Positions 1 to 64,000 of a stretch of DNA of 64,000 nucleotides are shown one piece after another (position 1 is the first letter of the stretch; every line of letters starts with the position of its first letter). Origin of the DNA: a virus; the IMG/VR virus record IMGVR_UViG_3300028423_000904, positions 27,540 to 91,539 of that record. One strand, given 5' to 3'. Under the pieces are notes generated by a model. That model was given only the letters and a program-made list of their open reading frames with translations. It was not told where the DNA came from and did no database searches. The position numbers were made by a program, and so were the translations under genes.

Positions 1-2
1 AC

Positions 3-2099
3 ACAATGCCAACTGGTCCAGCAAATGGTAACCAGATTTGGTTGGACACAGATGCTAGTTCATTTGGTCTACACGTTTATGACTCATCGTCAGCAAGCTG
101 GGTCTTGCAAGAAGTCACAGTTGAGGTTTCACTTTCAGCTTCAGCTGGTGAAATTTCAGACCCAAGCAGTTATGCACCAACCGCATCAGCAGGAACCGCA
201 GGAGACTTCCTGGTTGCTGTTCTAAGCGACGGAACCACTGGTTTTGTTCTTGGATATTTTTATGATGATGGTGCTGCATGGCAGCCAGTAGAAGTTGGTG
301 GTGAAGCAGCTCTAGCCGCAACCACTGTTACATATGATGCACATTACAACAGCCCTGCAACACCTGCAGGAGACGACATTTGGGTTAAAACAACTAGCCC
401 AGGTAATGGTTTGAACTTGGTTGTTTACCAGTCAAATTCAAGCGGTGTGTTTGGATTGTTGGAAGTTGAAGGTGTTTCAAATGATGGCGGCACAACATAT
501 GTTGCGCAGGACGGAAGCAGCACAACTGACATCGTCAGCAGCATGGACGATAATAACATTGCTATCAATTTCACAGCAGCAAATGGCGGTGGAGAAATCC
601 TACGCATTGAATCGAGCACTGCAACTTCACTAGATGAGGCAGTGTATGCTCAGGATGATGAACCAACAGGCACAGCAACCGCTGGGACATATTGGTTTGA
701 CGATACAGCTACTGATCTTGATATTCTTATCAATACTGGATCAGACTGGGAACGTATTGATGAAGCAAATATCACATTTTCAACAAGCGAGCCACTAACA
801 CCAAGTGATGATGATATCTGGATTGATACAGGAGCACCTGAATCAGAATATCCAAAACTTTACCGTTATGACAGTGGTGCAAGCGCATGGTTGCTTTATG
901 ACAATACTGACCAGAGTACAGACCGTGGTGTCATCTTTGACGACTTTACTGTTGCAGATCGTAGCTCACTATCAAGTGGTGCAGTTACAGGTGCTAACTT
1001 GTTTGATAGTGCACCAGAAGCAGCACTATATCCAACAAACATGTTGGCAGTGAACATGGCACACTCAAGCAACACCCTGCGTGTATGGACTGAAAGCATT
1101 TCAGTAAACAGTGGTGGCTCAACAGTTGATGGATGGGTTAATGCTGTGGCAAACAATGCAAACGGTAGTGGTGTATTTGGTCGCCCTGCACAGCACAAGT
1201 TGGTTGCAACATCAATGCAGGCGGCGGTTTCAGGAAACGAAGACCTTCGCGATCCAAACCGTAACTTTACCCTGTTGTGTGCACCAAACTTCCCAGAGCT
1301 CACTGATGAGCTTGTAACACTCAACAGTGACCGTGGTGAAACAGCGTTTATCATTATTGATGCACCAATGCGCCTAACACCAACAGAGGCAGTTTCATGG
1401 ATCCAAGGCACTGGTGCAAGTGAAAATGGCGATGAAGGTCTTGTAACCAAGAATACCTACAGTGCTGTTTACTACCCTTCAGGACGTTCAACAACACCAG
1501 CTGGCGACACTGTTACCGTTCCAGCAAGTCATATGGTTCTTTACACATATGCTTATAACGACAACATTAGTTATCCATGGTTTGCACCAGCAGGCCTAAC
1601 ACGTGGCGTTGTTCAAAACGGAAGCGCAGTAGGCTATATCACAACTGAAGAAGAGTTCAAAGCAATCAGCTTGAATCAGGGTCAAAGAGATTCAATGTAT
1701 CTTAACAAACTTAACCCAATCACTCAGTTCCCACTTGAAGGTGTCGTGGTTTACGGTCAGAAGACCCTGCACCCAACATCAAGTGCACTTGACCGAGTAA
1801 ATGTTGCTCGTCTTGTTGCTTACTTGCGTGAACGTTTTGACGAAATTGCTCGTCCGTTGCTTTTTGAACAGAATGACAAACTCACTCGTGATCGTGCAGT
1901 TCAGTTGTTCAATTCATTCCTCGCAGACCTACTTACCAAGCGAGCACTAACAGACTTTGCAGTGGTTTGTGATGAAAGCAACAACACACCAATTCGAATC
2001 GATAGAAATGAACTTTATATTGACGTTGCTATTGCTCCAACAAAAGCAGTTGAGTTCATTTACATTCCGATCCGTATTGTTAACACTGGTGCCCTCTAA
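3..2099 (+). CDS. gp18: Tail sheath protein gp18, 5' end outside the window
   Basis: Contractile sheath subunit that polymerises around the tail tube. The C-terminal 250 residues carry the sheath signature: a YLRERFDEIARPLLFEQND-like stretch, then LTRDRAVQLFNSFLADL and a DRNELYIDVAIAP-like end. The frame is open to the left edge, so the ATG at position 6 is probably internal. The N-terminal 290 residues hold four loosely repeated segments built on DIW(I/L/V)DT or TYWFDD followed by (L/Y)xxY and a W, which look like small beta domains inserted in the sheath. The visible part alone (698 codons) exceeds T4 gp18 (659 aa). A strong terminator follows. Confidence 0.9.
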   Translation, partial: TMPTGPANGNQIWLDTDASSFGLHVYDSSSASWVLQEVTVEVSLSASAGEISDPSSYAPTASAGTAGDFLVAVLSDGTTGFVLGYFYDDGAAWQPVEVGGEAALAATTVTYDAHYNSPATPAGDDIWVKTTSPGNGLNLVVYQSNSSGVFGLLEVEGVSNDGGTTYVAQDGSSTTDIVSSMDDNNIAINFTAANGGGEILRIESSTATSLDEAVYAQDDEPTGTATAGTYWFDDTATDLDILINTGSDWERIDEANITFSTSEPLTPSDDDIWIDTGAPESEYPKLYRYDSGASAWLLYDNTDQSTDRGVIFDDFTVADRSSLSSGAVTGANLFDSAPEAALYPTNMLAVNMAHSSNTLRVWTESISVNSGGSTVDGWVNAVANNANGSGVFGRPAQHKLVATSMQAAVSGNEDLRDPNRNFTLLCAPNFPELTDELVTLNSDRGETAFIIIDAPMRLTPTEAVSWIQGTGASENGDEGLVTKNTYSAVYYPSGRSTTPAGDTVTVPASHMVLYTYAYNDNISYPWFAPAGLTRGVVQNGSAVGYITTEEEFKAISLNQGQRDSMYLNKLNPITQFPLEGVVVYGQKTLHPTSSALDRVNVARLVAYLRERFDEIARPLLFEQNDKLTRDRAVQLFNSFLADLLTKRALTDFAVVCDESNNTPIRIDRNELYIDVAIAPTKAVEFIYIPIRIVNTGAL

Positions 2100-2127
2100 G
2101 GCTAGTCAGAAAATTTAACTAAGTAAG

Positions 2128-2152
2128 GGGGCAGGACATAATGTTCTGCCCC
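2128..2152 (+). terminator. Rho-independent-type terminator after gp18
   Basis: A 10-bp stem (2128-2137 with 2143-2152, one G-T pair) has a 5-nt loop and is followed by a pyrimidine-rich run. It separates the sheath gene from the membrane operon. Confidence 0.75.
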
Positions 2153-2172
2153 TCTCACTCAAAGGATAAAAA

Positions 2173-2625
2173 ATGAACATGAGATTCTGGAAGTTCTGGA
2201 CTGTTTTCGTTCTGGTGATTTTTTCACTAGTTACAGGACAGATTTATTTTGGTTTGTTTGACCATATACTCGCGTATGACCAAACATATATTACATTCGT
2301 TAATATCGGTATATTGATACTTGCTCATTTAATGATGTTACGATTGCATTGGAAGAAAAAATACGCAGAACAACATCATAGAATGTTGCATTACCTAGCA
2401 GACACTGTGATTGTTTTGGGTCTTATCGGAACCCTGATTGGATTTATTATCATTCTTTGGTCTGTATTTGGACCAGGTGTTGTAATTGATCCGACAAATG
2501 TATCGTTAATGACAGACATGATTTCTCAAGTTGCACAGGGTATGGGTGCAGCATTGATTACGTCGCTTTCAGGTCTTATTAGTTCAGCTATTATTAGCCT
2601 TCAATTGGTATTTTTAGAAGAATGA
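2173..2625 (+). CDS. MotA/TolQ/ExbB-like proton-channel membrane protein
   Basis: A 150-aa protein with about four predicted membrane segments (residues 8-27, 38-57, 75-98, 125-147). The last two resemble the conserved MotA/TolQ/ExbB channel helices: LGLIGTLIGFIIIL followed, after a loop, by VAQGMGAALITSLSGLISSA. Known members use proton flow to drive a partner that has one membrane helix with an Asp, and the next gene encodes such a protein. It is shorter than MotA or TolQ and lacks their large cytoplasmic loop. AAGGA lies upstream of the ATG; the stop overlaps the next start as ATGA. The family call is fairly firm; the role in the phage is unknown. Confidence 0.75.
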   Translation: MNMRFWKFWTVFVLVIFSLVTGQIYFGLFDHILAYDQTYITFVNIGILILAHLMMLRLHWKKKYAEQHHRMLHYLADTVIVLGLIGTLIGFIIILWSVFGPGVVIDPTNVSLMTDMISQVAQGMGAALITSLSGLISSAIISLQLVFLEE

Positions 2626-3218
2626 GAAATGTAGCATCACTATTTGCGTTCATTGATATGCTCTTTAATTTCTTATTGGGGTTCACCTCATTGTTGATTC
2701 TCTCTTTTTTGATAATCAACCCGCCTGGCGACGTAGGAAAGATTGATCCCCCAGTAAAATTAATGGCCACAATTGAATGGGACGATGAAAGTTTGGCTGA
2801 TATAGATATATGGGTCAGAGGTTATGATGAAGAATGGGTTGGCTTTACAAATAAGGACGGTTCTTATGTTTCACTTGAACGTGATGACCGTGGACAACGC
2901 ACTGACATTATAACTGTCAATGGTGAAGACCAAATAATCATGCGAAATTTTGAAATTATGAATTTTACTGAATTACCAGCAGGAGAGTATTTTTTCAATA
3001 TACATCACTACAGTAATGGTGGTGATCTAGAGAGCCCAGATGTTGAAGTGAAAGTAACAGTTACCAATATGGATCCACACGAGCTTATATTCCAAGACAC
3101 AACGGTGTTGTCATTAAAAGAAGAAAAAACAGTTCTCTCATTTGTTGTTGATCATGAAGGTAAAATATCCGATATCCGGACCGATGTTAGACTGCCACAT
3201 AAAGAAATTGGAAATTAA
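2622..3218 (+). CDS. MotB/ExbD/TolR-like protein with one membrane anchor and an exported beta domain
   Basis: A 198-aa protein. Residues 8-33 form one membrane helix with an Asp near its start (FIDMLFNFLLGFTSLLIL), the arrangement of ExbD, TolR and MotB, where this Asp carries the proton. Residues 45-190 look like a beta-sandwich placed outside the inner membrane, not the OmpA-type peptidoglycan-binding domain of MotB. It is translationally coupled to the MotA-like gene (ATGA overlap), which supports a two-part complex. Confidence in the pairing is good; the periplasmic partner cannot be named. Confidence 0.65.
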   Translation: MRNVASLFAFIDMLFNFLLGFTSLLILSFLIINPPGDVGKIDPPVKLMATIEWDDESLADIDIWVRGYDEEWVGFTNKDGSYVSLERDDRGQRTDIITVNGEDQIIMRNFEIMNFTELPAGEYFFNIHHYSNGGDLESPDVEVKVTVTNMDPHELIFQDTTVLSLKEEKTVLSFVVDHEGKISDIRTDVRLPHKEIGN

Positions 3219-3220
3219 TT

Positions 3221-3664
3221 ATGAATTTAATACTTTCTCTGGTCGTTTTATTTGCAATTACGATAGCATTTTTGACATACCGTTCAGATTCTCATTGGTC
3301 ATTGAAATCTGTTGTCCTTCCAATTTTTTTGATTATAGCGTTATTAGGATATGAACATTATGTAGATCATTTAGGAAAGCCACTCCTTGAAAAGCCAAAG
3401 GGAGATTATGAATATCATCACCATGTTGTAACATCTGAGTCAAATATTATTGCTTGGGTAAGAAATCGCGACGGTGAGCATCGTTTATATAAATTTCCTT
3501 ACAATCGAGAAGATGCCAAAAAACTCGAGAAAGCCAAGCAAGAGACAAAACGAACGGGCAAGCCCGTTCGTTTGAAATTCAAAATGGGTGAAATAAGTCG
3601 AGTGAAAGACTCTGAAGAATGGGATATGCTTCCAAACAACCCAGTCAAACAGCCTGAAAATTAA
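3221..3664 (+). CDS. Small membrane protein, third gene of the Mot/Exb-like operon
   Basis: A 147-aa protein with two N-terminal hydrophobic helices (about residues 2-19 and 28-44) and a charged C-terminal part rich in Lys, Arg and Glu. No family recognised. It begins 2 nt after the MotB-like stop, with GGAAA upstream, so it is probably a component of the same membrane complex. Its coding sequence holds a perfect 12-bp inverted repeat at 3548-3573. The end overlaps the convergent small gene at 3661-3840. Confidence 0.65.
   Translation: MNLILSLVVLFAITIAFLTYRSDSHWSLKSVVLPIFLIIALLGYEHYVDHLGKPLLEKPKGDYEYHHHVVTSESNIIAWVRNRDGEHRLYKFPYNREDAKKLEKAKQETKRTGKPVRLKFKMGEISRVKDSEEWDMLPNNPVKQPEN
3548..3573. 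repeat. Perfect 12-bp inverted repeat inside a CDS
   Basis: Arms 3548-3559 and 3562-3573 are exactly complementary with a 2-nt centre. The GAACGGGC core recurs as a hairpin at 49134-49163. It may be an RNA hairpin or a protein site; no function is shown. Confidence 0.5.
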
Positions 3665-3840
3665 GCAGCAGAGTTCTGCACATCGGCCATCATAACCGGC
3701 GCCAGCCAGGGCGCAACCGTAATAAGTGCACATACCAGAACAGTGCTAGCCACCATACTGGGAACCAAAAGAGTCTCGCCGTTATTGATAATCATCAAGC
3801 CAGCCGGCGAGATATTGACTTCAGTATCTTTGATCTTCAT
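3661..3840 (-). CDS. Small predicted membrane protein under a strong sigma70-like promoter
   Basis: A 59-aa protein, the only minus-strand gene in the first 18 kb. Residues 1-27 are polar (starts MKIKDTEVNISPAG) and residues 28-50 form one hydrophobic helix. I chose the ATG at 3840 because GGAG lies 6 nt upstream; in-frame ATGs at 3846 and 3852 sit on or before that site. A TTGACA-N17-TATATT promoter lies immediately upstream, so it is probably expressed early, unlike the late genes around it. A small membrane protein made at infection onset could act in exclusion or lysis control, but that is a guess. Confidence 0.55.
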   Translation of the reverse strand: MKIKDTEVNISPAGLMIINNGETLLVPSMVASTVLVCALITVAPWLAPVMMADVQNSAA

Positions 3841-3869
3841 GTTCATCTCCATGCTTGTGTTGTATTTAC

Positions 3870-3898
3870 AATATAAGGTAAGCTGTCTTGGTTGTCAA
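3870..3898 (-). promoter_or_regulatory. Sigma70-like promoter for the minus-strand 59-aa gene
   Basis: On the minus strand TTGACA (3898-3893) is separated by 17 bp from TATATT (3875-3870). The predicted start is about 23 nt before the ATG. Confidence 0.75.
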
Positions 3899-3906
3899 GC
3901 TAAATA
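3899..3906 (+). promoter_or_regulatory. Late-type promoter box GCTAAATA, 5 nt before an ATG
   Basis: GCTAAATA ends exactly 5 nt before the ATG at 3912. It deviates from NATAAATA at the second base but shares the N5 spacing of five better matches in this window. Confidence 0.45.
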
Positions 3907-3911
3907 ATAGC

Positions 3912-4379
3912 ATGAGATGGTATCATTTAAATGAAGAATATGCAATCGATAATGTGGATGGTTGGGGCGCAGTCCCTAATAACCAGGAAGTAGATTATCT
4001 GGGATTGCGTGTTAAGATGACACCGCGAAATTTTATTAAATTGGCTGCACCACTAGGACAAGACCCTAGTGAAGAAATGATATCATACATTAAACAGAAC
4101 AAACCAATTGGCGCTCCGTTTTTAATAGTTTCAATACCAGCCGAATGGGAAGATGGCGACTTTAGCGAGCCTGCTCGTATATTAGGGCATGAGGGACGGA
4201 ATCGAATGACAACAATACAAGCGTTGCATGGTGATCATCCTCTTGAAGTTCATCTTTTCTTTACAGACGGTATGCGAGCACGTCATCTTACACCAGAAAT
4301 GATAGAGAATATGAATTCTGGTATGGTTAAAGAAAAGTCTCGTCGAGTCATACCAGGCCCGCTGTTTAAGGCTGTATAA
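3912..4379 (+). CDS. Conserved-looking phage protein of unknown function
   Basis: A 155-aa soluble protein starting MRWYHLNEEYAIDN. I did not recognise a fold. The middle reads APFLIVSIPAEWEDGD, then GHEGRNRMTTIQALHG and PLEVHLFF, an alternating beta/alpha pattern; the invariant-looking GHEGRNR could be a binding loop. A TTG 24 nt upstream is in frame, but it lies within the divergent promoter region, and the ATG sits 5 nt after a late-type box, so I take the ATG. It lies between the membrane operon and gp19. Confidence 0.6.
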   Translation: MRWYHLNEEYAIDNVDGWGAVPNNQEVDYLGLRVKMTPRNFIKLAAPLGQDPSEEMISYIKQNKPIGAPFLIVSIPAEWEDGDFSEPARILGHEGRNRMTTIQALHGDHPLEVHLFFTDGMRARHLTPEMIENMNSGMVKEKSRRVIPGPLFKAV

Positions 4380-4396
4380 TTTTTTTTGTCAAGATC

Positions 4397-4404
4397 GATA
4401 AATA
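4397..4404 (+). promoter_or_regulatory. Late promoter GATAAATA for gp19
   Basis: Full match to the T4-type late box, 34 nt before the gp19 ATG, with GAGGAG as ribosome site in between. Confidence 0.7.
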
Positions 4405-4438
4405 CTCATAACAGAGCGCATTATGAGGAGATAGACGA

Positions 4439-5041
4439 ATGGCAGTTCTTGATAAACTAAGTGTTCCAGTAAATGGAGAAACACAGGGCACACTGATGCC
4501 AAAGCTTCAGTATCGCTTCCGCGTCAACTTCATTAACATGGGACAAGGCGACACAAAAGTTGCAACCAATAACGTTGTCAGCGTCACACGTCCAAACGTT
4601 ACACACGATGAAGTCCTAGTGGATACATACAATTCACGTATCTATCTAGCTGGTAAACATGCATGGGAGCCAGTTACTATTGAACTACGTGACGATATTA
4701 CATCAGCAACCAGTGCATTGCTAGACCAGCAAGTTGCACGTCAAATCGACATGGCAAACCAGAGTTCACCACAAGCTGGTGTAAGCTATAAATTCCAGGT
4801 AGACATTGAAAACTTGAATGGTGCTAACCCAGATCCAGTCGTTCTTGATACTTGGAGACTGTATGGTTGCTATGTATCAAACCTAACATATAACGAGACA
4901 AACTACGGTTCAGGTGGTGAATACCAGACCATCTCAGTCCAACTTCGTTACGACAATGCTGCTCACGTTGTCGGTAGTGTTGATAACCTCAGCAACCCAA
5001 CATTCTCAGCAAATCCAAACGAACAAGACGCAGCTAACTAA
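4439..5041 (+). CDS. gp19: Tail tube protein gp19
   Basis: Major tail tube subunit. At 200 aa it is slightly longer than T4 gp19 (163 aa). It shows the usual layout: an early LMPKLQYRFRVNFIN strand, VTRPNVTHDEV, then W-EPVTIELRDD and a C-terminal YGSGGEYQTISVQLRYDNA. It has its own late promoter and a GAGGAG ribosome site, and a strong terminator follows, as expected for an abundant structural protein. Confidence 0.9.
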   Translation: MAVLDKLSVPVNGETQGTLMPKLQYRFRVNFINMGQGDTKVATNNVVSVTRPNVTHDEVLVDTYNSRIYLAGKHAWEPVTIELRDDITSATSALLDQQVARQIDMANQSSPQAGVSYKFQVDIENLNGANPDPVVLDTWRLYGCYVSNLTYNETNYGSGGEYQTISVQLRYDNAAHVVGSVDNLSNPTFSANPNEQDAAN

Positions 5042-5052
5042 TAGCACAAATT

Positions 5053-5100
5053 AACCGGCTAGGATGATCTCAGATGAGCTGCCAATCCTAGCCGGTTTTT
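5053..5100 (+). terminator. Strong terminator after gp19
   Basis: A 13-bp perfect stem (5053-5065 with 5085-5097) is followed by a T run. Confidence 0.85.
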
Positions 5101-5113
5101 CTAAGAGGTAAAA

Positions 5114-5743
5114 ATGGGTATTGTAAACTTTGCACAAAATACATTTAGAAGTGATAGTGACCAAATTCTTGTACCAAGACAGAGGTTCAATTTCACGTTG
5201 GTTTTGGATATATTTGATCGCAACCCCGAAGTTTTTACCCGCGTTTCAAACGTAAGTGCAGCATCATATAATATCGATTCACAGTTAATGAATCAATACA
5301 ACAAAAAACGAGTAGTACAAACTCGTCTGAATTATGAACCAATTCAGGTAGCATTTTACGATACATTTGATAGCCAGTGGCATACAATCATGACTGAATA
5401 TATGTCACATTACTACAATAACGGGGCTGGCGTCAACGTCAGAGAAAATCTTGAAGGATCCTCCACTGTTGATCCAAATTTTGAAACTGATCACGGATTC
5501 ACCCCAAATGCCGATCGTTATTTCTTTCCTCAGATTCGTATTATCCAGAATGGACATCGCAATAGCTATCGTGAAACTATATTAAAAAATCCACACATTA
5601 CAAACATGCAAGGCGATACATTAGATTATTCAGACAGCCAGCCTGTAATGTATACAGTTTCATTTCAACCAGAAAGTATTCAGACAAAAGAACATGCAGG
5701 GCAATTTGACTTACCATCATACCTTACAAGATCTGATTTCTGA
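5114..5743 (+). CDS. Second tail-tube-like structural protein
   Basis: A 209-aa protein placed directly after gp19. It has the same general plan: an N-terminal PRQRFNFTLVLDIF strand, NYEPIQVAFYDT, and a C-terminal SDSQPVMYTVSFQPESIQ. This resembles tube or tube-initiator proteins (gp19, gp54) of marine T4-like phages. I read it as a tube-family paralogue, perhaps the baseplate-proximal initiator or terminator ring. AGAGGT precedes the ATG. The exact T4 counterpart is not established. Confidence 0.6.
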   Translation: MGIVNFAQNTFRSDSDQILVPRQRFNFTLVLDIFDRNPEVFTRVSNVSAASYNIDSQLMNQYNKKRVVQTRLNYEPIQVAFYDTFDSQWHTIMTEYMSHYYNNGAGVNVRENLEGSSTVDPNFETDHGFTPNADRYFFPQIRIIQNGHRNSYRETILKNPHITNMQGDTLDYSDSQPVMYTVSFQPESIQTKEHAGQFDLPSYLTRSDF

Positions 5744-5746
5744 CTG

Positions 5747-5754
5747 AATAAATA
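5747..5754 (+). promoter_or_regulatory. Late promoter AATAAATA, 5 nt before the gp4 ATG
   Basis: The box ends 5 nt before the ATG at 5760. No purine-rich ribosome site fits between, so the mRNA would start at or next to the ATG. Confidence 0.6.
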
Positions 5755-5759
5755 AAATT

Positions 5760-6236
5760 ATGTCGAGTTATCAGCAAGGAAATTATCAACCCAAGAATAC
5801 TGAAAAATATCTTGGGAAGCATGTGCCCAAATATCGTTCAGGTTGGGAATTGCAATTTATGCGTATGTGCGACAATCATCCAAATGTTTTGGGATGGGCT
5901 AGCGAAAGCCATCGAATTCCATATATCAATCCTGTTACAGGAAAGCGCTCAACATATGTTCCGGATTTTTTTGTGATTTACGTTGATAAAGAAGGCAAGC
6001 GACATGCAGAAATGGTAGAAGTCAAACCCAGTAGTCATGTGGTTGGAAATGCAAAAGGTCAATATGACAAGGCTATGGCAGTTGTTAATGAAGCAAAATG
6101 GAAATATGCGAGACAGTGGTGCCAGCAGCAGGGAATTGGATTTCGTATTATAACTGAAAACGAAATATTTAACAAGCCACAAAAACCAAAAGCACGCCGT
6201 GGCCCAAGAAAAGTGGCTAAGAGGAAAAAAAGATGA
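5760..6236 (+). CDS. gp4: Head completion nuclease gp4
   Basis: A 158-aa protein of the T4 gp4 head-completion family, a TnsA-like PD-(D/E)XK nuclease fold that finishes packaged heads so tails can join. Visible signature: YRSGWELQFMRMCD, then W-ASESHRIPYINPVTGK, TYVPDFFV and AEMVEVKP (D then E-x-K of the nuclease site). The C-terminus is strongly basic (about 15 Lys/Arg in the last 25 residues). No ribosome site is visible before the ATG, which lies 5 nt after a late box. Confidence 0.85.
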   Translation: MSSYQQGNYQPKNTEKYLGKHVPKYRSGWELQFMRMCDNHPNVLGWASESHRIPYINPVTGKRSTYVPDFFVIYVDKEGKRHAEMVEVKPSSHVVGNAKGQYDKAMAVVNEAKWKYARQWCQQQGIGFRIITENEIFNKPQKPKARRGPRKVAKRKKR

Positions 6237-6610
6237 AAATACTAACATTTCTCTCGATGATAACATTAGCAATGTTAGCAAGTAAACCAATCTTAGGGGC
6301 TGAGCGTGAAAGCTACTATTCAGGTTTGATTTGCGAACAAGAATATAATGGTTACGAACAATCATTGCCTAGCGGCCTTCGCCCAGACTGTCAGACTCCA
6401 TTCGTAATCATGGAATTTGATTGGGCTACACGATCAAAATCTTATCAGTGTATTGGGCAGTCATTAATTTATGCACAAGAATCCGGTCTGATTCCTGTTT
6501 GTATTTTACTCGCTAGAGATGATCAAGAACTTGAATTTGGTAACAGTTTGGATTTTTCAGAGTTTGGTATCATATTACACGTGATAGATACCAGACCATA
6601 TGACCCATAA
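6233..6610 (+). CDS. Exported PD-(D/E)XK nuclease-like protein
   Basis: A 125-aa protein with a clear signal peptide (residues 1-22, cleavage near LGA-ER), so it probably acts in the periplasm. The mature part contains LRPDCQT, then EFDWATRSK and IGQSLIYA, followed by a beta strand. That order (Asp; Glu-x-Asp; IGQSL helix) resembles a family of small PD-(D/E)XK-like proteins that I recall from bacteria. The catalytic Lys is uncertain (K69 is the candidate). It overlaps the gp4 stop by ATGA and has AGAGGA upstream. A periplasmic nuclease could cut DNA of later-infecting phages; this is inference. Confidence 0.5.
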   Translation: MKILTFLSMITLAMLASKPILGAERESYYSGLICEQEYNGYEQSLPSGLRPDCQTPFVIMEFDWATRSKSYQCIGQSLIYAQESGLIPVCILLARDDQELEFGNSLDFSEFGIILHVIDTRPYDP

Positions 6611-6619
6611 GGAAATATC

Positions 6620-7141
6620 ATGACCAAGAAATTGGAAGAAGTTTTTAATTTACCCCCTATGGATCTTCCTAAAGATAAGGATGATACATCTGAATATTCT
6701 GAAGAAGAAATCCATGAAATCATGGAACGTGCAGATAAAATCGACGCTGCACTTCCACAAGTATCTGGTTTGGATAACATGGATGCAGATTATGATACAT
6801 ATGCAGATAAGGCCATATCAGCGTTTGATGATCTTGTAGATTTAAGTAAAAATGTTGAAGATCGTCATGCTGCTGATATTGCCCAAGCAGCGAGTAGCAT
6901 GTTAGGAAACGCTCTTACAGCAAAAACCAATAAAGCACAGAAGAAATTGGATATGGTAAAGCTTCAATTGCAAAAAGAAAAAATAGACCATGAAAAAGAA
7001 AAGCTTGCTTTCCAGAAAGAGCGTTATCTTAAAGATTATACCAGCGAAGATACTACTGAGACAGAAGGAAGAGTAATTGCAACACGCAATGACATGCTAA
7101 ATGAAATTCTCGAAGGTATGAAAAAAGACAATGACTCATAA
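6620..7141 (+). CDS. gp16: Terminase small subunit gp16
   Basis: A 173-aa protein. It has an acidic N-terminus, then AALPQVSGLDNMD, AISAFDDLVDLSKNVEDR and a long helical segment with repeated Lys/Glu (KLDMVKLQLQKEKIDHEKEK), the plan of T4-like gp16 (T4: 164 aa). It recognises DNA and stimulates gp17 during packaging. Two structural or hypothetical genes lie between it and gp17, whereas in T4 gp16 and gp17 are adjacent. Confidence 0.8.
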   Translation: MTKKLEEVFNLPPMDLPKDKDDTSEYSEEEIHEIMERADKIDAALPQVSGLDNMDADYDTYADKAISAFDDLVDLSKNVEDRHAADIAQAASSMLGNALTAKTNKAQKKLDMVKLQLQKEKIDHEKEKLAFQKERYLKDYTSEDTTETEGRVIATRNDMLNEILEGMKKDNDS

Positions 7142-7144
7142 ATA
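7137..7144 (+). promoter_or_regulatory. Late promoter CATAAATA
   Basis: Full late box, 21 nt before the ATG at 7165, overlapping the end of gp16. GGGAG lies between box and start. Confidence 0.65.
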
Positions 7145-7164
7145 CAGTATAATGGGAGACTCCT

Positions 7165-7674
7165 ATGGTTAAAGATTTAGGGCAATATTTGGCAGAAAAC
7201 GAAGCGATTCACGAGTTTCGTGTAAAGGTCGCTACTGAACCAACTGATGAGCAGCTCGACGCGATGGAGTTGCACCTGAGAAAATATGACGGGTTTGATA
7301 TTACCACACCCAAAAAAACAATTATTCAACGTAATCCACGAGATTTCCGTAGCATTGACGCCGCAGAAGTCTATATGATAGATTTCAAAACACGTCAACC
7401 AGCAAGTCCACATCTTCTACTTGCTGAACTATCGCAAAAAATGGGCATACATGAACGTTTTCTAATCGTTCGTAACAAATTAGAGCCTCTGCATGTTGAA
7501 GACGAATCAGAGGAAATGCCCGAAGAAGATTACCAGACACGCCTTACAGATGAAGATTATAGCGAAGTTGAAAATACGAAAGCTGAAGACTTTTATGGTG
7601 AAGACTTTAAAGAATCATTTCTTAAATCAATTGCAAAAGAGCGTGCAGATCATCTAAAAAAGGTAGAGGACTAA
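7165..7674 (+). CDS. Conserved phage protein between gp16 and gp17
   Basis: A 169-aa protein with an N-terminal alpha/beta part (VKVATEPTDEQLDAMELHL, then PRDFRSIDAAEVYMIDF and SPHLLLAELSQKMGI) and an acidic, probably disordered C-terminal third. The pattern suggests a ferredoxin-like domain plus tail. No catalytic motif was seen. It has its own late promoter and GGGAG site, and the next gene overlaps its stop (TAATG). Probably a head or packaging accessory protein, by position. Confidence 0.6.
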   Translation: MVKDLGQYLAENEAIHEFRVKVATEPTDEQLDAMELHLRKYDGFDITTPKKTIIQRNPRDFRSIDAAEVYMIDFKTRQPASPHLLLAELSQKMGIHERFLIVRNKLEPLHVEDESEEMPEEDYQTRLTDEDYSEVENTKAEDFYGEDFKESFLKSIAKERADHLKKVED

Positions 7675-8393
7675 TGGATCAGAAAGAAATTGAAAGACTA
7701 CGACGTCTTGCAGGGAACGAAATTGCTCCGGAGCAACCAGAAGATCGTTCACGCAAGAACATGTATGAAATTCGTCAGACTCTTAACGAAGCTGCAAAGC
7801 CAGACTATGCTGACATTGATGGCGATGGCGACAAAAAAGAAACAATGAAGAAAGCTGCCAAGGACAAAGAAGAAGCTAAAGAATCAGTTGAGGAAGAGCT
7901 CGAAGAAGAAGTGGACGAGCTAGAAGAACTTCGTCAGCTTTCCGGTTTTCCAGTAAATGAAAAATCCGAGTCAAAATCACAGCAAAGAGCAGCAGGCATG
8001 GCACTATCCGCAAAACGTGGAGAAATGAAAGTATCAGAATTAAAAGGTGCTGCAAAAGAAATGTATGATGGTATGAGTGAAAAAGAACTGGAAGATTTTG
8101 CAGAAACCAAGCATAAAGGACTTCCTGACAAAGTTGAAGAAACAGCCGACCCATACCAAAACACAGGACATATCAAAGACGACGCAGAAATGATGCGCGA
8201 ATGGTCTAATTCAGTTTACAAGCAATATGATGACCGTGGGCATTATCAGGAACAGCCAGAAGGCGAAATAGTTGATCTCAGTCTACGTCGTTATTTGAAT
8301 GCTGAACCACAAAAGGTTCAACTTGAAGAAGATATTGAAGAAGATGATATGCTTCGTGAATATAAAGAATTTAAAGGAAAGAAAAATGACTGA
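7674..8393 (+). CDS. Acidic probable head-internal protein with LRxL(A/S)G motifs
   Basis: A 239-aa, very acidic protein. It contains IERLRRLAGNE near the N-terminus, an EF-hand-like loop DIDGDGDKKE, a Glu-rich stretch, and a second copy of the motif (ELRQLSGFPVNE). RQTLNE-A at residues 35-40 fits the (L/I)-x-E site cut by T4 gp21 prohead protease. I infer a scaffold or internal head protein that is trimmed at maturation. The next gene repeats the motif as RLRHLAGILNES. Confidence 0.55.
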   Translation: MDQKEIERLRRLAGNEIAPEQPEDRSRKNMYEIRQTLNEAAKPDYADIDGDGDKKETMKKAAKDKEEAKESVEEELEEEVDELEELRQLSGFPVNEKSESKSQQRAAGMALSAKRGEMKVSELKGAAKEMYDGMSEKELEDFAETKHKGLPDKVEETADPYQNTGHIKDDAEMMREWSNSVYKQYDDRGHYQEQPEGEIVDLSLRRYLNAEPQKVQLEEDIEEDDMLREYKEFKGKKND

Positions 8394-8907
8394 TCTAAAC
8401 CGTCTTCGTCATCTTGCAGGAATTTTGAATGAGAGCATAAATCCCGTACAAAAAGTTGACGGAAACTGGACTGATGGGACATACACGCATGGTGATCCGG
8501 TAGTTATTAATGGTCAGGGAATGAACCTTGAATGGGATCCTGAATCAGAATCATGGTGGGCAATCGGTGATGACGGTGACGAGATTGAATTTGATCCGGG
8601 TATGGAAGATCGTCATGATCCTCAATATAACCCATACGTGAAAAAAGAAGGTCTTGAAGAAGAATCCATAGAAGAAGATATGGAGCTCGAAGAAGAGACT
8701 GTTCGTAATCTAATGGCAAACGTTCAAGATATGGCCGAGCGTATTGAAAGCATTGCCAAAAAGAATGGTCGACTACATCAAGCTATAATAGATCTTGGCG
8801 GCGACGCAACACCACTTAAAGACCTAATACAAGCTGCTGATGATCTTTATCGTGCTAGTGAAGAAGTTGAATATAATGCTCTAGCTCATCGCACACCGCG
8901 TGAATAG
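8386..8907 (+). CDS. Acidic protein with N-terminal LRHLAG-x2-LNE motif, probable head-internal protein
   Basis: A 173-aa protein. An upstream in-frame start exists, but the ATG at 8386 follows AAAGGAAAG and overlaps the preceding stop by 8 nt, so I choose it. It starts MTDLNRLRHLAGILNES, a likely targeting helix ending in an L-x-E cleavage site. The rest is an acidic middle with a WDPESESWWAIGDDG segment and a C-terminal helix pair. It shares the N-terminal motif with the gene before it and sits just upstream of gp17. Confidence 0.6.
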   Translation: MTDLNRLRHLAGILNESINPVQKVDGNWTDGTYTHGDPVVINGQGMNLEWDPESESWWAIGDDGDEIEFDPGMEDRHDPQYNPYVKKEGLEEESIEEDMELEEETVRNLMANVQDMAERIESIAKKNGRLHQAIIDLGGDATPLKDLIQAADDLYRASEEVEYNALAHRTPRE

Positions 8908-8916
8908 GAGTAATCA

Positions 8917-10476
8917 ATGAATACGGTCAATACAGACCTGATCAAGAAACCATACCAATCAGAAAAACTGACGAAAGAAGAATTAAGATCGCTTGCTCTT
9001 TCGTCATTTGATCCTCTGTATTTTATCCGTAATTTTTGTTATATTCAGCATCCTACAAAAGGACGTATGTCTTTTGACCTTTTTGATTATCAGGAAGGCT
9101 TGATAAATTCATACAATGATTACCGTTATTCTATCAGTCTTCTCTCACGCCAGACTGGTAAATCAACATGTGCAGCCGCTTATCTACTGTGGTTTGCAAT
9201 GTTTAAACCAGACAGCACAATCCTAATCGCAGCACACAAACGAGACGGCGCAAACGAAATCATGACACGTTTGCGTTATATGTATGAGAGCTGCCCAGAT
9301 CATGTCCGCGCAGGTGTAACAGCATATAATAAAGGTAGTGTTGAGTTTGATAACGGTAGTAAAATTATTGCACAAGCTACCACTGAAAATACCGGACGTG
9401 GTTTGTCACTTTCGCTAGTTTATTTGGACGAATTTGCATTCGTGCCGCCGCGCGTCGCACAGGAATTCTGGACCAGTATTTCACCTACATTGTCCACTGG
9501 TGGTAAATGTATTATTACATCTACACCCAACCAGGATGATGACCAATTTGCACAAATTTGGAAACAAGCTAACAAGCGTATTGACGAATACGGAAATGAA
9601 ACAGACGTTGGTATCAACGGATTTCGACCATACTTGGTCACGTGGGAAGGACACCCGGACCGAGACCAGGAATGGGCAGATAACGAACGTGCCAAAATTG
9701 GCGAAGAAAGATTTCGACGTGAACACGAATGTGAATTTATTGCATTTGACGAAACACTGATTAACAGCATGTTCCTTAGTGGCATGGATCTTGGAATGGA
9801 ACCCATGCGCCGTAGTGGACAAGTGAGATGGTATGATCGTATCCAGGACGGACAAACCTATATTGTTGCTCTTGATCCAAGTCTAGGCACAGGTGGTGAT
9901 CCATCTGCAATACAGGTTTATGCAATTCCAGGTATGCGCCAGATCGGCGAATGGCAACACAACAAAACACCTGTTCAAGGTCAAATCAAGATCATGAAGG
10001 GTATATTAGAAGAACTAGAAGAACATGCTCCAAACAGTGAAATTTATTATAGTGTTGAAAATAATACACTGGGTGAAGCTGCGATTGTTTCAATTGACGA
10101 AATGGGGGAAGAAAATATACCTGGTATATTCTTAAGCGAGCCCCGCCGCAAAGGCAATGTCAGAAGGTATCGCAGGGGGTTCAATACTACAAACTCAACT
10201 AAACTGTCTGCATGTGCAAAACTCAAACGTTGGATTGAAGAAGGCACAATGAAGATACGTAGTAAAAATCTCACACGTGAATTAAAAACATTTGTTGCTC
10301 GTGGTAATAGTTATGCAGCTAAAGATGGAGAAACCGACGATCTGGTAATGTCAAGTTTGCTCGCAGTTCGTATGGCAATGCAAGTTGCAAAATATGATGA
10401 AGAAACATTCAGTGATCTTAAAGATAGTTTTGATGATACAGAACTTCGTCGTCCAATGCCAGTAGGTTTCATATGA
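8917..10476 (+). CDS. gp17: Terminase large subunit gp17
   Basis: Packaging motor with ATPase and nuclease. Visible: Walker A SRQTGKS (77-83), Walker B LVYLDE (167-172), coupling motif TSTPN (201-205), then the RNase H-like nuclease with ALDPSLGTGGD (D320), VENN (E381) and GETDD (D474/D475), matching T4 D401, E458 and D542. At 519 aa it is shorter than T4 gp17 (610 aa), mainly at the N-terminus. GGAG precedes the ATG; the next gene overlaps by ATGA. Confidence 0.95.
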   Translation: MNTVNTDLIKKPYQSEKLTKEELRSLALSSFDPLYFIRNFCYIQHPTKGRMSFDLFDYQEGLINSYNDYRYSISLLSRQTGKSTCAAAYLLWFAMFKPDSTILIAAHKRDGANEIMTRLRYMYESCPDHVRAGVTAYNKGSVEFDNGSKIIAQATTENTGRGLSLSLVYLDEFAFVPPRVAQEFWTSISPTLSTGGKCIITSTPNQDDDQFAQIWKQANKRIDEYGNETDVGINGFRPYLVTWEGHPDRDQEWADNERAKIGEERFRREHECEFIAFDETLINSMFLSGMDLGMEPMRRSGQVRWYDRIQDGQTYIVALDPSLGTGGDPSAIQVYAIPGMRQIGEWQHNKTPVQGQIKIMKGILEELEEHAPNSEIYYSVENNTLGEAAIVSIDEMGEENIPGIFLSEPRRKGNVRRYRRGFNTTNSTKLSACAKLKRWIEEGTMKIRSKNLTRELKTFVARGNSYAAKDGETDDLVMSSLLAVRMAMQVAKYDEETFSDLKDSFDDTELRRPMPVGFI

Positions 10477-10919
10477 GATACCGTCAGCTGATAGAAAGTC
10501 AGTCATTGGAAAAGCATACAATGTCTGGTGACGACATGGTACGATATATTATTAACCATGAAGATAAAAACTCAAATGTATTTGATCGTCTTAGATACCT
10601 TAATCCAAATGAAATGCAGAGAGAAATACATTTTTTCCATGCAGACCAAGGAAAGATTATATCGAGTTTGGCCTTGCAATCCAATCCATATGATGATACT
10701 GAACTCTGGTTAAAACATGTTGTTGTTGATGAAGAATATCGCAACCGTGGTTTAGCGTCAGAACTTTATCAAATGGCTGTAGATTATGCTCGTAATCAGT
10801 CCAAGGCAATTAAACGCAGTAGTGCAACAGATATGGGACAAAAATACTTGTCACATGTTGTTGACCGTATTAAACGAAAAAACACAGATGTAGAAATACG
10901 CGATCAGGATAAATATTAA
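10473..10919 (+). CDS. GNAT-type N-acetyltransferase
   Basis: A 148-aa protein with the GNAT motif A: a LWLKHVVVDEEYR strand followed by the acetyl-CoA pyrophosphate loop NRGLAS (R90-x-R92-G-L-A95) and helix ELYQMAVDYA. GNAT enzymes move an acetyl group to an amine, and the target here is unknown. The N-terminus MRYRQLIES resembles MRLRQLLTE of the ligase-like protein at 59471, perhaps a head-targeting tag, so the enzyme may be packaged. It is coupled to gp17 (ATGA). Confidence 0.7.
   Translation: MRYRQLIESQSLEKHTMSGDDMVRYIINHEDKNSNVFDRLRYLNPNEMQREIHFFHADQGKIISSLALQSNPYDDTELWLKHVVVDEEYRNRGLASELYQMAVDYARNQSKAIKRSSATDMGQKYLSHVVDRIKRKNTDVEIRDQDKY
10908..10915 (+). promoter_or_regulatory. Late promoter GATAAATA, 5 nt before an ATG
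   Basis: Lies in the last codons of the GNAT gene. Box, spacer and start are identical to those at 54761-54776, which suggests selection on this arrangement. Confidence 0.6.
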
Positions 10920-10920
10920 C

Positions 10921-12480
10921 ATGACAAGCTCAATTGAACATATTTCACAACAGGTTTTCAAAATCTTAAAGGGTTTTGGACATGATATCGTTTTGTTTGA
11001 TGAAGACGGACAAAAAACAGTAGATCCTGATGAAGCACGTAGATTTTATATTAAAAATCTCAAAGCAATGATTAATTTTGATGCTGATACAACCAACAAT
11101 GACCTTACTATCAATCTTTCTAAAGGAACAGAGATTGACAACATCAAAAGTATGCTCAATTCTCTGCGTAAACTGTCAAGCCGTTATATTTTGAATTACA
11201 CAGTCAAGACATTCGGAAAAACAATCGGACCAAAGGATTTTTCATTCATGGCGAAGAAAAAAGTAGACGAAAACAAAACAGTTAAAGAGTCAAGAAAGCT
11301 TAGACAACTTCCTGATATACCACAAGACGGAGACCAACTTCTTCTCAAAGGACAAGAAGCTTTTGATAAGATGTCTATGCTAAAAAGAAAAGGCTGGAAA
11401 GTAACCAATCAGGGCACGGCACCTGATGGAACAAAATACATGGTATTTCATTACAGCATGAAAAATCCTCCATCAAAATATGAAGCAGCTGAAAGCACAG
11501 TCAACGAAGGCTTTAGCGGCTGGCACGGGTCAGCTAAAAAGAGTATCAACGAGCTTGGTGATGCAAGATTGGTTGTCAAGCATCGTCGCACCGTTGATGA
11601 AGAAAAGCGCGGCGCAAGAACACGTCAAATTGAAAGTATTTTTATCGAAAATTCAGAAGGTGAACGCTTCAAGTTTCCAAGCAAAAACATCACCGCAGCC
11701 AAGGCAATGGTTCGTCATGTTAAAGAAGGCGGAACACCATTTGATGAATTTGGGCAATATATTTACGAAACCATGGAAGAGCTCAATCAGTTGAAGACAT
11801 TCCAGCGTAAGAATCGCCGCAATGATTTCTTTGAAGATGCACAGATTGGAGAGGAAATTGGCGGACGTATCAATGAACTACGGTCCAATCTCAAGCAAAT
11901 TTCAGGAGTTAAAGGATACGCATATCATTTTGAAAACTTTACCCGTGAAAATGCTGATGTAGATAAAGAAAAGCTTGACGAACTCAAGGATAGTGTTACT
12001 ATCCAATACTTCGATGAGAGCATCTCAGACAGCCTTCCATATGTAGCAAAGGTGATTGAAAACATGCGTGGACGTCAAGCGAAAGAAAATCACATTGTTG
12101 AACTTGCGCAGTATGTCATGAACAATAAAGATGACATTACAATGAGCCGTGAGATCGATAATGACGATCCAGAAAATCCATCAACACGGAATTTCAAAGA
12201 TCCTGCAACCGCAGTCTCAGCTTGGGTTAACTACCTTGCACCTATGGTAAAGGACGATAAATTGTCCAATCTTATGATGCAAGCATCAGATTCGGTTTTT
12301 GAAGTTAGCACCAAACATATTAATATGGCAGCAGCCGCAATCAATGTTATTCGTAAGAATGCGAAGATTGATGAAGGTGCAGAAGAGATCAACGAACAAA
12401 AGCCATTATACGATGAAGAGATTTCATCCATTAATGAAACATTCAGCAAGTATGATATAAAGCATATCTTCCGCGGATAA
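10921..12480 (+). CDS. Large conserved phage protein, unknown function
   Basis: A 519-aa protein of a family I recall from marine T4-like phages without a function. Residues 1-110 form one domain (DEDGQKTVDPDEARRFYI, ending GPKDFSFMAK). The middle contains KLRQLPD, a TVNEGFSGWHG segment that could be a protease-site linker, and a domain with ITAAKAMVRHVKEGGTPFDE. The C-terminal half is mostly helical. It ends with a terminator. It is probably a virion or DNA-packaging accessory by position. The ATG lies 5 nt after a late box with no good ribosome site. Confidence 0.6.
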   Translation: MTSSIEHISQQVFKILKGFGHDIVLFDEDGQKTVDPDEARRFYIKNLKAMINFDADTTNNDLTINLSKGTEIDNIKSMLNSLRKLSSRYILNYTVKTFGKTIGPKDFSFMAKKKVDENKTVKESRKLRQLPDIPQDGDQLLLKGQEAFDKMSMLKRKGWKVTNQGTAPDGTKYMVFHYSMKNPPSKYEAAESTVNEGFSGWHGSAKKSINELGDARLVVKHRRTVDEEKRGARTRQIESIFIENSEGERFKFPSKNITAAKAMVRHVKEGGTPFDEFGQYIYETMEELNQLKTFQRKNRRNDFFEDAQIGEEIGGRINELRSNLKQISGVKGYAYHFENFTRENADVDKEKLDELKDSVTIQYFDESISDSLPYVAKVIENMRGRQAKENHIVELAQYVMNNKDDITMSREIDNDDPENPSTRNFKDPATAVSAWVNYLAPMVKDDKLSNLMMQASDSVFEVSTKHINMAAAAINVIRKNAKIDEGAEEINEQKPLYDEEISSINETFSKYDIKHIFRG

Positions 12481-12510
12481 CAAGACGTATCGGATATAAA
12501 ATTTATTAGA

Positions 12511-12538
12511 AGGGCGTTGAGTTTTCAGCGCCCTTTTT
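12511..12538 (+). terminator. Terminator before gp32
   Basis: A 9-bp stem (12511-12519 with 12526-12534, one G-T pair) is followed by a T run. Confidence 0.8.
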
Positions 12539-12546
12539 GATAAATA
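12539..12546 (+). promoter_or_regulatory. Late promoter box GATAAATA upstream of gp32
   Basis: Overlaps the end of the terminator. Together with the sigma70-like promoter downstream it would give gp32 both early and late transcription, as known for T4 gene 32. Confidence 0.5.
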
Positions 12547-12573
12547 AAAATGAACAAGAAATTCAATAAGTTG

Positions 12574-12602
12574 TTGACTTAGATGGGTTTATTGTTTATA
12601 TT
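12574..12602 (+). promoter_or_regulatory. Sigma70-like promoter for gp32
   Basis: TTGACT (12574-12579), 17-bp spacer, TATATT (12597-12602). The leader is about 80 nt and includes a doubled ggctaatata unit just before the ribosome site. Confidence 0.7.
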
Positions 12603-12687
12603 CAAGATGTTACACCAAAAGAATTGGTAACATGCTTGTCTCAGGCACAAACACAGGCTAATATAGGCTAATATAGGAGAAAACATT

Positions 12688-13692
12688 ATGGCTACACTAG
12701 CAGAAATCCGTGAGAAACTTCTCGCTCAAGAAAAGAAGAAGACACAAGGTGGCGGCGGTTTTGATAACGCCATTTACCCACACTGGAACACCCCCGAAAA
12801 CGAAACAACAGTTGTGCGTTTCCTGCCAGATGGAGACGACAGCAACGATTTCTTCTGGCGCGAGCGTCAGATGATCAATCTGGAATTTAGCGGCATCAAA
12901 GGGCAGGACGAAGGCAAGCCTGTTACAGTTAAGGTTCCTTGCATTGAAATGTGGGAAGGACAAAAGTGTCCAATCCACGAGGAAATCCGTCCATGGTTTA
13001 AAGACCCAAGCATGGAAGACATGGCCCGCAAATATTGGAAAAAGCGTTCATATCTTTTCCAAGGATTGGTTGTTAACAGCGCATTCACTGAGGAAGAGAC
13101 TCCTGAGAATCCAATCCGTCGTTTTGTAATCAGCAAGCAGATTTACAACATTATTCAGAGTGCACTTATGGATCCAGATTTTGGTGACGTGTTGCCAACT
13201 GATTACGACGAAGGTGTAGACTTCCGCATTACCAAGACCAAGAAAGGTCAGTATGCAGATTACACAACCAGTAACTGGGCACGTAAAGAACGCAGTCTTG
13301 ATCAAGAAGAAAGAGACGCGATCGCAGAACATGGTCTGTTCAACCTATCTGACTTCCTGCCCAAGAAACCAACTCCAGAAGAGCTGGATATCATTTTCCA
13401 AATGTTTGAAGCCAGCGTAGATGGTGAGCTTTACGATCCTGAACGTTTCGCAGACTATTACCGTCCATATGGTATGGACAAGCCAGATTCTGGTGCAAGT
13501 GATCGTTCAGCACACAAGAATGAAACACCAAAAGCAGAGCCTGCTAAAACTGAGAGCAGTGCAACATCTGAAGATAGTGAAGAAGATACTTCTGCCAAGC
13601 AGCCAGTGGAAACCCCAGAAGAATCATCTGGTGGTGGCACGGATGCAAAAGACATTCTTGCCAAGATCCGCGCTCGTAAAGAAGCCGGATAA
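12688..13692 (+). CDS. gp32: Single-stranded DNA-binding protein gp32
   Basis: Coats single-stranded DNA in replication and recombination and organises UvsX/UvsY loading. The 334-aa size is close to T4 gp32 (301 aa). It has a basic N-terminus for cooperative binding, an OB-fold core with WNTPENETTVVRFLPDG, a zinc-site region containing C85, C94 and H97, and a long acidic C-terminal linker. The extreme C-terminus (DILAKIRARKEAG) is basic rather than acidic. AGGAG precedes the ATG, and a strong terminator follows. Confidence 0.9.
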   Translation: MATLAEIREKLLAQEKKKTQGGGGFDNAIYPHWNTPENETTVVRFLPDGDDSNDFFWRERQMINLEFSGIKGQDEGKPVTVKVPCIEMWEGQKCPIHEEIRPWFKDPSMEDMARKYWKKRSYLFQGLVVNSAFTEEETPENPIRRFVISKQIYNIIQSALMDPDFGDVLPTDYDEGVDFRITKTKKGQYADYTTSNWARKERSLDQEERDAIAEHGLFNLSDFLPKKPTPEELDIIFQMFEASVDGELYDPERFADYYRPYGMDKPDSGASDRSAHKNETPKAEPAKTESSATSEDSEEDTSAKQPVETPEESSGGGTDAKDILAKIRARKEAG

Positions 13693-13710
13693 TTTTTCAC
13701 ACTCAACTCA

Positions 13711-13739
13711 AGCCAGGCCCTTGGGGCCTGGCTCTTTTT
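13711..13739 (+). terminator. Terminator after gp32
   Basis: A 9-bp GC-rich perfect stem (13711-13719 with 13725-13733) followed by CTTTTT. Confidence 0.85.
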
Positions 13740-13759
13740 GCCCTTATTAAGGAGTTCTC

Positions 13760-14869
13760 ATGGCGAATAAACCCTTTGATGTTTCAAAATTTAGAAAATC
13801 AATCACGAAAAGTGTTACTGGACTCAGTGTGGGATTTCGTGACCCAGATACCTGGATCTCAACAGGTAATTATACTCTCAATAAATTAATCAGTGATGAT
13901 TTCCATAAAGGTGTTCCTCTTGGTAAAGTAACGATGTTCGCAGGCGAAAGCGGCGCCGGCAAAAGTTTTATTGCGGCTGGTAATCTAGTTCGTAATGCAC
14001 AGGACCAGGGTATCTTTGTGGTATTGATTGACACTGAAAACGCACTAGACGAAGCTTGGTTGCAAGCACTCAATGTGGATACCAGCGAGGACAAAATACT
14101 CAAACTCAACATGGCAATGATTGACGATGTTGCCAAAGTTATCAATGACTTTGTCAAGGACTATCGCAGCGAGTATGGCGCTCTTGATGAAGATGACCGC
14201 CCTAAAGTCCTGTTTGTTGTTGATAGCTTGGGCATGTTGCTGACACCTACTGATGTTGATCAGTTCAGCAAAGGTGATATGAAAGGCGACATGGGCCGCA
14301 AAGCACGACAACTCAAATCACTTGTAACCAATTGTGTAAACATGTTTGGTGATCTTAATATCGGAATGGTGTGCACTAACCACACATATGCTAGCCAGGA
14401 CATGTTTGATCCGGATCCAAAAATTTCAGGTGGTTCCGGAATGGTATATGCAGCTAGTATTGTTGTCGCCATGAAAAAGATGAAGCTTAAAGAAGATGCC
14501 GAAGGCAACAAATCTGGTGATGTTCATGGTATCCGTGCCGGCTGTAAAGTAGTCAAGTCACGATACAGTAAACCATTTGAGAGTGTTCAGATCAAGATTC
14601 CTTGGGATACAGGCATGGATCCATACAGTGGATTGGTTGAATTTCTTGAAGCACAAAAGCTTCTTGTTAAAACAGGAAACAAGTTGGAGTATACGAGTCC
14701 GGAAACTGGTGAAGTGATCAAACAATTCCGCAAGGAATGGCAATCAAATAAAGATGGTTGCTTGGATCAAATCATGCAGGAATTCGGACATCATGATGTA
14801 ATGTCTAAATTACATGAAGGTGTTGGAGAGCTAAATAGCTCAGAAGACGACGAATCTTCAGAAATTTAA
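13760..14869 (+). CDS. uvsX: UvsX recombinase (RecA/Rad51 family)
   Basis: Strand-exchange recombinase for recombination-dependent replication. Walker A GESGAGKS (62-69), Walker B KVLFVVDS (149-156), the L2-region sequence KISGGSGMVYAA and an acidic C-terminus are visible. At 369 aa it is close to T4 UvsX (390 aa). AAGGAG precedes the ATG. It is followed by an 84-aa gene and then UvsY, its mediator. Confidence 0.93.
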   Translation: MANKPFDVSKFRKSITKSVTGLSVGFRDPDTWISTGNYTLNKLISDDFHKGVPLGKVTMFAGESGAGKSFIAAGNLVRNAQDQGIFVVLIDTENALDEAWLQALNVDTSEDKILKLNMAMIDDVAKVINDFVKDYRSEYGALDEDDRPKVLFVVDSLGMLLTPTDVDQFSKGDMKGDMGRKARQLKSLVTNCVNMFGDLNIGMVCTNHTYASQDMFDPDPKISGGSGMVYAASIVVAMKKMKLKEDAEGNKSGDVHGIRAGCKVVKSRYSKPFESVQIKIPWDTGMDPYSGLVEFLEAQKLLVKTGNKLEYTSPETGEVIKQFRKEWQSNKDGCLDQIMQEFGHHDVMSKLHEGVGELNSSEDDESSEI

Positions 14870-14879
14870 GAGGATAATC

Positions 14880-15134
14880 ATGAAGTTACATGCAACTGAA
14901 GCAGTTGCGCTGGTTGAACTTTGGGCAGGGATTAAAAATTATGTTCCTGCCAAAGATCAGCGCAACTGTGCGGATCAATTCATCAATAATATTGACGAAG
15001 CAGGACTAGTTGATATAGGCATGGTAAGCCAGGATTTGTATGGCGTTTGTGAGACATTTGATAAAGCATTACGCTCATACTGTCAGGAAAATGGCCTGGA
15101 TGATGACATGGATTTAGAAGACTGGGATGAATAA
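14880..15134 (+). CDS. Small conserved protein between uvsX and uvsY
   Basis: An 84-aa mostly helical protein (starts MKLHATEAVALVELWAGIK) with a highly acidic end (DDDMDLEDWDE). GAGGA precedes the ATG. It lies 10 nt after uvsX and directly abuts uvsY, so it probably belongs to the recombination operon. The acidic tail could mimic DNA or contact gp32. No function known to me. Confidence 0.65.
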   Translation: MKLHATEAVALVELWAGIKNYVPAKDQRNCADQFINNIDEAGLVDIGMVSQDLYGVCETFDKALRSYCQENGLDDDMDLEDWDE

Positions 15135-15596
15135 ATGGCCGGTTGGTATAACAAGGTTAAAGACAACCTTGGCAATGTAGTAAATGCAATAGATTATTAC
15201 GAAGCAGAATTCGAGGAAGCCCGTAAAGAAACCAGTCTACATGGTAACCTTGAACGAAATAGCAGAGATCTTCCTGGGCTGGTCTCGTATCGATTTGGCC
15301 AGCTACAGGAAATCGAAGCTATTCTAGAATATCTCAACATTGAATTACGCAAGATACATCGCGCAAAATATCGCAAATACCTTGAGCATTATAATAGAGC
15401 GTTGAGCAGTCGAGATGCTGATAAGTTTGCTGAAGGCGATCAGGAATATATTGACATGGAGCATATTGTCAACGAGTTTGCCCTTGTGCGAAATAAATTT
15501 TTGTCTCTTATGAAAGGATTGGATGCAAAACAATTTCAAATCAATAATATCACGAAGTTGCGAACGGCTGGTCTTGAAAACATCCACTTAGACTAA
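15135..15596 (+). CDS. uvsY: Recombination mediator UvsY
   Basis: A 153-aa helical protein (T4 UvsY is 137 aa) placed after uvsX. It loads UvsX onto gp32-covered DNA. The central helix with KIHRAKYRKYLEHYNRALSS and the C-terminal NITKLRTAGLENIHLD parallel the UvsY layout of a long basic helix followed by an oligomerisation segment. It begins immediately after the preceding stop, which indicates translational coupling. Confidence 0.8.
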   Translation: MAGWYNKVKDNLGNVVNAIDYYEAEFEEARKETSLHGNLERNSRDLPGLVSYRFGQLQEIEAILEYLNIELRKIHRAKYRKYLEHYNRALSSRDADKFAEGDQEYIDMEHIVNEFALVRNKFLSLMKGLDAKQFQINNITKLRTAGLENIHLD

Positions 15597-15613
15597 GAAC
15601 TACAGGTATGGAG

Positions 15614-15621
15614 CATAAATA
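15614..15621 (+). promoter_or_regulatory. Late promoter CATAAATA, 5 nt before a GIY-YIG remnant
   Basis: The box ends 5 nt before the ATG at 15627. No ribosome site is present. Confidence 0.55.
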
Positions 15622-15626
15622 GATGT

Positions 15627-15764
15627 ATGCTCCATTTCATTTACAAAACTTCATCACCATCAGGAAAATACTACATCGGCCGTCATTCAACTACTGACCT
15701 GAATGACGGCTATTTAGGATCTGGAAAATGGATACGCCAGATGGAAGATATTTCACTAGATTAA
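15627..15764 (+). pseudogene. Truncated GIY-YIG homing endonuclease
   Basis: A 45-codon frame reading MLHFIYKTSSPSGKYYIGRH, then STTDLNDGYLGSGKWI. This is the N-terminus of the GIY-YIG family (FIYK for the GIY strand, YYIG for the YIG strand, conserved Arg, then DGYLGSGK). Full enzymes need about 100 residues for the catalytic domain plus a DNA-binding part; here the frame stops at residue 45, before the catalytic Glu. I read it as the remnant of a mobile endonuclease gene inserted after uvsY. The late promoter is still in place. Confidence 0.75.
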
Positions 15765-15775
15765 CAAAAAAGTGG

Positions 15776-15804
15776 TTGACTTACCAAGGCACTTTGCTTA
15801 TATT
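15776..15804 (+). promoter_or_regulatory. Sigma70-like promoter of the small-gene operon
   Basis: TTGACT (15776-15781), 17-bp spacer, TATATT (15799-15804). The start codon at 15831 follows with AAAGGAG. Confidence 0.8.
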
Positions 15805-15830
15805 GATACTGTAAGCAAAGGAGATACGAA

Positions 15831-16004
15831 ATGCAAGTTAAGGTTTTCATCCGCAAAGACAACTGGACGCCCAGCAAGCCCTGGACTGCCGATCTTGAAC
15901 TGGACGGTAACATGTTCCGGAGTTGGATTTCCAATCACAAGACCAAGAAGGCATTGCTTCAAGAAGTCACCGCTGTTGCTCCCAAAGCTGAGGTTATTGG
16001 TTAA
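15831..16004 (+). CDS. 57-aa phage protein, first gene of an early operon
   Basis: A short frame starting MQVKVFIRKDNWTPSKPW and ending KAEVIG. It is likely to be real: a strong promoter, an AAAGGAG site 7 nt before the ATG, and a stop that overlaps the next start (TAATG). It is basic, with an N-terminal beta strand. No family recognised. Confidence 0.65.
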   Translation: MQVKVFIRKDNWTPSKPWTADLELDGNMFRSWISNHKTKKALLQEVTAVAPKAEVIG

Positions 16005-16255
16005 TGACTGCTATCATCGATTCCAACCGCTTCACCTACTCCAAAGAAACCCAGACGTTTGTCGTTGATCTGAGCGATGTTCAAGCCGAAGCCAATGAAT
16101 ATGGATTGGCTGTGTTTTGCATCCGCAGCACCCGCACTGGCGACATTCGACTGTTCAATTTCGAAGGTGTTGACTACGACCATGAAGGAGATGTTGCTGG
16201 TTATCGTTTTGTTAACGCCAGCCAAGGTCTCCGCGCCCTCCTCATCAACGACTAA
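16004..16255 (+). CDS. 83-aa early protein, unknown function
   Basis: Starts MTAIIDSNRFTYSKETQTFVV and contains LAVFCIRSTRTGDIRLFNFEG, giving a small alpha+beta protein of about five strands. Coupled to the 57-aa gene by a 1-nt overlap. No catalytic motif. The promoter class suggests it is made early and acts on the host or on replication. Confidence 0.65.
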   Translation: MTAIIDSNRFTYSKETQTFVVDLSDVQAEANEYGLAVFCIRSTRTGDIRLFNFEGVDYDHEGDVAGYRFVNASQGLRALLIND

Positions 16256-16270
16256 TCAGGAGTCAAGATA

Positions 16271-16471
16271 ATGACGAAAGAAATCAAATATCACCAAGAA
16301 CGTATTTCTGAAATCAAAGACCGCATTGCTGATAACCGGCGTGAGCTCGAAGAACTTAAAAATTCCGATGCTCCTGGATATCTGATTCCTATGAAAGAGT
16401 TGGAAATAAAGGATAACACCAAAATCCTTCGCAAGCACGAGCGCCAGCTTAAAAAACTTCAAAACCAGTAA
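16271..16471 (+). CDS. 66-aa coiled-coil protein
   Basis: Almost entirely Lys/Glu-rich helix with heptads (ERISEIKDRIADNRRELEEL), a short break at SDAPGYLIP, then a second helix, so probably an antiparallel helical hairpin. CAGGAG precedes the ATG. Third gene of the operon from the promoter at 15776. Confidence 0.6.
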   Translation: MTKEIKYHQERISEIKDRIADNRRELEELKNSDAPGYLIPMKELEIKDNTKILRKHERQLKKLQNQ

Positions 16472-16479
16472 TTTTTTGC

Positions 16480-16508
16480 TTGACGCGGCAAAGCGTCTTG
16501 CATATAGT
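16480..16508 (+). promoter_or_regulatory. Sigma70-like promoter, internal to the early cluster
   Basis: TTGACG (16480-16485), 17-bp spacer, TATAGT (16503-16508). Confidence 0.75.
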
Positions 16509-16538
16509 GAACACACAAGACACAACAGAGGTTAGAAA

Positions 16539-16829
16539 ATGTCACTCACTGCCAAAGAAGTTCGTGAAATCCGCAGCATCCTTGAACGTTGCGATATGGA
16601 AGATCTGCGCCTTGTTCATCGGCTGATGAAAACCCGCCAGGATTCCATTGGTCGCATGAGCATTGCTACTCTCCGCCGTGGCGCAAAAGTCAAATTCAAG
16701 CCCCGCAAGCGCGGCGGCTATGTTACCGGCGTTGTCGAAAAAGTCAACCAGAAAACTGTTACCATTGGAAAGTGCTCGGATGGTAAAATTTGGCGTGTTC
16801 CGGGCACCATGCTCGAGGAGGATCAATAA
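16539..16829 (+). CDS. 96-aa protein with a helical N-terminus and an SH3/KOW-like C-terminus
   Basis: Residues 1-45 are helical (EVREIRSILERCDMEDLRLV). Residues 46-96 look like a small barrel: RRGAKVKFKPRKRGGYVTGV, VEKVNQKTVTIG and a final WRVPG strand, similar to KOW or SH3-like domains that bind RNA or RNA polymerase. A regulator role is possible but not shown. Its stop overlaps the next ATG. Confidence 0.6.
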   Translation: MSLTAKEVREIRSILERCDMEDLRLVHRLMKTRQDSIGRMSIATLRRGAKVKFKPRKRGGYVTGVVEKVNQKTVTIGKCSDGKIWRVPGTMLEEDQ

Positions 16830-17596
16830 TGTTTTATCGTCCTACTGCTGAAACTTATCCGATCATGGATGCAATGGCTGTTGCTGTTTCTGTGGATCGA
16901 GTCCAAGGCTTTGTCAAAAGCGGTCTTGGTTATTACGACAATGAACGTGATGTCAAAGTTGACGACAACCGGACCATGGCTCTACGGACTCTCCGTGTCA
17001 TGCATGGAAAAATGAATCGTCATGATTCGGATGGCAACGAACATTATGTTGTTGAGCCTACTGATGAGGATCGAGCCAAAGCAAAGGAAATCATGGAATA
17101 TTTTGACCAGATCTTGCTCATGGATAAAATGGGCGACAATTTGGTCAAGCAAGGCAAGAATGGGGTCGTCAACAGCTACAATCTTGAACTTAGCCGCGTG
17201 TTTGACAAAGAAGATGTCGACGTGGGTAAAGAGCTTGCGATGATTGTGAGCCTTCCCAATAGTCGCCGCATTGCGACCAAGCGTGATGAGATGGATGCAT
17301 TTTATGCAGAGCATCGTAATCGTGGCTATATCAGTGATGTCAAACAGCGTATCAAGGTTACAGCCAATGTCGTAGATGTAAAATATATTCCGCGCCATTC
17401 CATTCACCTGGCAACCATTGTCACGCCGGAAGGCAAAGTCGGTAAATTCTTTATGAATGACAAGATGAGCGACCTTGCCAAGTCGATTACTGGAACGGAC
17501 GTCACGTTCGTTGGCACTGTTAAAAAGCAGGAAGTCAATGAACACACTGGTTGCCAGGAAACGGTGTTCAATCGAGTGAAATTCCAAGACTCGTGA
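16829..17596 (+). CDS. 255-aa conserved-looking protein, unknown function
   Basis: The ATG at 16829 follows GAGGAG and overlaps the preceding stop (TAATG), so the longer in-frame start at 16790 is unlikely. The N-terminal part is helical (MALRTLRVMHGKMNRHD; EIMEYFDQILLMDKMGDNL). The C-terminal 90 residues are beta-rich (IKVTANVVDVKYIP, HLATIVTPEGKVGKFFMN, VTFVGTVKKQEV) and suggest an OB-like domain. It could bind nucleic acid. A terminator follows. Confidence 0.65.
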   Translation: MFYRPTAETYPIMDAMAVAVSVDRVQGFVKSGLGYYDNERDVKVDDNRTMALRTLRVMHGKMNRHDSDGNEHYVVEPTDEDRAKAKEIMEYFDQILLMDKMGDNLVKQGKNGVVNSYNLELSRVFDKEDVDVGKELAMIVSLPNSRRIATKRDEMDAFYAEHRNRGYISDVKQRIKVTANVVDVKYIPRHSIHLATIVTPEGKVGKFFMNDKMSDLAKSITGTDVTFVGTVKKQEVNEHTGCQETVFNRVKFQDS

Positions 17597-17619
17597 ACAA
17601 ATGAAAATGTCGTTGGTAT

Positions 17620-17651
17620 TAGCCCTGGGTAGTTCCCGGGGCTAACCTTTT
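17620..17651 (+). terminator. Terminator after the 255-aa gene
   Basis: A 10-bp stem (17620-17629 with 17635-17644, one G-T pair) followed by ACCTTTT. Confidence 0.75.
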
Positions 17652-17693
17652 GAAATCGCTAGAAACAAAAATCCAAATTCGTCCTATGCTTTG

Positions 17694-17722
17694 TTGACTA
17701 TGGTCTCTTTTGAAGCTATAGT
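17694..17722 (+). promoter_or_regulatory. Sigma70-like promoter of the AAA+ gene
   Basis: TTGACT (17694-17699), 17-bp spacer, TATAGT (17717-17722), about 27 nt before the ATG. Confidence 0.8.
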
Positions 17723-17749
17723 GATAGGGTAGGCAAAGACGAGGACACA

Positions 17750-18781
17750 ATGACTGAAATTATCGTTCGCAAAGGCACATACGCCCGGGAGCAAATCGAG
17801 AACAAGCGGTTCAAGATGCTTCTCAGCCCGCGCATGGGTAAGAAAGGCATGTATGTGACTGTTGATGGCAGCCCGCTAGGGTTTGATGGTCGCAAGATTC
17901 GTATCATGCTTGATCGTGAAGACGATGTTGTTCGCGCCGAAGGCGAAACAGAACCGCAAGTGGAAGAGACTCAGCCCGAGCCCGATGAATCAGACGATGA
18001 GATCATGGAACGGATGCGTCAGAAATTCCAGATTGTGGATGGTATGACGTTGGCCGCAATCCAGGGCAATGTTCGCAGCATGATTATTACTGGTCCTCCG
18101 GGTGTTGGCAAGAGCTTTGGTGTTGAAAACACCATTGAGAGCCTTGATGTTATGGTCAAGATGGAGTTGCTTGATCCCAACACTGTGAATCTAGATGCAC
18201 AGATGAACATGGAGAAGGTTGCTAGCGCCAGTCCGCTTGGTCTTTACCAGCTTTTGTATGAATATCGCAAGCCGGGCTCGCTCCTGGTGCTGGACGACAG
18301 CGACAGCATCCTTTACGATGAAGCTTGTCTCAACATGCTTAAGGCTGTTACTGACTCGGGCAAGCATCGTCGACTAACCTGGCGCACCGAGAGCCGCGTT
18401 CTTGATGATAACGATATTCCGACGCAGTTTGAATTTGAAGGTGCTGTGATCTTTATCACCAACCTTGATTTTGAAAACAGTCGTGGTAAGATCGGTGACC
18501 ACCTCAGGGCAATCGTTTCGCGGTGCCACTACATTGATGTTGGCATTCACGACGTTCGGGAAAAATTCCTGCGTTGCAAGCAGATTATTCGTGATGGTAT
18601 GCTTGACAAGTATGAATTTGAACCGTTTCAGGAGGCAGAAATCCTGAACTATATTGATAAAAACAAGCATAGGCTTCGTGAAATTAGCCTGCGTATGGTA
18701 ACCAAGATTGCTGATCTGGTTCGTATGGATCCGGACGGTTGGCAGAATTACGCAGATAATACTTGCCTTAAAGGCAAGTGA
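17750..18781 (+). CDS. AAA+ ATPase
   Basis: A 343-aa protein with Walker A GPPGVGKS (115-122), Walker B LLVLDDSD (178-185) and a sensor-1-like VIFITNLDF. A separate N-terminal domain (1-60, beta) is joined by an acidic linker (62-88). The MoxR-like order suggests a remodelling ATPase rather than the clamp loader. It has its own strong promoter and is the last plus-strand gene before the inverted adhesin array, ending at the nested hairpin. Substrate unknown. Confidence 0.75.
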   Translation: MTEIIVRKGTYAREQIENKRFKMLLSPRMGKKGMYVTVDGSPLGFDGRKIRIMLDREDDVVRAEGETEPQVEETQPEPDESDDEIMERMRQKFQIVDGMTLAAIQGNVRSMIITGPPGVGKSFGVENTIESLDVMVKMELLDPNTVNLDAQMNMEKVASASPLGLYQLLYEYRKPGSLLVLDDSDSILYDEACLNMLKAVTDSGKHRRLTWRTESRVLDDNDIPTQFEFEGAVIFITNLDFENSRGKIGDHLRAIVSRCHYIDVGIHDVREKFLRCKQIIRDGMLDKYEFEPFQEAEILNYIDKNKHRLREISLRMVTKIADLVRMDPDGWQNYADNTCLKGK

Positions 18782-18790
18782 TACACTCCT

Positions 18791-18833
18791 AGCCGCAGGT
18801 CAGTCTCGGGTTTGAAACCCGAGCTCTGCGGCT
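18791..18833. terminator. Nested hairpins between convergent genes
   Basis: An outer 8-bp stem (18791-18798 with 18826-18833) encloses an inner 9-bp stem (18805-18813 with 18815-18823). It lies at the junction of the plus-strand AAA+ gene and the last minus-strand adhesin gene, partly inside the latter's final codons. It probably stops transcription from both sides, although no T run follows. Confidence 0.5.
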
Positions 18834-19780
18834 TTAGCTTCTGAAATGGTCCAAGCTGAACCTGTATCAGGATTGGTTGTAAATATTTCTTTAAATGGTT
18901 TTCGTACCATTTCAACGGTTTGATCAGAACCAAATCCGTCTGTGGTTCCAGAACGAACTACGTGTCTTAGGTTCTTGCCCGCGTCGGCACCTTTAAAAGC
19001 TCTTACACTGCTACATACTGCTAACACGTCATACCCTGTATCAAAGTCTGTTGTAAGCGTGGGTTGGGTATATGTTTGTCGTTGTCCTGTGGTGTCTGAC
19101 TCTACAAAGGTAGAATCGCTTACATCCACACTGTCAAATTGAGTATAGTCTCCACCTGCCCACTCTGTATATGTTCCATCAGCCGCAGGCCATGTTTGGA
19201 TGTATTGCATATCTAGGGTAGGCTCATCAGCAATGATGACGGCAGATTGGATACAGTATCCACCGCCACCCCACGAGCCTACACGGAATTGTGTGGTTCC
19301 AGTGCGGGTGCCACTGGCCGAAGTATCACCACGGAAGTTATTTCCATACGGAGATCCATTCTTATACAGGTCTATTGCGCCATAGGTCGGATCAATCTTG
19401 AATCTAAAATCCCACCTTGCACGGCTTGTAAAGTTGCCGCCCCATGAACCCAGCAACTCACGCCATGTAGATCCATCATACCAGTCAAAATCGATATTGG
19501 ACCAGCTATTATAATTTTTGACCATACGAAAAATTGCATCTCCATTATCATCATATATAACGATAATTGTTCCGCTAGCGTCGTCCTCTTGCATTCTCAT
19601 GTAAAAGCTTACCCACACTTCTGATGTATTTGTCCAGGTCAAATACGCTAATGGTGATCTGTTACGAGTAATGAGTCCACGACGCACATATGGTGCTATA
19701 CTGGTTGTGGTGTCGCCAGTTTGGTTGGGATCACCTTCATAAAACTCTGTTACACTTGTGCCGTATTGCAATATAGCCAT
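18800..19780 (-). CDS. MAIL-family adhesin paralogue 1
   Basis: A 326-aa member of the family repeated eleven times in this array. The common plan: start MAILQYGTSVTEFYEG; a jelly-roll-like N-terminal half with EVWVSFYMR and RWDFRFKID; a middle with MQYIQTWPAADGTYTEW and TTDFDTGYDVLAV; a C-terminal end with VRSGTTDGFGS, IFTTNPDTG and AWTISEAKAAELGF. I infer a virion-surface or tail-fibre adhesin. AAGGA precedes the ATG. With the next two genes it forms a closely similar tandem triplet. Its end is embedded in the hairpin at 18791-18833. Confidence 0.7.
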   Translation of the reverse strand: MAILQYGTSVTEFYEGDPNQTGDTTTSIAPYVRRGLITRNRSPLAYLTWTNTSEVWVSFYMRMQEDDASGTIIVIYDDNGDAIFRMVKNYNSWSNIDFDWYDGSTWRELLGSWGGNFTSRARWDFRFKIDPTYGAIDLYKNGSPYGNNFRGDTSASGTRTGTTQFRVGSWGGGGYCIQSAVIIADEPTLDMQYIQTWPAADGTYTEWAGGDYTQFDSVDVSDSTFVESDTTGQRQTYTQPTLTTDFDTGYDVLAVCSSVRAFKGADAGKNLRHVVRSGTTDGFGSDQTVEMVRKPFKEIFTTNPDTGSAWTISEAKAAELGFQTRD

Positions 19781-19789
19781 GGTATTTCC

Positions 19790-20773
19790 TTATAGTCTAA
19801 CCTGGAAACCCAATTCAGCATTTTTTGCATCAGCAAGTGTCCAAGCAACACCTGTGGCTGGGTCTGTTTCGAATATTTCTTTGAGTGGTTTTTTGACTAA
19901 TGATACTGTTTGGTCTGAACCAAATCCGTCTGAGGTTCCTGAACGAACCATATGCCTGATATTATTTCCAGAATCAGCGCCTTTGAATGTTCTAGTCGTC
20001 TGACATAGAGCAGAAACGTCATAACCAAAATCAAAATCAGTGGTGACAGTTGGCAAGGTATATGTGTATCTGTCTCCGTTATTTTGTCCTTCAATTAAAT
20101 CAATATCATCTATACCCACTTCGTCAATTGCGGTGTAATCGCCACCTGCCCATTCAGTATATGTTCCATCTGTTGCTGGCCAGGTTTGAAGGTAGTGCAT
20201 ATTTAATGTAGGCTCATCAGCAATGATAACGGCTGAAATAACATAATATCCTTCACCACCCCATGATCCGATTCGGAAGGAATTCAATCCAGATCGCGCC
20301 CCACCATTTGTGGTGTCTCCTGGACGATGGTCGACTTCAAGCCTGCCGTCTTTGTAGATATCAAATGCACCATCAACTGCATCAATTTTGCATCTAAAAT
20401 CCCAGCGCGTTCTAGTTTCATAACTACTATCACCCCAGCTGCTTTTGACATCAGTCCAAGATGAACCATCATAATATTCAAAGTCAATATTACCAGTTGA
20501 ATTCCAATTTTTTTGTAATCTGAAAAAAGGTGTGTCGTCATTAGCATAAACAACAACAAAGTCGCCATTGTTATCATCCAACCTACCACGTAAATAGAAG
20601 CTTACCCAAACTTCTGACGTGCTGGTCCAGTTTAGATAAGCAAGGGGCGAATTACTATATATAACCGTACCACGTCTAACATATGGAGCATCACTTGTTG
20701 TAGTATCATTTGAAGAGTTGGGAATACCGTCATAAAATTCTGATACACTTGTGCCAAATTGTAAAATAGCCAT
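19790..20773 (-). CDS. MAIL-family adhesin paralogue 2
   Basis: A 327-aa member starting MAILQFGTSVSEFYDG. Very similar to paralogue 1 in the C-terminal half (MHYLQTWPATDGTYTEW, VRSGTSDGFGS) but different in the loops between residues 80 and 180 (YDGSSWTDVKSSWGDSS). That split is what is expected if the first half carries the receptor-binding surface. The intergenic distance is 9 nt and AAGGA precedes the ATG. Confidence 0.7.
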   Translation of the reverse strand: MAILQFGTSVSEFYDGIPNSSNDTTTSDAPYVRRGTVIYSNSPLAYLNWTSTSEVWVSFYLRGRLDDNNGDFVVVYANDDTPFFRLQKNWNSTGNIDFEYYDGSSWTDVKSSWGDSSYETRTRWDFRCKIDAVDGAFDIYKDGRLEVDHRPGDTTNGGARSGLNSFRIGSWGGEGYYVISAVIIADEPTLNMHYLQTWPATDGTYTEWAGGDYTAIDEVGIDDIDLIEGQNNGDRYTYTLPTVTTDFDFGYDVSALCQTTRTFKGADSGNNIRHMVRSGTSDGFGSDQTVSLVKKPLKEIFETDPATGVAWTLADAKNAELGFQVRL

Positions 20774-20782
20774 TTTATTTCC

Positions 20783-21772
20783 TTAAATTCTGATTTGAAA
20801 CCCGAGCTCTGCGGCCTTGGCTTCTGATATTGTCCAAGGAGAACCAGTAGCAGGATTTACTGTGAATATTTGTTTGTATGGTTTCTTAATTAGAGATAGT
20901 TCTTCTTTTTGACTGAAATCATCCGTAGTTCCAGAACGTACCATGTGACGAAAATTTTTACCATCAACGTTCTTTTTATCTGCTCTTACCGTTTGACATA
21001 CTGCAACGACTTTGTGTCCGATATCGAAATTGTTTGTAAGTGTGGGCAAAGTGTATGTATATCTGGTATCAGTGTCTTCTGATTTAAGAGAATCGGTATC
21101 ATCAATACCAGTTTCGTCAATGGCTGTGAAATCTCCATTACCCCATTCAGTGTATGTTCCGTCAGCCGCAGGCCACGTTTGTAGGTATTGCATATTAAGC
21201 GTTGGTTCGTCTGCAACAATAAGAGCAGAAATCGTGTACCATCCTTCAGCACCTGCAAAGCTTCCGATCCGGAATGAATTAAGTCCAGTCCTTGCTCCGC
21301 CATTTGTTGTATCACCTGGTAAATATTCTGCATCAAGAAAACCGTTTTTGTAGATACTCACTCCGCCATCAACCGCATCTACTTTGAAACGCATATCCCA
21401 TCTCACAGTGGTATACCAGTTTGTATGACCCCAACTGCTTTTAAAATCTGTATAGCTGTTGCCATCATTATATTCAAAGTCAATATTGGTCACTGAGTTA
21501 TTAACTTTTTCCATACGAAAGAATACACTATCGTCATCACCATAAACAACTACAATACTTCCGTAATTGTCATCAAGATAACCTCTCATGTAAAATGTAA
21601 TCCATACTTCGGGTGTTGACTCCCAGTTAATGTATGCGAGTGGTGTGCTTCTATACATTAGTGTTGATTTTCGAGTATACGGAGCCTTGCCATTGTCATG
21701 ATCAATTGCACCGCCTGTATCGTCACCCTCAAAAAATTCTGTAATACTGTTAGCATATTGAAGAATGGCCAT
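20783..21772 (-). CDS. MAIL-family adhesin paralogue 3
   Basis: A 329-aa member starting MAILQYANSITEFFEG. Shares a GDTTNGGARTGLNSFRIGS segment with paralogue 2 and the AKAAELGFQ end with paralogue 1, so the triplet looks like recent tandem duplication with mixing. AAAGGA precedes the ATG. The sequence upstream has a weak late-like box (GTAAATA on the minus strand). Confidence 0.7.
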   Translation of the reverse strand: MAILQYANSITEFFEGDDTGGAIDHDNGKAPYTRKSTLMYRSTPLAYINWESTPEVWITFYMRGYLDDNYGSIVVVYGDDDSVFFRMEKVNNSVTNIDFEYNDGNSYTDFKSSWGHTNWYTTVRWDMRFKVDAVDGGVSIYKNGFLDAEYLPGDTTNGGARTGLNSFRIGSFAGAEGWYTISALIVADEPTLNMQYLQTWPAADGTYTEWGNGDFTAIDETGIDDTDSLKSEDTDTRYTYTLPTLTNNFDIGHKVVAVCQTVRADKKNVDGKNFRHMVRSGTTDDFSQKEELSLIKKPYKQIFTVNPATGSPWTISEAKAAELGFQIRI

Positions 21773-21793
21773 GTCTTTATCCTTTACATGTAT

Positions 21794-23524
21794 TTACAAG
21801 GTTCCACTGTAAAGATCTGAAATTTCAGATCCGGTAAGTGGCCTTGCCCAGAGACGATATTGGTCAATCCAACCACTAAGTGGTTTGCTTGAAGTTCCCT
21901 GGTATGACCTTGGATGGTTACCAATGGTAATGTCACCACCAGCGGGGCGATTGTCTATGTCGGTTGATCCAACTTCAACATTATCCAGATAAATTTTGGT
22001 TATACCAGTATTTCCGCGTGTCACAACGACGTGATGCCATGTGTCTGCGGTAATGGTCCCAGTGCTAGAAACAGTTGTCCCGCCCTCTGAAACAAGCTCT
22101 AGGGTGTTGTCGCTGCGTATCTGCAAAACACGACCATTGTTAGAACCATTCTGGCTTGACCAGACGATCTGCTCCTGTCCTAAGCTTCCTGATGGTATTT
22201 TAACCCAAGTTGATGTAGCAAAAGTTTCACTTTCAACGAGAACATCAGACGATCCAGTCAATTCTATATCACCCCCAGCAAAGAACATAGATCCATTATC
22301 GTTTACGCCTCGCTCGAACAGTGGATATTCCTCTCTTACATTTTCAGCACCTCCTACCCATACTGGACCAAATTTTGTGCCATTTGTTGCTGACCCTGAG
22401 TCATCTGTCACAGTGTCACCATATACAAGGAAATAATCAGTGAACACTGTGTCACGAGGAACCGTTGTTTCATAATATGCAATCCATGCATCACCACCAA
22501 GGGCAGGTCCATCAAATACAGCATCACCATAGATACCGTTTAGGTCGTGTGGCCCTGACACGGTCCCTGTTCCAGGATACAAATCAATAAAAGCATATGG
22601 TGTTGCGCCTGTGGCGACTAGTATGTTTTCTTCATTACTTCCAGTAAACCCACCCAAAACATTTCGTCCTGTCCATTCATATCTGTCGCCATTTTTGGTA
22701 ATCCATATTGGAATATCCACTGTGCTATCTGATGAAAAATCATAATCAAGACTTGGTGATGCTACAATGGCAACATCATTTGTTAAGTCAGAAACATCAC
22801 TCGATGTAAGTTCTGTTCCAGTCCAAATTTTTAGATCCGTAATAATTTGCGAACCATAAGCAACACGATCGTTTGTGCCGTCACCACTTCCTTTGAGTGT
22901 TGCTCCAATCTCAAATTGTGCAGCTAGACCAGTATCAGGGTGTTGAGCACTGGAGAAGCTATCAGTGCCCAAGAGAACGTCGTTGAAGTAGAATGAAACA
23001 TTGTTGGAAGCATCTGCTGTTATAGTGTATCTACCACCATCGCCATGAGCTTGGTCAGCATTTGCACCTGAAGGTGTTAGTTGTGATTCGGCTTGCCCTT
23101 CAGCCCCCACATACATTACCGGTTTTCCTGTTGTGCGGTCTACATCAAAACGCAAAACATCCCAATTTGAGGTTGCAGATGTATTTGCAAATGCACCCAA
23201 AATAACAGAGTTTTTGCTTGGGTCTTCTCCAGGGTAGATCACAGTTGAAATACTCCAGGCAGTATCTTTTGGCAATAGTGTCGAAAGACTGACAGGCACT
23301 TGCATATAATCATCAGTGCCATCATAATACAGTCCAGTGCTGAACAAGGTAGGTTTCACTTGTGAAGCGGAACCTGCTCTATTTGCTGTTAATAAATTGT
23401 CAGCACTGTTGGTTACTGAATCACCATCCGCCGAATCCAGTGACAAGATAAAAACTTCTTCACTTCCAAAGCTTCTGTCACTGCCTGATATCAGACCGCC
23501 ATCTTGTATCATTCCTGGTAGCAT
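21794..23524 (-). CDS. Two-LamG-domain tail-fibre/adhesin protein
   Basis: A 576-aa protein with two concanavalin-like (LamG) domains. The first is about residues 60-240 (YYDGTDDYMQVPVSL, TAWSISTVIYPG, GGRYTITADASNNVSFYFND). The second is about 410-576 (FAGGDIELTGSSDV, STWVKIPSG, TWHHVVVTRGNTG, YLDNVEVGS, WIDQYRLWARPLTGSEI). LamG folds usually bind sugars or proteins. The N-terminus (MLPGMIQDGGLISG) is short. Its LamG pair is related to that in the 1342-aa protein at 26921. Confidence 0.75.
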   Translation of the reverse strand: MLPGMIQDGGLISGSDRSFGSEEVFILSLDSADGDSVTNSADNLLTANRAGSASQVKPTLFSTGLYYDGTDDYMQVPVSLSTLLPKDTAWSISTVIYPGEDPSKNSVILGAFANTSATSNWDVLRFDVDRTTGKPVMYVGAEGQAESQLTPSGANADQAHGDGGRYTITADASNNVSFYFNDVLLGTDSFSSAQHPDTGLAAQFEIGATLKGSGDGTNDRVAYGSQIITDLKIWTGTELTSSDVSDLTNDVAIVASPSLDYDFSSDSTVDIPIWITKNGDRYEWTGRNVLGGFTGSNEENILVATGATPYAFIDLYPGTGTVSGPHDLNGIYGDAVFDGPALGGDAWIAYYETTVPRDTVFTDYFLVYGDTVTDDSGSATNGTKFGPVWVGGAENVREEYPLFERGVNDNGSMFFAGGDIELTGSSDVLVESETFATSTWVKIPSGSLGQEQIVWSSQNGSNNGRVLQIRSDNTLELVSEGGTTVSSTGTITADTWHHVVVTRGNTGITKIYLDNVEVGSTDIDNRPAGGDITIGNHPRSYQGTSSKPLSGWIDQYRLWARPLTGSEISDLYSGTL

Positions 23525-23536
23525 ACGGTATTCCTT

Positions 23537-25366
23537 TTATGAACGTGGATGCGGAGTTCTTGGTGGATCAAACGCCGCCGTATAAACTGGTTCGCCTGAA
23601 GTAAGACGAACATCTGAAATATATCCATCATACGGCGCAGGGCTTATTCCGCGGCCAATCCAAATTTGTTCACTGTCACCACCAAAGTTAAATCCACTAC
23701 TTGTAGTTTGAGCATCTACCTCTCCGTCAAAATAGAGTCGAATAGTTCCAGATTCTCTTACAAGAGCAACGTGGTGCCATGTTTCGTCTGTTACTGCACT
23801 GTCAAATGTAATGTTTGGGCCGCCGTTGGTTTGCAGTCTGATTCGTCTTCCATTACCCTGGTCGATAAGCAATCTCCAAGTATTATTGTTAAAGAAGTTA
23901 CTGTCATAATCACCTACAATTTGTGCAACACCTGATGTTGGTGCTGAGCTATCACGCCACACCCAAGCTTCAATACACAGATCTCCATTTCCCAGATATT
24001 GAGCAGGAAGTGCACCTCCAGGAGTATAAACCCGTGAATCACTTCCTGCTGTGAAATTACCGCTCTGTGCATCAGATAGAAGGAATGGATCATCATTTGT
24101 ATATGAGAACAACTGTGATGACATGCTGATACTGTTGTTACTATAATCAACGATATCACCATCCATCGGAACCAAGAGCACAACATTACTAAATGTTGGC
24201 TGTGGTGGCTCTTCAGCACCTGGCTCAATTCCGGTAATCGCATTGATAAAGATACGATCAGAAGTAAGTGCCTTATAGAAAAGTAGATCTTCAGCATTTG
24301 CAGTGGTTGAAAGAACAGGAGGGTTTCCTGCTGCAAACTCATATCCATATCCGTATGTAATAGTTCTGCTGCCTGTTCCGTCCTGAACAACACGTATATG
24401 TCCTGATTGACCTGGTTTTGCGTTTGATGGAGTTTCAAGTATACGATCGCCATCTAGTGTAATTGTAAAGTTTATTCCTGAACTCAAATCAAACGGAATT
24501 AACCCGCTGACATCGCTGAGTGTTTTTTCTTCAACTGAAGTCCATAGTTGATCAGTGCTAATCAATCTATCCGGGGTGTTGTCAAGATATTCGGCTTCTG
24601 TCGCTTCTGGCAAGTATGCAATACCAACCGTTCCGGAGGTGATGTCGTCACCTGAAACCGTTACACTGCCAGGAACATGTGTAATTGTAGCAACGCCGCC
24701 TACATCTGTTACTGTGATTTCTGCACCCACAAAATTAAGTGTGGAAGCTTCGGTAACAACGCCTGAGCCTTCTTCTTGAACATTTACACCTGATGTGAGA
24801 TTGAGTATCGTATTGTTATTTGCGTCGATTGTCTTATTGGTAAGTGTTTGTGTATCAGTCGTGCCAACAATATTGCCTGTAACACCATGAACACCAGATG
24901 TGGGGTTATCAACTTCTGATCCGTGTGCAAGGTTGCTAATTGAATTGTTGTCAGCATCAATTGTCTTGTTGGTAAGCGTTTGTGAATCTGACGTTCCAAC
25001 TACATCGCCAGTTGGCACACTTTTACCACTGTCAATAATTGTTGAAGCGCCCCATTCAACGAAATTGCCTGAAGCACCAGAAGGAGTTTCGGTTTCGCCA
25101 CCTACTTCGATCCACGTAGCAGCACCCGAAGCGTTGCCTGTGCAATAGTAAAGTTCATTCCCGTTCGTATCTAACCAAAAATCACCAATGTTATATGAGT
25201 CATCAGTTGCTAAAGGCGCCCTTGCAACAGTAGCGATAAATGAAACGCTGTCTGCAACGTTATCTAGTTGTGTTCTTAAATCACCCGCATCAATTTCTCC
25301 CACACCGTTTGTGGGAAATAATGCATCAGTCTGATTTCTAAAACTATCTGGATTTAATTTGGCCAT
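23537..25366 (-). CDS. Tail-fibre protein with conserved N-terminal domain and C-terminal LamG
   Basis: A 609-aa protein. Residues 1-75 (LNPDSFRNQTDALFPTNG, DLRTQLDNVADSV) match the start of the 255-aa protein at 47122 and probably form the virion attachment end. Next come repeated SQTLTNKTIDA(D/N)NN segments typical of phage fibres, a stalk-like domain ending with DLLFYKALTSDRIFIN, and from residue 395 a LamG domain (VVLLVPMDGDIVDYS, CIEAWVWRD, TWHHVALVRESG, YFDGEVDAQ, YISDVRLTSG). A late promoter and GGAGAGGA precede it. Confidence 0.75.
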   Translation of the reverse strand: MAKLNPDSFRNQTDALFPTNGVGEIDAGDLRTQLDNVADSVSFIATVARAPLATDDSYNIGDFWLDTNGNELYYCTGNASGAATWIEVGGETETPSGASGNFVEWGASTIIDSGKSVPTGDVVGTSDSQTLTNKTIDADNNSISNLAHGSEVDNPTSGVHGVTGNIVGTTDTQTLTNKTIDANNNTILNLTSGVNVQEEGSGVVTEASTLNFVGAEITVTDVGGVATITHVPGSVTVSGDDITSGTVGIAYLPEATEAEYLDNTPDRLISTDQLWTSVEEKTLSDVSGLIPFDLSSGINFTITLDGDRILETPSNAKPGQSGHIRVVQDGTGSRTITYGYGYEFAAGNPPVLSTTANAEDLLFYKALTSDRIFINAITGIEPGAEEPPQPTFSNVVLLVPMDGDIVDYSNNSISMSSQLFSYTNDDPFLLSDAQSGNFTAGSDSRVYTPGGALPAQYLGNGDLCIEAWVWRDSSAPTSGVAQIVGDYDSNFFNNNTWRLLIDQGNGRRIRLQTNGGPNITFDSAVTDETWHHVALVRESGTIRLYFDGEVDAQTTSSGFNFGGDSEQIWIGRGISPAPYDGYISDVRLTSGEPVYTAAFDPPRTPHPRS

Positions 25367-25387
25367 GCGTTGATCCTCTCCGTGTAA

Positions 25388-25395
25388 TATTTATC
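25388..25395 (-). promoter_or_regulatory. Late promoter GATAAATA for the 609-aa fibre gene
   Basis: Minus-strand late box 21 nt before the ATG at 25366. Confidence 0.65.
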
Positions 25396-25408
25396 GGATC
25401 AAGCAAAA

Positions 25409-26407
25409 TTAAGTTTCACCCTTGATGCCAAATTCAGCGGCTTTCGCATCAGCGACTGTCCATCCAAGTCCTGTACCAGGATCAGTTGTAAAAATTTCCT
25501 GGAAACCTTGTTTGGTTGTAGATATCGCTTGTTGAGCTCCTTCACCGTCGGTGGCATTTGAACGTGTAATTAGTCGTATATTTCCGAGAGGAGAGTCAAC
25601 TGAACCATTAAAGGCACGGGCCGTTACGCCCGTTCCAACAACCACATAACCACTATCAAAATCTGTTGTTAGTGTTCCTGCGGTGAATGTAGAGCGATGC
25701 CCATTCGTTTGTGTAGAGATCGTATCAGAATCATCAAAACCGAGCTCATCAATACTTGTATAATCGCCAGTCCAGTCGTTATATGTTCCATTGGCAGCTG
25801 GTTTGGTCTGAATGTAACGCATGTTCTGCGTAGGGCGTCCATCGGTCACCATGATTCCTGAATAACGCCCACGCCCACCATTTGGATCCAATCGTGGGTT
25901 AAGAGCACCAATACCAAGAGATCCTACTCCTGTTCTGCCACTGGTTCCAATAGTATCCCCACTGTAAGATGCATGTAATGATCCATTGTCATATACTTCG
26001 ATGGCACCAGTTGTTCCGTTTATAAGAATACGAATATCAATTCGTAAACGAGTATTCATTGGTCTCCAAGTGCTAGAAAATGTGTTCCATGCAGCACCGT
26101 CGTAATAATCACAACGAATGTTTGAATCTGGGTCATATTTGTAGATACGGAAAAGAGCACCACCACTATTGTCATAAACACTTATGATTGATCCATCAGT
26201 CCAGTAAACTTCAGGCATTCTAAAATCAAAAGCGATCCACGCTTCAGTTACCGGTGTCCAGCTTAAAATGCCTGTGGGGCTGTCTTTATTGGTTGCAATG
26301 CCTTCCTGACAGTATGGCGCAATATCTGTGGATGATGTGGTGGTCCCCGCATTTGCTGTGCCATCATAGATGTCATAAAATGTAGTTGCATAAGCGATTA
26401 GTGACAT
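25409..26407 (-). CDS. MAIL-family adhesin paralogue 4 (diverged start)
   Basis: A 332-aa member. The start (MSLIAYATTFYDIYDG) is diverged, but the family skeleton is intact: EAWIAFDFR, LRIDIRILINGTTGAIEVYD, MRYIQTKPAANGTYNDW, TTDFDSGYVVVGTGV and a C-terminal IFTTDPGTG, WTVADAKAAEFG. It is separated from the other members by LamG and fibre genes, so the family is spread over the array rather than being a single tandem run. Late promoter upstream. Confidence 0.7.
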   Translation of the reverse strand: MSLIAYATTFYDIYDGTANAGTTTSSTDIAPYCQEGIATNKDSPTGILSWTPVTEAWIAFDFRMPEVYWTDGSIISVYDNSGGALFRIYKYDPDSNIRCDYYDGAAWNTFSSTWRPMNTRLRIDIRILINGTTGAIEVYDNGSLHASYSGDTIGTSGRTGVGSLGIGALNPRLDPNGGRGRYSGIMVTDGRPTQNMRYIQTKPAANGTYNDWTGDYTSIDELGFDDSDTISTQTNGHRSTFTAGTLTTDFDSGYVVVGTGVTARAFNGSVDSPLGNIRLITRSNATDGEGAQQAISTTKQGFQEIFTTDPGTGLGWTVADAKAAEFGIKGET

Positions 26408-26431
26408 AACGGTTCCTTGAATTTTGTCATG

Positions 26432-26439
26432 TATTTATT
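26432..26439 (-). promoter_or_regulatory. Late promoter AATAAATA for paralogue 4
   Basis: Minus-strand box 24 nt before the ATG at 26407, overlapping the end of the next gene upstream. Confidence 0.6.
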
Positions 26440-26441
26440 GC

Positions 26442-26885
26442 TTAACCGACATCAGTATGTTTACCAACCATGTTCCATTTATCAGCGGAAATCTTGATAA
26501 TACTAACTAAAGAATTTTGACCAAATAATGCCGCGGATCCAGCTGACACATTGTTAAGTGTTACACCTGTATCAGCTGAAACAGTTGTTAGTCCTGCACC
26601 GTCTTGGATTATGGTAACCACTGTGCCAATTGGAAAAGCAACACTTGCATTCGCTGGAATAGTGATTGTGTTTGCACTGGCATTATTCATAACAACAATA
26701 TTGTTTAGATCAGAAAGCGCCAGCGTATAAGTGGCCCCAGTCTGTGTATTCACTGAATAGACATGAATATCTGCAATTTCTTGCAGAGTTGTCTGGCGAC
26801 TGTTCCCGCCCTGAACAATATGCACACTCTCTGTACCATCTAATGTGCCAGCATTTGTAAGATCAGTGATTCCTTTATTGGTCAT
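26442..26885 (-). CDS. Small tail-fibre protein with a TIPANASV-type domain
   Basis: A 147-aa protein. Residues 1-45 (GITDLTNAGTLDGTESVHIV, then QTTLQEIADI) match the starts of the fibre proteins at 33432 and 37920. Residues 48-140 are a domain seen in many phage fibres: TYTLALSDLNNIVVMNN, TITIPANASVAFPIGT, GVTLNNVSAG and a final W-containing strand. The same domain ends the proteins at 30949 and 37920. It may be a minimal fibre or a free connector. It has its own late promoter. Confidence 0.7.
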   Translation of the reverse strand: MTNKGITDLTNAGTLDGTESVHIVQGGNSRQTTLQEIADIHVYSVNTQTGATYTLALSDLNNIVVMNNASANTITIPANASVAFPIGTVVTIIQDGAGLTTVSADTGVTLNNVSAGSAALFGQNSLVSIIKISADKWNMVGKHTDVG

Positions 26886-26905
26886 TGGATATCCTTGTTA
26901 TGTAG

Positions 26906-26913
26906 TATTTATT
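26906..26913 (-). promoter_or_regulatory. Late promoter AATAAATA for the 147-aa gene
   Basis: Minus-strand box 20 nt before the ATG at 26885, with AAGGA between. Confidence 0.6.
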
Positions 26914-26920
26914 CTAAATC

Positions 26921-29900
26921 CTAGTCAGGAAGTTTTCTTGAAATATAGTTATAAACCCACTCTCTTTCAGAAGTTCTTAATACACGATCAATAAAGATTA
27001 AGTTATAAATTCGTCCGCCTGGTGACATTCCAAAACTTTTTGATGGTCTATCAAAAAATGTCATTGCTCCTGTTGCATTACTTGCAGATGGTGTAAATGT
27101 TGAATCACCTGAATATATGTTAAATTGATTTGAATTTAAATGATATTCAGGATTGAAACCTTCTTGGTAGTATCCTTGTATAACATAATTTGATGTTGTG
27201 TCTGAAATTGTGTCAGACGTATACACATTAAATGTAGGATTTCCACTTGATCCTGAACTAACAAACCACCTCCAGGCATTATTTGAAGTTCCTGATCTAT
27301 CTTCAATACCAAAACTTGATCCAATCTCTGCTGTTGCCCAATCACCAGTAGAAAATATAGTACTAAGATTATTAGGATTTGTTGACCCGCTAGGACGTAT
27401 TGCTGCTGCAAATTCACTACCTGTTCCGTCATGGAGGAAATTAAATGAACTGTTATCTCCTGTGATATTACTCATATCAGCCCCTCCCCCTGTTTCAAGC
27501 CAGTATTTTCCATCACTTATTTTTAAAAGAGGTTTATCAGTTCCAGCCGGCCCACTTTGCATGTGGATCCCAGGAATCTCTTCAAGAGAAACATTATCCC
27601 ATTCTACCCAAGCACCATTAGTAGACATATTGCCATTAGATAAAATAAAATTTCCTGTTGTTGTAGGAGTTATAATGTATATATATGTCCCGATGCTTAG
27701 TGTTCCGCTAGTATCAGTGCCTCCAAATAAAAATCTAAAATTTGTTCCTGTGCTAGCTGCCACGATATCGAATTTAATAAGATATGGAACACCTATAGTT
27801 GGTGTAAAGTTGTCTAATATGGCATAACCGGCTGTTGCGTCTCCATTAGTAATTCGTAAACGACCATTTTCTTGTGATAAGTTTGATGCGGCATCACCAG
27901 GAATCCAACCTGATGTATCTGTGTCAAATGTTCCATTTGTTATTAACTCACCACTCCAATCATGTTGTTGTCCCTTATCAAGAATAATATGAACAGGATC
28001 ATCATTTGCAGAAACTTGTGTTCTTGCACCCTGCGATCCTGTGAACATCGTGCTTGTATCACTCGGGTCATACCATCTCATAACATCATTTGTGCTTAAA
28101 AGATTGTAAATTGTAATTGAAGTCCCTAGATTATAAAGATCTTTTACATCTGCAGGTGATAGTGCGTATTCATAGACACGAAAGTCGTCAATCCATCCTT
28201 GGAATTTTCGATCAAAAGTGGACTCGGGGGTATTGTCACCAATGGTTAAATCTGCTCCTGATGGACGATCATCCATAAGAGTGTTTGAATCAATTTCCTG
28301 ACCGTCAAGATAAAGTCGACCAGTTCCTCCGCGTTCTCTGACAAATACACAATGATACCATTTGCTTCCTCCTATTGGGTAGTCAGTTGTATCAAGTAGC
28401 AATTGACTTGATCCATTAGCAACACCCTGTAAAGTGTTATCACTCTCAATACGTAATCCTCTGCCTGTTCCAACGCCGCTTTGTGTTGACCAAAGAAACT
28501 GTCTTCTATTTAACCCAGCAGGGTCTAACCAAAACCATAATGATACAGAGACATCACCACTTTCAAGTAATCCGGTGGTATTACTAATTTGAATATGACT
28601 TTCTGCTGTGTCTGATGCTCCGTTGAAATGCAATGCTCCTTGGCTATCTATACTCGTTGGAATTGGGCTGTCTGGAATGATATCTGAAGCCATCCATAAT
28701 GCTCCAGAAATTGTGCCATTTCTATTATTGCCAGAAACATCAGTAACAGTTGAACCAGTGTTATCGTCAAAATTCATTTCAAGGGCTGGTGTATATGGAA
28801 CACCAGATCCTGATGAAAGGTCTGCTACTTCCTGGGCAGTGAATTCTGTTCCGTTGTAGATTGCAAGGTGAGTGATAATTTGGCTTCCGTAGCTAACACC
28901 ATCCGTACTGCCTCCGCCACCTCCATATGCAGTGGCACCAATTTCAAATTGATCTAATAGTCGTGTAGTTGGGTGATTAGCACTATCAAATGACCCAGTG
29001 CCTAATAATTCATTGCCATAATAGAAATTAATATTGTTCAATGCGTCGCAAGTAATAGTATAACGTCCAGGATCTCCTCCCCAGTGTACGGTATTCCCTG
29101 ATCCATCAATTGGAACAATCAATTCCTGTGCCTGTCCTTCACGAGCAATTAAGAATCTTGGCGCTCCTGAAGACGGATCGAAGTCAAAGCGAATAGCATC
29201 CCATAGAGCACCGGTTTGATTATATTGAGCGCCAAGTATAGTTCGATTACTAGCATCTACTGTATGACGAGGATAATATTCAAAAGTAACACTCCACGCA
29301 GTGTCTACAGGTATCAGTGTTGTTCCAAGATTAACTGGCACCCTTACATAATCATCTACCCCATCAAACCAAATACCATTTGTAAATGTTTCGGGAAATT
29401 CAATTTTTGACACATAACCGACACGTTCTGGTTGATATTCGTTATCAGATTCATTGATAACCAATACATTATCTATATTTTGCATGTTCATGTAAATGGT
29501 GTAATCATTTATACCTATAGAACTTGCTTCAACAATGCCGCCGTCTGAAATATCACCAGCCCATTGTCTAATTACACGCATGGTTCCGTTAAAATCACCA
29601 TTTGCTTGGCCACTTGTAGAACCTAGAGGAAATTCGCTGTTTGAAATTGACGGAAGTCCAGATGATATAGCTGTTTCTGTAGATCCGTTGATTGAAGTAT
29701 TGAGTTCGCTAGTTGTATTTCTCCATGCAACATTAAAGTCAGTAAAATAACCAGACTGTGGTCTAGCTGCGGGTGTATGTGTATAAACAGTTCCGCCTGC
29801 AACCAATTGTGTCTCCCAGGGAAGATCACCACCAAAATGTGTGCCTGTGTTTTCAGACCAACGTATGAGGTATCTGTTATTATTATCTACCCCGTTATTC

Positions 29901-30949
29901 CAGCCAGTCAGGTAGTTTGTTGTGTCTCCACCTATGCCTGAAACATTGAGTTTACCATTAAACGCAAAGCTGTATGCACTTGCTGAATATGTCATATCAG
30001 AAGCATTGATATAAAATGTTTCTGCCTCCAATGTGTTATATGTGGTTGATGGATTATCAATATAACTTGAGGGCGGGCGACTATGAGGTTCAATTTGAAA
30101 GAATCCACAATGTATTCCGGTACCAGCTGTTCCTGTATATGCAACTTCGCCATTTGTATTCGTTGTGGGTGTTCCTGAATCCACAAACATAAGACCAAAT
30201 TTTTCACTGACAGTGGTAGAATCTTGATTCATCACAGCCCAAATTCGATACAGACCATTACCAAAATCTTCTATTCCCGAACCACCCAAGGATATCCCTG
30301 TGGCATTTTCTTGTGTTACAACGCCTTCTTGGAGATCGTATGTAACTAACGCATAGTTGTTCCCACCTGCGTAAAGCCACCAAGCAACATATCTTTGATC
30401 AATATCTTTTACGAAACATGATAATGAATACCAACCAATAGGCCAGTTGTTGTCTCGTATTACAACTCCCTTTTCTTCGTTGGTTGTATCAGTAATCGTC
30501 ATGCGTGTCATACTGGCGTTACTGTCAGGACCAGTTGCGTCGTTTGCAGTTAGCGTGACGCTATCACCACGATAGATAGCCCACAATCCATCAGCAACAC
30601 CAGCCACGGGATCATTTGAATATGGAACCTGGTTATTTGAATTTAATTCAAATAGCAAGCCTTCGTTGACCCATTCAGATCCGTTGTAAATGTAATGTGG
30701 GTATCTTGCTTCATTGGCAATTGCCGTTTGCATAATACCGTTTGCATCGAAATATGTGGCTGTGCTGTTTCTTGTAAAAACACACATGCTGGAAAAATCA
30801 GTATCTACGCCGTTTTCACGAAAATAATCGTTTTCAAAATCACAGACAGTGTCTGGTTCAATACTATTTGCGGTGTAATCAACAACTACACCTCCATTTG
30901 TATTGCGTAGCGATACAGAATTGAGAATTCCAATTGCGGTTCCAAGCAT
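26921..30949 (-). CDS. Giant multi-domain adhesin (1342 aa) with LamG domains
   Basis: The largest gene of the window. Order: MLGTAIGILNSVS start; residues 50-310 a phage carbohydrate-binding-like module (FTRNSTATYFDANG, EARYP, GLLFELN, GNGLYRIWAV); residues 310-480 a beta domain; 535-725 and 760-940 LamG domains (WFDGVDDYVRVPVNL; LHFNGASDTAESHIQI, KWYHCVFVRERGG, WIDDFRVYEYALSPADV); 1000-1135 a galactose-binding-like domain (ITNGTFDTDTSGWIPG); and a last lectin-like domain ending in a helical RTSEREWVYNYISRKLPD. Its ATG overlaps the stop of the 128-aa gene (TAATG). Probably the main receptor-binding or decoration protein. Confidence 0.75.
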   Translation of the reverse strand: MLGTAIGILNSVSLRNTNGGVVVDYTANSIEPDTVCDFENDYFRENGVDTDFSSMCVFTRNSTATYFDANGIMQTAIANEARYPHYIYNGSEWVNEGLLFELNSNNQVPYSNDPVAGVADGLWAIYRGDSVTLTANDATGPDSNASMTRMTITDTTNEEKGVVIRDNNWPIGWYSLSCFVKDIDQRYVAWWLYAGGNNYALVTYDLQEGVVTQENATGISLGGSGIEDFGNGLYRIWAVMNQDSTTVSEKFGLMFVDSGTPTTNTNGEVAYTGTAGTGIHCGFFQIEPHSRPPSSYIDNPSTTYNTLEAETFYINASDMTYSASAYSFAFNGKLNVSGIGGDTTNYLTGWNNGVDNNNRYLIRWSENTGTHFGGDLPWETQLVAGGTVYTHTPAARPQSGYFTDFNVAWRNTTSELNTSINGSTETAISSGLPSISNSEFPLGSTSGQANGDFNGTMRVIRQWAGDISDGGIVEASSIGINDYTIYMNMQNIDNVLVINESDNEYQPERVGYVSKIEFPETFTNGIWFDGVDDYVRVPVNLGTTLIPVDTAWSVTFEYYPRHTVDASNRTILGAQYNQTGALWDAIRFDFDPSSGAPRFLIAREGQAQELIVPIDGSGNTVHWGGDPGRYTITCDALNNINFYYGNELLGTGSFDSANHPTTRLLDQFEIGATAYGGGGGSTDGVSYGSQIITHLAIYNGTEFTAQEVADLSSGSGVPYTPALEMNFDDNTGSTVTDVSGNNRNGTISGALWMASDIIPDSPIPTSIDSQGALHFNGASDTAESHIQISNTTGLLESGDVSVSLWFWLDPAGLNRRQFLWSTQSGVGTGRGLRIESDNTLQGVANGSSQLLLDTTDYPIGGSKWYHCVFVRERGGTGRLYLDGQEIDSNTLMDDRPSGADLTIGDNTPESTFDRKFQGWIDDFRVYEYALSPADVKDLYNLGTSITIYNLLSTNDVMRWYDPSDTSTMFTGSQGARTQVSANDDPVHIILDKGQQHDWSGELITNGTFDTDTSGWIPGDAASNLSQENGRLRITNGDATAGYAILDNFTPTIGVPYLIKFDIVAASTGTNFRFLFGGTDTSGTLSIGTYIYIITPTTTGNFILSNGNMSTNGAWVEWDNVSLEEIPGIHMQSGPAGTDKPLLKISDGKYWLETGGGADMSNITGDNSSFNFLHDGTGSEFAAAIRPSGSTNPNNLSTIFSTGDWATAEIGSSFGIEDRSGTSNNAWRWFVSSGSSGNPTFNVYTSDTISDTTSNYVIQGYYQEGFNPEYHLNSNQFNIYSGDSTFTPSASNATGAMTFFDRPSKSFGMSPGGRIYNLIFIDRVLRTSEREWVYNYISRKLPD

Positions 30950-31335
30950 TAAGCGATTGCTCCGATTTCACCAGAAATAATCCATGAGTCAGTTCCGGTT
31001 TTGATCAAGCTTGCTGCTTTATATTGTCCAGAAATATCTCCACCTCCGGCACTGACACCGTTTACAGTAACACCAGTATCTCCTGTAACAGAAGTTGTGC
31101 CGGCACCGATTTGATATATCACAACTACACTTCCAACATCAAATGCCACTGCGCTATTTGCTGGTATTGTAACAGTATTTGCACTTGCATTGTTCATCGT
31201 TACAACCTGACCGCGATCAGAAAGTGCCAGTGTATAAGTGGTTCCGGTTTGAGCATTCAAACTAGCTGTTTCAATAACACTTTCGTCGATTTCAGCACTG
31301 TTGAGAAATGTATTTTCTGTTGACGATACTGGCAT
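30949..31335 (-). CDS. Small fibre protein with TIPANSAV-type domain, coupled to the giant adhesin
   Basis: A 128-aa protein: a short N-terminal part, then the domain TYTLALSDRGQVVTMNN, TVTIPANSAVAFDVG, GVTVNGVSAGGGDIS and the ending W-IISGEIGAIA. The same domain and IGAIA ending occur in the 521-aa protein at 37920, which is likewise followed, through a TAATG overlap, by an MLGTA protein. It may serve as a base onto which the MLGTA protein assembles. Confidence 0.7.
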   Translation of the reverse strand: MPVSSTENTFLNSAEIDESVIETASLNAQTGTTYTLALSDRGQVVTMNNASANTVTIPANSAVAFDVGSVVVIYQIGAGTTSVTGDTGVTVNGVSAGGGDISGQYKAASLIKTGTDSWIISGEIGAIA

Positions 31336-31344
31336 TGTAATTCC

Positions 31345-31695
31345 TTATTTGAGGAGGTCGTCGAGAGTGATCTTGACAAGCTCTTCTGGTGTTTTTGCAT
31401 TGTCGATTGCAGCATGTTTAGTAGCATCACGCAATTTTTGTTTCTTTTCAACAATTGGCTTGGTATCCTGTCCTTGCTCCATTGCTTTGAAGTAATCAAC
31501 ATCTAGCTGCTTTAATTCAGGCTCACGTGCCTGACGTATTTCATTTCTCTTGATTTCTTTTGCTTTATCCATATCGACTTCAATCAAATCATCATTAAAT
31601 TTCCAAGCATTACGAAACGCTCGACCCGATGTTGGAAGTTTCATTGATGAAACTTGACGTGTCTCTCCATGGATATTAATATAAGTTTCACTCAT
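31345..31695 (-). CDS. FRNAWK-motif protein, possible fibre assembly factor
   Basis: A 116-aa protein: a short beta N-terminus, LPTSGRAFRNAWKF, then a long charged helix (MDKAKEIKRNEIRQAREPEL) and a helical end. The FRNAWK motif and following helix occur in tail-assembly proteins of many phages and again at the C-terminus of the next protein upstream (TYRNAWKIKQD). I infer a chaperone or attachment protein for the fibres. Coupled by ATGA to the 201-aa gene. Confidence 0.6.
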   Translation of the reverse strand: MSETYINIHGETRQVSSMKLPTSGRAFRNAWKFNDDLIEVDMDKAKEIKRNEIRQAREPELKQLDVDYFKAMEQGQDTKPIVEKKQKLRDATKHAAIDNAKTPEELVKITLDDLLK

Positions 31696-32297
31696 TGTAA
31701 TTCTCCTTGATCAACCTGCTGATCTTGTTTGATTTTCCAAGCATTGCGGTAGGTCCTGTCAGTAGGGATTGCATGCCTAGGAACAATTTTTAAAATTTCT
31801 CTATTGCCTTTATAGTCTTTCCACACTCGATCAGGAATATCTTTCATGATTAGATATTCTATTGCCTCTTCTTCAGTCATGGCCCGCATAGGAGGTGTGT
31901 TGTGAAGTAAATGGCCTCGTGTATGGTGTTTAAAATTAGAATGTGCTTCGTCTTCTTTGAGTGCCCAGTAGACTTCTACGGGTGGCAGGATACCACCATG
32001 TGTAGCCATACCGAGCCAAGTGGGTGACGGGACAGTAACCTTGGCAGGCGCATCCAGATCGTCCGGATCTTCCCAGATGATCGCATATTGAGACTGAGGA
32101 AGATTTTTGCGAAAATTTTTAAAAACAGCTTCACGCTCGTAAAGACGAAAGAATGTGAAGTCTATGTCATAAACTGTTATTCTAGACCAATCACCGTCTA
32201 CATCATCCTTGTCAAAACCCGCAGACATACGTAGTCTTTGATCAAAGCTGTATTTCTGCCAAGGAAGTATGTTGTTATCTTTTCTATAATTTGTCAT
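31692..32297 (-). CDS. 201-aa fibre-cluster protein ending in an RNAWK motif
   Basis: A single-domain protein of mixed strands and helices: SRITVYDIDFTFFRLYEREA, YAIIWEDPDDLDAPAKVTV, GGILPPVEVYWALKEDEAH, EEAIEYLIMKDIP, and a C-terminal IPTDRTYRNAWK. The function is not recognised; the shared C-terminal motif links it to the 116-aa protein, whose start overlaps this stop. It is part of a five-gene chain joined by ATGA overlaps (33422 to 31345). Confidence 0.6.
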   Translation of the reverse strand: MTNYRKDNNILPWQKYSFDQRLRMSAGFDKDDVDGDWSRITVYDIDFTFFRLYEREAVFKNFRKNLPQSQYAIIWEDPDDLDAPAKVTVPSPTWLGMATHGGILPPVEVYWALKEDEAHSNFKHHTRGHLLHNTPPMRAMTEEEAIEYLIMKDIPDRVWKDYKGNREILKIVPRHAIPTDRTYRNAWKIKQDQQVDQGELQ

Positions 32298-32662
32298 GCG
32301 AGGACTCCTGCTCGAAAGCTATTTGCTCTATCATCGTCGTTGTTAGTCCCAGACATGTTTGAAATGCGCCAATCAATATCACCAGTAGTATACGGAGTTT
32401 GAGAATCATCGTTGAACATATTTCCACCATTACCGGATACAAGCCCGCAAGTTTCAGGCTCAGTTTCTAAGAAATTGTTAGTGTGGCTTTCAGTAAAAAG
32501 ACCTGTGCCGTTGTCAGTTATACTAGTATTATTATATGAATGAATAATTGTTTGTGTGGCGAGATTAGCATGAAGAGAAGATTTCATTGTTCCATGAATG
32601 ACAGCAGACGCAGGGACGCTATCGGTGCCATCACTATAATTTTCCACATTTAATGTGCTCAT
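32294..32662 (-). CDS. Short fibre protein of the STL-(N/A)V family, member 1
   Basis: A 122-aa protein starting MSTLNVENYSDGTDSVP. Shares its plan with the next two: a short start, HGTMKSSLHANLAT where the others have a K/A-W strand, a SxTDxGTGxF step, and an FRAGVLA-like end. Proteins of this kind, with VSSITDNGTGDY-like segments, are common small fibre-tip or connector proteins of marine phages. Overlaps its neighbours by ATGA. Confidence 0.6.
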   Translation of the reverse strand: MSTLNVENYSDGTDSVPASAVIHGTMKSSLHANLATQTIIHSYNNTSITDNGTGLFTESHTNNFLETEPETCGLVSGNGGNMFNDDSQTPYTTGDIDWRISNMSGTNNDDDRANSFRAGVLA

Positions 32663-33030
32663 GCGAGTGTGCCCTTATTTGCGAAGTGCGCATAATCAAG
32701 ATCAATTGCAGCCCCGCCGTTATCATCATTTGCTGCCAACCTGAAGCCGCTTGAGGTGGGAGCCGTGCCAACACCGTTTGATATTAACGGGTCTGCTCCC
32801 ACCACGCCTCCACCAAGTAAGATTGCATAGTTTGCATTGGCCATGCTGTTTGTGAACGAAAAATCATACCTTCCTGTTCCGCCATCAGTCACAGAACTGA
32901 CGTTGTAGCTATCTCTCAGGCTAATTGTCCCCGTTCCGTTAAGGTTAGCCCAAGCCTTCGCAATCCCCTCGATCCCGAAGCTGGTGCCACCTGCGCTTGG
33001 CGTGAAGTTGTCAACTGCTAATGTGCTCAT
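32659..33030 (-). CDS. Short fibre protein of the STL-(N/A)V family, member 2
   Basis: A 123-aa protein. I use the ATG at 33030, which overlaps the upstream stop as ATGA; the longer in-frame start at 33057 lies inside the upstream gene. It is the clearest member: MSTLAVDNFTPSAGG, AKAWANLNGTGTISLRDSYN, VSSVTDGGTGRYDFSFTN, NANYAILLGG and an AHFANKGTLA end. Confidence 0.7.
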   Translation of the reverse strand: MSTLAVDNFTPSAGGTSFGIEGIAKAWANLNGTGTISLRDSYNVSSVTDGGTGRYDFSFTNSMANANYAILLGGGVVGADPLISNGVGTAPTSSGFRLAANDDNGGAAIDLDYAHFANKGTLA

Positions 33031-33422
33031 GCTAGGTCTCCCCACATAGTTGCCCACATTTCTTGAGCGTCAAAGTCTGCTCCATTGTCTGTGGCTTGTG
33101 TAATCATAGAAATTTCTGAAGTAAGCTTATTTGTCATTGGACCAGAGCTAGTGTCAGATAAGGGATGGTGGTTAGCTGATATTCCATCACTAAACGGGGC
33201 AGTGCTATTCACCGCATAAGTGACCGCGTTAAAATTATTCGTGAAAGACGGAGTAATCTTACCTGCGGCATCGTCAGTAAAACTAGAGATATTTAAATCT
33301 ACGTCAATTGCCACATTAACTTGGTCTATAGTATACCAAGCCTTAGACGCACTCTGCCCCGTAAGCGTAACAGGCCCCGTGCCCGCTGTATTGCTGATTG
33401 TTGTTGCTCTTATTTCACTCAT
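33027..33422 (-). CDS. Short fibre protein of the STL-(N/A)V family, member 3
   Basis: A 131-aa protein starting MSEIRATTISNTAGTGPVTL. It keeps SASKAWYTIDQ, ISSFTDDAAGKITPSFTNNF and the end MWATMWGDLA. First gene of the ATGA-coupled chain that ends with the two RNAWK proteins. No late box was found directly upstream, so it is probably transcribed with the 590-aa gene. Confidence 0.65.
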   Translation of the reverse strand: MSEIRATTISNTAGTGPVTLTGQSASKAWYTIDQVNVAIDVDLNISSFTDDAAGKITPSFTNNFNAVTYAVNSTAPFSDGISANHHPLSDTSSGPMTNKLTSEISMITQATDNGADFDAQEMWATMWGDLA

Positions 33423-33431
33423 TTCATCTCT

Positions 33432-35204
33432 TTAAATGATGCGTAGATTACCACCAGATTGCACTGTAAGTGTTACACCAGTTGCGACTGTTAATGGTCC
33501 TGTGCAACTTGCGTTTTCTGTGCTGCCTATGGTTGTATCAGTATTTAGTGTTTGTTCATTAACACGGAAAATGTCACCTGCGCCGTTTGTCACGTCACCA
33601 GTGGTGCCATTTTCACCTTTGAAAAGTCCTGCTCCACTGCTTACATTACCAAATGCAGTGTCAATACCTTTAAGATGTGCTGCAAGGTCATCCACATCAC
33701 TGGCTTCTGAGATACTTGAATCTGGCGTGTAGTTTGCAGGATCCCACGTAATTGGAATCTGGTCACCATCTATAGAATCTACATTGATTAAGCCGGTTAC
33801 ATTGTAACGATATACTGTGATGTCTACTGCATCAAATGTACCTGATTCCACGAAAAATTGAACTGCATCATAAACAGTGGCCGAATCAATTATACCATTA
33901 AGAACCCGTGAACGATCACTACCAGTTGCACTTGAAGATTCAAATTTTGTATAATTGGTTTCTTTTGCACCAACAAATTTCAAATGTCCGTAATGACTGC
34001 TCGTTGCGGCAGCACTACCAAAATAAAGTTGTGTGTCTGTATTTGCATATGTATTGTCAGCGACGTTCATTAATTTGTATACAGAACCAGTTTCCAGTGT
34101 CGCACCTCCGTCTGCAGATACTCTTGCAAGAACGTTTTCACTGGCTGTTGATGAAAGACTGTTGACTACGATTTCACAAACATCATAACCGCTTATATCA
34201 ATATTTAATTGTGTGTCACCTGTTTCAAGATCAGCAGGTGCATAGGTATCGACTTGGATGCCGTTTGTAGTGTATACATTTACGGAACGATATTTGTAAA
34301 CGGTGATATCAACTACATCAAAACTACCAGTGGGGAGGTAAAATTGTAGCGTGTCATATACATCAGAAGTTTCAACTGAACCGTCACGTAACACGCTGGT
34401 AGAAGTCGCAGTTCCTGTAGAAGTTTTATATACTGTTACGTCTGATTTCCCGTGTCCTGTGAGTGTAATTATGCCACTAAGGCTATTAAAGGTATCAACC
34501 GAACCAAAAAATACACTGTCTCCATCATTTTGACTTGATGCTGAATCGGTAATAAATTGGTTACGGTAAACATTACCGCTCTCAACAGTGCTTCCTCCGT
34601 CTGTTGAAAGCCTCCATCTTGGTCTTTCAGACGTATCTGAAGAAATATCTGATACTGCAATTACTACTGAATCCGAATCAGACAAATCAATATTTAAATT
34701 ACCACTGACATCAACATCTGACAACGTATATGTTTCAACTGTCATATAGGGTTGTGTTGCAGGCCCTGAACTACCACCACCTGCTGTTAATAGCGCAGTA
34801 TCAATACCTTTGAGATGAGCAGCGAGGTCGTCAATATCACTGGCTTCTGCAATGCTTGAATCTGGCGTGTAATTTGCAGGATCCCAGGTAATTGGAATAA
34901 TATCACCGTCCAGCGTATCTTCACTAACTGTGGCATTGCCAATTGCAGTGTCAATACCTTTAAGATGTGCTGCAAGGTCATCTACATCACTGGCTTCTGC
35001 GATACTTGAATCTGGTGTGTAATTTGCAGGATCCCAACTGATTGTAAGAACATCACCGTCAAGCGTTGTGACGTCAACAGAGCTCAGGTCGGCAATATCT
35101 TGAGTTGTGGTTTTTCTACTATTTCCAGTTTGCACAATATAAACATTTTCTGTTCCTGAAAGTGCACTGGCATCAGTAAGTTCGGTAATTTTCTTATCAG
35201 CCAT
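33432..35204 (-). CDS. Modular tail-fibre protein with three LKGID modules
   Basis: A 590-aa protein. N-terminus KITELTDASALSGTENVYIV, then TTTQDIADL (shared with 26442 and 37920). Then come three copies of a module of about 28 residues (NYTPDSSIAEASDVDDLAAH, then LKGID), two near the N-terminus and one near residue 520. Between them are two long beta domains of about 170 residues, each ending DAV(D)ITVYKY or YRY. The C-terminal stretch (TLTVQSGGNLRII) is a typical fibre end. Late promoter TATAAATA upstream. The modular DNA should recombine readily. Confidence 0.75.
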   Translation of the reverse strand: MADKKITELTDASALSGTENVYIVQTGNSRKTTTQDIADLSSVDVTTLDGDVLTISWDPANYTPDSSIAEASDVDDLAAHLKGIDTAIGNATVSEDTLDGDIIPITWDPANYTPDSSIAEASDIDDLAAHLKGIDTALLTAGGGSSGPATQPYMTVETYTLSDVDVSGNLNIDLSDSDSVVIAVSDISSDTSERPRWRLSTDGGSTVESGNVYRNQFITDSASSQNDGDSVFFGSVDTFNSLSGIITLTGHGKSDVTVYKTSTGTATSTSVLRDGSVETSDVYDTLQFYLPTGSFDVVDITVYKYRSVNVYTTNGIQVDTYAPADLETGDTQLNIDISGYDVCEIVVNSLSSTASENVLARVSADGGATLETGSVYKLMNVADNTYANTDTQLYFGSAAATSSHYGHLKFVGAKETNYTKFESSSATGSDRSRVLNGIIDSATVYDAVQFFVESGTFDAVDITVYRYNVTGLINVDSIDGDQIPITWDPANYTPDSSISEASDVDDLAAHLKGIDTAFGNVSSGAGLFKGENGTTGDVTNGAGDIFRVNEQTLNTDTTIGSTENASCTGPLTVATGVTLTVQSGGNLRII

Positions 35205-35225
35205 GTTGTGAATTCCTATTTCTAA

Positions 35226-35233
35226 TATTTATA
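35226..35233 (-). promoter_or_regulatory. Late promoter TATAAATA for the 590-aa fibre gene
   Basis: Perfect minus-strand match 21 nt before the ATG at 35204. Confidence 0.75.
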
Positions 35234-35250
35234 TGTGTAATCTGGAAATA

Positions 35251-36915
35251 TTACTTCAACCCGTATATCACCATTGTTCCGCCTGTTGCGGCATTTCCAT
35301 TTTCTGAGTATGCTCTGAGATGACTTACTGCGCTGGTTGTTGCTGATAGATAGCCATATTGACTTGATCCGCCTGTTGATGTTCCATAGTTTCCCTGATA
35401 GAAAACATTCAAACCACCCTGATTCAAATTGAAAATATCAGTGATACCAAATGTTGTGGTTGTATTTGATGTGGTTATAGGTATACCATCTAGCGCCGTG
35501 TTGCTTGAAAATCCATCGTTCCATCTGTGGCTTTCATATGTAGATGTTGAATAAAATGTGGAGCCATTATCATCTGACAGACGCAATCTCACACCACTAG
35601 AGGTTCCAAAGGTCGAATCAATTACTATAACTTTTGCTGAAATGTATCCTGTGAGATCCACATCAATTTCATTTCCTGTGTCAAGGGTTTGTACGGAAAG
35701 ATCATAACTGCCGATCAATTCAAGTGATGAAGAAAGAGCACTATCAATGCCCTTGAGGTGCGCGGCAAGATCATCCGCATCATCCGCTTCAGATATGCTT
35801 GAGTCTGGTGTATAATTTGTAGGGTTCCAGGATACAGGAATTTTATCGCCATCGACTCCATCAATGTTGATGTTGCCACTTACATTATAACGATACACCG
35901 TTATGTCGACGCCATCAAAAGCACCAGTGTCAGCATATATATTTAGAGTATCATATACGTCAGTAGTCGGGACTACCCCTTCGCGTATATAAACCGAACC
36001 TCCTGAATCTTCAGATGCTGCGCATCGATAATAAGTGTGGTTTGGAGAATTGTGTCCGGTAATTTTGATATGTCCGATATAGCTGTTTGAAACATCTTGG
36101 TTTCCAAAAAAATCGTTTGCTACATTATTAAAATAGATTTCCCCAGTTGCATTGAGTGCCCATCTTTTGTGGTTCGTTGAATTAAAAGTTGATCCGCCAT
36201 CGGTTGAAAATCTAAATTCTGCTTTGTCGGCAAGTGTATTTGATATTTGACTAACAACAACTTCAGCAACATCATAACCTCCTAGATCTATGTTTAATTC
36301 CGTATTGGAGTTTACAAGATCTGACAAGCCATATGTTGTAACTTGCATCCCATCTGTAGTATAAACCACTGAAGAACTGTATTTGTAAACTGTGATATCA
36401 ACAGCGTCAAAATTTGCAGTTCCGGGCTGAACTTGTAGCGTATTATAAACAGTATTGTTATCTACAAAACCATCCCAGAAATACAATGCATCCTGTCCTA
36501 CTGTTCCATATGATGCACTGTATTTTGTCTTGTTTGTGGTGGCTGCACCGGTTATGTTGATAATACCATAATGATTTCCTGTGCTATCCCCAGTAGCACC
36601 ACCCCAAACAGCAACATAAGTGGCATTTGTATTCACAGCATTTGATGTCCCACTTGTTCGGATATTATTATAAATGTTAGTCACGGCGGTAGATCCGCTG
36701 TCTTCTGACAGATATAGTTCTCCACGATCTGCTGAATCAAGTGATAATGTACCTACGATTTCAACTGTGTCTGCACCAGATAAATCAATATTTAAATTAC
36801 CACTTCCATCAACATTCGATAAACCATAAGTTTCGATTGTTACGTAGGGCTGTGTAATTCCATCTGAACCTGAAAATATGGATAAAAATCCTTGTTCTTT
36901 GCTGTCTACTGCCAT
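35251..36915 (-). CDS. Modular tail-fibre protein related to the 590-aa protein
   Basis: A 554-aa protein. It lacks the KITELTDAS start and begins MAVDSKEQGFLSIFSG. It has two beta domains of the VETYTLSDVD / DAVDITVYKY type (here IETYGLSNVDGSGNLNIDLS and VTTYGLSDLVNSNTELNIDL), one LKGID module, and a unique C-terminal domain (YGYLSATTSAVSHLRAYSEN) that may be the variable tip. Late promoter upstream. Confidence 0.7.
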   Translation of the reverse strand: MAVDSKEQGFLSIFSGSDGITQPYVTIETYGLSNVDGSGNLNIDLSGADTVEIVGTLSLDSADRGELYLSEDSGSTAVTNIYNNIRTSGTSNAVNTNATYVAVWGGATGDSTGNHYGIINITGAATTNKTKYSASYGTVGQDALYFWDGFVDNNTVYNTLQVQPGTANFDAVDITVYKYSSSVVYTTDGMQVTTYGLSDLVNSNTELNIDLGGYDVAEVVVSQISNTLADKAEFRFSTDGGSTFNSTNHKRWALNATGEIYFNNVANDFFGNQDVSNSYIGHIKITGHNSPNHTYYRCAASEDSGGSVYIREGVVPTTDVYDTLNIYADTGAFDGVDITVYRYNVSGNINIDGVDGDKIPVSWNPTNYTPDSSISEADDADDLAAHLKGIDSALSSSLELIGSYDLSVQTLDTGNEIDVDLTGYISAKVIVIDSTFGTSSGVRLRLSDDNGSTFYSTSTYESHRWNDGFSSNTALDGIPITTSNTTTTFGITDIFNLNQGGLNVFYQGNYGTSTGGSSQYGYLSATTSAVSHLRAYSENGNAATGGTMVIYGLK

Positions 36916-36936
36916 GACTAATCCTTGAATATCATA

Positions 36937-36944
36937 TATTTATA
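36937..36944 (-). promoter_or_regulatory. Late promoter TATAAATA for the 554-aa fibre gene
   Basis: Perfect minus-strand match 21 nt before the ATG at 36915. Confidence 0.75.
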
Positions 36945-37920
36945 GCGTGTAAGTTCTTGATGTTCCGAAGCCGTATGTTTGTGCTGTGCGTGTCAATATA
37001 GGTGTCCAATCAGTGCTGTTGTTTGATGCCTGTAAAATATAACCTGCTGGTGCACGGTCAGATACTGATCCACTATCACGTGCTTTTAGGTAAAGTTCAC
37101 TTACAAATTGCTCATTTCCGCTACCAAAATCCCATTGTATCCATTCTGGATTTCCAACAGTGGATTCGGATGTAGCCCAATAGCCTGAACTGTTTGCAAA
37201 CGCTCCAGAAGCAGGATATGATCCTTGAGCAGAGGATGTAGAAGCGGAACCACCAACACTAACACAGAGATCTGTGCCTGAACCATCGCGTAATTCAATT
37301 TCATCCAAGCAAAATAAACGATTCCCTCCGCCGTCACTTTGAAAACAAAACAAACGCCAGTAACGATGAGCTACTGTTTGTGGTTGTTCTTGAAATAATT
37401 CTCTCTGGTCTGATAATTCATATGCTGTGGTGCTAGACGCAAAACCACCAGAGCCCAATGATAAAGTATTACTAGGAACACCACATAACGGTGTCCAGTT
37501 AACACCGTCATCTGAAAATTCAACAAGTGCTTGTCTAATTCTTTGAGATGATAAACCGCTCACAGGGGTGTGAACGATTTCTCTAATTGACCTTTCTTCA
37601 CCAGAACCAAAATCCCAGCCGATCCAAGCATCAAAATCTCCATTTTCAGCCCATTTCGAAGACCCGCTGTCAAATGCATTGCTTGGTGTATAACTGCTAT
37701 TGTATTGACCACTAGCAATTGCAGATCCCCCCACATTACCTGTGACATCTGGACCTCCAACTTCTTCTCGAAATTCAAGATTGCTCAACTGAACATTCGA
37801 ACTTCCATGCAAACAATATAGGCGCCAATACCTAGCCGATGGATATCCGCCATTTCCCAGTCCACGACGTTTACCGTTTGAACCAAATGAAGAGAAAGCA
37901 CCTGCCGCGGTTCCTAACAT
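36940..37920 (-). CDS. Protein with two discoidin (F5/8 C)-like domains
   Basis: A 326-aa protein starting MLGTAAGAFSSFGSNGKRRG. I use the ATG at 37920 because it overlaps the upstream stop (TAATG), as for the MLGTA protein at 30949. Two domains follow, each with YWRL(Y/F)C, an S-x-AFDSGSSKW or SGAFANSSGYW loop, W(I/D)-x-WDFGSG and a partner strand, which is the discoidin/F5-8 type C pattern. Such domains bind sugars or lipids. A surface-binding tip is likely. Confidence 0.75.
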   Translation of the reverse strand: MLGTAAGAFSSFGSNGKRRGLGNGGYPSARYWRLYCLHGSSNVQLSNLEFREEVGGPDVTGNVGGSAIASGQYNSSYTPSNAFDSGSSKWAENGDFDAWIGWDFGSGEERSIREIVHTPVSGLSSQRIRQALVEFSDDGVNWTPLCGVPSNTLSLGSGGFASSTTAYELSDQRELFQEQPQTVAHRYWRLFCFQSDGGGNRLFCLDEIELRDGSGTDLCVSVGGSASTSSAQGSYPASGAFANSSGYWATSESTVGNPEWIQWDFGSGNEQFVSELYLKARDSGSVSDRAPAGYILQASNNSTDWTPILTRTAQTYGFGTSRTYTL

Positions 37921-39485
37921 TAAGCTATTGCTCCAATCCCACCTGTTGCAATCCAATTATCAGAACCCAGTTTCATCAACGAAACTGCCTCATATTGAGA
38001 CGAAATATCACCTGAACCTGCACTGACATCATTGAGCGTTACACCTGTGTCGGCAGTAATCGTTGTTGCACCAGCACCAATTTGAATTACAGAAATTACT
38101 GCTCCTGTAGCAAAATTCACGGAAGCTTCTGTTGGTATTGTAACTGTGTTTGCACTTGCATTATCCATGGTTATTACTGATCCTGCATCATCTAAAACCA
38201 ACGTGTATGTAGTTCCGGTTTGTGTGTTTATCGTTGCATGACCAAATCGAATATCAATACCTTTTAAATGTGCCGCAAGATCATCTACATCACCTGCTTC
38301 TGCTGGAGAAGCATCAGGTGTATAATTGTCAGGTGTAAAATCAACAGGCACTGTGTCTCCGTCAATTGCATTTGAATTTACGTTCCCTGCAAAATTATAT
38401 CGATAGGCTACCACATCTAGTGAAGATATTGTTGTCCCGGAAACATAGAGTTTACATGCATTGTATACATCTGCGGTATTAACATATGCATCCCTGGTGG
38501 CGGCGCCGGACCCGGCCCCAGATGATACCTGTGCAGATGTGAAGTCAGTCTGATTATGGCCGGTTATTCTTAATACAAAATGGTGAGTAGTTTCTGAGCT
38601 AGATGGTGTTATTGGAATTTCAGTTCGTTCAGAATATGTTGGTGCCTGGTCAACTTTGAATTCGCGATAAACCGAGGCAGTTTCGTAAGTAGATCCGTTA
38701 TCAGTTGAAAATTGTAGATACGGTGCTGTATTAGCCGCAGCCGTGAGTGATCCTATAATCTCGATACAATCATAACCATCGAGACTAACAATAAGATCTG
38801 TATCTCCTGTTTCTAGGTCAGTGGCAGTATAGGATGTAACCTGAAGTCCATCAGTAGAATAAATATCACGGGTGACATATTTGTAAACAGTTACATCGAC
38901 AACGTCGAATGTTCCAGTTTCAACATATAATTGTAATGTATTATACGCATCAATAGTGTCAATAATACCAGACAGCACTCTTGATTTATTACTGTCTGGT
39001 GTGCCTGATGTTGTTTCAAACAAGGTATTTTGTGTTTGTGTGGCACCAACGAGCCGCATAACGCCATAATGTTCACCAGTACTTGTCGCACTACCAAAAT
39101 AAATTTGTGTTGTATCTGACGTATAAGTCGTGTCACCAATATTTAGAAGATGATACACAGACCCTGTTTCTAGAGTGCTGCCACCGTCTGTTGACACACG
39201 ACCCAAAACAGTTTCCGATGCTGTAGAGCTCAGCCCTTTTATTACGATTTCAACAATTTCTGCATCTGAAAGGTCAATATTAAGAGCAGCATTTCCTGCT
39301 TCTAAATCACCTGAACTGTATGTTTGCACTGTGAGAGCAGACGCTTGTGATCCACCGCCACCTCCCAGATCGGCAATATCCTGTGTTGTTGTTCTACGAC
39401 TATTGCCGCCCTGAACAACATGGATCAATTCCGTTCCAGCAAGAGCACTGGCTGCGGTTAAATCAGGTACCTTTTTATTAGCCAT
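37920..39485 (-). CDS. Modular tail-fibre protein ending in TIPTEASV/IGAIA domain
   Basis: A 521-aa protein. N-terminus VPDLTAASALAGTELIHVVQ then TTTQDIADL; two beta domains (TVQTYSSGDLEAGNAALNID and VTSYTATDLETGDTDLIVSL) each closing with TVYKY or VVAYRY; one LKGID module near residue 410; and the C-terminal domain TYTLVLDDAGSVITMDN, TVTIPTEASVNFATG, ending IGAIA. It is coupled to the discoidin-like gene. It appears to join parts found separately in the genes at 33432 and 30949. Late promoter upstream. Confidence 0.72.
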   Translation of the reverse strand: MANKKVPDLTAASALAGTELIHVVQGGNSRRTTTQDIADLGGGGGSQASALTVQTYSSGDLEAGNAALNIDLSDAEIVEIVIKGLSSTASETVLGRVSTDGGSTLETGSVYHLLNIGDTTYTSDTTQIYFGSATSTGEHYGVMRLVGATQTQNTLFETTSGTPDSNKSRVLSGIIDTIDAYNTLQLYVETGTFDVVDVTVYKYVTRDIYSTDGLQVTSYTATDLETGDTDLIVSLDGYDCIEIIGSLTAAANTAPYLQFSTDNGSTYETASVYREFKVDQAPTYSERTEIPITPSSSETTHHFVLRITGHNQTDFTSAQVSSGAGSGAATRDAYVNTADVYNACKLYVSGTTISSLDVVAYRYNFAGNVNSNAIDGDTVPVDFTPDNYTPDASPAEAGDVDDLAAHLKGIDIRFGHATINTQTGTTYTLVLDDAGSVITMDNASANTVTIPTEASVNFATGAVISVIQIGAGATTITADTGVTLNDVSAGSGDISSQYEAVSLMKLGSDNWIATGGIGAIA

Positions 39486-39506
39486 GTTAAAATCCTCTAT
39501 TTCTGA

Positions 39507-39514
39507 TATTTATA
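39507..39514 (-). promoter_or_regulatory. Late promoter TATAAATA for the 521-aa fibre gene
   Basis: Perfect minus-strand match 21 nt before the ATG at 39485, with GAGGA between. Confidence 0.75.
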
Positions 39515-39584
39515 TCACGAATAGAATGCTATGAAGAAATTTAGCAGGTATAATTTCATTAAATTGCTCTTATACCTAACTCAG

Positions 39585-40565
39585 CTATAGAAGCTTTGCA
39601 CCAATTTCCGCTGATTTGGCTTCTGAAATAGTCCATTCTGCCGTTGTATTTGGATTTGTTGAAAAAACTTCTCTGTATGGCTGCAACGTTGTGCTCACAG
39701 TATTGGTGGATCCATCGCCATCCGTAGTCCCTGAACGAACCATGAAATTAAAATCCTTGGATGATGCTGATCCAGCCCATGCCCTTGCTGCAACACCTAC
39801 ACCAACTACCACATATCCTGAATCAAAATCAGTGGTAAGAGTTCCAACATCAAAACTTGATCTATTCCCGGTTGTCTCTGTGCTAATATTATCTGCGTCA
39901 TCGAAACCAATCTCGTCAATGTCTGTGTGCGCCCCTGTCCATTGTGAATATGTTCCTGCTGCACTTGGACGTGTTTGGATATAGTGCATTCCAATCGTGC
40001 TTTCATCGGCAGCCATAAATGCAGACAATGTCAAGCCACTGTTGTCCCAGCCACCTAGACGCACAGTATTGATACCAGTTCTGGTTCCGCCAACAGTTGT
40101 ATCAATTGTTCCACTATCACCATGTAAAGTACCGTTTTCATAGATTTCAATAATTCCAGAAGCATCAGTAAGAAAACGAACATCAAACCGAACCAGTGAC
40201 CATGCACCAAATCCAAGAGGACCAACATTTGTCCATCCTGAACCATTATGCCATTGCCATTGGAAATTTCCGCCAAATCCGTTTGAACCGTAAGCTCTTA
40301 ATACTGGATCTCCATTTGCATCATCAAGGTAAATTGGCGTATCAAAACTATCGTCATCATTGTTGTATGCATAAAAGGACAGCCAAAAATCAGATGTTGC
40401 GGAGAAATTCAATTCAGATCCGGCAGGAGCATTGAACAAGTCTTGCATCTGAATTCCTTCATTAACATATGGACCTAAACGACCACTGTTCGTATCAGAA
40501 TTTACTCGTGATACAGTTCCAGGAAACCAATCGGCCATGGAAGTCGCAAAACTAAGAATTGCCAT
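39585..40565 (-). CDS. MAIL-family adhesin paralogue 5
   Basis: A 326-aa member starting MAILSFATSMADWFPG. I use the ATG at 40565; the longer TTG start would consume the GGAG ribosome site. Family signatures: DFWLSFYAYNN, LVRFDVRFL, MHYIQTRPSAAGTYSQW, TTDFDSGYVVVGVGVAARAW, MVRSGTTDGDGS, EWTISEAKSAEIG. Perfect late promoter upstream. Confidence 0.72.
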   Translation of the reverse strand: MAILSFATSMADWFPGTVSRVNSDTNSGRLGPYVNEGIQMQDLFNAPAGSELNFSATSDFWLSFYAYNNDDDSFDTPIYLDDANGDPVLRAYGSNGFGGNFQWQWHNGSGWTNVGPLGFGAWSLVRFDVRFLTDASGIIEIYENGTLHGDSGTIDTTVGGTRTGINTVRLGGWDNSGLTLSAFMAADESTIGMHYIQTRPSAAGTYSQWTGAHTDIDEIGFDDADNISTETTGNRSSFDVGTLTTDFDSGYVVVGVGVAARAWAGSASSKDFNFMVRSGTTDGDGSTNTVSTTLQPYREVFSTNPNTTAEWTISEAKSAEIGAKLL

Positions 40566-40586
40566 TATTTTCTCCAAATCTACTAA

Positions 40587-40594
40587 TATTTATA
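40587..40594 (-). promoter_or_regulatory. Late promoter TATAAATA for paralogue 5
   Basis: Perfect minus-strand match 21 nt before the ATG at 40565. Confidence 0.75.
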
Positions 40595-40603
40595 GTAATA
40601 TCT

Positions 40604-41584
40604 TTAAACAATTTTGATACCAATTTCCGCTGCTTTTGCTTCAGAAATTGTCCATGCAGTACTCGTATCAGGATTGACGCTAAAAATGCTCTGGTATGGC
40701 TTCTTAGCTACACCTATTGTTTTTGTTGATCCTGATCCGTCAGTTGTTCCTGATCGAGCTACTAGACTAACATCGCTTGAACTAGCTGCTCCTCCCCAGG
40801 AACGAGAACTAACACCAACACCAATAACATCGTAACCGGTATCAAAATCAGTTGTTACTGTGCTAATATTAAATGTGCTAATTTCATTTGAATTATTTGC
40901 TGAAATTGCATCGTTGTCGTTGAAACCAGATTCGTCAACATCAGTATAACTACCAGTCCAATCAGAATTTGAACCTGCCGACCCAGGACGTATTTGCACA
41001 TAATGAGCATTTCTTAGATCTTCGTCAGCACACATGATAGCACTGATATAAGTGTTTGTTCCTGGTGCACCATTGTGAATTATCGGTCTAATCTCAACTT
41101 GATTTACACCGGTTCTTGTACCACCATTGGTAGTGTCAAGGCCAGTTACCTCTCCATCTAATGTTCCGTTTACATAAACTGCTACCGATCCTGACGTTCC
41201 ATCAGTAACAAAATTCATATCAAAACGCACACTTCCACTGGTTCGATGTTCGCCAAATTTGACCATGCCAGCCCCAATATCATAATAATAGTCCATATCA
41301 CGGTAAGATGAGCATCCAAATTTCATGACCATGTCGCCATTATCTGCATAAACTCTCACTGGGCCTTCACCATCTGTAGACTGGTCAGCGTTAAAGCCTA
41401 TGTAAAACGAAAGCCAAAAATCTGTTGTTGTGGCAAAATCTAATGTTCCTAGTGTTGTCCCAAAATTGTCTAAAAAAATTCCTTCATTCACATACGGTGC
41501 TTTATAATTAGTTGTAGTTCCAACATCTGACGGATTGCCTTCGTAAAGTTCTGCTGGTGATGTTGCAAAAGCTAGAATTGCCAT
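40604..41584 (-). CDS. MAIL-family adhesin paralogue 6
   Basis: A 326-aa member starting MAILAFATSPAELYEG. Signatures: DFWLSFYIGFN, SVRFDMNFV, NAHYVQIRPGSAGSNSDW, TTDFDTGYDVIGVGVSSRSW, ARSGTTDGSGS, AWTISEAKAAEIG. Close to paralogue 5. Its promoter box overlaps the second stop of the repeat protein upstream, so the two genes are tightly packed. Confidence 0.72.
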   Translation of the reverse strand: MAILAFATSPAELYEGNPSDVGTTTNYKAPYVNEGIFLDNFGTTLGTLDFATTTDFWLSFYIGFNADQSTDGEGPVRVYADNGDMVMKFGCSSYRDMDYYYDIGAGMVKFGEHRTSGSVRFDMNFVTDGTSGSVAVYVNGTLDGEVTGLDTTNGGTRTGVNQVEIRPIIHNGAPGTNTYISAIMCADEDLRNAHYVQIRPGSAGSNSDWTGSYTDVDESGFNDNDAISANNSNEISTFNISTVTTDFDTGYDVIGVGVSSRSWGGAASSSDVSLVARSGTTDGSGSTKTIGVAKKPYQSIFSVNPDTSTAWTISEAKAAEIGIKIV

Positions 41585-41606
41585 GAAATTTCTCCATTCT
41601 TTCTAA

Positions 41607-41614
41607 TATTTATG
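41607..41614 (-). promoter_or_regulatory. Late promoter CATAAATA for paralogue 6
   Basis: Minus-strand box 22 nt before the ATG at 41584, with GGAG between. Confidence 0.7.
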
Positions 41615-41753
41615 GGGATGACGGTTTAACAATCATTGCTCCGTCAAGACTTGATGCAGATCTTATTGGCTGTTCTTTAACAATCATTGCTCCGTCAAGA
41701 CTTGATGCAGATCTTATTGGATGTTCTTTAACAATAATTGCTCCGACAAGACT
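41610..41753 (-). pseudogene. In-frame continuation of the repeat protein after a TGA
   Basis: Reading on in the same frame past the TGA at 41756-41754 gives 47 more codons with three further repeats (SLVGAIIVKEHPIR, then SASSLDGAMIVKEQPIR, then SASSLDGAMIVKPSSP) before TAA at 41612-41610. Compared with its neighbours, the repeat at the stop looks like it lost 3 nt and then changed C to G, turning TCA into TGA. It is either dead coding sequence or a readthrough extension. Confidence 0.65.
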
Positions 41754-42176
41754 TCATGATCTAGTAGCAGTATCTTGCTTGACGAATATTGCTCCGCCAA
41801 GTGTTCCTGTATTTGTTGATGTATCTTGCTTGACAAATACACCACCACTCATGGTTCCAATACGGGTTGAATTGTCTTGCTTGACAAATACACCACCACT
41901 CATGGTTCCAATACGGGTTGAATTGTTAACATCTACTGCAATCACACCACTCAATGCACTTAGGCGAGTGTTGTTATCAGGTTCGACGACAATGGCACCA
42001 CTTAAAGCTGTGAGTCTTGTATTAAGGTCGTATTCAAAGAAAATAGCACTATTCAAGCCATAAACCGTCGGACCTTCTTCTTGGGTGAAGAAAAGGCTGG
42101 TGCTAAGAAAGCTTACATTTGTTAAGCTCGTAGTTCCATGTAGTCCTCCCACAAGGCTGATACCAGGAATAGGCAT
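41754..42176 (-). CDS. 17-residue-repeat protein A
   Basis: A 140-aa protein starting MPIPGISLVGGLHGTTSLT, then seven repeats of about 17 residues with the core (L/M)(S/G/N)(G/S)(A/G)(I/V)(F/V)V-x, for example IGTMSGGVFVKQDNSTR, present twice. The regular hydrophobic pattern suggests a beta-solenoid with one coil per repeat. Start and repeat type match protein B at 44212. GGAG precedes the ATG. An in-frame TGA ends it; three more repeats follow. Confidence 0.7.
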   Translation of the reverse strand: MPIPGISLVGGLHGTTSLTNVSFLSTSLFFTQEEGPTVYGLNSAIFFEYDLNTRLTALSGAIVVEPDNNTRLSALSGVIAVDVNNSTRIGTMSGGVFVKQDNSTRIGTMSGGVFVKQDTSTNTGTLGGAIFVKQDTATRS

Positions 42177-42194
42177 TCGGTTATCTTCTCCATT

Positions 42195-43184
42195 TTATGA
42201 CGACAATTTGACGCCAGTCTCAGCAGCCGCTACATCAGTAACAGTCCATTCTACGCCAGTAGCAGGATCAACATCAAACAAATGCTTTACGCCTTTCTTT
42301 GCAACTGTGATGCTTTCAAGATCGCCGGTTGCGTCTGTGGTTCCAGACCGTGTGAGCATTTGGATATTTGGCAATGCCCTGACAGAACCATTGAACACCT
42401 GTGCACTTGTTCCCAGAGCTTTGATATCCCATGCAGTATCAGTAAAACTTGGATCAAGTGAAGTTTGTGTAAAGGTTGATTGGGCACCGTTCGTTTGTGC
42501 ATACAATACATCTGTATCATCCATACCAACCTCGTCAATATCCGTATAATCGCCATTCCAGTCAGTGTAATTACCATCAGCGGCAGGCTTGGTTTGGACG
42601 TAGAAAAAATTTAAAGTATTTTCATTAGCTGCAACTAGACCGGAATAATACACATATCCGCTATTCTGATTTCCGCCTATTTCGATTTTTTTGCAAAATG
42701 ATCTTGCAGCACTGTTCGTAGTGTCGAAATTTTCCTGCGACGCATACAGACCGCGATCCTTATACATATAAACGGCGCCAGTTGTTCCGTTCATCACAAC
42801 ACCGAAATCTAGACGTCGTGCAACGTCAACATTTTCATTAAAATCAGCCGCAATATCATTCCAAGCAGATCCATCCCAATACTGGAAGTGTAATCCATTT
42901 GCTACACCATTTTCTTTCCAGAGTCTGATAATAGGATTGTCATTTTCATCAAGAAATTGCATATAAGTTCCGCTTATTGCACTGGCTTCGTTAGAATAGT
43001 AATACCATGTAAACCATACTTCTGTTTCATCTGATGTCCATTCTAGATTTGAAGTTAGTGATGCATGGCTTGTCCTGAAACCTTCAGAACAATATTCTGC
43101 AATATTGTTGGTCACAGTGCTCACACCAACCACCGTGTCTCCATAAAGTTCATATGCTGTTGTTCCAAAATCAAGAATTGCCAT
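42195..43184 (-). CDS. MAIL-family adhesin paralogue 7
   Basis: A 329-aa member starting MAILDFGTTAYELYGD. Signatures: EVWFTWYYYSNEA, RLDFGVVMNGTTGAVYMY, NFFYVQTKPAADGNYTDW, and the C-terminal LTRSGTTDATGD, LFDVDPATG, EWTVTDVAAAETGVK. The TTDFDSGYD segment is replaced by DPSFTDTAWDIKALG. Its stop lies 18 nt before the repeat protein A start. Confidence 0.7.
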   Translation of the reverse strand: MAILDFGTTAYELYGDTVVGVSTVTNNIAEYCSEGFRTSHASLTSNLEWTSDETEVWFTWYYYSNEASAISGTYMQFLDENDNPIIRLWKENGVANGLHFQYWDGSAWNDIAADFNENVDVARRLDFGVVMNGTTGAVYMYKDRGLYASQENFDTTNSAARSFCKKIEIGGNQNSGYVYYSGLVAANENTLNFFYVQTKPAADGNYTDWNGDYTDIDEVGMDDTDVLYAQTNGAQSTFTQTSLDPSFTDTAWDIKALGTSAQVFNGSVRALPNIQMLTRSGTTDATGDLESITVAKKGVKHLFDVDPATGVEWTVTDVAAAETGVKLSS

Positions 43185-43196
43185 TGTTTTAATCCA

Positions 43197-44183
43197 TTAA
43201 CTCGTTGAAGATCTAAGTCCTATTTCTGCTGCATCAGCATTTGTTACAGTCCATGCACTGGCGGTGTTGGGGTCTGTAGCATATATATGTCTATAGGGTT
43301 GTTTTGTGAGTGCAAGTGCGTTTGATGTTCCGGCTCCGTCTGTGGTTCCTGATCTTACTAGTGTTTCGAGATTCCAGTTGGTTGTATCGACTGATTTCCA
43401 AGCACGGGTTGAAACCCCAACTGCTACCACGTCGTGGTCTGTGTCATTAAATGCGGCAGGAATAGATGCTTTTCCAAACGTGATACTTTCGCCAGCGGTA
43501 TCATATGAAACTACATAATCTGAATCAGTATAGCCGTTCTCATCTACATCTGTATAGGCACCAGTCCAGGCTGTATAGTTACCCGCACTTGTTGGTTTTG
43601 TTTGAACATAATCAATATTCAGAGTAGGCTCGTCTGCAACCATGACAGCGGAAATCCTCAATTGGTCGCCAATATAATCATCTCCACGTATCTGAATCCC
43701 ACTTATTCCTGTGCTGCCTCTTGGGTTGGTATTTCCGCTAAATGCGGATCCGAGCAAAACGCCGTTTGCATATGCTTCAACAACACCACTCACTGCATCA
43801 AGCACGATTCTAATATCAAATCTGACCGTTTGTTCCCATGGAAAACCGGTAGAGTCGGTAACAAGGTCGGTTGTTGATGCTCCGTCATAACTACGAAAAT
43901 AAAATATATCATTATCGACTGGTGCATTGATATAAAAAATTTCTTGATCATTTTCATCCAGAAAACGCACAAAATTGCCATCAACACGCTGTCCTTCACG
44001 ATACATGTAAGCTGAGAACCAGATTTCCGTGCTGGATGTAAACGGAATAATATCACTTGTTACTGCGCCGATCCTAGCCCCCTCATTAACATATGTTCCA
44101 ATACCACTGGCAGTTGCAGAAATGCCAGATTGACTGCCTGTGTAAAAATCTGCTATGCTTGTGCCGAATGTAAGAATTGCCAT
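43197..44183 (-). CDS. MAIL-family adhesin paralogue 8
   Basis: A 328-aa member starting MAILTFGTSIADFYTG. Signatures: EIWFSAYMYREG, VRFDIRIVLDAVSGVVEAYA, NIDYVQTKPTSAGNYTAW, FNDTDHDVVAVGVSTRAW, LVRSGTTDGAGTS, AWTVTNADAAEIG. AGGAG precedes the ATG, and a weak late-like GGTAAATA (plus-strand 44205-44212) lies further upstream. Confidence 0.7.
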   Translation of the reverse strand: MAILTFGTSIADFYTGSQSGISATASGIGTYVNEGARIGAVTSDIIPFTSSTEIWFSAYMYREGQRVDGNFVRFLDENDQEIFYINAPVDNDIFYFRSYDGASTTDLVTDSTGFPWEQTVRFDIRIVLDAVSGVVEAYANGVLLGSAFSGNTNPRGSTGISGIQIRGDDYIGDQLRISAVMVADEPTLNIDYVQTKPTSAGNYTAWTGAYTDVDENGYTDSDYVVSYDTAGESITFGKASIPAAFNDTDHDVVAVGVSTRAWKSVDTTNWNLETLVRSGTTDGAGTSNALALTKQPYRHIYATDPNTASAWTVTNADAAEIGLRSSTS

Positions 44184-44211
44184 AGTATCTCCTGTTCACG
44201 TATTTACCACA

Positions 44212-45021
44212 TCACTCGCTTACCAACAGCACGTCATCTCCGTCGGTTGCATCACCTGACAATGCAAGAACATTTCCGTCCTCATCGCCTGAGTAACCCA
44301 GGCCTTCTTTTGAACGCAAGAATACAGCACCATCAATACTGGATCCACGAACACCATCTGTTTGTTTGACAAATGCAGCGCCATCAATACTGGATCCACG
44401 AACACCATCTGTTTGTTTGACAAATGCAGCGCCGTCAAGACTTGATGAGGCCGCGGCTCCAGATACTTTTACAAACAATGCACTGTTAAAGGTAGAGACC
44501 TTTGCTGATGTTTCGGGTTTCACAATAATAGCGCCTTCGGCATCAGTAACTTTGGGATTTGGATTAGCTTTGACGATAATAGCGCCTTCGGCATCAGTAA
44601 CTTTGGGATTTGGATTAGCTTTGACGATAATAGCGCCTTCGGCATCAGTAACTTTGGGATATTCAGATGCATTGACAATAACTGCACCCTCGGCATCATA
44701 TACATCAACAGTTTCGTTTCTGCGCATAATCAATGCGTTATTCATTGAGGTTACATGAGAATCGTCACCTGAACGTCCAATAATAACAGCATTGTTAATT
44801 GTGGATACATATGATTTGATATCAAATTTGAATATGATAGCGCCGCCCAGAGCATCCGTTCTGATTTGAACGTCTACTGTGTAAAAAACAGCACCACTAA
44901 GTGTTTGCACACTTGGGCCGTCGTCTTGTTGAAAGAATATAGCACCGTTCAATTGCTGGACGGCGGTAAGACTGGTTGTCCCCATTAAGGCACTGATGGG
45001 CGTGATACCAACAATAGGCAT
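44212..45021 (-). CDS. 17-residue-repeat protein B with shared C-terminal module
   Basis: A 269-aa protein: start MPIVGITPISALMGTTSLT, then about 13 repeats of 17 residues. Two sets are nearly identical at DNA level (51-bp units): VTDAEGAIIVKANPNPK, in three copies, and GSSIDGAAFVKQTDGVR, in two to three copies. The likely fold is a beta-solenoid. The C-terminus (GDEDGNVLALSGDATDGDDV) resembles the extensions at the ends of adhesin paralogues 9 and 11. Its start overlaps the stop of paralogue 9 (TAATG). Confidence 0.72.
   Translation of the reverse strand: MPIVGITPISALMGTTSLTAVQQLNGAIFFQQDDGPSVQTLSGAVFYTVDVQIRTDALGGAIIFKFDIKSYVSTINNAVIIGRSGDDSHVTSMNNALIMRRNETVDVYDAEGAVIVNASEYPKVTDAEGAIIVKANPNPKVTDAEGAIIVKANPNPKVTDAEGAIIVKPETSAKVSTFNSALFVKVSGAAASSSLDGAAFVKQTDGVRGSSIDGAAFVKQTDGVRGSSIDGAVFLRSKEGLGYSGDEDGNVLALSGDATDGDDVLLVSE
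44338..44440. repeat. Tandem 51-bp repeat (GSSIDGAAFVKQTDGVR unit)
   Basis: Two near-identical 51-bp units plus a partial third, in frame in repeat protein B. Identical neighbours imply recent expansion. Confidence 0.7.
44529..44660. repeat. Tandem 51-bp repeat (VTDAEGAIIVKANPNPK unit)
   Basis: Two exact 51-bp units and a third that diverges near its end, in frame in repeat protein B. Confidence 0.75.
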
Positions 45022-46115
45022 TATGCATCACCCTCGAGTTTCAATTTGCTTGACCCATCACTCATGTCACCTGTAAGTGTAATTTGGTCAGTTCCGGTTT
45101 GTTCATCACCTTTGAGCAATACGAAGTTTTCCTGTATTGCTCGTACTCCTATTTCGGTTGATTTGGCGGCAGGGACAGACCATTGAAATCCAGTGCTAGG
45201 GTCGTTGGTTATTATTTGAGTTAGTGATCTTTTTGTTGGAGTTAATGAAAGTGATCCTAGATCACTCAGTGTTCCACTTGAATTTGCGACCAATTCAATA
45301 CCATTAAGAGTAGAGCTGGTTGAACCCTGATAAGAACGTGCACCAATACCAACAGCCACAACTTCAAATTGTGAATCAAAATCTGTTGTCAGAGTATCTG
45401 GACTAACAGTGAACCTTGCTCCTTCTGTTCCTGTTCCAATATTCGTGCTTGAATCAAAGCCAACACCGTCAATGAATTGATATCCGCCTTGCCACTCGGT
45501 ATATGTTCCATTTGATCCTGGAGTTGTTTGGACATAACGCATGATAAGTGTGTCTTCGTCTGCTGCTATGATAGCTGAATAATATGCTGTGCCGCCAACG
45601 CCATTTGTTTCGCTAAGATCTCCAATACCCAAGCTTTTAACACCTGATCTGCTTCCTGAGTTGGTTGTGTCACCGGTGAATGTAGCTTGCAGGGTTTCAT
45701 CACGATATACTTGTATAGATCCAGATTCATCCATAACAATGTGAATGTCAATTCTTGCAAGTGTGGTTACGTCTTGCGCCCAGGTTGTGTCAAAAGCAAC
45801 CCATGAAGTTCCATTGAAGTATTCACTATCTAAACGATCTGTTTCTTGGTGTGGTTTGTAGAGACGAAAAATTCCTGTGTCATTTTCATCATAAATGTAT
45901 ATCGCTGTGCCTTGTGTTTCAAAGTTTTCATCGCATTTGAAATAAAAGCTGACCCAAGCTTCTGAAACCGGTCTCCATTCGATAGTCTTGGTAGCGGTCG
46001 CATCATATGTTACAATTGATTCATTACAATACGGAGCGGTGTAATTAGTAGATGACCCGCCCTCGTTTTCATCAAAAATATCCCGACGTGACGTTGCAAA
46101 TCCAAGAAGTCCCAT
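45021..46115 (-). CDS. MAIL-family adhesin paralogue 9 with C-terminal extension
   Basis: A 364-aa member starting MGLLGFATSRRDIFDE (ATG at 46115; a TTG lies one codon earlier). Signatures: EAWVSFYFK, LARIDIHIVMDESGSIQVYR, MRYVQTTPGSNGTYTEW, TTDFDSQFEVVAVGIGARSY, FQWSVPAAKSTEIGVR. After the usual end it has about 38 extra residues, FVLLKGDEQTGTDQITLTGD and onward, a module also seen at the ends of paralogue 11 and repeat protein B. Its stop overlaps the start of repeat protein B. Confidence 0.72.
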   Translation of the reverse strand: MGLLGFATSRRDIFDENEGGSSTNYTAPYCNESIVTYDATATKTIEWRPVSEAWVSFYFKCDENFETQGTAIYIYDENDTGIFRLYKPHQETDRLDSEYFNGTSWVAFDTTWAQDVTTLARIDIHIVMDESGSIQVYRDETLQATFTGDTTNSGSRSGVKSLGIGDLSETNGVGGTAYYSAIIAADEDTLIMRYVQTTPGSNGTYTEWQGGYQFIDGVGFDSSTNIGTGTEGARFTVSPDTLTTDFDSQFEVVAVGIGARSYQGSTSSTLNGIELVANSSGTLSDLGSLSLTPTKRSLTQIITNDPSTGFQWSVPAAKSTEIGVRAIQENFVLLKGDEQTGTDQITLTGDMSDGSSKLKLEGDA

Positions 46116-46128
46116 CAATTACCTTTCG

Positions 46129-47109
46129 TTAGCTGTTAACTGACTTGACGCCAATTTCGGCATTTTTTGCATTGGTTACAGTCCAAGTTGCACCGGTATT
46201 TGGATCTGTATCAAAAATTGCGTTGTATGTTTGTTTACCAATATCCAAGTTCTTGGTAGAACTAAATTCATCAGTTCCGCTTGAATGAACGGCAAATTGT
46301 ATGTCTGGTGAGCTAGGAGTACCTTTGTTTGCTCTGCCACTAACTCCCACGGCTGAAACATAATAGCCACTGTCAAAGTCAGATGTTATTGATCCTTGAC
46401 CAAAAGTAGAAATTTGATCAGGGCCTGGTGTTCTAATAGAGTCTAGATCTCCAAACCCTGTTTCGTCGATAGCAGTATGATCACCACTCCATGAAGAATA
46501 TGATCCCACGCTGCTTGGTTTGGTTTGAACATAATATGTTGAACGTGTATCTGCGTCTGCAACAAAAACTGCCGACACTGTGGTATGTACGTCATAAAAT
46601 CCCGATGCTTGGCCGGATCCAGCCCATCCTGCTTTGGCTATTTGTGTTGCTGAGCGTAGTATGGTATCTCCGTCAAAACGTCCCTGGCTGACTCCTCCTT
46701 CGAAAAACTCCACAACTCCAGCTGAATTATCCATAACGATGTGCAAATCCCAGCGACCTCGATTTAATGCACCAGTGGTAAACAGGGTAGTCCAGGTTGA
46801 ACCATCATAAGATTGAACATTCACTGCACTGCTTTCGTCAATGGTATCAATTCGAAACAATGTTTCATCATTTTCACCATAAATTGTTACATAATCTGTA
46901 TTCATATCACCAGGGCGATTGCAATACTGATACCATGCAATCCACACATCGGTTTGACCAGTCCAGCTAAGATAAGCTCTTGACCCACTATCAACCCAAA
47001 GCATTCCTTCATGTGCATATGGAGAAACATTTGATGTTGTTGACACCGGTTTGGCTGGTTCTGATGTAAAGAAATCAATAATTGATGTTCCGAATGTAAG
47101 AATTGTCAT
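46129..47109 (-). CDS. MAIL-family adhesin paralogue 10
   Basis: A 326-aa member starting MTILTFGTSIIDFFTS. Signatures: DVWIAWYQYCN, RWDLHIVMDNSAGVVEFFEG, TYYVQTKPSSVGSYSSW, TSDFDSGYYVSAVGVSGRAN, VHSSGTDEFSST, TWTVTNAKNAEIGVK. AAAGGA precedes the ATG. It lies 13 nt before the start of paralogue 9 and has no late box of its own. Confidence 0.7.
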   Translation of the reverse strand: MTILTFGTSIIDFFTSEPAKPVSTTSNVSPYAHEGMLWVDSGSRAYLSWTGQTDVWIAWYQYCNRPGDMNTDYVTIYGENDETLFRIDTIDESSAVNVQSYDGSTWTTLFTTGALNRGRWDLHIVMDNSAGVVEFFEGGVSQGRFDGDTILRSATQIAKAGWAGSGQASGFYDVHTTVSAVFVADADTRSTYYVQTKPSSVGSYSSWSGDHTAIDETGFGDLDSIRTPGPDQISTFGQGSITSDFDSGYYVSAVGVSGRANKGTPSSPDIQFAVHSSGTDEFSSTKNLDIGKQTYNAIFDTDPNTGATWTVTNAKNAEIGVKSVNS

Positions 47110-47121
47110 TGTCGTTCCTTT

Positions 47122-47889
47122 TTATGATATGTTCAATGCTGAATTGACAAATATTTTGGTAGGTGAAAGAACTACATAAAATAGCATGTCTTCTGCCGAC
47201 GGAGTTGTTGTCAATGTAGGAGAAGTTCCTGAAGGAAAGACCCAGTTAGCACCATATGACAATGTTCTAGATCCTGTGCCGTCTTGGATTACACGGATAT
47301 ATCCACTTTGTCCGGGTTTTGCATTTGATGGGTTGTCCAGTGTTCTATTTCCAGCAAGTGTCAATGAGAAGTTTATGCCTGTGCTGAAATCAACGCTCAC
47401 TGTTGCAGCATCCGTGAGCGTGGTTTCACTGGCTGCACCCCAGGTTTGGTCAGTTGAAAGTATTTTGTCAGCTGTGTTGCTGAGAAAATCTGCGCTTGTT
47501 GCTTCTGGCAAACGAGCAATATCAATGGTGCCTGAAACAATAGCACTTCCTGACAAGTTAGTAATATTGTTGCTGGTGGCATCAATTGTTTTGTTTGTTA
47601 GTGTCTGTGCTGTGTCTGTGTCTGCAATTTGTTTCCACACTGCGGCACTTGCTGTGTTGTCCAAGCAATAATAAACTAGGTTATTATTGGAATCTACCCA
47701 AAGATTTCCTAGTTTGTATTCGTCGTCATTTACTGTTGGCGCTGTTGTGTCTGTGGCAACAAATGCCACGCTGTCAGACGTGTTGTCTAGCTGTTCTCGC
47801 AAGTCTTCAGCACTAATAGCACCGACACCGTTCGTTGGAAACAAGCTCAGTGTTTCAGCACTGTATGTTACTGGATTTAATCTACTCAT
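47122..47889 (-). CDS. Tail-fibre protein with the LFPTNG N-terminal domain
   Basis: A 255-aa protein. I use the ATG at 47889 (AAGGGAG upstream); a TTG lies two codons earlier. It parallels the 609-aa protein at 23537 over its whole length: SLFPTNGVGAISAEDLREQL, WVDSNNNLVYYC, AQTLTNKTIDATSNNITNLS, a stalk domain and the end DMLFYVVLSPTKIFVN. It lacks the C-terminal LamG domain, so it looks like the fibre base without the tip. Late promoter GATAAATA upstream. Confidence 0.72.
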   Translation of the reverse strand: MSRLNPVTYSAETLSLFPTNGVGAISAEDLREQLDNTSDSVAFVATDTTAPTVNDDEYKLGNLWVDSNNNLVYYCLDNTASAAVWKQIADTDTAQTLTNKTIDATSNNITNLSGSAIVSGTIDIARLPEATSADFLSNTADKILSTDQTWGAASETTLTDAATVSVDFSTGINFSLTLAGNRTLDNPSNAKPGQSGYIRVIQDGTGSRTLSYGANWVFPSGTSPTLTTTPSAEDMLFYVVLSPTKIFVNSALNIS

Positions 47890-47907
47890 TGACAATCTCC
47901 CTTCAAA

Positions 47908-47915
47908 TATTTATC
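47908..47915 (-). promoter_or_regulatory. Late promoter GATAAATA for the 255-aa fibre gene
   Basis: Minus-strand box 18 nt before the ATG at 47889. Confidence 0.7.
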
Positions 47916-47945
47916 GAAACTCTGGATGATAATAATAAAGCGAGA

Positions 47946-49010
47946 TTAGTAAACGAGGTGGTCGTTTCCATCTGTTGCGTCACCTTCAAGGTGAACAGTG
48001 TCAGTCCCAGACTGTTCATCACCTTCAAGCAAGACAAAATCATTTACACTATTTTCAGATTGGAAGCCTATCTCGGCTGCCTTTGCATTTGCAAATGTCC
48101 AAGATAAACTAGTAGACGGATCGAGATGAAATACGCTTTTTACGTGTTCAGGATAATCTGCCAAGCTTTCTGATTCTCCGAAATCATCTGTTCCACCAGA
48201 ACGCATCATGAGTCTTAGACCGTCAACACCGGCATTGTCTGACCATGTTCTTGCACTTAATCCAACACCGATAACTTCAGTCAAGTTACCAAATTCTTCT
48301 AGAATGTCTGTTTGGTTATATGTAACCCTGTCGCTGGCAGTCGTTGATGCTACAAACTCTCGGTCATATACACCAGTTCCGTCGATCAATCCAAAATCAG
48401 TTGTATTCCATTCTGCATAGGTTCCAGCCGAAGCTGGCTTGGTTTGGACATATTCGATCTCTGTGGATATTTCGTCTGACACAAAGAATGCAGAAAATGT
48501 AGTGGTTCCAGTATTGTTGCTTGAACCTGTCATGCGGTTAGTAAAAGACCGTGCCCCGCCGTTTGTGGTGTCTCCTGACCATGAACTAGCCAAAACACCG
48601 CTATTATAAACTTCAGCAACGCCAGTTGCATCGATAAGAATATGCACGTCTTGTCTTATAGCAGTTGTAGATATATCACCAAATGTGGCTACTGGTTGGT
48701 ATGCAGCACCGTCGTAATATTCCCAGACACAATTTGTTCCAGCAACACTACAACGCATAACAACTTCATTGTTTTCGTCATAGATATAAAATATGTCTCC
48801 ATCAGAACCTGTTGACAGGTTTCTCATATGAAAACTGATCCAGATTTCTGTAGCGTTCTGCCATTCACCCAAATCAACGAAATGGTCATTGGGCAATTGT
48901 ACACCTTCCTGCACAAACGGACCTATATATGTAGAATCGGTTTGTGCATTATAATGGTAAAAGCCCGAGCCAAAGTCTGCTGGAGAAGTTCCGAAATTAA
49001 GAATAGCCAT
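47946..49010 (-). CDS. MAIL-family adhesin paralogue 11 with C-terminal extension
   Basis: A 354-aa member and the first gene of the array in transcription order. Starts MAILNFGTSPADFGSG; signatures EIWISFHMRN, AIRQDVHILIDATGVAEVYN, IEYVQTKPASAGTYAEW, EVIGVGLSARTW, MMRSGGTDDFGES, SWTFANAKAAEIGF. Ends with FVLLEGDEQSGTDTVHLEGD and onward, the module shared with paralogue 9 and repeat protein B. Late promoter CATAAATA upstream. Confidence 0.72.
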   Translation of the reverse strand: MAILNFGTSPADFGSGFYHYNAQTDSTYIGPFVQEGVQLPNDHFVDLGEWQNATEIWISFHMRNLSTGSDGDIFYIYDENNEVVMRCSVAGTNCVWEYYDGAAYQPVATFGDISTTAIRQDVHILIDATGVAEVYNSGVLASSWSGDTTNGGARSFTNRMTGSSNNTGTTTFSAFFVSDEISTEIEYVQTKPASAGTYAEWNTTDFGLIDGTGVYDREFVASTTASDRVTYNQTDILEEFGNLTEVIGVGLSARTWSDNAGVDGLRLMMRSGGTDDFGESESLADYPEHVKSVFHLDPSTSLSWTFANAKAAEIGFQSENSVNDFVLLEGDEQSGTDTVHLEGDATDGNDHLVY

Positions 49011-49030
49011 AAAAATACCTGATTTTCAAA

Positions 49031-49038
49031 TATTTATG
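49031..49038 (-). promoter_or_regulatory. Late promoter CATAAATA at the head of the adhesin array
   Basis: Minus-strand box 20 nt before the ATG at 49010, divergent from the sigma70-like promoter at 49049. Confidence 0.7.
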
Positions 49039-49048
49039 TGTTTCTCTA

Positions 49049-49077
49049 TTGACATGATAGTGTGTTTGTATTATGTT
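49049..49077 (+). promoter_or_regulatory. Sigma70-like promoter, distal, upstream of uvsW
   Basis: TTGACA (49049-49054), 17-bp spacer, TATGTT (49072-49077). Lies about 170 nt before uvsW. Confidence 0.65.
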
Positions 49078-49083
49078 TAGGTA

Positions 49084-49172
49084 TAGAGCCAGCCAGTATC
49101 ATCTCCCTTCCTATCATGCGTCCCTGGTTGGTTGAACGGGTCGGTCAAGAGATCGGCCCGTTCGTTCTCTAG
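49084..49172 (+). ncRNA. Candidate small RNA or leader between two promoters
   Basis: Sequence between the distal promoter and a hairpin (49134-49140 with 49157-49163, inner stem ggtc/gatc) that could act as terminator, although the T run is weak. An 18-codon frame (49116-49172) lies within but has no ribosome site. It could be a short RNA or an untranslated leader of uvsW. Confidence 0.3.
49134..49163 (+). terminator. Possible terminator or attenuator hairpin before uvsW
   Basis: A 7-bp stem GAACGGG/CCCGTTC plus an inner 4-bp stem. No clear T run follows. The core matches the inverted repeat at 3548-3573. Confidence 0.4.
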
Positions 49173-49209
49173 ATAAGTAAAATACAATACAAGCTAAACT
49201 TGTAAGTAT

Positions 49210-49238
49210 TTGACATCACTAGAGAAAAACCGTATATT
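49210..49238 (+). promoter_or_regulatory. Sigma70-like promoter that would give a leaderless uvsW mRNA
   Basis: TTGACA (49210-49215), 17-bp spacer, TATATT (49233-49238). The ATG at 49246 begins 8 nt after the box, that is, at the expected transcription start. No ribosome site lies between. Confidence 0.7.
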
Positions 49239-49245
49239 AGTCAGT

Positions 49246-50808
49246 ATGGAAGCTAAAATTGAATTATTGGATGAAGTGAATTGTAAAATTCACGGACTCA
49301 ACACCTCAACTCGAAGAAAATTATACGACCGGTTCAGCTTTATGCTGCCTCATGCCTATCATGTTCCTGCATTTAAAATGGGCAGGTGGGATGGAAAAAC
49401 AAATTTCTTTGCCATTGGTGGAAAAACATATACCAATCTACTAGAAGATATTTTGCCTATTCTCATTGAAGAAGGTTACGAAGTATCTCTGGTTGATAAT
49501 CGTATAAATTACGATATTGATTTTCATAAAATCGACCGAGAACATTTTAGTGAACGCAAATGGCCAGAGGGTCATCCTGTTGAGGGTGACCCTGTTATCT
49601 TGAGAGATTACCAAGTTGAAATTATTAATAATTTCCTTGAAAATCAGAAAGCATGTCAAGAAGTTGCAACTGGCGCTGGTAAAACTCTAATCACTGCCGC
49701 ACTCAGTGACCTTGTTCAAAGAAGCTTTACTGATGAACAAATGGTCATGTATAAATTACAAACGGGGCGTGACGGCGGTGCAAGAACCATTGTTATTGTT
49801 CCTAACAAAGGACTTGTTACACAAACAGAAGACGACTATCGCAATCTTGGACTTGATGTTGGAGTGTATTATGGTGACAGAAAAGAATTAAACTGCACAC
49901 ATACAATTTGCACTTGGCAAAGTCTCGAAATAATCCAAAAGAACTTCCGTGAAGGCAAAAGTGATATGAGTCTTGAAGATTTTGCCAATGGTGTTATGGC
50001 GGTTATTGTAGACGAAGCTCACGGTGCAAAAGCAGATGTCCTTAAAAAAATGCTTATAGGGCCGTTTCGCAATGTTCCTATTCGATGGGGCTTGACAGGA
50101 ACAATACCTTCAGAAGAACATGCTGCGATAGGTATTCATGTTGGTCTGGGACCTGTTGTTGGTAACCTAGCAGCAAAAACACTACAAGATGATGGGGTGC
50201 TTTCAAACTGTCATGTTGATATTATCCAAATGCAGGATAATGTTTTTTATGATAACTATCAGAGTGAATTGTCATACCTGACCACAGATCCTGACAGGCT
50301 GGATTACATGGCAGGACTAATCACAGAAATGTCAAAATCTGGAAATACGCTTGTCTTGGTCGATCGTGTTAAAGCCGGCAAGGGATTGCTAGAACGCCTG
50401 CCTGAAGACAGAACTGTTTTCATCAGTGGCGAAATGAAAAACGAACAGAGACGAGATCATTATAAAGAAGTTTCAAGTAGTGATAATAAAATCATTATTG
50501 CAACATATGGTGGTGCTGCCGTGGGTATTAATGTTCCGAGAATTTTTAACATGGTGATGGTTGAACCTGGAAAAAGTTTTGTGCGTGTTATCCAGAGTAT
50601 TGGTCGCGGATTGAGAAGAGCAAAGGACAAAGACTTTGTTCATATATATGACATAACTTCTAGTGCCAAATTTAGCAAACGACATTTGACTGAAAGAAAA
50701 AAGTTTTACCGAAAGGCACAATATCCATTTAAGATTACAAAAGTTAAATGGCGTGAAGAAATGAACATGATACAAGATTTGTTCAAAAAATTAAATAAAA
50801 AGGAATGA
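49246..50808 (+). CDS. uvsW: UvsW-type SF2 DNA/RNA helicase
   Basis: A 520-aa helicase (T4 UvsW: 587 aa). It unwinds branched DNA and R-loops and helps switch from origin- to recombination-dependent replication. The N-terminal double-stranded-DNA-recognition domain (FKMGRWDGKTNFF) precedes motif I TGAGKT (142-147), DEAH box (256-259), motif III GLTGT and motif VI QSIGRGLRRAKD. I use the ATG at 49246, not the in-frame TTG that coincides with the -35 box. It appears to be leaderless. Confidence 0.9.
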   Translation: MEAKIELLDEVNCKIHGLNTSTRRKLYDRFSFMLPHAYHVPAFKMGRWDGKTNFFAIGGKTYTNLLEDILPILIEEGYEVSLVDNRINYDIDFHKIDREHFSERKWPEGHPVEGDPVILRDYQVEIINNFLENQKACQEVATGAGKTLITAALSDLVQRSFTDEQMVMYKLQTGRDGGARTIVIVPNKGLVTQTEDDYRNLGLDVGVYYGDRKELNCTHTICTWQSLEIIQKNFREGKSDMSLEDFANGVMAVIVDEAHGAKADVLKKMLIGPFRNVPIRWGLTGTIPSEEHAAIGIHVGLGPVVGNLAAKTLQDDGVLSNCHVDIIQMQDNVFYDNYQSELSYLTTDPDRLDYMAGLITEMSKSGNTLVLVDRVKAGKGLLERLPEDRTVFISGEMKNEQRRDHYKEVSSSDNKIIIATYGGAAVGINVPRIFNMVMVEPGKSFVRVIQSIGRGLRRAKDKDFVHIYDITSSAKFSKRHLTERKKFYRKAQYPFKITKVKWREEMNMIQDLFKKLNKKE

Positions 50809-50811
50809 TAC

Positions 50812-51018
50812 ATGAATAAAAATTTAATTGACGACATAGTGTATTTTTTAGAAAAAGACACACTTAAATCATATCAATCAGCACAAATTTTAATAAATGC
50901 TGAAGTGGAACGGAAATTTCTTTTGGAGCATGGTATCGACGTAGGTGAAATGCCCAGCGAGGATATCAAAAAACATATAGAGATTTCCAAAGAACATTTT
51001 TTCAGGAGTAACGATTGA
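50812..51018 (+). CDS. 68-aa helical protein after uvsW
   Basis: Starts MNKNLIDDIVYFLEKDTLKS and is entirely helical and acidic. It begins 3 nt after uvsW, so co-transcription is likely. Its stop overlaps the TTG start of the next gene. No family recognised. Confidence 0.6.
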   Translation: MNKNLIDDIVYFLEKDTLKSYQSAQILINAEVERKFLLEHGIDVGEMPSEDIKKHIEISKEHFFRSND

Positions 51019-51515
51019 AAGTATTAACAAGTGAAAATCAGACATATGAATTGGATTTTGTACCAGAAGAAATTGATGATATACGATACTGTGTCCTAGA
51101 TTATAGTGATAGGCAAAATCCTGACTATTTCTTTATGCCCTTGGTTTTTCTGGAAATTTTTAATGCGCCAGCGGCTGTATTACAAGTAGGTGAACATACC
51201 TTCAAAATGCCTATTGACTGGAGTCTGATTATTTGTGACAGTGAGATTGGAGAGCCTGAAGTGGTTCCTATCACATCATTGAATGATAGGGGATTTACGG
51301 CATTCACTATGAATCCTATCACTAGCTATATGCCTAGTTTTCAACCGATTGAAATTGTAAATGTGTATAGCGAAGTAAAATGGCATTTTCCTAAACTCAA
51401 GCAAGGACATCTATTAGCAGTGCCACTAAGTGATGGTGAAGACCAACACTGTGCATTTTTTGTTAAAGAAACCAACAAGATTCCTGATGTATTGGATATT
51501 GGTGAGCTCTGGTAA
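51015..51515 (+). CDS. Conserved T4-like marine phage protein, unknown function, TTG start
   Basis: A 166-aa protein of a family that I recall from marine T4-like phages: FFMPLVFLEIFNAPAAVLQV, MPIDWSLIICDSEIGEPEV, TSLNDRGFTAFTMNPIT, VKWHFPKLKQGHLLAVPLSD, AFFVKETNKIPDVLDIGELW. The start is TTG at 51015, supported by CAGGAG 6 nt upstream and by TTGA overlap with the preceding stop. Function unknown. Confidence 0.7.
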   Translation: MKVLTSENQTYELDFVPEEIDDIRYCVLDYSDRQNPDYFFMPLVFLEIFNAPAAVLQVGEHTFKMPIDWSLIICDSEIGEPEVVPITSLNDRGFTAFTMNPITSYMPSFQPIEIVNVYSEVKWHFPKLKQGHLLAVPLSDGEDQHCAFFVKETNKIPDVLDIGELW

Positions 51516-51524
51516 TGACAGAAA

Positions 51525-51803
51525 ATGAATTCAACTCTACACAATATATCACCTGATAAAATTGCAAGAGATATTATCGGAGTTCAGCCTGTAACAAAAC
51601 CTACTGGCCTAATATTTGGTCTTCATTCTCGTTACGGCCATGTTACAATATGTGGAAATAGATCTACGTCAATCTCGATTGCATCTTTAAGTTGGATTAG
51701 GAGACAATTATCATGCCGACAATTAAAGAAGAAATGGCGGCGCTTGATCGTCGAGACTTTTCATGGTATGGAAATCTGTCCGAAGATGAACAGAAAAGTT
51801 TAA
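51525..51803 (+). CDS. Small frame with a major-capsid-protein-like motif
   Basis: A 92-codon frame starting MNSTLHNISPDKIARD. Residues 14-42 read RDIIGVQPVTKPTGLIFGLH then SRYG, closely resembling the T4 gp23 segment with GVQPMNSPTGQVFAL. Its last 30 codons overlap the next gene in another frame, so a truncated product or gene fragment is likely. No good ribosome site. The motif is unlikely to occur by chance, but whether the frame is expressed is open. Confidence 0.45.
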   Translation: MNSTLHNISPDKIARDIIGVQPVTKPTGLIFGLHSRYGHVTICGNRSTSISIASLSWIRRQLSCRQLKKKWRRLIVETFHGMEICPKMNRKV

Positions 51804-52180
51804 GTATGTGGGTTCTCATGCGTTACTGTTCAAGCACGAGCAGTAAAGTAGACGAGATCAACCAGCATTACTTGATAATGACCAATGAACTTGTGAATGT
51901 TCATTTTAATGATCTCCGTCATTATCCAGATATGCAATGGCGCTTGATGCAATGCGTTGGCATTGGCAGCAACCAATTTCATGCCTGGATCAAACCCATG
52001 AAAAGAAAAAAAGCACGAACTGGCAATGCAAAGCTTACTGAGTTTTACCTGGGTTTGTATCCACATCTTAAAGATGACGAAGTAGCCATGGCATTGGATT
52101 CCATGGATCAAGATGAAATCAAGTCTCTGCTCGAACAAGCTGGAGTTCCCAAGAACAAAGTAAAAGACTATCTCAAATGA
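51713..52180 (+). CDS. gp62: Probable clamp-loader small subunit gp62
   Basis: A 155-aa protein whose layout fits what I recall of small clamp-loader subunits of marine T4-like phages: MPTIKEEMAALDRRDFSWYG, LMRYCSSTSS, YLIMTNELVNVHFNDL, RHYPDMQW, WIKPMKRKK and a helical end with LYPHLKDDEVAMA. It would work with gp44, which is not in this window. T4 gp62 itself (187 aa) is only distantly similar, so the call rests on memory of the family. Coupled to the next gene by ATGA. Confidence 0.55.
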   Translation: MPTIKEEMAALDRRDFSWYGNLSEDEQKSLSMWVLMRYCSSTSSKVDEINQHYLIMTNELVNVHFNDLRHYPDMQWRLMQCVGIGSNQFHAWIKPMKRKKARTGNAKLTEFYLGLYPHLKDDEVAMALDSMDQDEIKSLLEQAGVPKNKVKDYLK

Positions 52181-52845
52181 ACTTTCGTTGTGAATATTGT
52201 AAAAAAGAGTTCAAACGAGAATCCACTCTTACTAGGCACATGTGTCGTGACAAGAAGCGTTGGCTACAAAAAGAAGACCGCCATGTTCGTTTAGGTCTCA
52301 AGCTTTTTAATGACTGGTATCGTATTGCGATGGGGGCAAACGGTAACAAGACATATGAAGATTTTGTTCGTAGCCGTTATTATGGTGCATTTGTGCGTTT
52401 TGGTTTATATATACTAGAAACTCGGGTATTGGCTCCTGAGAGATATCTGCGTTGGTTGATCGAGAAACAGAAGCCAGTAGATCTCTGGTGCAAGGATTCA
52501 GTATACAACGAATATCTAGCCGAGCAAAGCAAGCGAGAAACAGCTGAGAGAGCGTTAGAACGCTTTGTGCTACATGCAGAAACATGGAGTGAACGAACAG
52601 GTTTTCATTGGAGCGAATATTGGAATCAGGTCAAACCACATGTGTTGGTTAATGACATCAAGATGGGTAAAATATCTCCTTGGGTATTCCTGGGATATAC
52701 TCAAGCTAAACAACGCCTAGAAGACTTGCCGGGTGAAATGTTAAATGACATAGCAAGTACCATTGACTTGCCATTTTGGAAGCGTAAAATTGATGTAAAC
52801 CAACCCACAGTCGAGTGGATAGAAAGCATATTAGAATCTTCATAA
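52177..52845 (+). CDS. Zinc-finger protein of unknown function
   Basis: A 222-aa protein whose first 20 residues form a C2H2-type finger (NFRCEYCKKEFKRESTLTRH, then MC). The rest is helical (LGLKLFNDWYRIAMG; RSRYYGAFVRFGLYILETR), with Trp-rich segments. The same arrangement occurs in marine T4-like phages next to the clamp loader. It may bind DNA and act in replication or late transcription; unproven. Confidence 0.65.
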   Translation: MNFRCEYCKKEFKRESTLTRHMCRDKKRWLQKEDRHVRLGLKLFNDWYRIAMGANGNKTYEDFVRSRYYGAFVRFGLYILETRVLAPERYLRWLIEKQKPVDLWCKDSVYNEYLAEQSKRETAERALERFVLHAETWSERTGFHWSEYWNQVKPHVLVNDIKMGKISPWVFLGYTQAKQRLEDLPGEMLNDIASTIDLPFWKRKIDVNQPTVEWIESILESS

Positions 52846-52855
52846 AGGAAAAGAG

Positions 52856-53098
52856 ATGATAATCACATCGGAAAAACGCAGTTATGTAATTGGTCTCAAG
52901 AGCAAGCTCTATGATCGTGTAACCAGAGAATGTTCTGAAATGAGCCGAGCTGATTTGCAAAGGTATATTAATGACAATTTTGAAAAAGCAAACGCACTGA
53001 AGTCAAAAACCAATTCAGGGGCCTGGAGACAAGGCAACATGCATCATGACAAAGCCAAGGTAGCCATAATTGAAATGGACAAAAGACGGTCATCATGA
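52856..53098 (+). CDS. 80-aa phage protein, unknown function
   Basis: Small basic, mainly helical protein (MIITSEKRSYVIGLKSKLYD; DLQRYINDNFEKANALKSK). AAAGGAAAAG precedes the ATG. Its stop overlaps the start of the DnaE-like gene (ATGA), so they are probably made together and could interact. Confidence 0.6.
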   Translation: MIITSEKRSYVIGLKSKLYDRVTRECSEMSRADLQRYINDNFEKANALKSKTNSGAWRQGNMHHDKAKVAIIEMDKRRSS

Positions 53099-53670
53099 AG
53101 CCTGTTGTAACTGATATTGATATCGATGTTCCTGATCGCGAACAAGTATTAGAGCTGTTCCCTCATACAATTGCGAGCAACGGAAAGCGAAAGCACAATA
53201 CAGGAGTGTATTTTCATCGTGTTCCGGAAAATCCATTTAACGGACGTTGCAGTATTGATTACCAGGAGGCAGAGGATTTAGGCTATTTCAAAATCGATAT
53301 TCTAAATGTGAGTATATACAAGAATGTTCGAAATGAAGAACATTTAAATGCATTGTTGGAAAAAGATCCTCCTTGGGAATTGCTTGAGGAAAAGGATTTT
53401 TGTGACATGGTTTTTCATATGCGAGGACATCACGATATCTGTCGGAAGATGCAACCTCGAAACCTAACACAACTTGCCGCTGTGCTAGCTATGATTCGTC
53501 CAGCAAAGCGGCATTTGATCGGCAGTGACTGGGACACTGTTATGAAAAATATCTGGACCAAGCCAAAATCAGGAGAATATGCATTCAAAAAGAGCCATGC
53601 TATTTCATACGCGATGGCCGTAAAGTTGCATATGAATCTTTTGATTGAGCAAATTAGCCAAGGAAAATAA
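53095..53670 (+). CDS. Miniature DnaE (Pol III alpha)-like protein
   Basis: A 191-aa protein with key C-family polymerase palm and finger motifs in order: VTDIDIDVPDRE (residues 5-15, like the catalytic P-D-x-D-x-D-F of DnaE), KHNTGVYF (33-40), AEDLGYFKIDILN (59-71, like LGLxKxDFLGL), LAAVLAMIRPAKR (127-139, like the ALYRPGP finger) and FKKSHAISYA (164-173, like FNKSHAAAYA). DnaE has about 1100 residues; PHP, tau-binding and OB parts are absent. D7, D9 and D11 are candidates for two of the catalytic acids; the third is unclear. It may be a reduced polymerase or a regulator. Confidence 0.6.
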   Translation: MKPVVTDIDIDVPDREQVLELFPHTIASNGKRKHNTGVYFHRVPENPFNGRCSIDYQEAEDLGYFKIDILNVSIYKNVRNEEHLNALLEKDPPWELLEEKDFCDMVFHMRGHHDICRKMQPRNLTQLAAVLAMIRPAKRHLIGSDWDTVMKNIWTKPKSGEYAFKKSHAISYAMAVKLHMNLLIEQISQGK

Positions 53671-54360
53671 ATGCATCCACTAGAACAGTTTTTATCTCAA
53701 GGATACGGTGTCTGGAAAGATCTATTACCAAAAGCCAGTATATATGAGTTAATATATAATATCGATTTGTATGACTATCCTGACAGGGGTCACGATATAA
53801 ATGGACAATATCATGAAAAACGAACCACTGACATTGAGTGGGGTAGTTATTGGACAATCCCGCTCAATAACAATCCTAGAGTGGACGAGATCCGAAATAT
53901 TACTGACAGGATTGCGTCTAAAATTTTACTGGAGCCCGTCTTCTATCATTCAGATATCAGTGTCCTCACCACTTCCTCACATTCCATCAGGCCTCATGTC
54001 GACACGCCACATCGTCACGAACCTTGGTCCAATAAAATCTCCAGGACGCTGGGTATCCAATTGGCTATACCATTGCAAGATCATGGAAGCCTGAGTGGCA
54101 CCACTGCATTTCTACCCAATAGCCATCGTCGTCATTGGGATATAAGAGATTGTTACGCAGGAAAATATGATCAGGAGTTTCTAGAAAACTATCATCAACC
54201 CGAGATTCATTTCGGTGATTTTTTAATGTGGGACGCAAGAACATTGCATTCAGCAATGCCAAACAAAGGCCATTCAAAAAGATACATGCTTCTTTTCAAT
54301 TATCTTGAAAAATCAATTGTTACAGATGTAATGGACTATGAAGCTAGTCTGATCGCCTAA
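53671..54360 (+). CDS. 2-oxoglutarate/Fe(II)-dependent oxygenase (PhyH-like)
   Basis: A 229-aa protein with a double-stranded beta-helix iron site: H109-V-D111 (IRPHVDTPH), H193 (RTLHSAMPN) and a 2OG-binding Arg (R204 in HSKRYMLLF). A conserved SGTTAFLPNSHRRHW loop lies between. T4-like marine phages carry several such oxygenases; substrates may be nucleotides, bases, proteins or small metabolites. It follows the DnaE-like gene directly and its end overlaps the convergent gene by 17 nt. Confidence 0.8.
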   Translation: MHPLEQFLSQGYGVWKDLLPKASIYELIYNIDLYDYPDRGHDINGQYHEKRTTDIEWGSYWTIPLNNNPRVDEIRNITDRIASKILLEPVFYHSDISVLTTSSHSIRPHVDTPHRHEPWSNKISRTLGIQLAIPLQDHGSLSGTTAFLPNSHRRHWDIRDCYAGKYDQEFLENYHQPEIHFGDFLMWDARTLHSAMPNKGHSKRYMLLFNYLEKSIVTDVMDYEASLIA

Positions 54361-54724
54361 TCAATTGAACGTTTTTGCGTTTGACTCGTTTTTGCATGAT
54401 ATCTTTGAGACATACACTTGGCCCATATTTAATTTCAAAATCCTTGATATTAAATGTTCGCAAACAATCTTTAAACGGCTGAAATTTCCTACCAAGAATA
54501 ATGTTAATAGGAATCATGCGGTTTGTCTCCCACCACCATTCTGCACCAAATTCCAGAAATAGGCGACGCAATTCAGGTGATTTGATTTCTTCATAAACAT
54601 ACATGCTGATCAGATTTGCATCTTGATTCTGTATGATACCTAAATATTCATTCTTTCCATAAGCAGCAACGGTAAGGAATGGATATTCTTCAAGTAATTG
54701 TTCTAGTTTGTTGTTTCCTGCCAT
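54344..54724 (-). CDS. Conserved T4-like phage protein on the minus strand
   Basis: A 126-aa protein, the only minus-strand gene right of the array. Start at 54724 (MAGNNKLEQLLEEYPFL): this ATG is exactly 5 nt after a perfect TATAAATA, whereas the longer in-frame start would lie before the promoter. It contains FLTVAAYGKNEYLGIIQN, MYVYEEIKSPELRRLFLEFG, EWWWETNRMIPINI and a basic end. I recall this family from marine T4-like phages without a function. Confidence 0.7.
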   Translation of the reverse strand: MAGNNKLEQLLEEYPFLTVAAYGKNEYLGIIQNQDANLISMYVYEEIKSPELRRLFLEFGAEWWWETNRMIPINIILGRKFQPFKDCLRTFNIKDFEIKYGPSVCLKDIMQKRVKRKNVQLIRRSD

Positions 54725-54729
54725 GCACC

Positions 54730-54737
54730 TATTTATA
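54730..54737 (-). promoter_or_regulatory. Late promoter TATAAATA, minus strand, 5 nt before ATG
   Basis: Perfect match. Divergent from the late promoter at 54761. Confidence 0.7.
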
Positions 54738-54760
54738 CGCATGACGTTTTGGTGATCGAC

Positions 54761-54768
54761 GATAAATA
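54761..54768 (+). promoter_or_regulatory. Late promoter GATAAATA, 5 nt before ATG
   Basis: Box, 5-nt spacer ttaac and start are identical to those at 10908-10923. Confidence 0.7.
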
Positions 54769-54773
54769 TTAAC

Positions 54774-55211
54774 ATGACTGTATTTGTATATCACACACCC
54801 CAAGTTGCTAGCCCGTCAGAAACTCGCCGCGGCGGCACTTATCGTATCAGTAGCAATGATGATAATCCAATTAAAATTACACGTGGCTGGGACAAAGTCA
54901 TGTATTTTGCTTTTCGTGATTATACACAGCGTCCTTTTTTTCTAACAGGAAGAACGGTTACAGCTCGACTCTACAATACTGAAAATGTCGAAGTTTGGAC
55001 TGGTGAAATGTTACCAGATGCTATTGTAGATGGTGCAGCCAGTCTTGTAATGCCCAAAGTCCAGACTGAAACTTTACAACCTGGGTTGTATAGTTTGGTT
55101 GTTGAGTATAGTGATGATTTTGGAAGAACATTGCTAGCACACACAACACACAGTCTCAACCGCCTTGTTGTTGAAATCTTGGACCAGACAACAGTGAATC
55201 TTAACATCTGA
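54774..55211 (+). CDS. Probable structural protein with an Ig-like beta domain
   Basis: A 145-aa beta-rich protein (MTVFVYHTPQVASPSETRRG; RGWDKVMYFAFRDYTQRPFF; GRTVTARLYNTENVEVWTG; LVVEYSDDFGRTLLAHTTHS). The strand pattern suggests an immunoglobulin-like or BppU-like fold used in baseplates and fibres. Expressed from a late promoter, apparently leaderless. No family named. Confidence 0.6.
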   Translation: MTVFVYHTPQVASPSETRRGGTYRISSNDDNPIKITRGWDKVMYFAFRDYTQRPFFLTGRTVTARLYNTENVEVWTGEMLPDAIVDGAASLVMPKVQTETLQPGLYSLVVEYSDDFGRTLLAHTTHSLNRLVVEILDQTTVNLNI

Positions 55212-55246
55212 TAGACAGGGTGTTTTAACTGTAATATACTGAAAAT

Positions 55247-56263
55247 ATGCACTTTTTTGTTGAGTTTGTCCGTAGTCGTGTTCCGGCTAATTGGCACCAG
55301 AACAGCACTGGCTGGATTTCTGGCAATTGTCCTATGTGCGTAATTAATGGTGAACCACGTCCTGACAAGTTTGGACGTGGCGGGTTTCTGTTTGGCCAGG
55401 ATGAGTGGCGTTATCATTGTTTTAATTGCAAATACGTTGCGGGCTGGAAATCTGGCGAACATATGTCATCCAATGTCAAGAAACTGCTTAAACAACTTGG
55501 CATGGATGAAGCTGAAGTGCAGAGGGCAGCTCTTGAATTGCTGCGTGAAGAAGAAACAACGCAGATGCTTAATCCAGAGCCTGCTGGTCCGCCAGTGTAT
55601 CGCCCGGATTGGCCTGAAATAGATTTGCCCGAAGGATCAGAATTTATACATGATATAAATCCTGAAACAGCACATGCGAATTTCCATGAAGGCCTTGTTA
55701 TGCTGCAAGAGCGTGGGTTGATACCACACTGGACAGATTGGGCCTATACGAGCAAAGAATTCAAATATCGCAAGCGAATGATATTGCCTTATCGTTACAA
55801 AGGAAAAATCGTAGGATATAACTCAAGATACATAGGAGACCCGCCCAAAGGAACGCCCAAATATCTCGTGACAAAGCCACCCAATTATGTGTTCAATTTG
55901 GATCGACAAAAACCAGATCGAAATATCGTGGTCGTGGTAGAAGGAGATTTAGATGCCATAAGTATTGATGGTGTTTCAGTAGGAACAAATACTATAAGTG
56001 ATGAAAAAGCTAGCTTGATCAAACAGCTCAACAAACGTGTGATTGTTTTGCCAGATGCTGATAGATCAGGTAATTCGCTTATCGAGCCTGCAATACAATA
56101 TGGTTGGAATGTTGCATTTCCTGAATGGATGGAATATTACAAGGATGCAAATTTAGCCTGTCAGAAGTATGGACGAACGTTTGTTTTGCGGTCTATCATT
56201 TCGAGTGCAACAAGCAATTCAACAAAAATAAGAGTATTAGCTAAAAAGTATTTGCAAGGTTAA
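55247..56263 (+). CDS. gp61: DNA primase gp61
   Basis: A 338-aa primase (T4 gp61: 342 aa) that makes RNA primers with helicase gp41. The N-terminal zinc finger has C28-x2-C31 and H57-C58-x2-C61 (NCPMC and YHCFNC). The Toprim core has VVVVEGDLDAIS (E232, D234) and VLPDADRSG (D270, D272). It is encoded in the same direction as gp41 with two small genes between. No ribosome site is obvious before the ATG. Confidence 0.9.
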   Translation: MHFFVEFVRSRVPANWHQNSTGWISGNCPMCVINGEPRPDKFGRGGFLFGQDEWRYHCFNCKYVAGWKSGEHMSSNVKKLLKQLGMDEAEVQRAALELLREEETTQMLNPEPAGPPVYRPDWPEIDLPEGSEFIHDINPETAHANFHEGLVMLQERGLIPHWTDWAYTSKEFKYRKRMILPYRYKGKIVGYNSRYIGDPPKGTPKYLVTKPPNYVFNLDRQKPDRNIVVVVEGDLDAISIDGVSVGTNTISDEKASLIKQLNKRVIVLPDADRSGNSLIEPAIQYGWNVAFPEWMEYYKDANLACQKYGRTFVLRSIISSATSNSTKIRVLAKKYLQG

Positions 56264-56288
56264 CGTTTTTCATATTCTAGGAAAATAG

Positions 56289-56609
56289 TTGGCAAAAAAC
56301 ATAATAACTCGAGTATACGAAATACAAGATGTCTGGGTAGATGAACCAAGATGGACTTGGTATGGGTCTCCAATATACCAATGCGAGGCCACCAAGTTGA
56401 TATTTAAATCATCTTCTCCGGGAATAAAAATGCAGGCGTTAATGAATCATGTTAGCGGCAGTTTGGGTGTTCAAGATTTAGTTGCAACCGCATCATATTA
56501 TGTGTATTTTAAAAAAGAAGAATTTGTAATGTGGAAAATGCAATCAATGGAAGACCAAAATGGAAATTATGATTTTGATGAATTGAGACAAGGTATAATT
56601 TATGCTTAA
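56289..56609 (+). CDS. 106-aa phage protein, unknown function, TTG start
   Basis: Starts at TTG (56289), with AGGA 8 nt upstream and no suitable early ATG. Contains EPRWTWYGSPIYQCEATKLI and ATASYYVYFKKEEFVMWKMQ. Mixed alpha/beta. It lies between primase and helicase and overlaps the next gene by 8 nt. Confidence 0.55.
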   Translation: MAKNIITRVYEIQDVWVDEPRWTWYGSPIYQCEATKLIFKSSSPGIKMQALMNHVSGSLGVQDLVATASYYVYFKKEEFVMWKMQSMEDQNGNYDFDELRQGIIYA

Positions 56610-56919
56610 CGATTTAAAAGAACACAGTATAAAAAAAATAAAAAGACGGCTTCCAAAAAATTCTAAAAATTATAATTATACCTTTACTGTTCGTCCAATC
56701 AGAGCAATTATACCCAGAAAGGGTTTTTCGGGTTCTATTATTTTCCCCGGACAAATGTTCTGGCAAGTAAAATTAACCACGATGGTTATTAAAAATAATC
56801 AAGAACCTTTTAAGGCCAATTCAATATATTATCAATCTGTTTGTGTTAATTTGACTGATGAAGAATATTTGATGGCCAAAATAATTGGTGATATAGAGTT
56901 TGTAGGTGAATATGGCTGA
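56602..56919 (+). CDS. 105-aa basic protein, unknown function
   Basis: Starts MLNDLKEHSIKKIKRRLPKN, strongly basic at the N-terminus, then beta strands (YTFTVRPIRAIIPRKG; MFWQVKLTTMVIKNNQEPF). Overlaps both neighbours, and the AT-rich codon use is stronger than in primase and helicase. It could bind nucleic acid; no family recognised. Confidence 0.55.
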   Translation: MLNDLKEHSIKKIKRRLPKNSKNYNYTFTVRPIRAIIPRKGFSGSIIFPGQMFWQVKLTTMVIKNNQEPFKANSIYYQSVCVNLTDEEYLMAKIIGDIEFVGEYG

Positions 56920-58288
56920 GGAATATAATACGGAATTACAGAGATTATATTTGGAGTTTCTCACAAGTGACCATGAACTTTTTGTTCGATGTAATAGTAT
57001 TCTGGATGAAAATTATTTTGACCGTAATTTGAGAGACAGTGTGAAGTTTTTGCGCGAGTATGTAGATGAATATGGCGCAGTCCCTGAACTCAAGCAGATA
57101 AAAGCCAAGACTGGTCTTGACTTGCAAGACATTGGACAAGCAAGCAAAGAACACAGGAAATGGTTTCTTGACGACTTTGAAAAATTTTGTAGACACAAAG
57201 CCATTGAAGCTGCGATCTTGCAGTCAACCGATAAATTGGAACGCAAAGAATACGGTGCAGTTGAAGAGTTGGTTAAAAACGCAGTTCAAATCGGACTAGC
57301 AAAAGAACTTGGAACCAATTATTGGGAAGATCCTGCAACACGTTTGCAGCGTATTATTGAACGCAAAGGCGGAACCAGCACTGGCTGGACCACAGTAGAC
57401 TATTATCTCTATGGAGGATTTAACCGCGGCGAACTTAATATCTTTGCTGGTGGTAGTGGTGCAGGTAAAAGTCTTTTCTTGCAAAACCTAGCCCTTAATT
57501 GGGTTGAAAAGGGATTTAATGTTGTTTATGTCAGTCTAGAACTTAGTGAAGATCTTTGTAGTATGCGTCTTGACAGTATGCTCACGGGTTATACCACGAA
57601 AGAACTACTCAAAAACATTGACGATGTAACACTCAAGGTCAAAATGAAAGGAAAGAAATCTGGTAGCCTGCAAATCGTGCAATTGCCCAACGGTATTAAT
57701 GTAAACGACCTCAGAGCATATATTAAAGAATACCAGATACAAAATAATATAACAGTTGATGCTATTCTGGTTGACTATCTTGACCTCATGATGCCAGCAA
57801 AAGCAAAAGTAAGTGCCGATAATGTGTTCCTTAAAGATAAACACGTATCAGAAGAATTGCGCAACTTTGCAATGGAAGGCGATTACTTGTTTGCAACAGC
57901 CAGCCAGCTTAACCGCGGCGCGGTTGACGAAGTTGAATTTGATCATAGTCATATTGCAGGTGGTTTGAGTAAAATTCAAACAGCTGATAATGTTATTGGT
58001 ATTTTTTCAAGCCGGGCAATGAGAGAACGCGGCCGGGTGCAAATTCAGTTCATGAAAACTCGTAGTTCCAGTGGCGTTGGTCAGAAAATTGATTTGGGAT
58101 TCGATATTGATAGTTTGAGAATACGCGATCTAGAAGAGGATGAAGAAGATGCAGAAACAGCAACAACCAATTCTCTTTATGACAAATTGTCTAAAAACCC
58201 AGCGGAAAAAACAGAACGTGCAGATAATACCGAGAAGGCTATAACCAATGGTGACAAGCTCAAGGCCATCTTGCGCCGTTCCGAATGA
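56912..58288 (+). CDS. gp41: Replicative helicase gp41 (DnaB-like)
   Basis: A 458-aa hexameric 5'-3' helicase that works with primase gp61. The N-terminal helical domain (1-130) is followed by a RecA-like core with Walker A GGSGAGKS (180-187), Walker B AILVDYLDLM and FATASQLNRGA, and FMKTRSSSGVG near the C-terminus. I use ATG 56912; a GTG two codons earlier is possible. T4 gp41 has 475 aa. Confidence 0.92.
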   Translation: MAEEYNTELQRLYLEFLTSDHELFVRCNSILDENYFDRNLRDSVKFLREYVDEYGAVPELKQIKAKTGLDLQDIGQASKEHRKWFLDDFEKFCRHKAIEAAILQSTDKLERKEYGAVEELVKNAVQIGLAKELGTNYWEDPATRLQRIIERKGGTSTGWTTVDYYLYGGFNRGELNIFAGGSGAGKSLFLQNLALNWVEKGFNVVYVSLELSEDLCSMRLDSMLTGYTTKELLKNIDDVTLKVKMKGKKSGSLQIVQLPNGINVNDLRAYIKEYQIQNNITVDAILVDYLDLMMPAKAKVSADNVFLKDKHVSEELRNFAMEGDYLFATASQLNRGAVDEVEFDHSHIAGGLSKIQTADNVIGIFSSRAMRERGRVQIQFMKTRSSSGVGQKIDLGFDIDSLRIRDLEEDEEDAETATTNSLYDKLSKNPAEKTERADNTEKAITNGDKLKAILRRSE

Positions 58289-58292
58289 TTGC

Positions 58293-58300
58293 GATAAATA
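58293..58300 (+). promoter_or_regulatory. Late promoter GATAAATA
   Basis: 24 nt before the ATG at 58325, starting the late block from 58.3 to 61.7 kb. Confidence 0.7.
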
Positions 58301-58324
58301 AGATTAGAAATAAGGGATCCAGTA

Positions 58325-58597
58325 ATGGTAAAAAAGCGCACTAGAAGTATTCTTGAGGAAATTAGTCGTATTGACATCCACAAGGATAAAGAGCACTTTA
58401 TCGAAAGCAAGGCGAGTAATATTATCGCAGGAACAGAAAATTTATTAACACTAATTTCTGAAACTTACGATGAAGAAACTGCACATGACTTAACCAAGCG
58501 TCTTCTTAATGCCATACGCACCCAAGATCCTAAAAAATTCCAGCGAGGCATAAGAAAAATCAATGAAAGTAGGGGACATTCTAAGCGGGGGTCATAA
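58325..58597 (+). CDS. 90-aa conserved helical protein of T4-like phages
   Basis: Reads RTRSILEEISRIDIHKDKEH, FIESKASNIIAGTENLLTLI, TYDEETAHDLTKRLLNAIRT and DPKKFQRGIRKINES. I recall the family from marine T4-like phages; no function. It is all helical. Late promoter and AAGGGA before the ATG. The next gene overlaps its last 12 codons in another frame. Confidence 0.7.
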   Translation: MVKKRTRSILEEISRIDIHKDKEHFIESKASNIIAGTENLLTLISETYDEETAHDLTKRLLNAIRTQDPKKFQRGIRKINESRGHSKRGS

Positions 58598-59474
58598 ACG
58601 ACACAAGCGTCGAGGACCACGTCTTGGTAGAATAAAAGGAATCGAGCTTGCTCCAATAAAGCTTAAAGAAGGCGGACACATGGACGGTGTCGGCGCAATT
58701 CACATCTCAGAAATTAAACCGACACTGGCAGTTCTTGAACGTGAGTTGGGAATAGATTTAACCAACAATACGCTCGGCAGTGTTGGTAAAAAAGAATTTA
58801 GTGGCGATATTGATGTTGCCATAACACTTGAAGACGATCAGATTCCTGAGCTCATGAAAAAGCTTGATTCTATTGGTATCGTGGATGAAGTGAAAAAAGG
58901 TCCACTGGTGGTCCTTTCTCGTGTTGAAATTCAAAACTACCAAGAAGATCTTGAAACAGATCGTCCACGCACGGGTTATGTCCAAGTTGATTTCATGATT
59001 GACGAAGATCCTGAATGGCTCAAAACATTTTATCATTCACCAAGCGACAAAGAAAGCAAATACAAGGGTGCTTTTAGAAATATTGCCCTTGGTGCATTGA
59101 GCCAGTTCGTTGATAGACAAGAAAGCCAGGAAAAAACTGAAGACGGTCGTCCACTTGAGACTGAACGTTATATGTTTTCAAGCAAGAAAGGATTGGTTCG
59201 AGTTATCCGCCGTCCGGTTCCCAAGAAAAACGGCCAGGGCTATACCAAGAAAAATGATAATGAAGTAATTGACGGTCCATGGAAACGTGGTGATGAAATT
59301 GCAGAAAAACTCAGACTGGGAGATGTAAAGAATCTCAATAGCTTTGAAACTGTTTTTGATGCTATCAAAAAGAACCACGGTCCAGAAATTACAAAGAAAT
59401 TTTCTCGTGCTTTTGCAGCAGACCAAACCGTGCAATCCATGGGTATTCCAGACGAAATCAGGGAGTATCTATGA
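58563..59474 (+). CDS. Pol-beta-superfamily nucleotidyltransferase
   Basis: A 303-aa protein with a nucleotidyltransferase site: LGSVGKKEFSGDIDVAI (G72-S73, D82, D84) and a third acid in the strand GYVQVDFMIDED (D143). These are the metal ligands of the family, which moves nucleotides onto proteins, RNA or small molecules. A basic N-terminus (HKRHKRRGPRLGR) could bind nucleic acid. It is joined by ATGA overlap to a ligase-like gene. The substrate is unknown; roles in RNA end repair, protein modification or toxin-like attack on the host are all open. Confidence 0.68.
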   Translation: MKVGDILSGGHKRHKRRGPRLGRIKGIELAPIKLKEGGHMDGVGAIHISEIKPTLAVLERELGIDLTNNTLGSVGKKEFSGDIDVAITLEDDQIPELMKKLDSIGIVDEVKKGPLVVLSRVEIQNYQEDLETDRPRTGYVQVDFMIDEDPEWLKTFYHSPSDKESKYKGAFRNIALGALSQFVDRQESQEKTEDGRPLETERYMFSSKKGLVRVIRRPVPKKNGQGYTKKNDNEVIDGPWKRGDEIAEKLRLGDVKNLNSFETVFDAIKKNHGPEITKKFSRAFAADQTVQSMGIPDEIREYL

Positions 59475-60568
59475 GACTTCGTCAGCTATTAACAGAAGAA
59501 CGCAAGAAGATGGGACGAGACCTTAACCATGTCGAGGATCTTGTATTGTTCTATGGCAAAGAAGGTGCTGAAGAAGCTCTTGATATTCTATCCGACCTAA
59601 CAAACGATCAACAGCATGATATCAGTATCAAATGGGACGGCAAGGTTGCTATTTTTTATGGACGTGATGAAAATGGCGAGTTTGCAATGGGCACAAAAGG
59701 CAATTGGGCAAAAAACAATCCACTCAAATCACCCGAACAGGCTCGAGAATATATCACCCAGGGAGGCCAGGGAGAAGACTGGCGTCAAGCTATGGGCCAA
59801 GACTTTTACCAGATTTTCCCTTTATTAGAAGCTAGCGTCCCTTCTACATTTACTGGATTTGTTATGGGTGACTTGATTTATTCTCCCACCCTTGCACCTA
59901 AAAAGAAAACCAAACAAGGTATTGAGTTTACATCGAACCAAGTAACATATATTGTAAATCCCAACTCTGAAATTGGCAAGCGCATAGCAAATACAAAAGT
60001 AGGAGTGGCGTTACATGTGAAGCATGATGCTTGGAATAGTCCAAACAAAGCTGTTGTTGGAAAAGAAACAGTTCAACAATTAAACTCAGACGATGTTCTT
60101 GCAATGGGTCAGACATATGCACCCCATGCACCCAAGCTCGACCAGAACGTTTTACAAACCCTCAAGTCACTTATAAGCAAACACGGAAATTTAGTTGACG
60201 AGTTAATTGAACGCAAGCCCGGCTTGAGTGATATTCCAAATATACTATATACATATAACAACCAAACAGTTCGAGGCGGTGGAGAAGTTTCGACCAAAGA
60301 TTTCTTTAATTGGCTTCCTGGATCCAAAGTTAGTGCAAACAAGCAAGCCAAGTTGCAATCAATCAATGAGGAGAATCCTCGTGCCTTTCCAGCATTGTTT
60401 GAACTTTTCCATGCAGTTGCAAATGCTAAAAATGATATTATTGCACAATTGGATGCAAATGAAACTGATATTAGAGCAGTAACAGACGGCCAACCTGGCG
60501 GCGAAGGATACGTTAGTTTGAAACACAAGGTAAAATTGGTTCCACGTCATTTGTGGAAACCAAAGTAA
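59471..60568 (+). CDS. KxDG ligase-like nucleotidyltransferase
   Basis: A 365-aa protein. ISIKWDGKVAIFYG (K54-W-D56-G57) fits motif I of covalent nucleotidyltransferases (DNA/RNA ligases), where the Lys takes AMP. FTGFVMGDLIYSP could be motif III, and GEGYVSLKHKVKLVPR at the C-terminus fits motifs IV and V. It resembles a phage family that I recall as uncharacterised. The N-terminus MRLRQLLTEE resembles head-targeting tags with an L-x-E cleavage site. It follows and is coupled to the Pol-beta-like gene. Confidence 0.6.
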   Translation: MRLRQLLTEERKKMGRDLNHVEDLVLFYGKEGAEEALDILSDLTNDQQHDISIKWDGKVAIFYGRDENGEFAMGTKGNWAKNNPLKSPEQAREYITQGGQGEDWRQAMGQDFYQIFPLLEASVPSTFTGFVMGDLIYSPTLAPKKKTKQGIEFTSNQVTYIVNPNSEIGKRIANTKVGVALHVKHDAWNSPNKAVVGKETVQQLNSDDVLAMGQTYAPHAPKLDQNVLQTLKSLISKHGNLVDELIERKPGLSDIPNILYTYNNQTVRGGGEVSTKDFFNWLPGSKVSANKQAKLQSINEENPRAFPALFELFHAVANAKNDIIAQLDANETDIRAVTDGQPGGEGYVSLKHKVKLVPRHLWKPK

Positions 60569-60584
60569 ATGGAGCAAGATCAAA

Positions 60585-61295
60585 ATGGATCTCAAAATCA
60601 TAAACCAGTTTAATGAAAGTTCACAGTATCGAAGCACCAGTGCTCTTAAACAGACCAATGCACGTGAAGTTTGCGACATGGCTTTCATGGATATGATTGC
60701 TATCTGGATCTTATTTAACGAATATGAATTTGCACCTGTTGCTCGTGCTTATGCAGAAAAAACAGCGACATTTAATCGTTTTGACAATTATAGACAGATG
60801 GGAACAGATCTTTACCTTAATTTGCATGTTATTACCCAAAAACGCACAGACCTATTAGGAGAAAGCGAAGCAGACGCCATGCTTTTGGACCGAGTAGAGC
60901 TTGACGTCAGGCAAGTAGTGCGTTATCTTAGACAAATAGGAAGAAACTCTTTGTCCCAAGCTCTGGCGCGACAATTCCTGCAACGTCAAGAGCAAGCTCT
61001 CCACATACAGAATTCAAACTATCGCTCTGTTAGGCGGCTAGCACAAAATTGGACCGAGTTGACAACATCACAAAAGAGAACAGTATTAACACGCATGACA
61101 TTTTTTTATAGAGCACATGCTCCACGCAGTGAGATGTTTAGATACATCAAACAATTAGCTGCGAAGAAAAATCTAGTTGATCCCGATGCAAGCAATCCAG
61201 AAAAGCCTGGAATTGCCAAAACAGCAGCGGCGGCAGCCGCAGCAGGTGCTGGTGGTTTTGCGGCAGGATGGAATCTTGGTAAAGGTCTTGTATGA
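60585..61295 (+). CDS. Helical virion-type protein with Ala/Gly-rich end
   Basis: A 236-aa helical protein (FMDMIAIWILFNEYEFAPVA; RVELDVRQVVRYLRQIGRNS; RAHAPRSEMFRYIKQLAAKK). The C-terminal 30 residues (IAKTAAAAAAAGAGGFAAGW) are Ala/Gly-rich and could be membrane-active. GGAG precedes the ATG. The next gene overlaps by ATGA. I infer a structural or internal protein because it lies in a late operon. Confidence 0.6.
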   Translation: MDLKIINQFNESSQYRSTSALKQTNAREVCDMAFMDMIAIWILFNEYEFAPVARAYAEKTATFNRFDNYRQMGTDLYLNLHVITQKRTDLLGESEADAMLLDRVELDVRQVVRYLRQIGRNSLSQALARQFLQRQEQALHIQNSNYRSVRRLAQNWTELTTSQKRTVLTRMTFFYRAHAPRSEMFRYIKQLAAKKNLVDPDASNPEKPGIAKTAAAAAAAGAGGFAAGWNLGKGLV

Positions 61296-61705
61296 CCCAA
61301 CAAATAGAAGCGTTTACGCTTGTTGATATAACAAACACAGGTATTGTTCGTGTTTGTGATAACAATAAAAAAGAATATCATCAGCAACAAAACCTTAATG
61401 CTCTTTTGCAGACTATTAGTCTGAGATCACAGCCCCTTGAACCTATTGTCAAAATAATTGATGATGCTGATCTAAAACAATATGATTTTGATGACATTTA
61501 TGGCAATGGTCCACATCGTGTCTGGAAGCTTCGTTTTTATGTAGAGCATGATGTTCCTTGGACTGATGGACAGGATGACCTTGCATTTTTAAAATCTGAT
61601 ACACATGGCATTGCAATAACAAGCGACTTGGATAACACCGCAGAATTTGATGTGAATATGTTTGATACGCACAACAAGCGCAATATCTATTTCATCATGA
61701 GTTAA
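61292..61705 (+). CDS. 137-aa conserved T4-like phage protein
   Basis: Begins MTQQIEAFTLVDITNTGIVR, then NNKKEYHQQQNLNALLQTIS, HRVWKLRFYVEHDVPWTDGQ and a C-terminal TAEFDVNMFDTHNKRNIYF. I recall similar proteins in marine T4-like phages, apparently structural. Coupled to the gene before it. Confidence 0.65.
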   Translation: MTQQIEAFTLVDITNTGIVRVCDNNKKEYHQQQNLNALLQTISLRSQPLEPIVKIIDDADLKQYDFDDIYGNGPHRVWKLRFYVEHDVPWTDGQDDLAFLKSDTHGIAITSDLDNTAEFDVNMFDTHNKRNIYFIMS

Positions 61706-61733
61706 CTGGCTATCTAATTCTTGCGCTAACCCA

Positions 61734-61741
61734 TATAAATA
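61734..61741 (+). promoter_or_regulatory. Late promoter TATAAATA
   Basis: Perfect match, 18 nt before the ATG at 61760, with GGGAG between. Confidence 0.75.
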
Positions 61742-61759
61742 TTGACGTAGGGAGAGCGC

Positions 61760-62065
61760 ATGTCAAAAAACAATGCACCATTTAATAGTGAGTTGGAAAA
61801 AACCAACCTCGAAGTTCACGTTGATATGTCTAGACAACGTTACTTGATGCTCTCTGAAAAAGTAGAAACACTAGATGAGCGCATGGATGCAATGATAATT
61901 GAACTGGCTGATTTTAGAAAAGAACATTCAAAAAACATGACACAGCTAAGAGAAGAAAATGCGCTCAATACACAAGGCACACATAAATTATTCGTAGGAG
62001 CCGCAGCAACAATTATTGGTGGATTGTTAAGCACAATCGTGGTTCTATTAATCGCCTTTATCTGA
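61760..62065 (+). CDS. Coiled-coil protein with a C-terminal membrane helix (XhlA/holin-like)
   Basis: A 101-aa protein: residues 10-70 form a coiled coil (SEKVETLDERMDAMIIELAD) and residues 79-101 a membrane helix (GAAATIIGGLLSTIVVLLIA). The layout matches XhlA-type lysis accessory proteins and small tail-anchored phage proteins. No lysis enzyme is adjacent. Own late promoter and terminator, so it is a single transcription unit made late. A holin-like role is plausible but unproven. Confidence 0.6.
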   Translation: MSKNNAPFNSELEKTNLEVHVDMSRQRYLMLSEKVETLDERMDAMIIELADFRKEHSKNMTQLREENALNTQGTHKLFVGAAATIIGGLLSTIVVLLIAFI

Positions 62066-62088
62066 TCACTCAGCACTACTTCAAGGAG

Positions 62089-62110
62089 CACCATCTCACG
62101 ATGGTGATTT
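62089..62110 (+). terminator. Terminator after the coiled-coil/TM gene
   Basis: A perfect 7-bp stem (62089-62095 with 62100-62106) with loop tcac, followed by ATTT. Confidence 0.6.
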
Positions 62111-62124
62111 CTTGGTTTCAAATC

Positions 62125-62132
62125 GATAAATA
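62125..62132 (+). promoter_or_regulatory. Late promoter GATAAATA
   Basis: 16 nt before the ATG at 62149, with AAAGGA between. Confidence 0.7.
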
Positions 62133-62148
62133 TCCTAAAGGATGAATC

Positions 62149-62433
62149 ATGAAATTAAATGATATCACAGGAGAATCAGATAGTCTAGTTGAAACCAAGA
62201 TGGTCTGGGCTCGCAAGGGAAAGAAAGTTGCTCGTAAATTTCGTTGCACGTTCGGTAAACGTAAAGGACGAGTGGTTAGCGATCCAAGCCAGTGCAATAA
62301 GCCTGTTGATATGAAAAAGCGTTTCACACTGCGTCGAACAAAAGCTCAGAAGGGATCACGCATGACCCGTAAAGCATCAAGAACAAAGCGCACGAATCCG
62401 GCAAGCAAAATGGTTAGGGCATTGAACAAATGA
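62149..62433 (+). CDS. Small, very basic protein, probable head-internal or DNA-binding
   Basis: A 94-aa protein with about 30 Lys/Arg. Starts MKLNDITGESDSL, then KVARKFRCTFGKRKGRVVSD, with two Cys 15-20 residues apart, and a repeated basic end (RMTRKASRTKRTNPASKMVR). I recall the family from marine T4-like phages. A packaged DNA-binding protein is the natural reading. ATGA overlap with the next gene. Confidence 0.65.
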   Translation: MKLNDITGESDSLVETKMVWARKGKKVARKFRCTFGKRKGRVVSDPSQCNKPVDMKKRFTLRRTKAQKGSRMTRKASRTKRTNPASKMVRALNK

Positions 62434-62918
62434 AGTTATTTGAAGACATAGATGAATTGGGCGGAAGTATTCACGATGCTATTCAAAAGATAGTCAATGA
62501 TTTGTTTCGTGAAGAACTAGACGATGATGAAATTGATGAAATTGTCAATGATTTAAGCTTGAGTGATATGCTTAACCTTGATCGAGCATACACAGAAAAA
62601 GACCGAGAAGCTATTCGTGATATTCTTGGTCCGCTACCGCAACTAGACGAATATTCAATGGGACAGGGACGAAAAGCAACCAGTTCAGCAGCTGAACGCC
62701 CATCGCCGAGCCGTCGAGAGCCCGCTGGTAGTGAAAAGAAGTCAGGCAGTGGCAATGGTGTTCAAACAAACCGTAATTACTCGGGCGGTGTTCAGACTAC
62801 TCAAAACATTGGTAGCGATGAAGAAGACAGTCCAGAAAAAGTAATGAAAGACCAAGAGCCAAAAGAAAATGTTCTAGAAATGTTATCCTGGCTTCAGCGT
62901 CGAGCAGGAATTAAGTAA
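62430..62918 (+). CDS. Acidic phage protein with a low-complexity middle
   Basis: A 162-aa protein: acidic helical N-terminus (MKLFEDIDELGGSIHDAIQK; DDDEIDEIVNDLSLSDML), a Ser/Gly/Gln-rich unstructured middle (95-145) and a C-terminal helix (VLEMLSWLQRRAGIK). The start resembles head-targeting leaders. Probably a scaffold or internal protein. Confidence 0.6.
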   Translation: MKLFEDIDELGGSIHDAIQKIVNDLFREELDDDEIDEIVNDLSLSDMLNLDRAYTEKDREAIRDILGPLPQLDEYSMGQGRKATSSAAERPSPSRREPAGSEKKSGSGNGVQTNRNYSGGVQTTQNIGSDEEDSPEKVMKDQEPKENVLEMLSWLQRRAGIK

Positions 62919-63136
62919 TGCGTTCAGTTTTGACAAAAGGTGGTATTCCAACTTTCGTATCAAAGATTGAATATGACTTTCTTGAAAGCATGGGAGATGC
63001 TATATACAAGAAAGACTTAAATGAACATCAAGCTGAAATGGCCAAGATGTTAACAGGGCGTGGTGTCCTACAAAGATTCAAGGACGCAGACCAAGGGATC
63101 TATTATCTTAGAAACCAGAATAAAGGAATAGAGTAA
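62918..63136 (+). CDS. 72-aa conserved small protein
   Basis: Reads MRSVLTKGGIPTFVSKIEYD, FLESMGDAIYKKDLNEHQAE and MLTGRGVLQRFKDADQGIYY. It has a helical core with a strand at the end. Both its start and its stop overlap neighbours by 1 nt (TAATG), so it is part of a tightly coupled operon. Confidence 0.6.
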   Translation: MRSVLTKGGIPTFVSKIEYDFLESMGDAIYKKDLNEHQAEMAKMLTGRGVLQRFKDADQGIYYLRNQNKGIE

Positions 63137-63312
63137 TGGTCGTTCCAGTGTGGCAAATTTGCCCTAAATGCCGTCGTCACTTCGAAGGTTCAGGTGCTGT
63201 TGGCGATCCATGCCCGACATGCATGGGATTGGATGAAGCTGGACTTCAAGAGGCACTCAACCAAATGTATTATCAAGAGGAAGAGAACAATGACAGACAA
63301 ATCACAAGTTGA
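63136..63312 (+). CDS. 58-aa zinc-ribbon protein
   Basis: Frame starting MVVPVWQICPKCRRHFEGSG with a second pair CPTC at residues 29-32, so C9-x2-C12 and C29-x2-C32 form a zinc ribbon. The C-terminal half is an acidic helix (EAGLQEALNQMYYQEEEN). Its start overlaps the preceding stop (TAATG) and its end overlaps the next gene by 23 nt. Probably a real small gene. Confidence 0.6.
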   Translation: MVVPVWQICPKCRRHFEGSGAVGDPCPTCMGLDEAGLQEALNQMYYQEEENNDRQITS

Positions 63313-63919
63313 TGCAATGGAGAATATCCTAGGAAAACTAGGACAAATTGAGAGCGGAGAAACGCCCTCTAAAACACCAAAACAGCCTGGTCAACACGAA
63401 GACCCAACATCTAAAGCAGCACAGACTGAAGCAATGGCCTCAGTATTAGAAAAACTACAAGCTGCATCCGGATCAGCAGCTCAAGAAATCGTTACCGAAA
63501 GCCAGAATGAACCTGACCTTGGGTTTGCAGTTCAAGCTGAACGCACGGAAACTGGTGTTACAGTTTCAAAATATGATATTCGTGCGGAAAAGAAAACAGT
63601 GAATGAAGGTCTCAAGAAAACTTTTTATAATGTAATTGATAACCGCAGTGGCGATATCATTTATGAAGATCTTGGACTGTTTGAAAGTGCAATGGGTATT
63701 GTAAAGCACTTGCTTTATACAAAGAATAATAATAAATTAAATCGTCTCGTCGACTTGGATCGTGAATATGTGAGCTCGGTCCTTGAAACCCACGGACACA
63801 AGCACCGCCTTGGTCGAATGAATGAAAGCTCAACCAAGTATGATGTTACCAGTGCAAAATATTCAAATGCAAAATCACGTATGCAAGCGGCCAAGGTTAA
63901 AATTCTCAAAGCCTTGTAA
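63290..63919 (+). CDS. Conserved late protein, probably virion-associated
   Basis: A 209-aa protein. The ATG at 63290 follows AAGAGGAAGAG; a longer frame starts at 63194 but lies inside the zinc-ribbon gene. The N-terminal 70 residues are unstructured and hold two similar segments (VDAMENILGKLGQIESG and TEAMASVLEKLQAASGS). The C-terminal domain has VSKYDIRAEKKTVNEGLKKT, YEDLGLFESAMGIVKHLLYT and AKSRMQAAKVKILKAL. I recall this domain from marine T4-like phages; unknown function. Confidence 0.6.
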   Translation: MTDKSQVDAMENILGKLGQIESGETPSKTPKQPGQHEDPTSKAAQTEAMASVLEKLQAASGSAAQEIVTESQNEPDLGFAVQAERTETGVTVSKYDIRAEKKTVNEGLKKTFYNVIDNRSGDIIYEDLGLFESAMGIVKHLLYTKNNNKLNRLVDLDREYVSSVLETHGHKHRLGRMNESSTKYDVTSAKYSNAKSRMQAAKVKILKAL

Positions 63920-63931
63920 ACAAGGGTTTCG

Positions 63932-63939
63932 CATAAATA
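63932..63939 (+). promoter_or_regulatory. Late promoter CATAAATA
   Basis: 25 nt before the ATG at 63965, with ACGGAG between. Confidence 0.7.
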
Positions 63940-63964
63940 CATTATAGAAAAACGGAGATCTGAA

Positions 63965-64000
63965 ATGATTCTTAAAGAATTTACAACACACGGGCAAAGT
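63965..64000 (+). CDS. Start of a late gene cut by the window edge
   Basis: Twelve codons (MILKEFTTHGQS) follow a late box and a GGAG ribosome site. The protein cannot be identified. The N-terminus resembles other short targeting leaders in this window. Confidence 0.5.
   Translation, partial: MILKEFTTHGQS

Follow-up and report, generated by a model that had tools for sequence, protein, structure and literature searches.

Three genes in phage DNA appear to form a further branch of ion-driven motors in bacteria, exchanged between phages and their hosts

Three adjacent genes in this phage DNA, here called A, B and C, very probably encode an ion-driven inner-membrane motor of the class that contains ExbBD, TolQR, MotAB and ZorAB, and the set appears to represent a motor branch not described before, one that phages and bacterial hosts have passed to each other. 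Assignment to the motor class is drawn from sequence, namely the profile matches of A, the Asp12 of B, the Thr87 of A, the hydroxyl residue at position 131 of A and the constant order of the three genes. Ion-driven 5:2 motors form a small set with large roles, in swimming, nutrient uptake, division, gliding and phage defence. We know of no earlier phage-encoded ion-driven motor, and this would be the first known to us if the three-subunit motor reading is true. A literature search retrieved neither a phage-encoded motor of the MotA/ExbB class nor a description of an A-B-C operon. Furthermore, a 2025 survey of motor homologues in mBio presents them as generic ion transporters to which a variety of domains, of unknown function, are attached, and a search of its text for phage, virus and related words returned no phage-encoded motor (PMC12505986).

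The window, i.e. the whole 64,000 nucleotide stretch of DNA analysed, comes from a virus record of 91.5 kb, a fragment of a giant tailed phage. Its terminase and tail tube have their nearest counterparts in the jumbo myophages PA5oct, Atu_ph07 and Phosso. The set sits between tail sheath and tail tube genes, with one unnamed ORF as a further neighbour (Table 1). A preliminary description of the sequence had placed three membrane protein genes in a phage, and this picture held as far as it went: the coordinates agree exactly, the start of B overlaps the end of A (ATGA), C begins 2 nt past B, and hydropathy gives four, one and two membrane helices for A, B and C, respectively. It was incomplete in that C proved to be a constant member of the set, and the set is also a cellular alphaproteobacterial operon rather than phage-specific.

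Table 1. Features of the A-B-C region, in window coordinates.
Feature	Position	Strand	Description or basis
Tail sheath, 3' part	6..2099	+	full gene begins upstream of the window
12-bp stem between sheath and A	2128..2152	+	stem at the same place in viral locus L001
Gene A	2173..2625	+	150 aa; four-helix MotA/TolQ/ExbB-family subunit (by sequence), without large cytoplasmic domain
A Thr87, third helix (GLIGT)	2431..2433	+	aligned with the Thr of ZorA MGIIGT
A Thr130, fourth helix, next to Ser131	2560..2562	+	conservation and alignment
Gene B	2622..3218	+	198 aa; one-helix MotB/ExbD-like subunit with predicted exported beta-sandwich
B Asp12, membrane helix	2655..2657	+	presumed ion-carrying residue; conservation
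B beta-sandwich, residues 47-186, DUF2135/YfaP-like core	2760..3179	+	predicted structure and hhalign
Gene C	3221..3664	+	147 aa; two-helix protein with predicted small beta-beta-beta-alpha-beta domain

Judged by profile comparison, A is a member of the MotA/TolQ/ExbB family. It scores 26.8 bits against Pfam MotA_ExbB (PF01618), above the cut-off of 22.9 (E 4.7e-6), so the family match proposed earlier passed its profile test, and 37 of 41 A relatives match the same model at E<=0.01. When a broad A profile (A5) was compared with the PDB, 22 of the 23 hits were MotA, PomA, TolQ, ExbB, ZorA or channel-domain proteins; a profile built from marine sequences only (A8) had no PDB match. The third-helix Thr87 is Thr in 39/41 relatives and is replaced, by A or N, in two rhizobial phage copies. 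Position 130 is T or S in 39/41 relatives and position 131 in all 41, and in an alignment to ZorA and MotA this fourth-helix Thr/Ser pair falls on the Gly-Ser of ZorA. The phage form is short, about 150 aa versus approximately 200-300 aa for most cellular A proteins, although the A of SAR116 cells is equally short.

The partner subunit likewise has the expected form: B has one helix, and Asp12 is conserved without exception in the 45 relatives whose sequence extends over it, so that the pairing of a MotA/ExbB-like with a MotB/ExbD-like protein was borne out. Its predicted structure consists of a helix (residues 2-32) followed by a beta-sandwich (mean pLDDT 89.5), which had no PDB match at E<=0.001, in keeping with the earlier remark that the exported domain is unusual; a search of BFVD returned two uncharacterised phage proteins. 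By hhalign, the core of the domain can be aligned to YfaP of E. coli, a DUF2135 protein, with a probability of 74% and E 2.8e-5. B lies below the cut-off of the Pfam DUF2135 model (PF09906), and 3 of 46 B proteins gave a hit to this model, with E up to 0.1. Pfam found neither ExbD/TolR nor an OmpA-like peptidoglycan-binding domain in the 46 B members. Taken together, sequence and model describe the exported domain as a beta-sandwich distantly like YfaP, and not as ExbD, TolR or a peptidoglycan-binding domain. Eight residues are invariant in 46/46 B proteins (W53, D60, D62, L85, D88, D89, G91 and E111); the five acidic ones (D60, D62, D88, D89 and E111) could be metal ligands. One genome locus (L261, 9018-10254) contains two tandem B-type ORFs, and the second match is without the usual N-terminal helix region. 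The predicted model of C combines two helices with a small alpha/beta domain (beta-beta-beta-alpha-beta); it had no PDB match at E<=0.001, and profile searches of C gave no TonB or TolA family match.

In common with the PF01618 5:2 motors, A has the family match, four helices, the third-helix GT and the fourth-helix Thr/Ser pair, and its partner in the same operon has one helix and one Asp. Unlike them, A is minimal and without the flagellar torque domain, B carries no ExbD/TolR, OmpA-like or TonB part, and there is an extra constant gene. ExbBD-TonB and TolQRA resemble the set in having three membrane genes per operon, a small A and an Asp in the B helix, but here C has two helices with no TonB/TolA match, no TolB/Pal neighbours were found in the window or the phage loci, and the exported domain of B is a large beta-sandwich. 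The exported core of B aligns with E. coli YfaP, but YfaP carries no motor helix and its gene has no motor gene as a neighbour. In Zorya, the Asp that corresponds to Asp12 of B packs against a ring of ZorA Ser/Thr residues, and defence depends on it (PMC11890865). The profile search places ZorA with the nearest relatives of A that have a solved structure, and the pairing logic is the same, but A lacks the long ZorA tail, B lacks the ZorB peptidoglycan-binding domain, and no neighbour resembles the ZorC, ZorD or ZorE effectors. The ZorA models of PADLOC matched A weakly, and B matched none of its models; identity with Zorya was ruled out, as the defining parts are absent.

A motor of this kind would, by analogy with its class, place five A subunits around two B subunits, with the Asp of the B helix binding the ion, the YfaP/DUF2135-like sandwich serving as output domain and C acting as a constant third membrane partner. 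Ton and Tol turn an ion gradient into work, and A-B-C would similarly use the gradient of the host for work at the inner membrane and in the periplasm.

Beyond the window, the set is widespread in phages. A scan of viral contigs with B gave 135 related places, 80 of which were kept; 79 are non-duplicate, and in each of these the three genes are all present, with order and strand unchanged. In 46 representative phage loci, A and B overlap or are separated by at most 3 nt in 42, and B and C by at most 9 nt in 43. Among named phages, 27 records carry B, with hosts that are all Rhizobium or Sinorhizobium. These named phages were reached by the B search and gave no match to A alone, although A and C, annotated as hypothetical proteins, lie beside B in 7/7 rhizobial phages inspected; the pair that the preliminary description suggested seeking in other phages is thus present in these seven. 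A close relative of the window is L001, where A-B-C again separates sheath and tube (63, 56 and ~37% identity to A, B and C, respectively). Mis-called viral contigs were ruled out by the block of tail genes in the window and by terminase genes in 10 of 25 long viral records, one of them 328 kb. Across 15 phage pairs, A had a dN/dS of 0-0.15, B one of 0.08-0.22 and C one of 0.09-0.32, i.e. all three genes are under purifying selection in phages. The low dN/dS and the identical order in 79 viral loci indicate that the triplet is not a product of chance.

The same operon is found in cells. When 84,980 species genomes were scanned with a sequence pattern, 46 relatives were recovered; their titles place nearly all of them in SAR116 or elsewhere in the Alphaproteobacteria (one MAG bears the title Cryomorphaceae), and the operon is complete in 45, the remaining locus being cut by a contig end. 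In a sample of 385 Alphaproteobacteria genomes there were 64 matches, 56 of them strong (about 15%), and A and C adjoin B in nearly all; two operon copies are located on Azospirillum megaplasmids. A phylum-wide sample gave matches in 22 of 399 genomes. Among its 16 strong carriers, 13 have the tmRNA of Alphaproteobacteria; in the other 3 the tmRNA is of the one-piece kind and the alpha form is absent, from which it follows that a few carriers are outside the Alphaproteobacteria; strict confinement to that class was rejected on these grounds. Prophage or misassembly was ruled out for SAR116 by the housekeeping genes that flank the operon in the two loci read, which are the same in two lineages. 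Invention of the set by phages was also dismissed, since SAR116 and further Alphaproteobacteria carry the operon on their chromosomes.

A tree built from 96 B proteins does not separate phages from cells: SAR116 B is nested among phage sequences with strong support and three Sinorhizobium-type phages cluster with one cellular branch. An AU test rejected a single clade of all phage sequences (p 3e-10), which rules out one phage origin, and rejected it again when the three Sinorhizobium-type sequences were left out (p 0.002). The operon thus belongs to alphaproteobacterial chromosomes and those of a few other Proteobacteria, and the tree points to repeated transfer between cells and phages.

The genes around the set differ by branch. 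In one cellular branch, seven genomes have a PQQ dehydrogenase of the methanol/ethanol type at a distance of ~1 kb from the operon, while in others of the branch a PQQ-linked ABC system adjoins it (cellular copies near PQQ alcohol dehydrogenases or the ABC system: L299, L300, L302, L306, L303, L304, L261). Strong PQQ-dehydrogenase hits occur in 36/56 carriers versus 63/329 other genomes of the 385 (p 3e-11, in a test that ignores phylogeny), and in 26/30 genomes of the linked branch, a branch picked after the tree had been seen and a comparison that likewise ignores phylogeny. In phages, an importer of the SbmA/BacA family lies within three genes downstream in 9/46 loci and is present in 9/26 cassette-bearing phage records, often 1-3 genes downstream; three such importers were checked and scored 413-452 bits. 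No SbmA/BacA gene was found in the window's own fragment. This inner-membrane peptide importer was seen near the set in L089, L092, L094, L108, L111, L114, L116, L119 and L131. ClpS is directly downstream of the set in 12/46 phage loci and Hsp20 directly upstream in 9/46; this chaperone/proteolysis setting was noted in L108, L110, L111, L114, L119, L121, L123, L145, L151 and L163, and ClpP is also nearby in some of the phages so framed. Other phage surroundings include DNA polymerase, gyrase or late-sigma genes. Neighbouring genes in high-GC loci were called by codon scoring, as longest-ORF calling is misleading there. The separate links, to PQQ in cells and to SbmA or Hsp20/ClpS in phages, may reflect lineage or a late-gene neighbourhood.

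Expression was approached through the motif ATAAATA, which we liken to the T4 late promoter. Of the 23 sites in the window, 16 precede the start of an ORF by no more than 80 nt, versus 6% of random positions; examples a short way ahead of an ORF, on one strand or the other, are at 4398, 5748, 25388 and 26432. One site stands 38 nt ahead of the sheath start and none precedes A, B or C in the window, so the three genes would be read late, by continuation from the sheath promoter. A scan of the region for sigma-70 promoters gave no excess over shuffled sequence. A-B-C is thus probably expressed late, together with the tail sheath.

The task most consistent with these data would be envelope transport or maintenance during infection, and not virion structure. 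The SbmA/BacA importer near phage copies and the PQQ systems near cell copies speak for it, albeit that an auxiliary envelope-energising role, taken by itself, is a tentative suggestion, possible but well short of probable. For the explanation as a whole, in which a motor with a YfaP-like output and a third partner is exchanged between cells and phages, expressed late and given an auxiliary envelope role, the balance tips slightly in favour.

Superinfection exclusion or defence between phages, in which the complex would sense or alter the envelope and block a second phage by a Zorya-like logic without Zorya effectors, is possible but rather unlikely. The kinship of A with ZorA, in solved structures and in the weak PADLOC matches, would suit it, as would the presence of the set in many unrelated phages, which is expected of an exclusion gene; against this, A is without a cytosolic tail, B without a peptidoglycan-binding domain and the locus without an adjoining effector gene, the surroundings of many cell copies are housekeeping or PQQ genes rather than defence genes, and expression here appears to be late, whereas exclusion is often early. 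That same probable late transcription with the sheath is compatible with a part in lysis, where the motor would help to open the envelope or disrupt the outer membrane as infection ends, either in place of spanins or together with them. Three membrane proteins, two of them with periplasmic domains, and a cell-wall hydrolase gene (PF07486) 5-6 genes upstream of the set in 4 phage loci point the same way, but no holin, endolysin or spanin family recurs among the listed flanking genes of the 46 phage loci, and the operon is kept in the chromosomes of cells that survive; lysis is possible but improbable. It is very doubtful that the phage subunits are decoys that mix with and jam host ExbBD, TolQR, ZorAB or a host A-B-C: the minimal size of phage A could be read in this way, but SAR116 cells have an A no longer than that of phages, the three genes are held together under purifying selection, and the ion-path residues are intact in nearly all phage copies; the last point, with the missing Zorya parts, also renders unlikely the earlier idea of interference with host Tol/Exb or Zorya. 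A virion or assembly component, made beside the tail genes for use in tail assembly, has the least credence: the sheath-tube position in the window's own clade (the window, L001, L007, L009 and L087) would suit it, but elsewhere the set adjoins Hsp20/ClpS, DNA polymerase, gyrase or late-sigma genes, and PA5oct, Atu_ph07 and Phosso have different genes in that interval.

In its widest form, the motor reading would add to the flagellar, Ton/Tol/gliding and Zorya types of 5:2 machine another ion-driven one, made of three subunits, with a YfaP-like and possibly metal-binding output, native to Alphaproteobacteria, where one branch would serve PQQ alcohol oxidation, and repeatedly carried by phages to energise envelope transport in infection; this is a serious possibility that stops a little short of probable. 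A-B-C would add a motor branch with three genes and an unrecognised output domain, present in about 15% of the sampled alphaproteobacterial genomes and in many marine and rhizobial phages. It raises the question of which ion-powered envelope work a phage needs. The branch is testable in culture, being carried by Rhizobium phages and Azospirillum, and the link to PQQ alcohol dehydrogenases offers a handle on its cellular role.

Several other features of the window were recorded. A 26-base stem-loop sequence with 11 pairs (3548-3573; AAACGAACGGGCTTGCCCGTTCGTTT when read on the minus strand) lies inside gene C. After C there is a 63-aa minus-strand ORF (3661-3852) with a good sigma-70-like site, TTGACA-17-TATATT, at 3898-3870; it was dropped as a conserved gene, as neither L001 nor L007 has a convincing relative in the corresponding position. 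Further along, positions 18800-49010 of the minus strand contain eleven paralogues of ~326-365 aa that are 29-61% identical (for example 18800-19780, 19790-20773, 20783-21772 and 39585-40577), an expanded family that perhaps has a structural role, and two more paralogous groups are present among the larger ORFs of the window.

Follow-up and report, generated by a model that had tools for sequence, protein, structure and literature searches.

A marine member of a predicted two-gene minimal DNA polymerase III alpha subunit in large T4-like phages

Bacterial family C polymerases (DnaE/PolC; PF07733 and PF17657) consist of one chain of about 1100 aa. In cyanobacteria, DnaE is encoded by two unlinked genes (DnaE-n and DnaE-c) whose chains are rejoined by a split intein. 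Two-gene forms also occur in phages. Tenacibaculum phage Larrie (ON950054.1) encodes a full-size DnaE in two genes (2646-4193 and 4196-6226), and its N-terminal piece ends in a tail of about 50 aa that looks intein-like by eye and gives no Pfam intein match. In Microbacterium phage Hiddenleaf (2474-3511 and 3522-5825) the break in a two-gene DnaE separates the PHP domain from the polymerase part. Iyer et al. (2021, PMC7824862) described a split minimal Pol III alpha from jumbo phages of group 2.2, where it co-occurs with a family-B polymerase; a truncated alpha subunit and a DnaQ-like epsilon had been noted in earlier genome papers (PMC5259590, PMC6102473). Literature searches returned no experimental test of the split minimal Pol III.

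The window analysed here, a stretch of 64,000 nucleotides, covers bases 27540-91539 of a 91.5-kb uncultivated virus fragment and encodes one half of a new marine member of the two-gene mini-DnaE that large T4-like phages had been predicted to carry in 2021. The gene in question, gene B, is an intact ORF with an ATG start (53095-53670, + strand, 191 aa). The original prediction of a 191-aa protein with DnaE motifs in order is borne out by its membership of phrog_11778 ('DNA polymerase'; E 1.6e-61) and its match to phrog_405, the full-length phage DnaE family (E 3.8e-9). Phrog_11778 is also the C-terminal, Mg2+/template-binding half of the split Pol III of Iyer et al., and gene B is a direct family member. 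A profile-profile comparison in hhalign with five full-length phage DnaE proteins gave probability 92.7 and E 4.4e-7. A profile built from 60 diverse members matched PDB Pol III alpha chains and aligned to M. tuberculosis DnaE1 in three collinear segments, at 412-424, 568-664 and 773-788. The Pfam finger model PF17657 gave 15.5 bits, below its curated cut-off of 22.

The predicted fold points in the same direction. An AlphaFold2 model computed from window and viral-contig sequences only reached pLDDT 93, and its leading Foldseek matches in the PDB were all Pol III alpha (best E 4.2e-4, TM ~0.4), the only chains matched at a significant level; the modest TM-scores arise because each model spans only part of DnaE. 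In a viral structure library, the named leading matches were annotated phage DNA polymerases. Neither of the two outcomes set to refute the original prediction, a missing profile match to DnaE or a predicted fold unlike the Pol III palm, was observed. Members of the family turned up in 94 phage records and on over 500 IMG/VR contigs. The family is under purifying selection, with dN/dS of 0.04-0.06 for two closely related pairs; comparisons of the window with its nearest relatives are saturated in dS. Based on the PHROG, profile-profile and dN/dS results, chance resemblance to DnaE is ruled out. A cellular origin was likewise rejected, as 84,980 genomes yielded only 13 matches, all on MAG contigs and mostly short. 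These contigs carry labels such as Natrialbaceae, Pacearchaeota and Pelagibacter, among others, and probably represent mis-binned phage DNA.

Within gene B, four elements (D7/D9/D11, K66-I-D68, I134-R135-P136 and F164-K-K-S-H168) keep the DnaE order and were placed by alignment as follows:

53113-53127, + strand: DIDID (D7, D9, D11), corresponding to DnaE PDIDID with the first two catalytic Asp (E. coli D401/D403 by motif), from the alignment to M. tuberculosis DnaE1 412-424
53290-53298, + strand: K66-I-D68, corresponding to DnaE KxDxLG with the third catalytic Asp (E. coli D555 by motif), from DnaE alignments
53497-53508, + strand: R135-P136-A-K138, corresponding to the DnaE finger RPGP, from DnaE alignments
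53584-53610, + strand: FKKSHAISY (K165, H168, Y172), corresponding to DnaE NKSHSxxYxL and aligned to DnaE 773-788

Among the 60 diverse members, D7, D9, D11, K66, D68, R135, P136, K138, K165 and H168 do not vary, and Y172 is kept in at least 90%. The three catalytic Asp of a Pol-beta-like palm are present as D7, D9 and D68 in the alignment with DnaE, and by sequence and predicted fold gene B carries the metal-binding carboxylates of that palm together with two finger elements. The palm and finger motifs originally proposed are confirmed, the fingers only in part: the palm Asp and the RP and KSH elements are there, but the finger motifs YQEQ and RRAMGKK, both invariant in full-length phage DnaE, are absent, and the thumb region is reduced from about 120 DnaE residues between DIDID and the GxHxxGV segment to about 22. 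The GS nucleotide-binding motif is absent from the gene B protein as well.

That motif lies in a second gene. A PF07733 search of carrier genomes recovered an ORF of about 175 aa, gene A, in all seven complete phages searched (model positions ~16-98). It corresponds to phrog_11127, clears the PF07733 cut-off and aligns to E. coli DnaE 320-392; its profile matches phage DnaE with E 4.7e-10, and its AlphaFold2 model (pLDDT 93) retrieves Pol III alpha in Foldseek. The C-terminus of gene A reads WGVGRGSSVASYVLFLIGxHxVxS..YxLDxxEFLK-stop, the DnaE segment directly before PDIDID, so that the split point between genes A and B falls at DnaE FL(N/K)/PDIDID. GxGRGSS is invariant in gene A. In carriers, by sequence and predicted fold, gene A supplies the preceding palm part with the GRGS nucleotide-binding loop. 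In the gene A model alone the GRGS segment has no assigned beta strand, while the gene B model alone holds the DIDID and KxD strands. Jointly, the two genes encode a palm that lacks the PHP, thumb, HhH and OB parts and most of the fingers, and no Pfam matches to PHP, thumb, complete fingers, HhH or OB were obtained for either. The parts through which DnaE is known to bind its partners (PHP for epsilon, and the C-terminal tau and clamp parts) are missing from both halves. As the GS motif sits in a separate gene, gene B is half of a split enzyme and not the complete, smallest C-family polymerase first suggested.

The two genes travel together. All eight of the complete named phages that were examined carry both, as do seven of the eight A-bearing IMG/VR contigs above 225 kb, and the genus counts of gene A and gene B matches agree in the phage collection. 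The exception to the pairing is IMGVR_UViG_3300035698_035310 (359 kb), where gene A is present and gene B was not detected. The two genes lie far apart, at 44.5 and 13.4 kb in 121Q, at 97 and 321 kb in Phosso and about 14 kb from each other in RAS14. In this last phage (Stenotrophomonas phage RAS14, OP752703.1) both genes are diverged; gene A (189807-190358) is annotated as a hypothetical protein and gene B (204467-205045) was recognised by profile only. No fused A+B gene was encountered among 157 gene A and about 180 gene B loci.

In these carriers, the two-protein architecture, the distance between the genes and the co-occurring family-B polymerase are those of the split Pol III of Iyer et al. 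(PMC7824862; phrog_11127 and phrog_11778). The family-B polymerase (PF00136, gp43) was found in seven complete carrier phages and one contig of the window's lineage; the fragment that contains the window gave no match. A DnaQ-like exonuclease (PF00929) was considered as a feature conserved in every carrier and rejected, since it occurs in 6 of 8 complete carrier phages and was not seen in the window's lineage. Bacterial DnaE/PolC shares with the phage pair the order GRGS (gene A), DIDID, KxD, RP and KSH and is the only group whose chains match the predicted fold; it differs in being one chain, whereas the predicted phage polymerase comprises two (191 and about 175 aa) and lacks the PHP, thumb, YQEQ/RRAMGKK fingers, HhH and OB of the bacterial enzyme. 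The DnaE of Larrie is broken at the same place in the palm (FLN/PDID), but its genes are adjacent and its PHP and C-terminal domains are kept. The cyanobacterial DnaE likewise occupies two unlinked genes with a different split point and, unlike in that system, no intein sequence flanks the phage gene A or gene B junctions.

In contrast to the members described by Iyer et al., the window's lineage is uncultivated and its N-terminal partner was not found in the available fragments. The lineage forms a clade with 68-76% identity in gene B, and the window's gene B is about 50% identical to those of Phosso and PA5oct. Four syntenic records, including the window's own, together span about -143 to +56 kb around gene B. 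These are fragments that end before the region closes, and profile searches of the 91.5-kb record and its syntenic fragments (about 200 kb) did not recover gene A. An additional viral scan gave no gene A of this lineage, and across about 150 gene A loci no shared gene exceeds 62% identity to the clade. In phages with both genes, gene A often lies tens to hundreds of kb downstream, and its absence here may therefore reflect a gap in coverage.

Gene B sits inside a replication cluster in which a UvsW helicase is followed by small and mid-sized genes, gene B and then a primase and a DnaB/gp41-type helicase. This order is shared wholly or partly with the annotated giant phages RaK2, 121Q, Paride, Phosso, SCTP-2 and Vibrio 2.275, and most of the neighbours recur beside gene B in 87-170 environmental loci. 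The members in the window are:

49210-50808, + strand: UvsW-type helicase (phrog_16, E 3.2e-69), conserved upstream member, near gene B in 100 loci
51015-51515, + strand: 166-aa conserved neighbour (phrog_11279)
51713-52180, + strand: 155-aa conserved neighbour (phrog_11758)
52177-52845, + strand: 222-aa protein with an N-terminal C2H2 zinc-finger-like motif (phrog_11058), near-universal gene B neighbour, 166 loci
52856-53098, + strand: lineage-specific 80-aa ORF, overlapping gene B by ATGA (53095-53098)
53671-54360: PhyH/2OG-Fe(II) dioxygenase-like gene that immediately follows gene B, an insertion seen in the window's lineage only
54344-54775, - strand: 143-aa ORF, near-universal downstream of gene B (170 loci) and the cluster's only opposite-strand gene
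55247-56263, + strand: primase (T4 gp61-like), positioned as the annotated primases of RaK2, 121Q, Paride and Phosso, homologues in 120 loci
56906-58288, + strand: replicative helicase (T4 gp41/DnaB-like), positioned as the annotated helicases, homologues in 87 loci

The proposed coupling of gene B to the 80-aa gene stands as far as the ATGA overlap is concerned, and a 4-base overlap with some upstream gene is seen in 75 of 159 loci. As a conserved partner the 80-aa gene was rejected, since its homologues are limited to a few loci of the window's lineage and the genes upstream of gene B fall into many unrelated clusters. The 222-aa phrog_11058 protein, which nearly always adjoins gene B in diverse phages, is a candidate functional partner.

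The family and fold matches, the conserved catalytic residues, the pairing of A and B in carriers and this setting together make it rather likely that gene B encodes the C-terminal subunit of a minimal family C Pol III alpha made of two proteins, accessory to gp43 in large T4-like phages. Genes A and B are predicted to associate, with the WGxGRGSS segment of A joining the sheet of B, and a Pol-beta type active site would form at their interface, where the GRGS of A could bind the dNTP triphosphate and the three Asp of B hold the metals. The thumb-less heterodimer would then add nucleotides at replication or recombination intermediates, perhaps near the gp61/gp41/UvsW machinery. Lacking a thumb, it would probably work distributively over short stretches or repair ends, and with YQEQ and RRAMGKK also missing from gene B, processive synthesis is doubtful. 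Somewhat more tentatively, A and B may constitute an active two-chain family-C polymerase without a thumb. It would be the smallest functional core of Pol III and would operate alongside a family-B replicase. In the marine lineage of the window, B may have a different N-terminal partner, or none.

Alternatively, the pair could be an active nucleotidyltransferase that is not a templated DNA polymerase and extends ends or short primers, either in DNA or RNA repair or to lengthen primers that gp43 then takes over. Many nucleotidyltransferases that need no template share the Pol-beta fold, and the retention of the catalytic triad and the GS motif alongside the loss of the thumb and most template- or duplex-contacting finger elements fits such an activity. 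Invariant RP and KSH polymerase-finger elements and the position of gene B inside a DNA replication cluster argue against it, making this the less probable function, if one to be taken seriously. Gene B, with or without A, might also be a subunit with a structural or regulatory role and no catalysis of its own, in contact with DNA or with the replisome of phage or host, for instance as a mimic of host Pol III. Its very small size, the missing thumb and the lack of a detected gene A in about 200 kb of the window's lineage would be compatible with this role. It is improbable, however, given that the catalytic residues are invariant in both halves across very diverged members and that the domains through which DnaE binds its partners (PHP; C-terminal tau and clamp parts) are gone. 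The invariance of these residues also disfavours the catalytically altered DNA-binding or host-decoy form that had been raised in the original prediction.

A decaying remnant of a full-length dnaE, to which a length of about one sixth of normal and the one known A-only contig could point, is very improbable and was discarded because of the selection and conservation seen in the family: size (about 185-215 aa) and domain limits are constant in some 180 loci, the gene is never fused or longer, and dN/dS of 0.04-0.06 with an invariant active site already contradicts decay.

If A and B rebuild a working Pol III active site in the manner of the favoured two-protein enzyme, the pair would set the minimum for a catalytic core among family-C polymerases. 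Such a core would be usable for testing the contributions of thumb and fingers. Why hundreds of giant T4-like phages retain another polymerase in addition to gp43 would then also need explaining.
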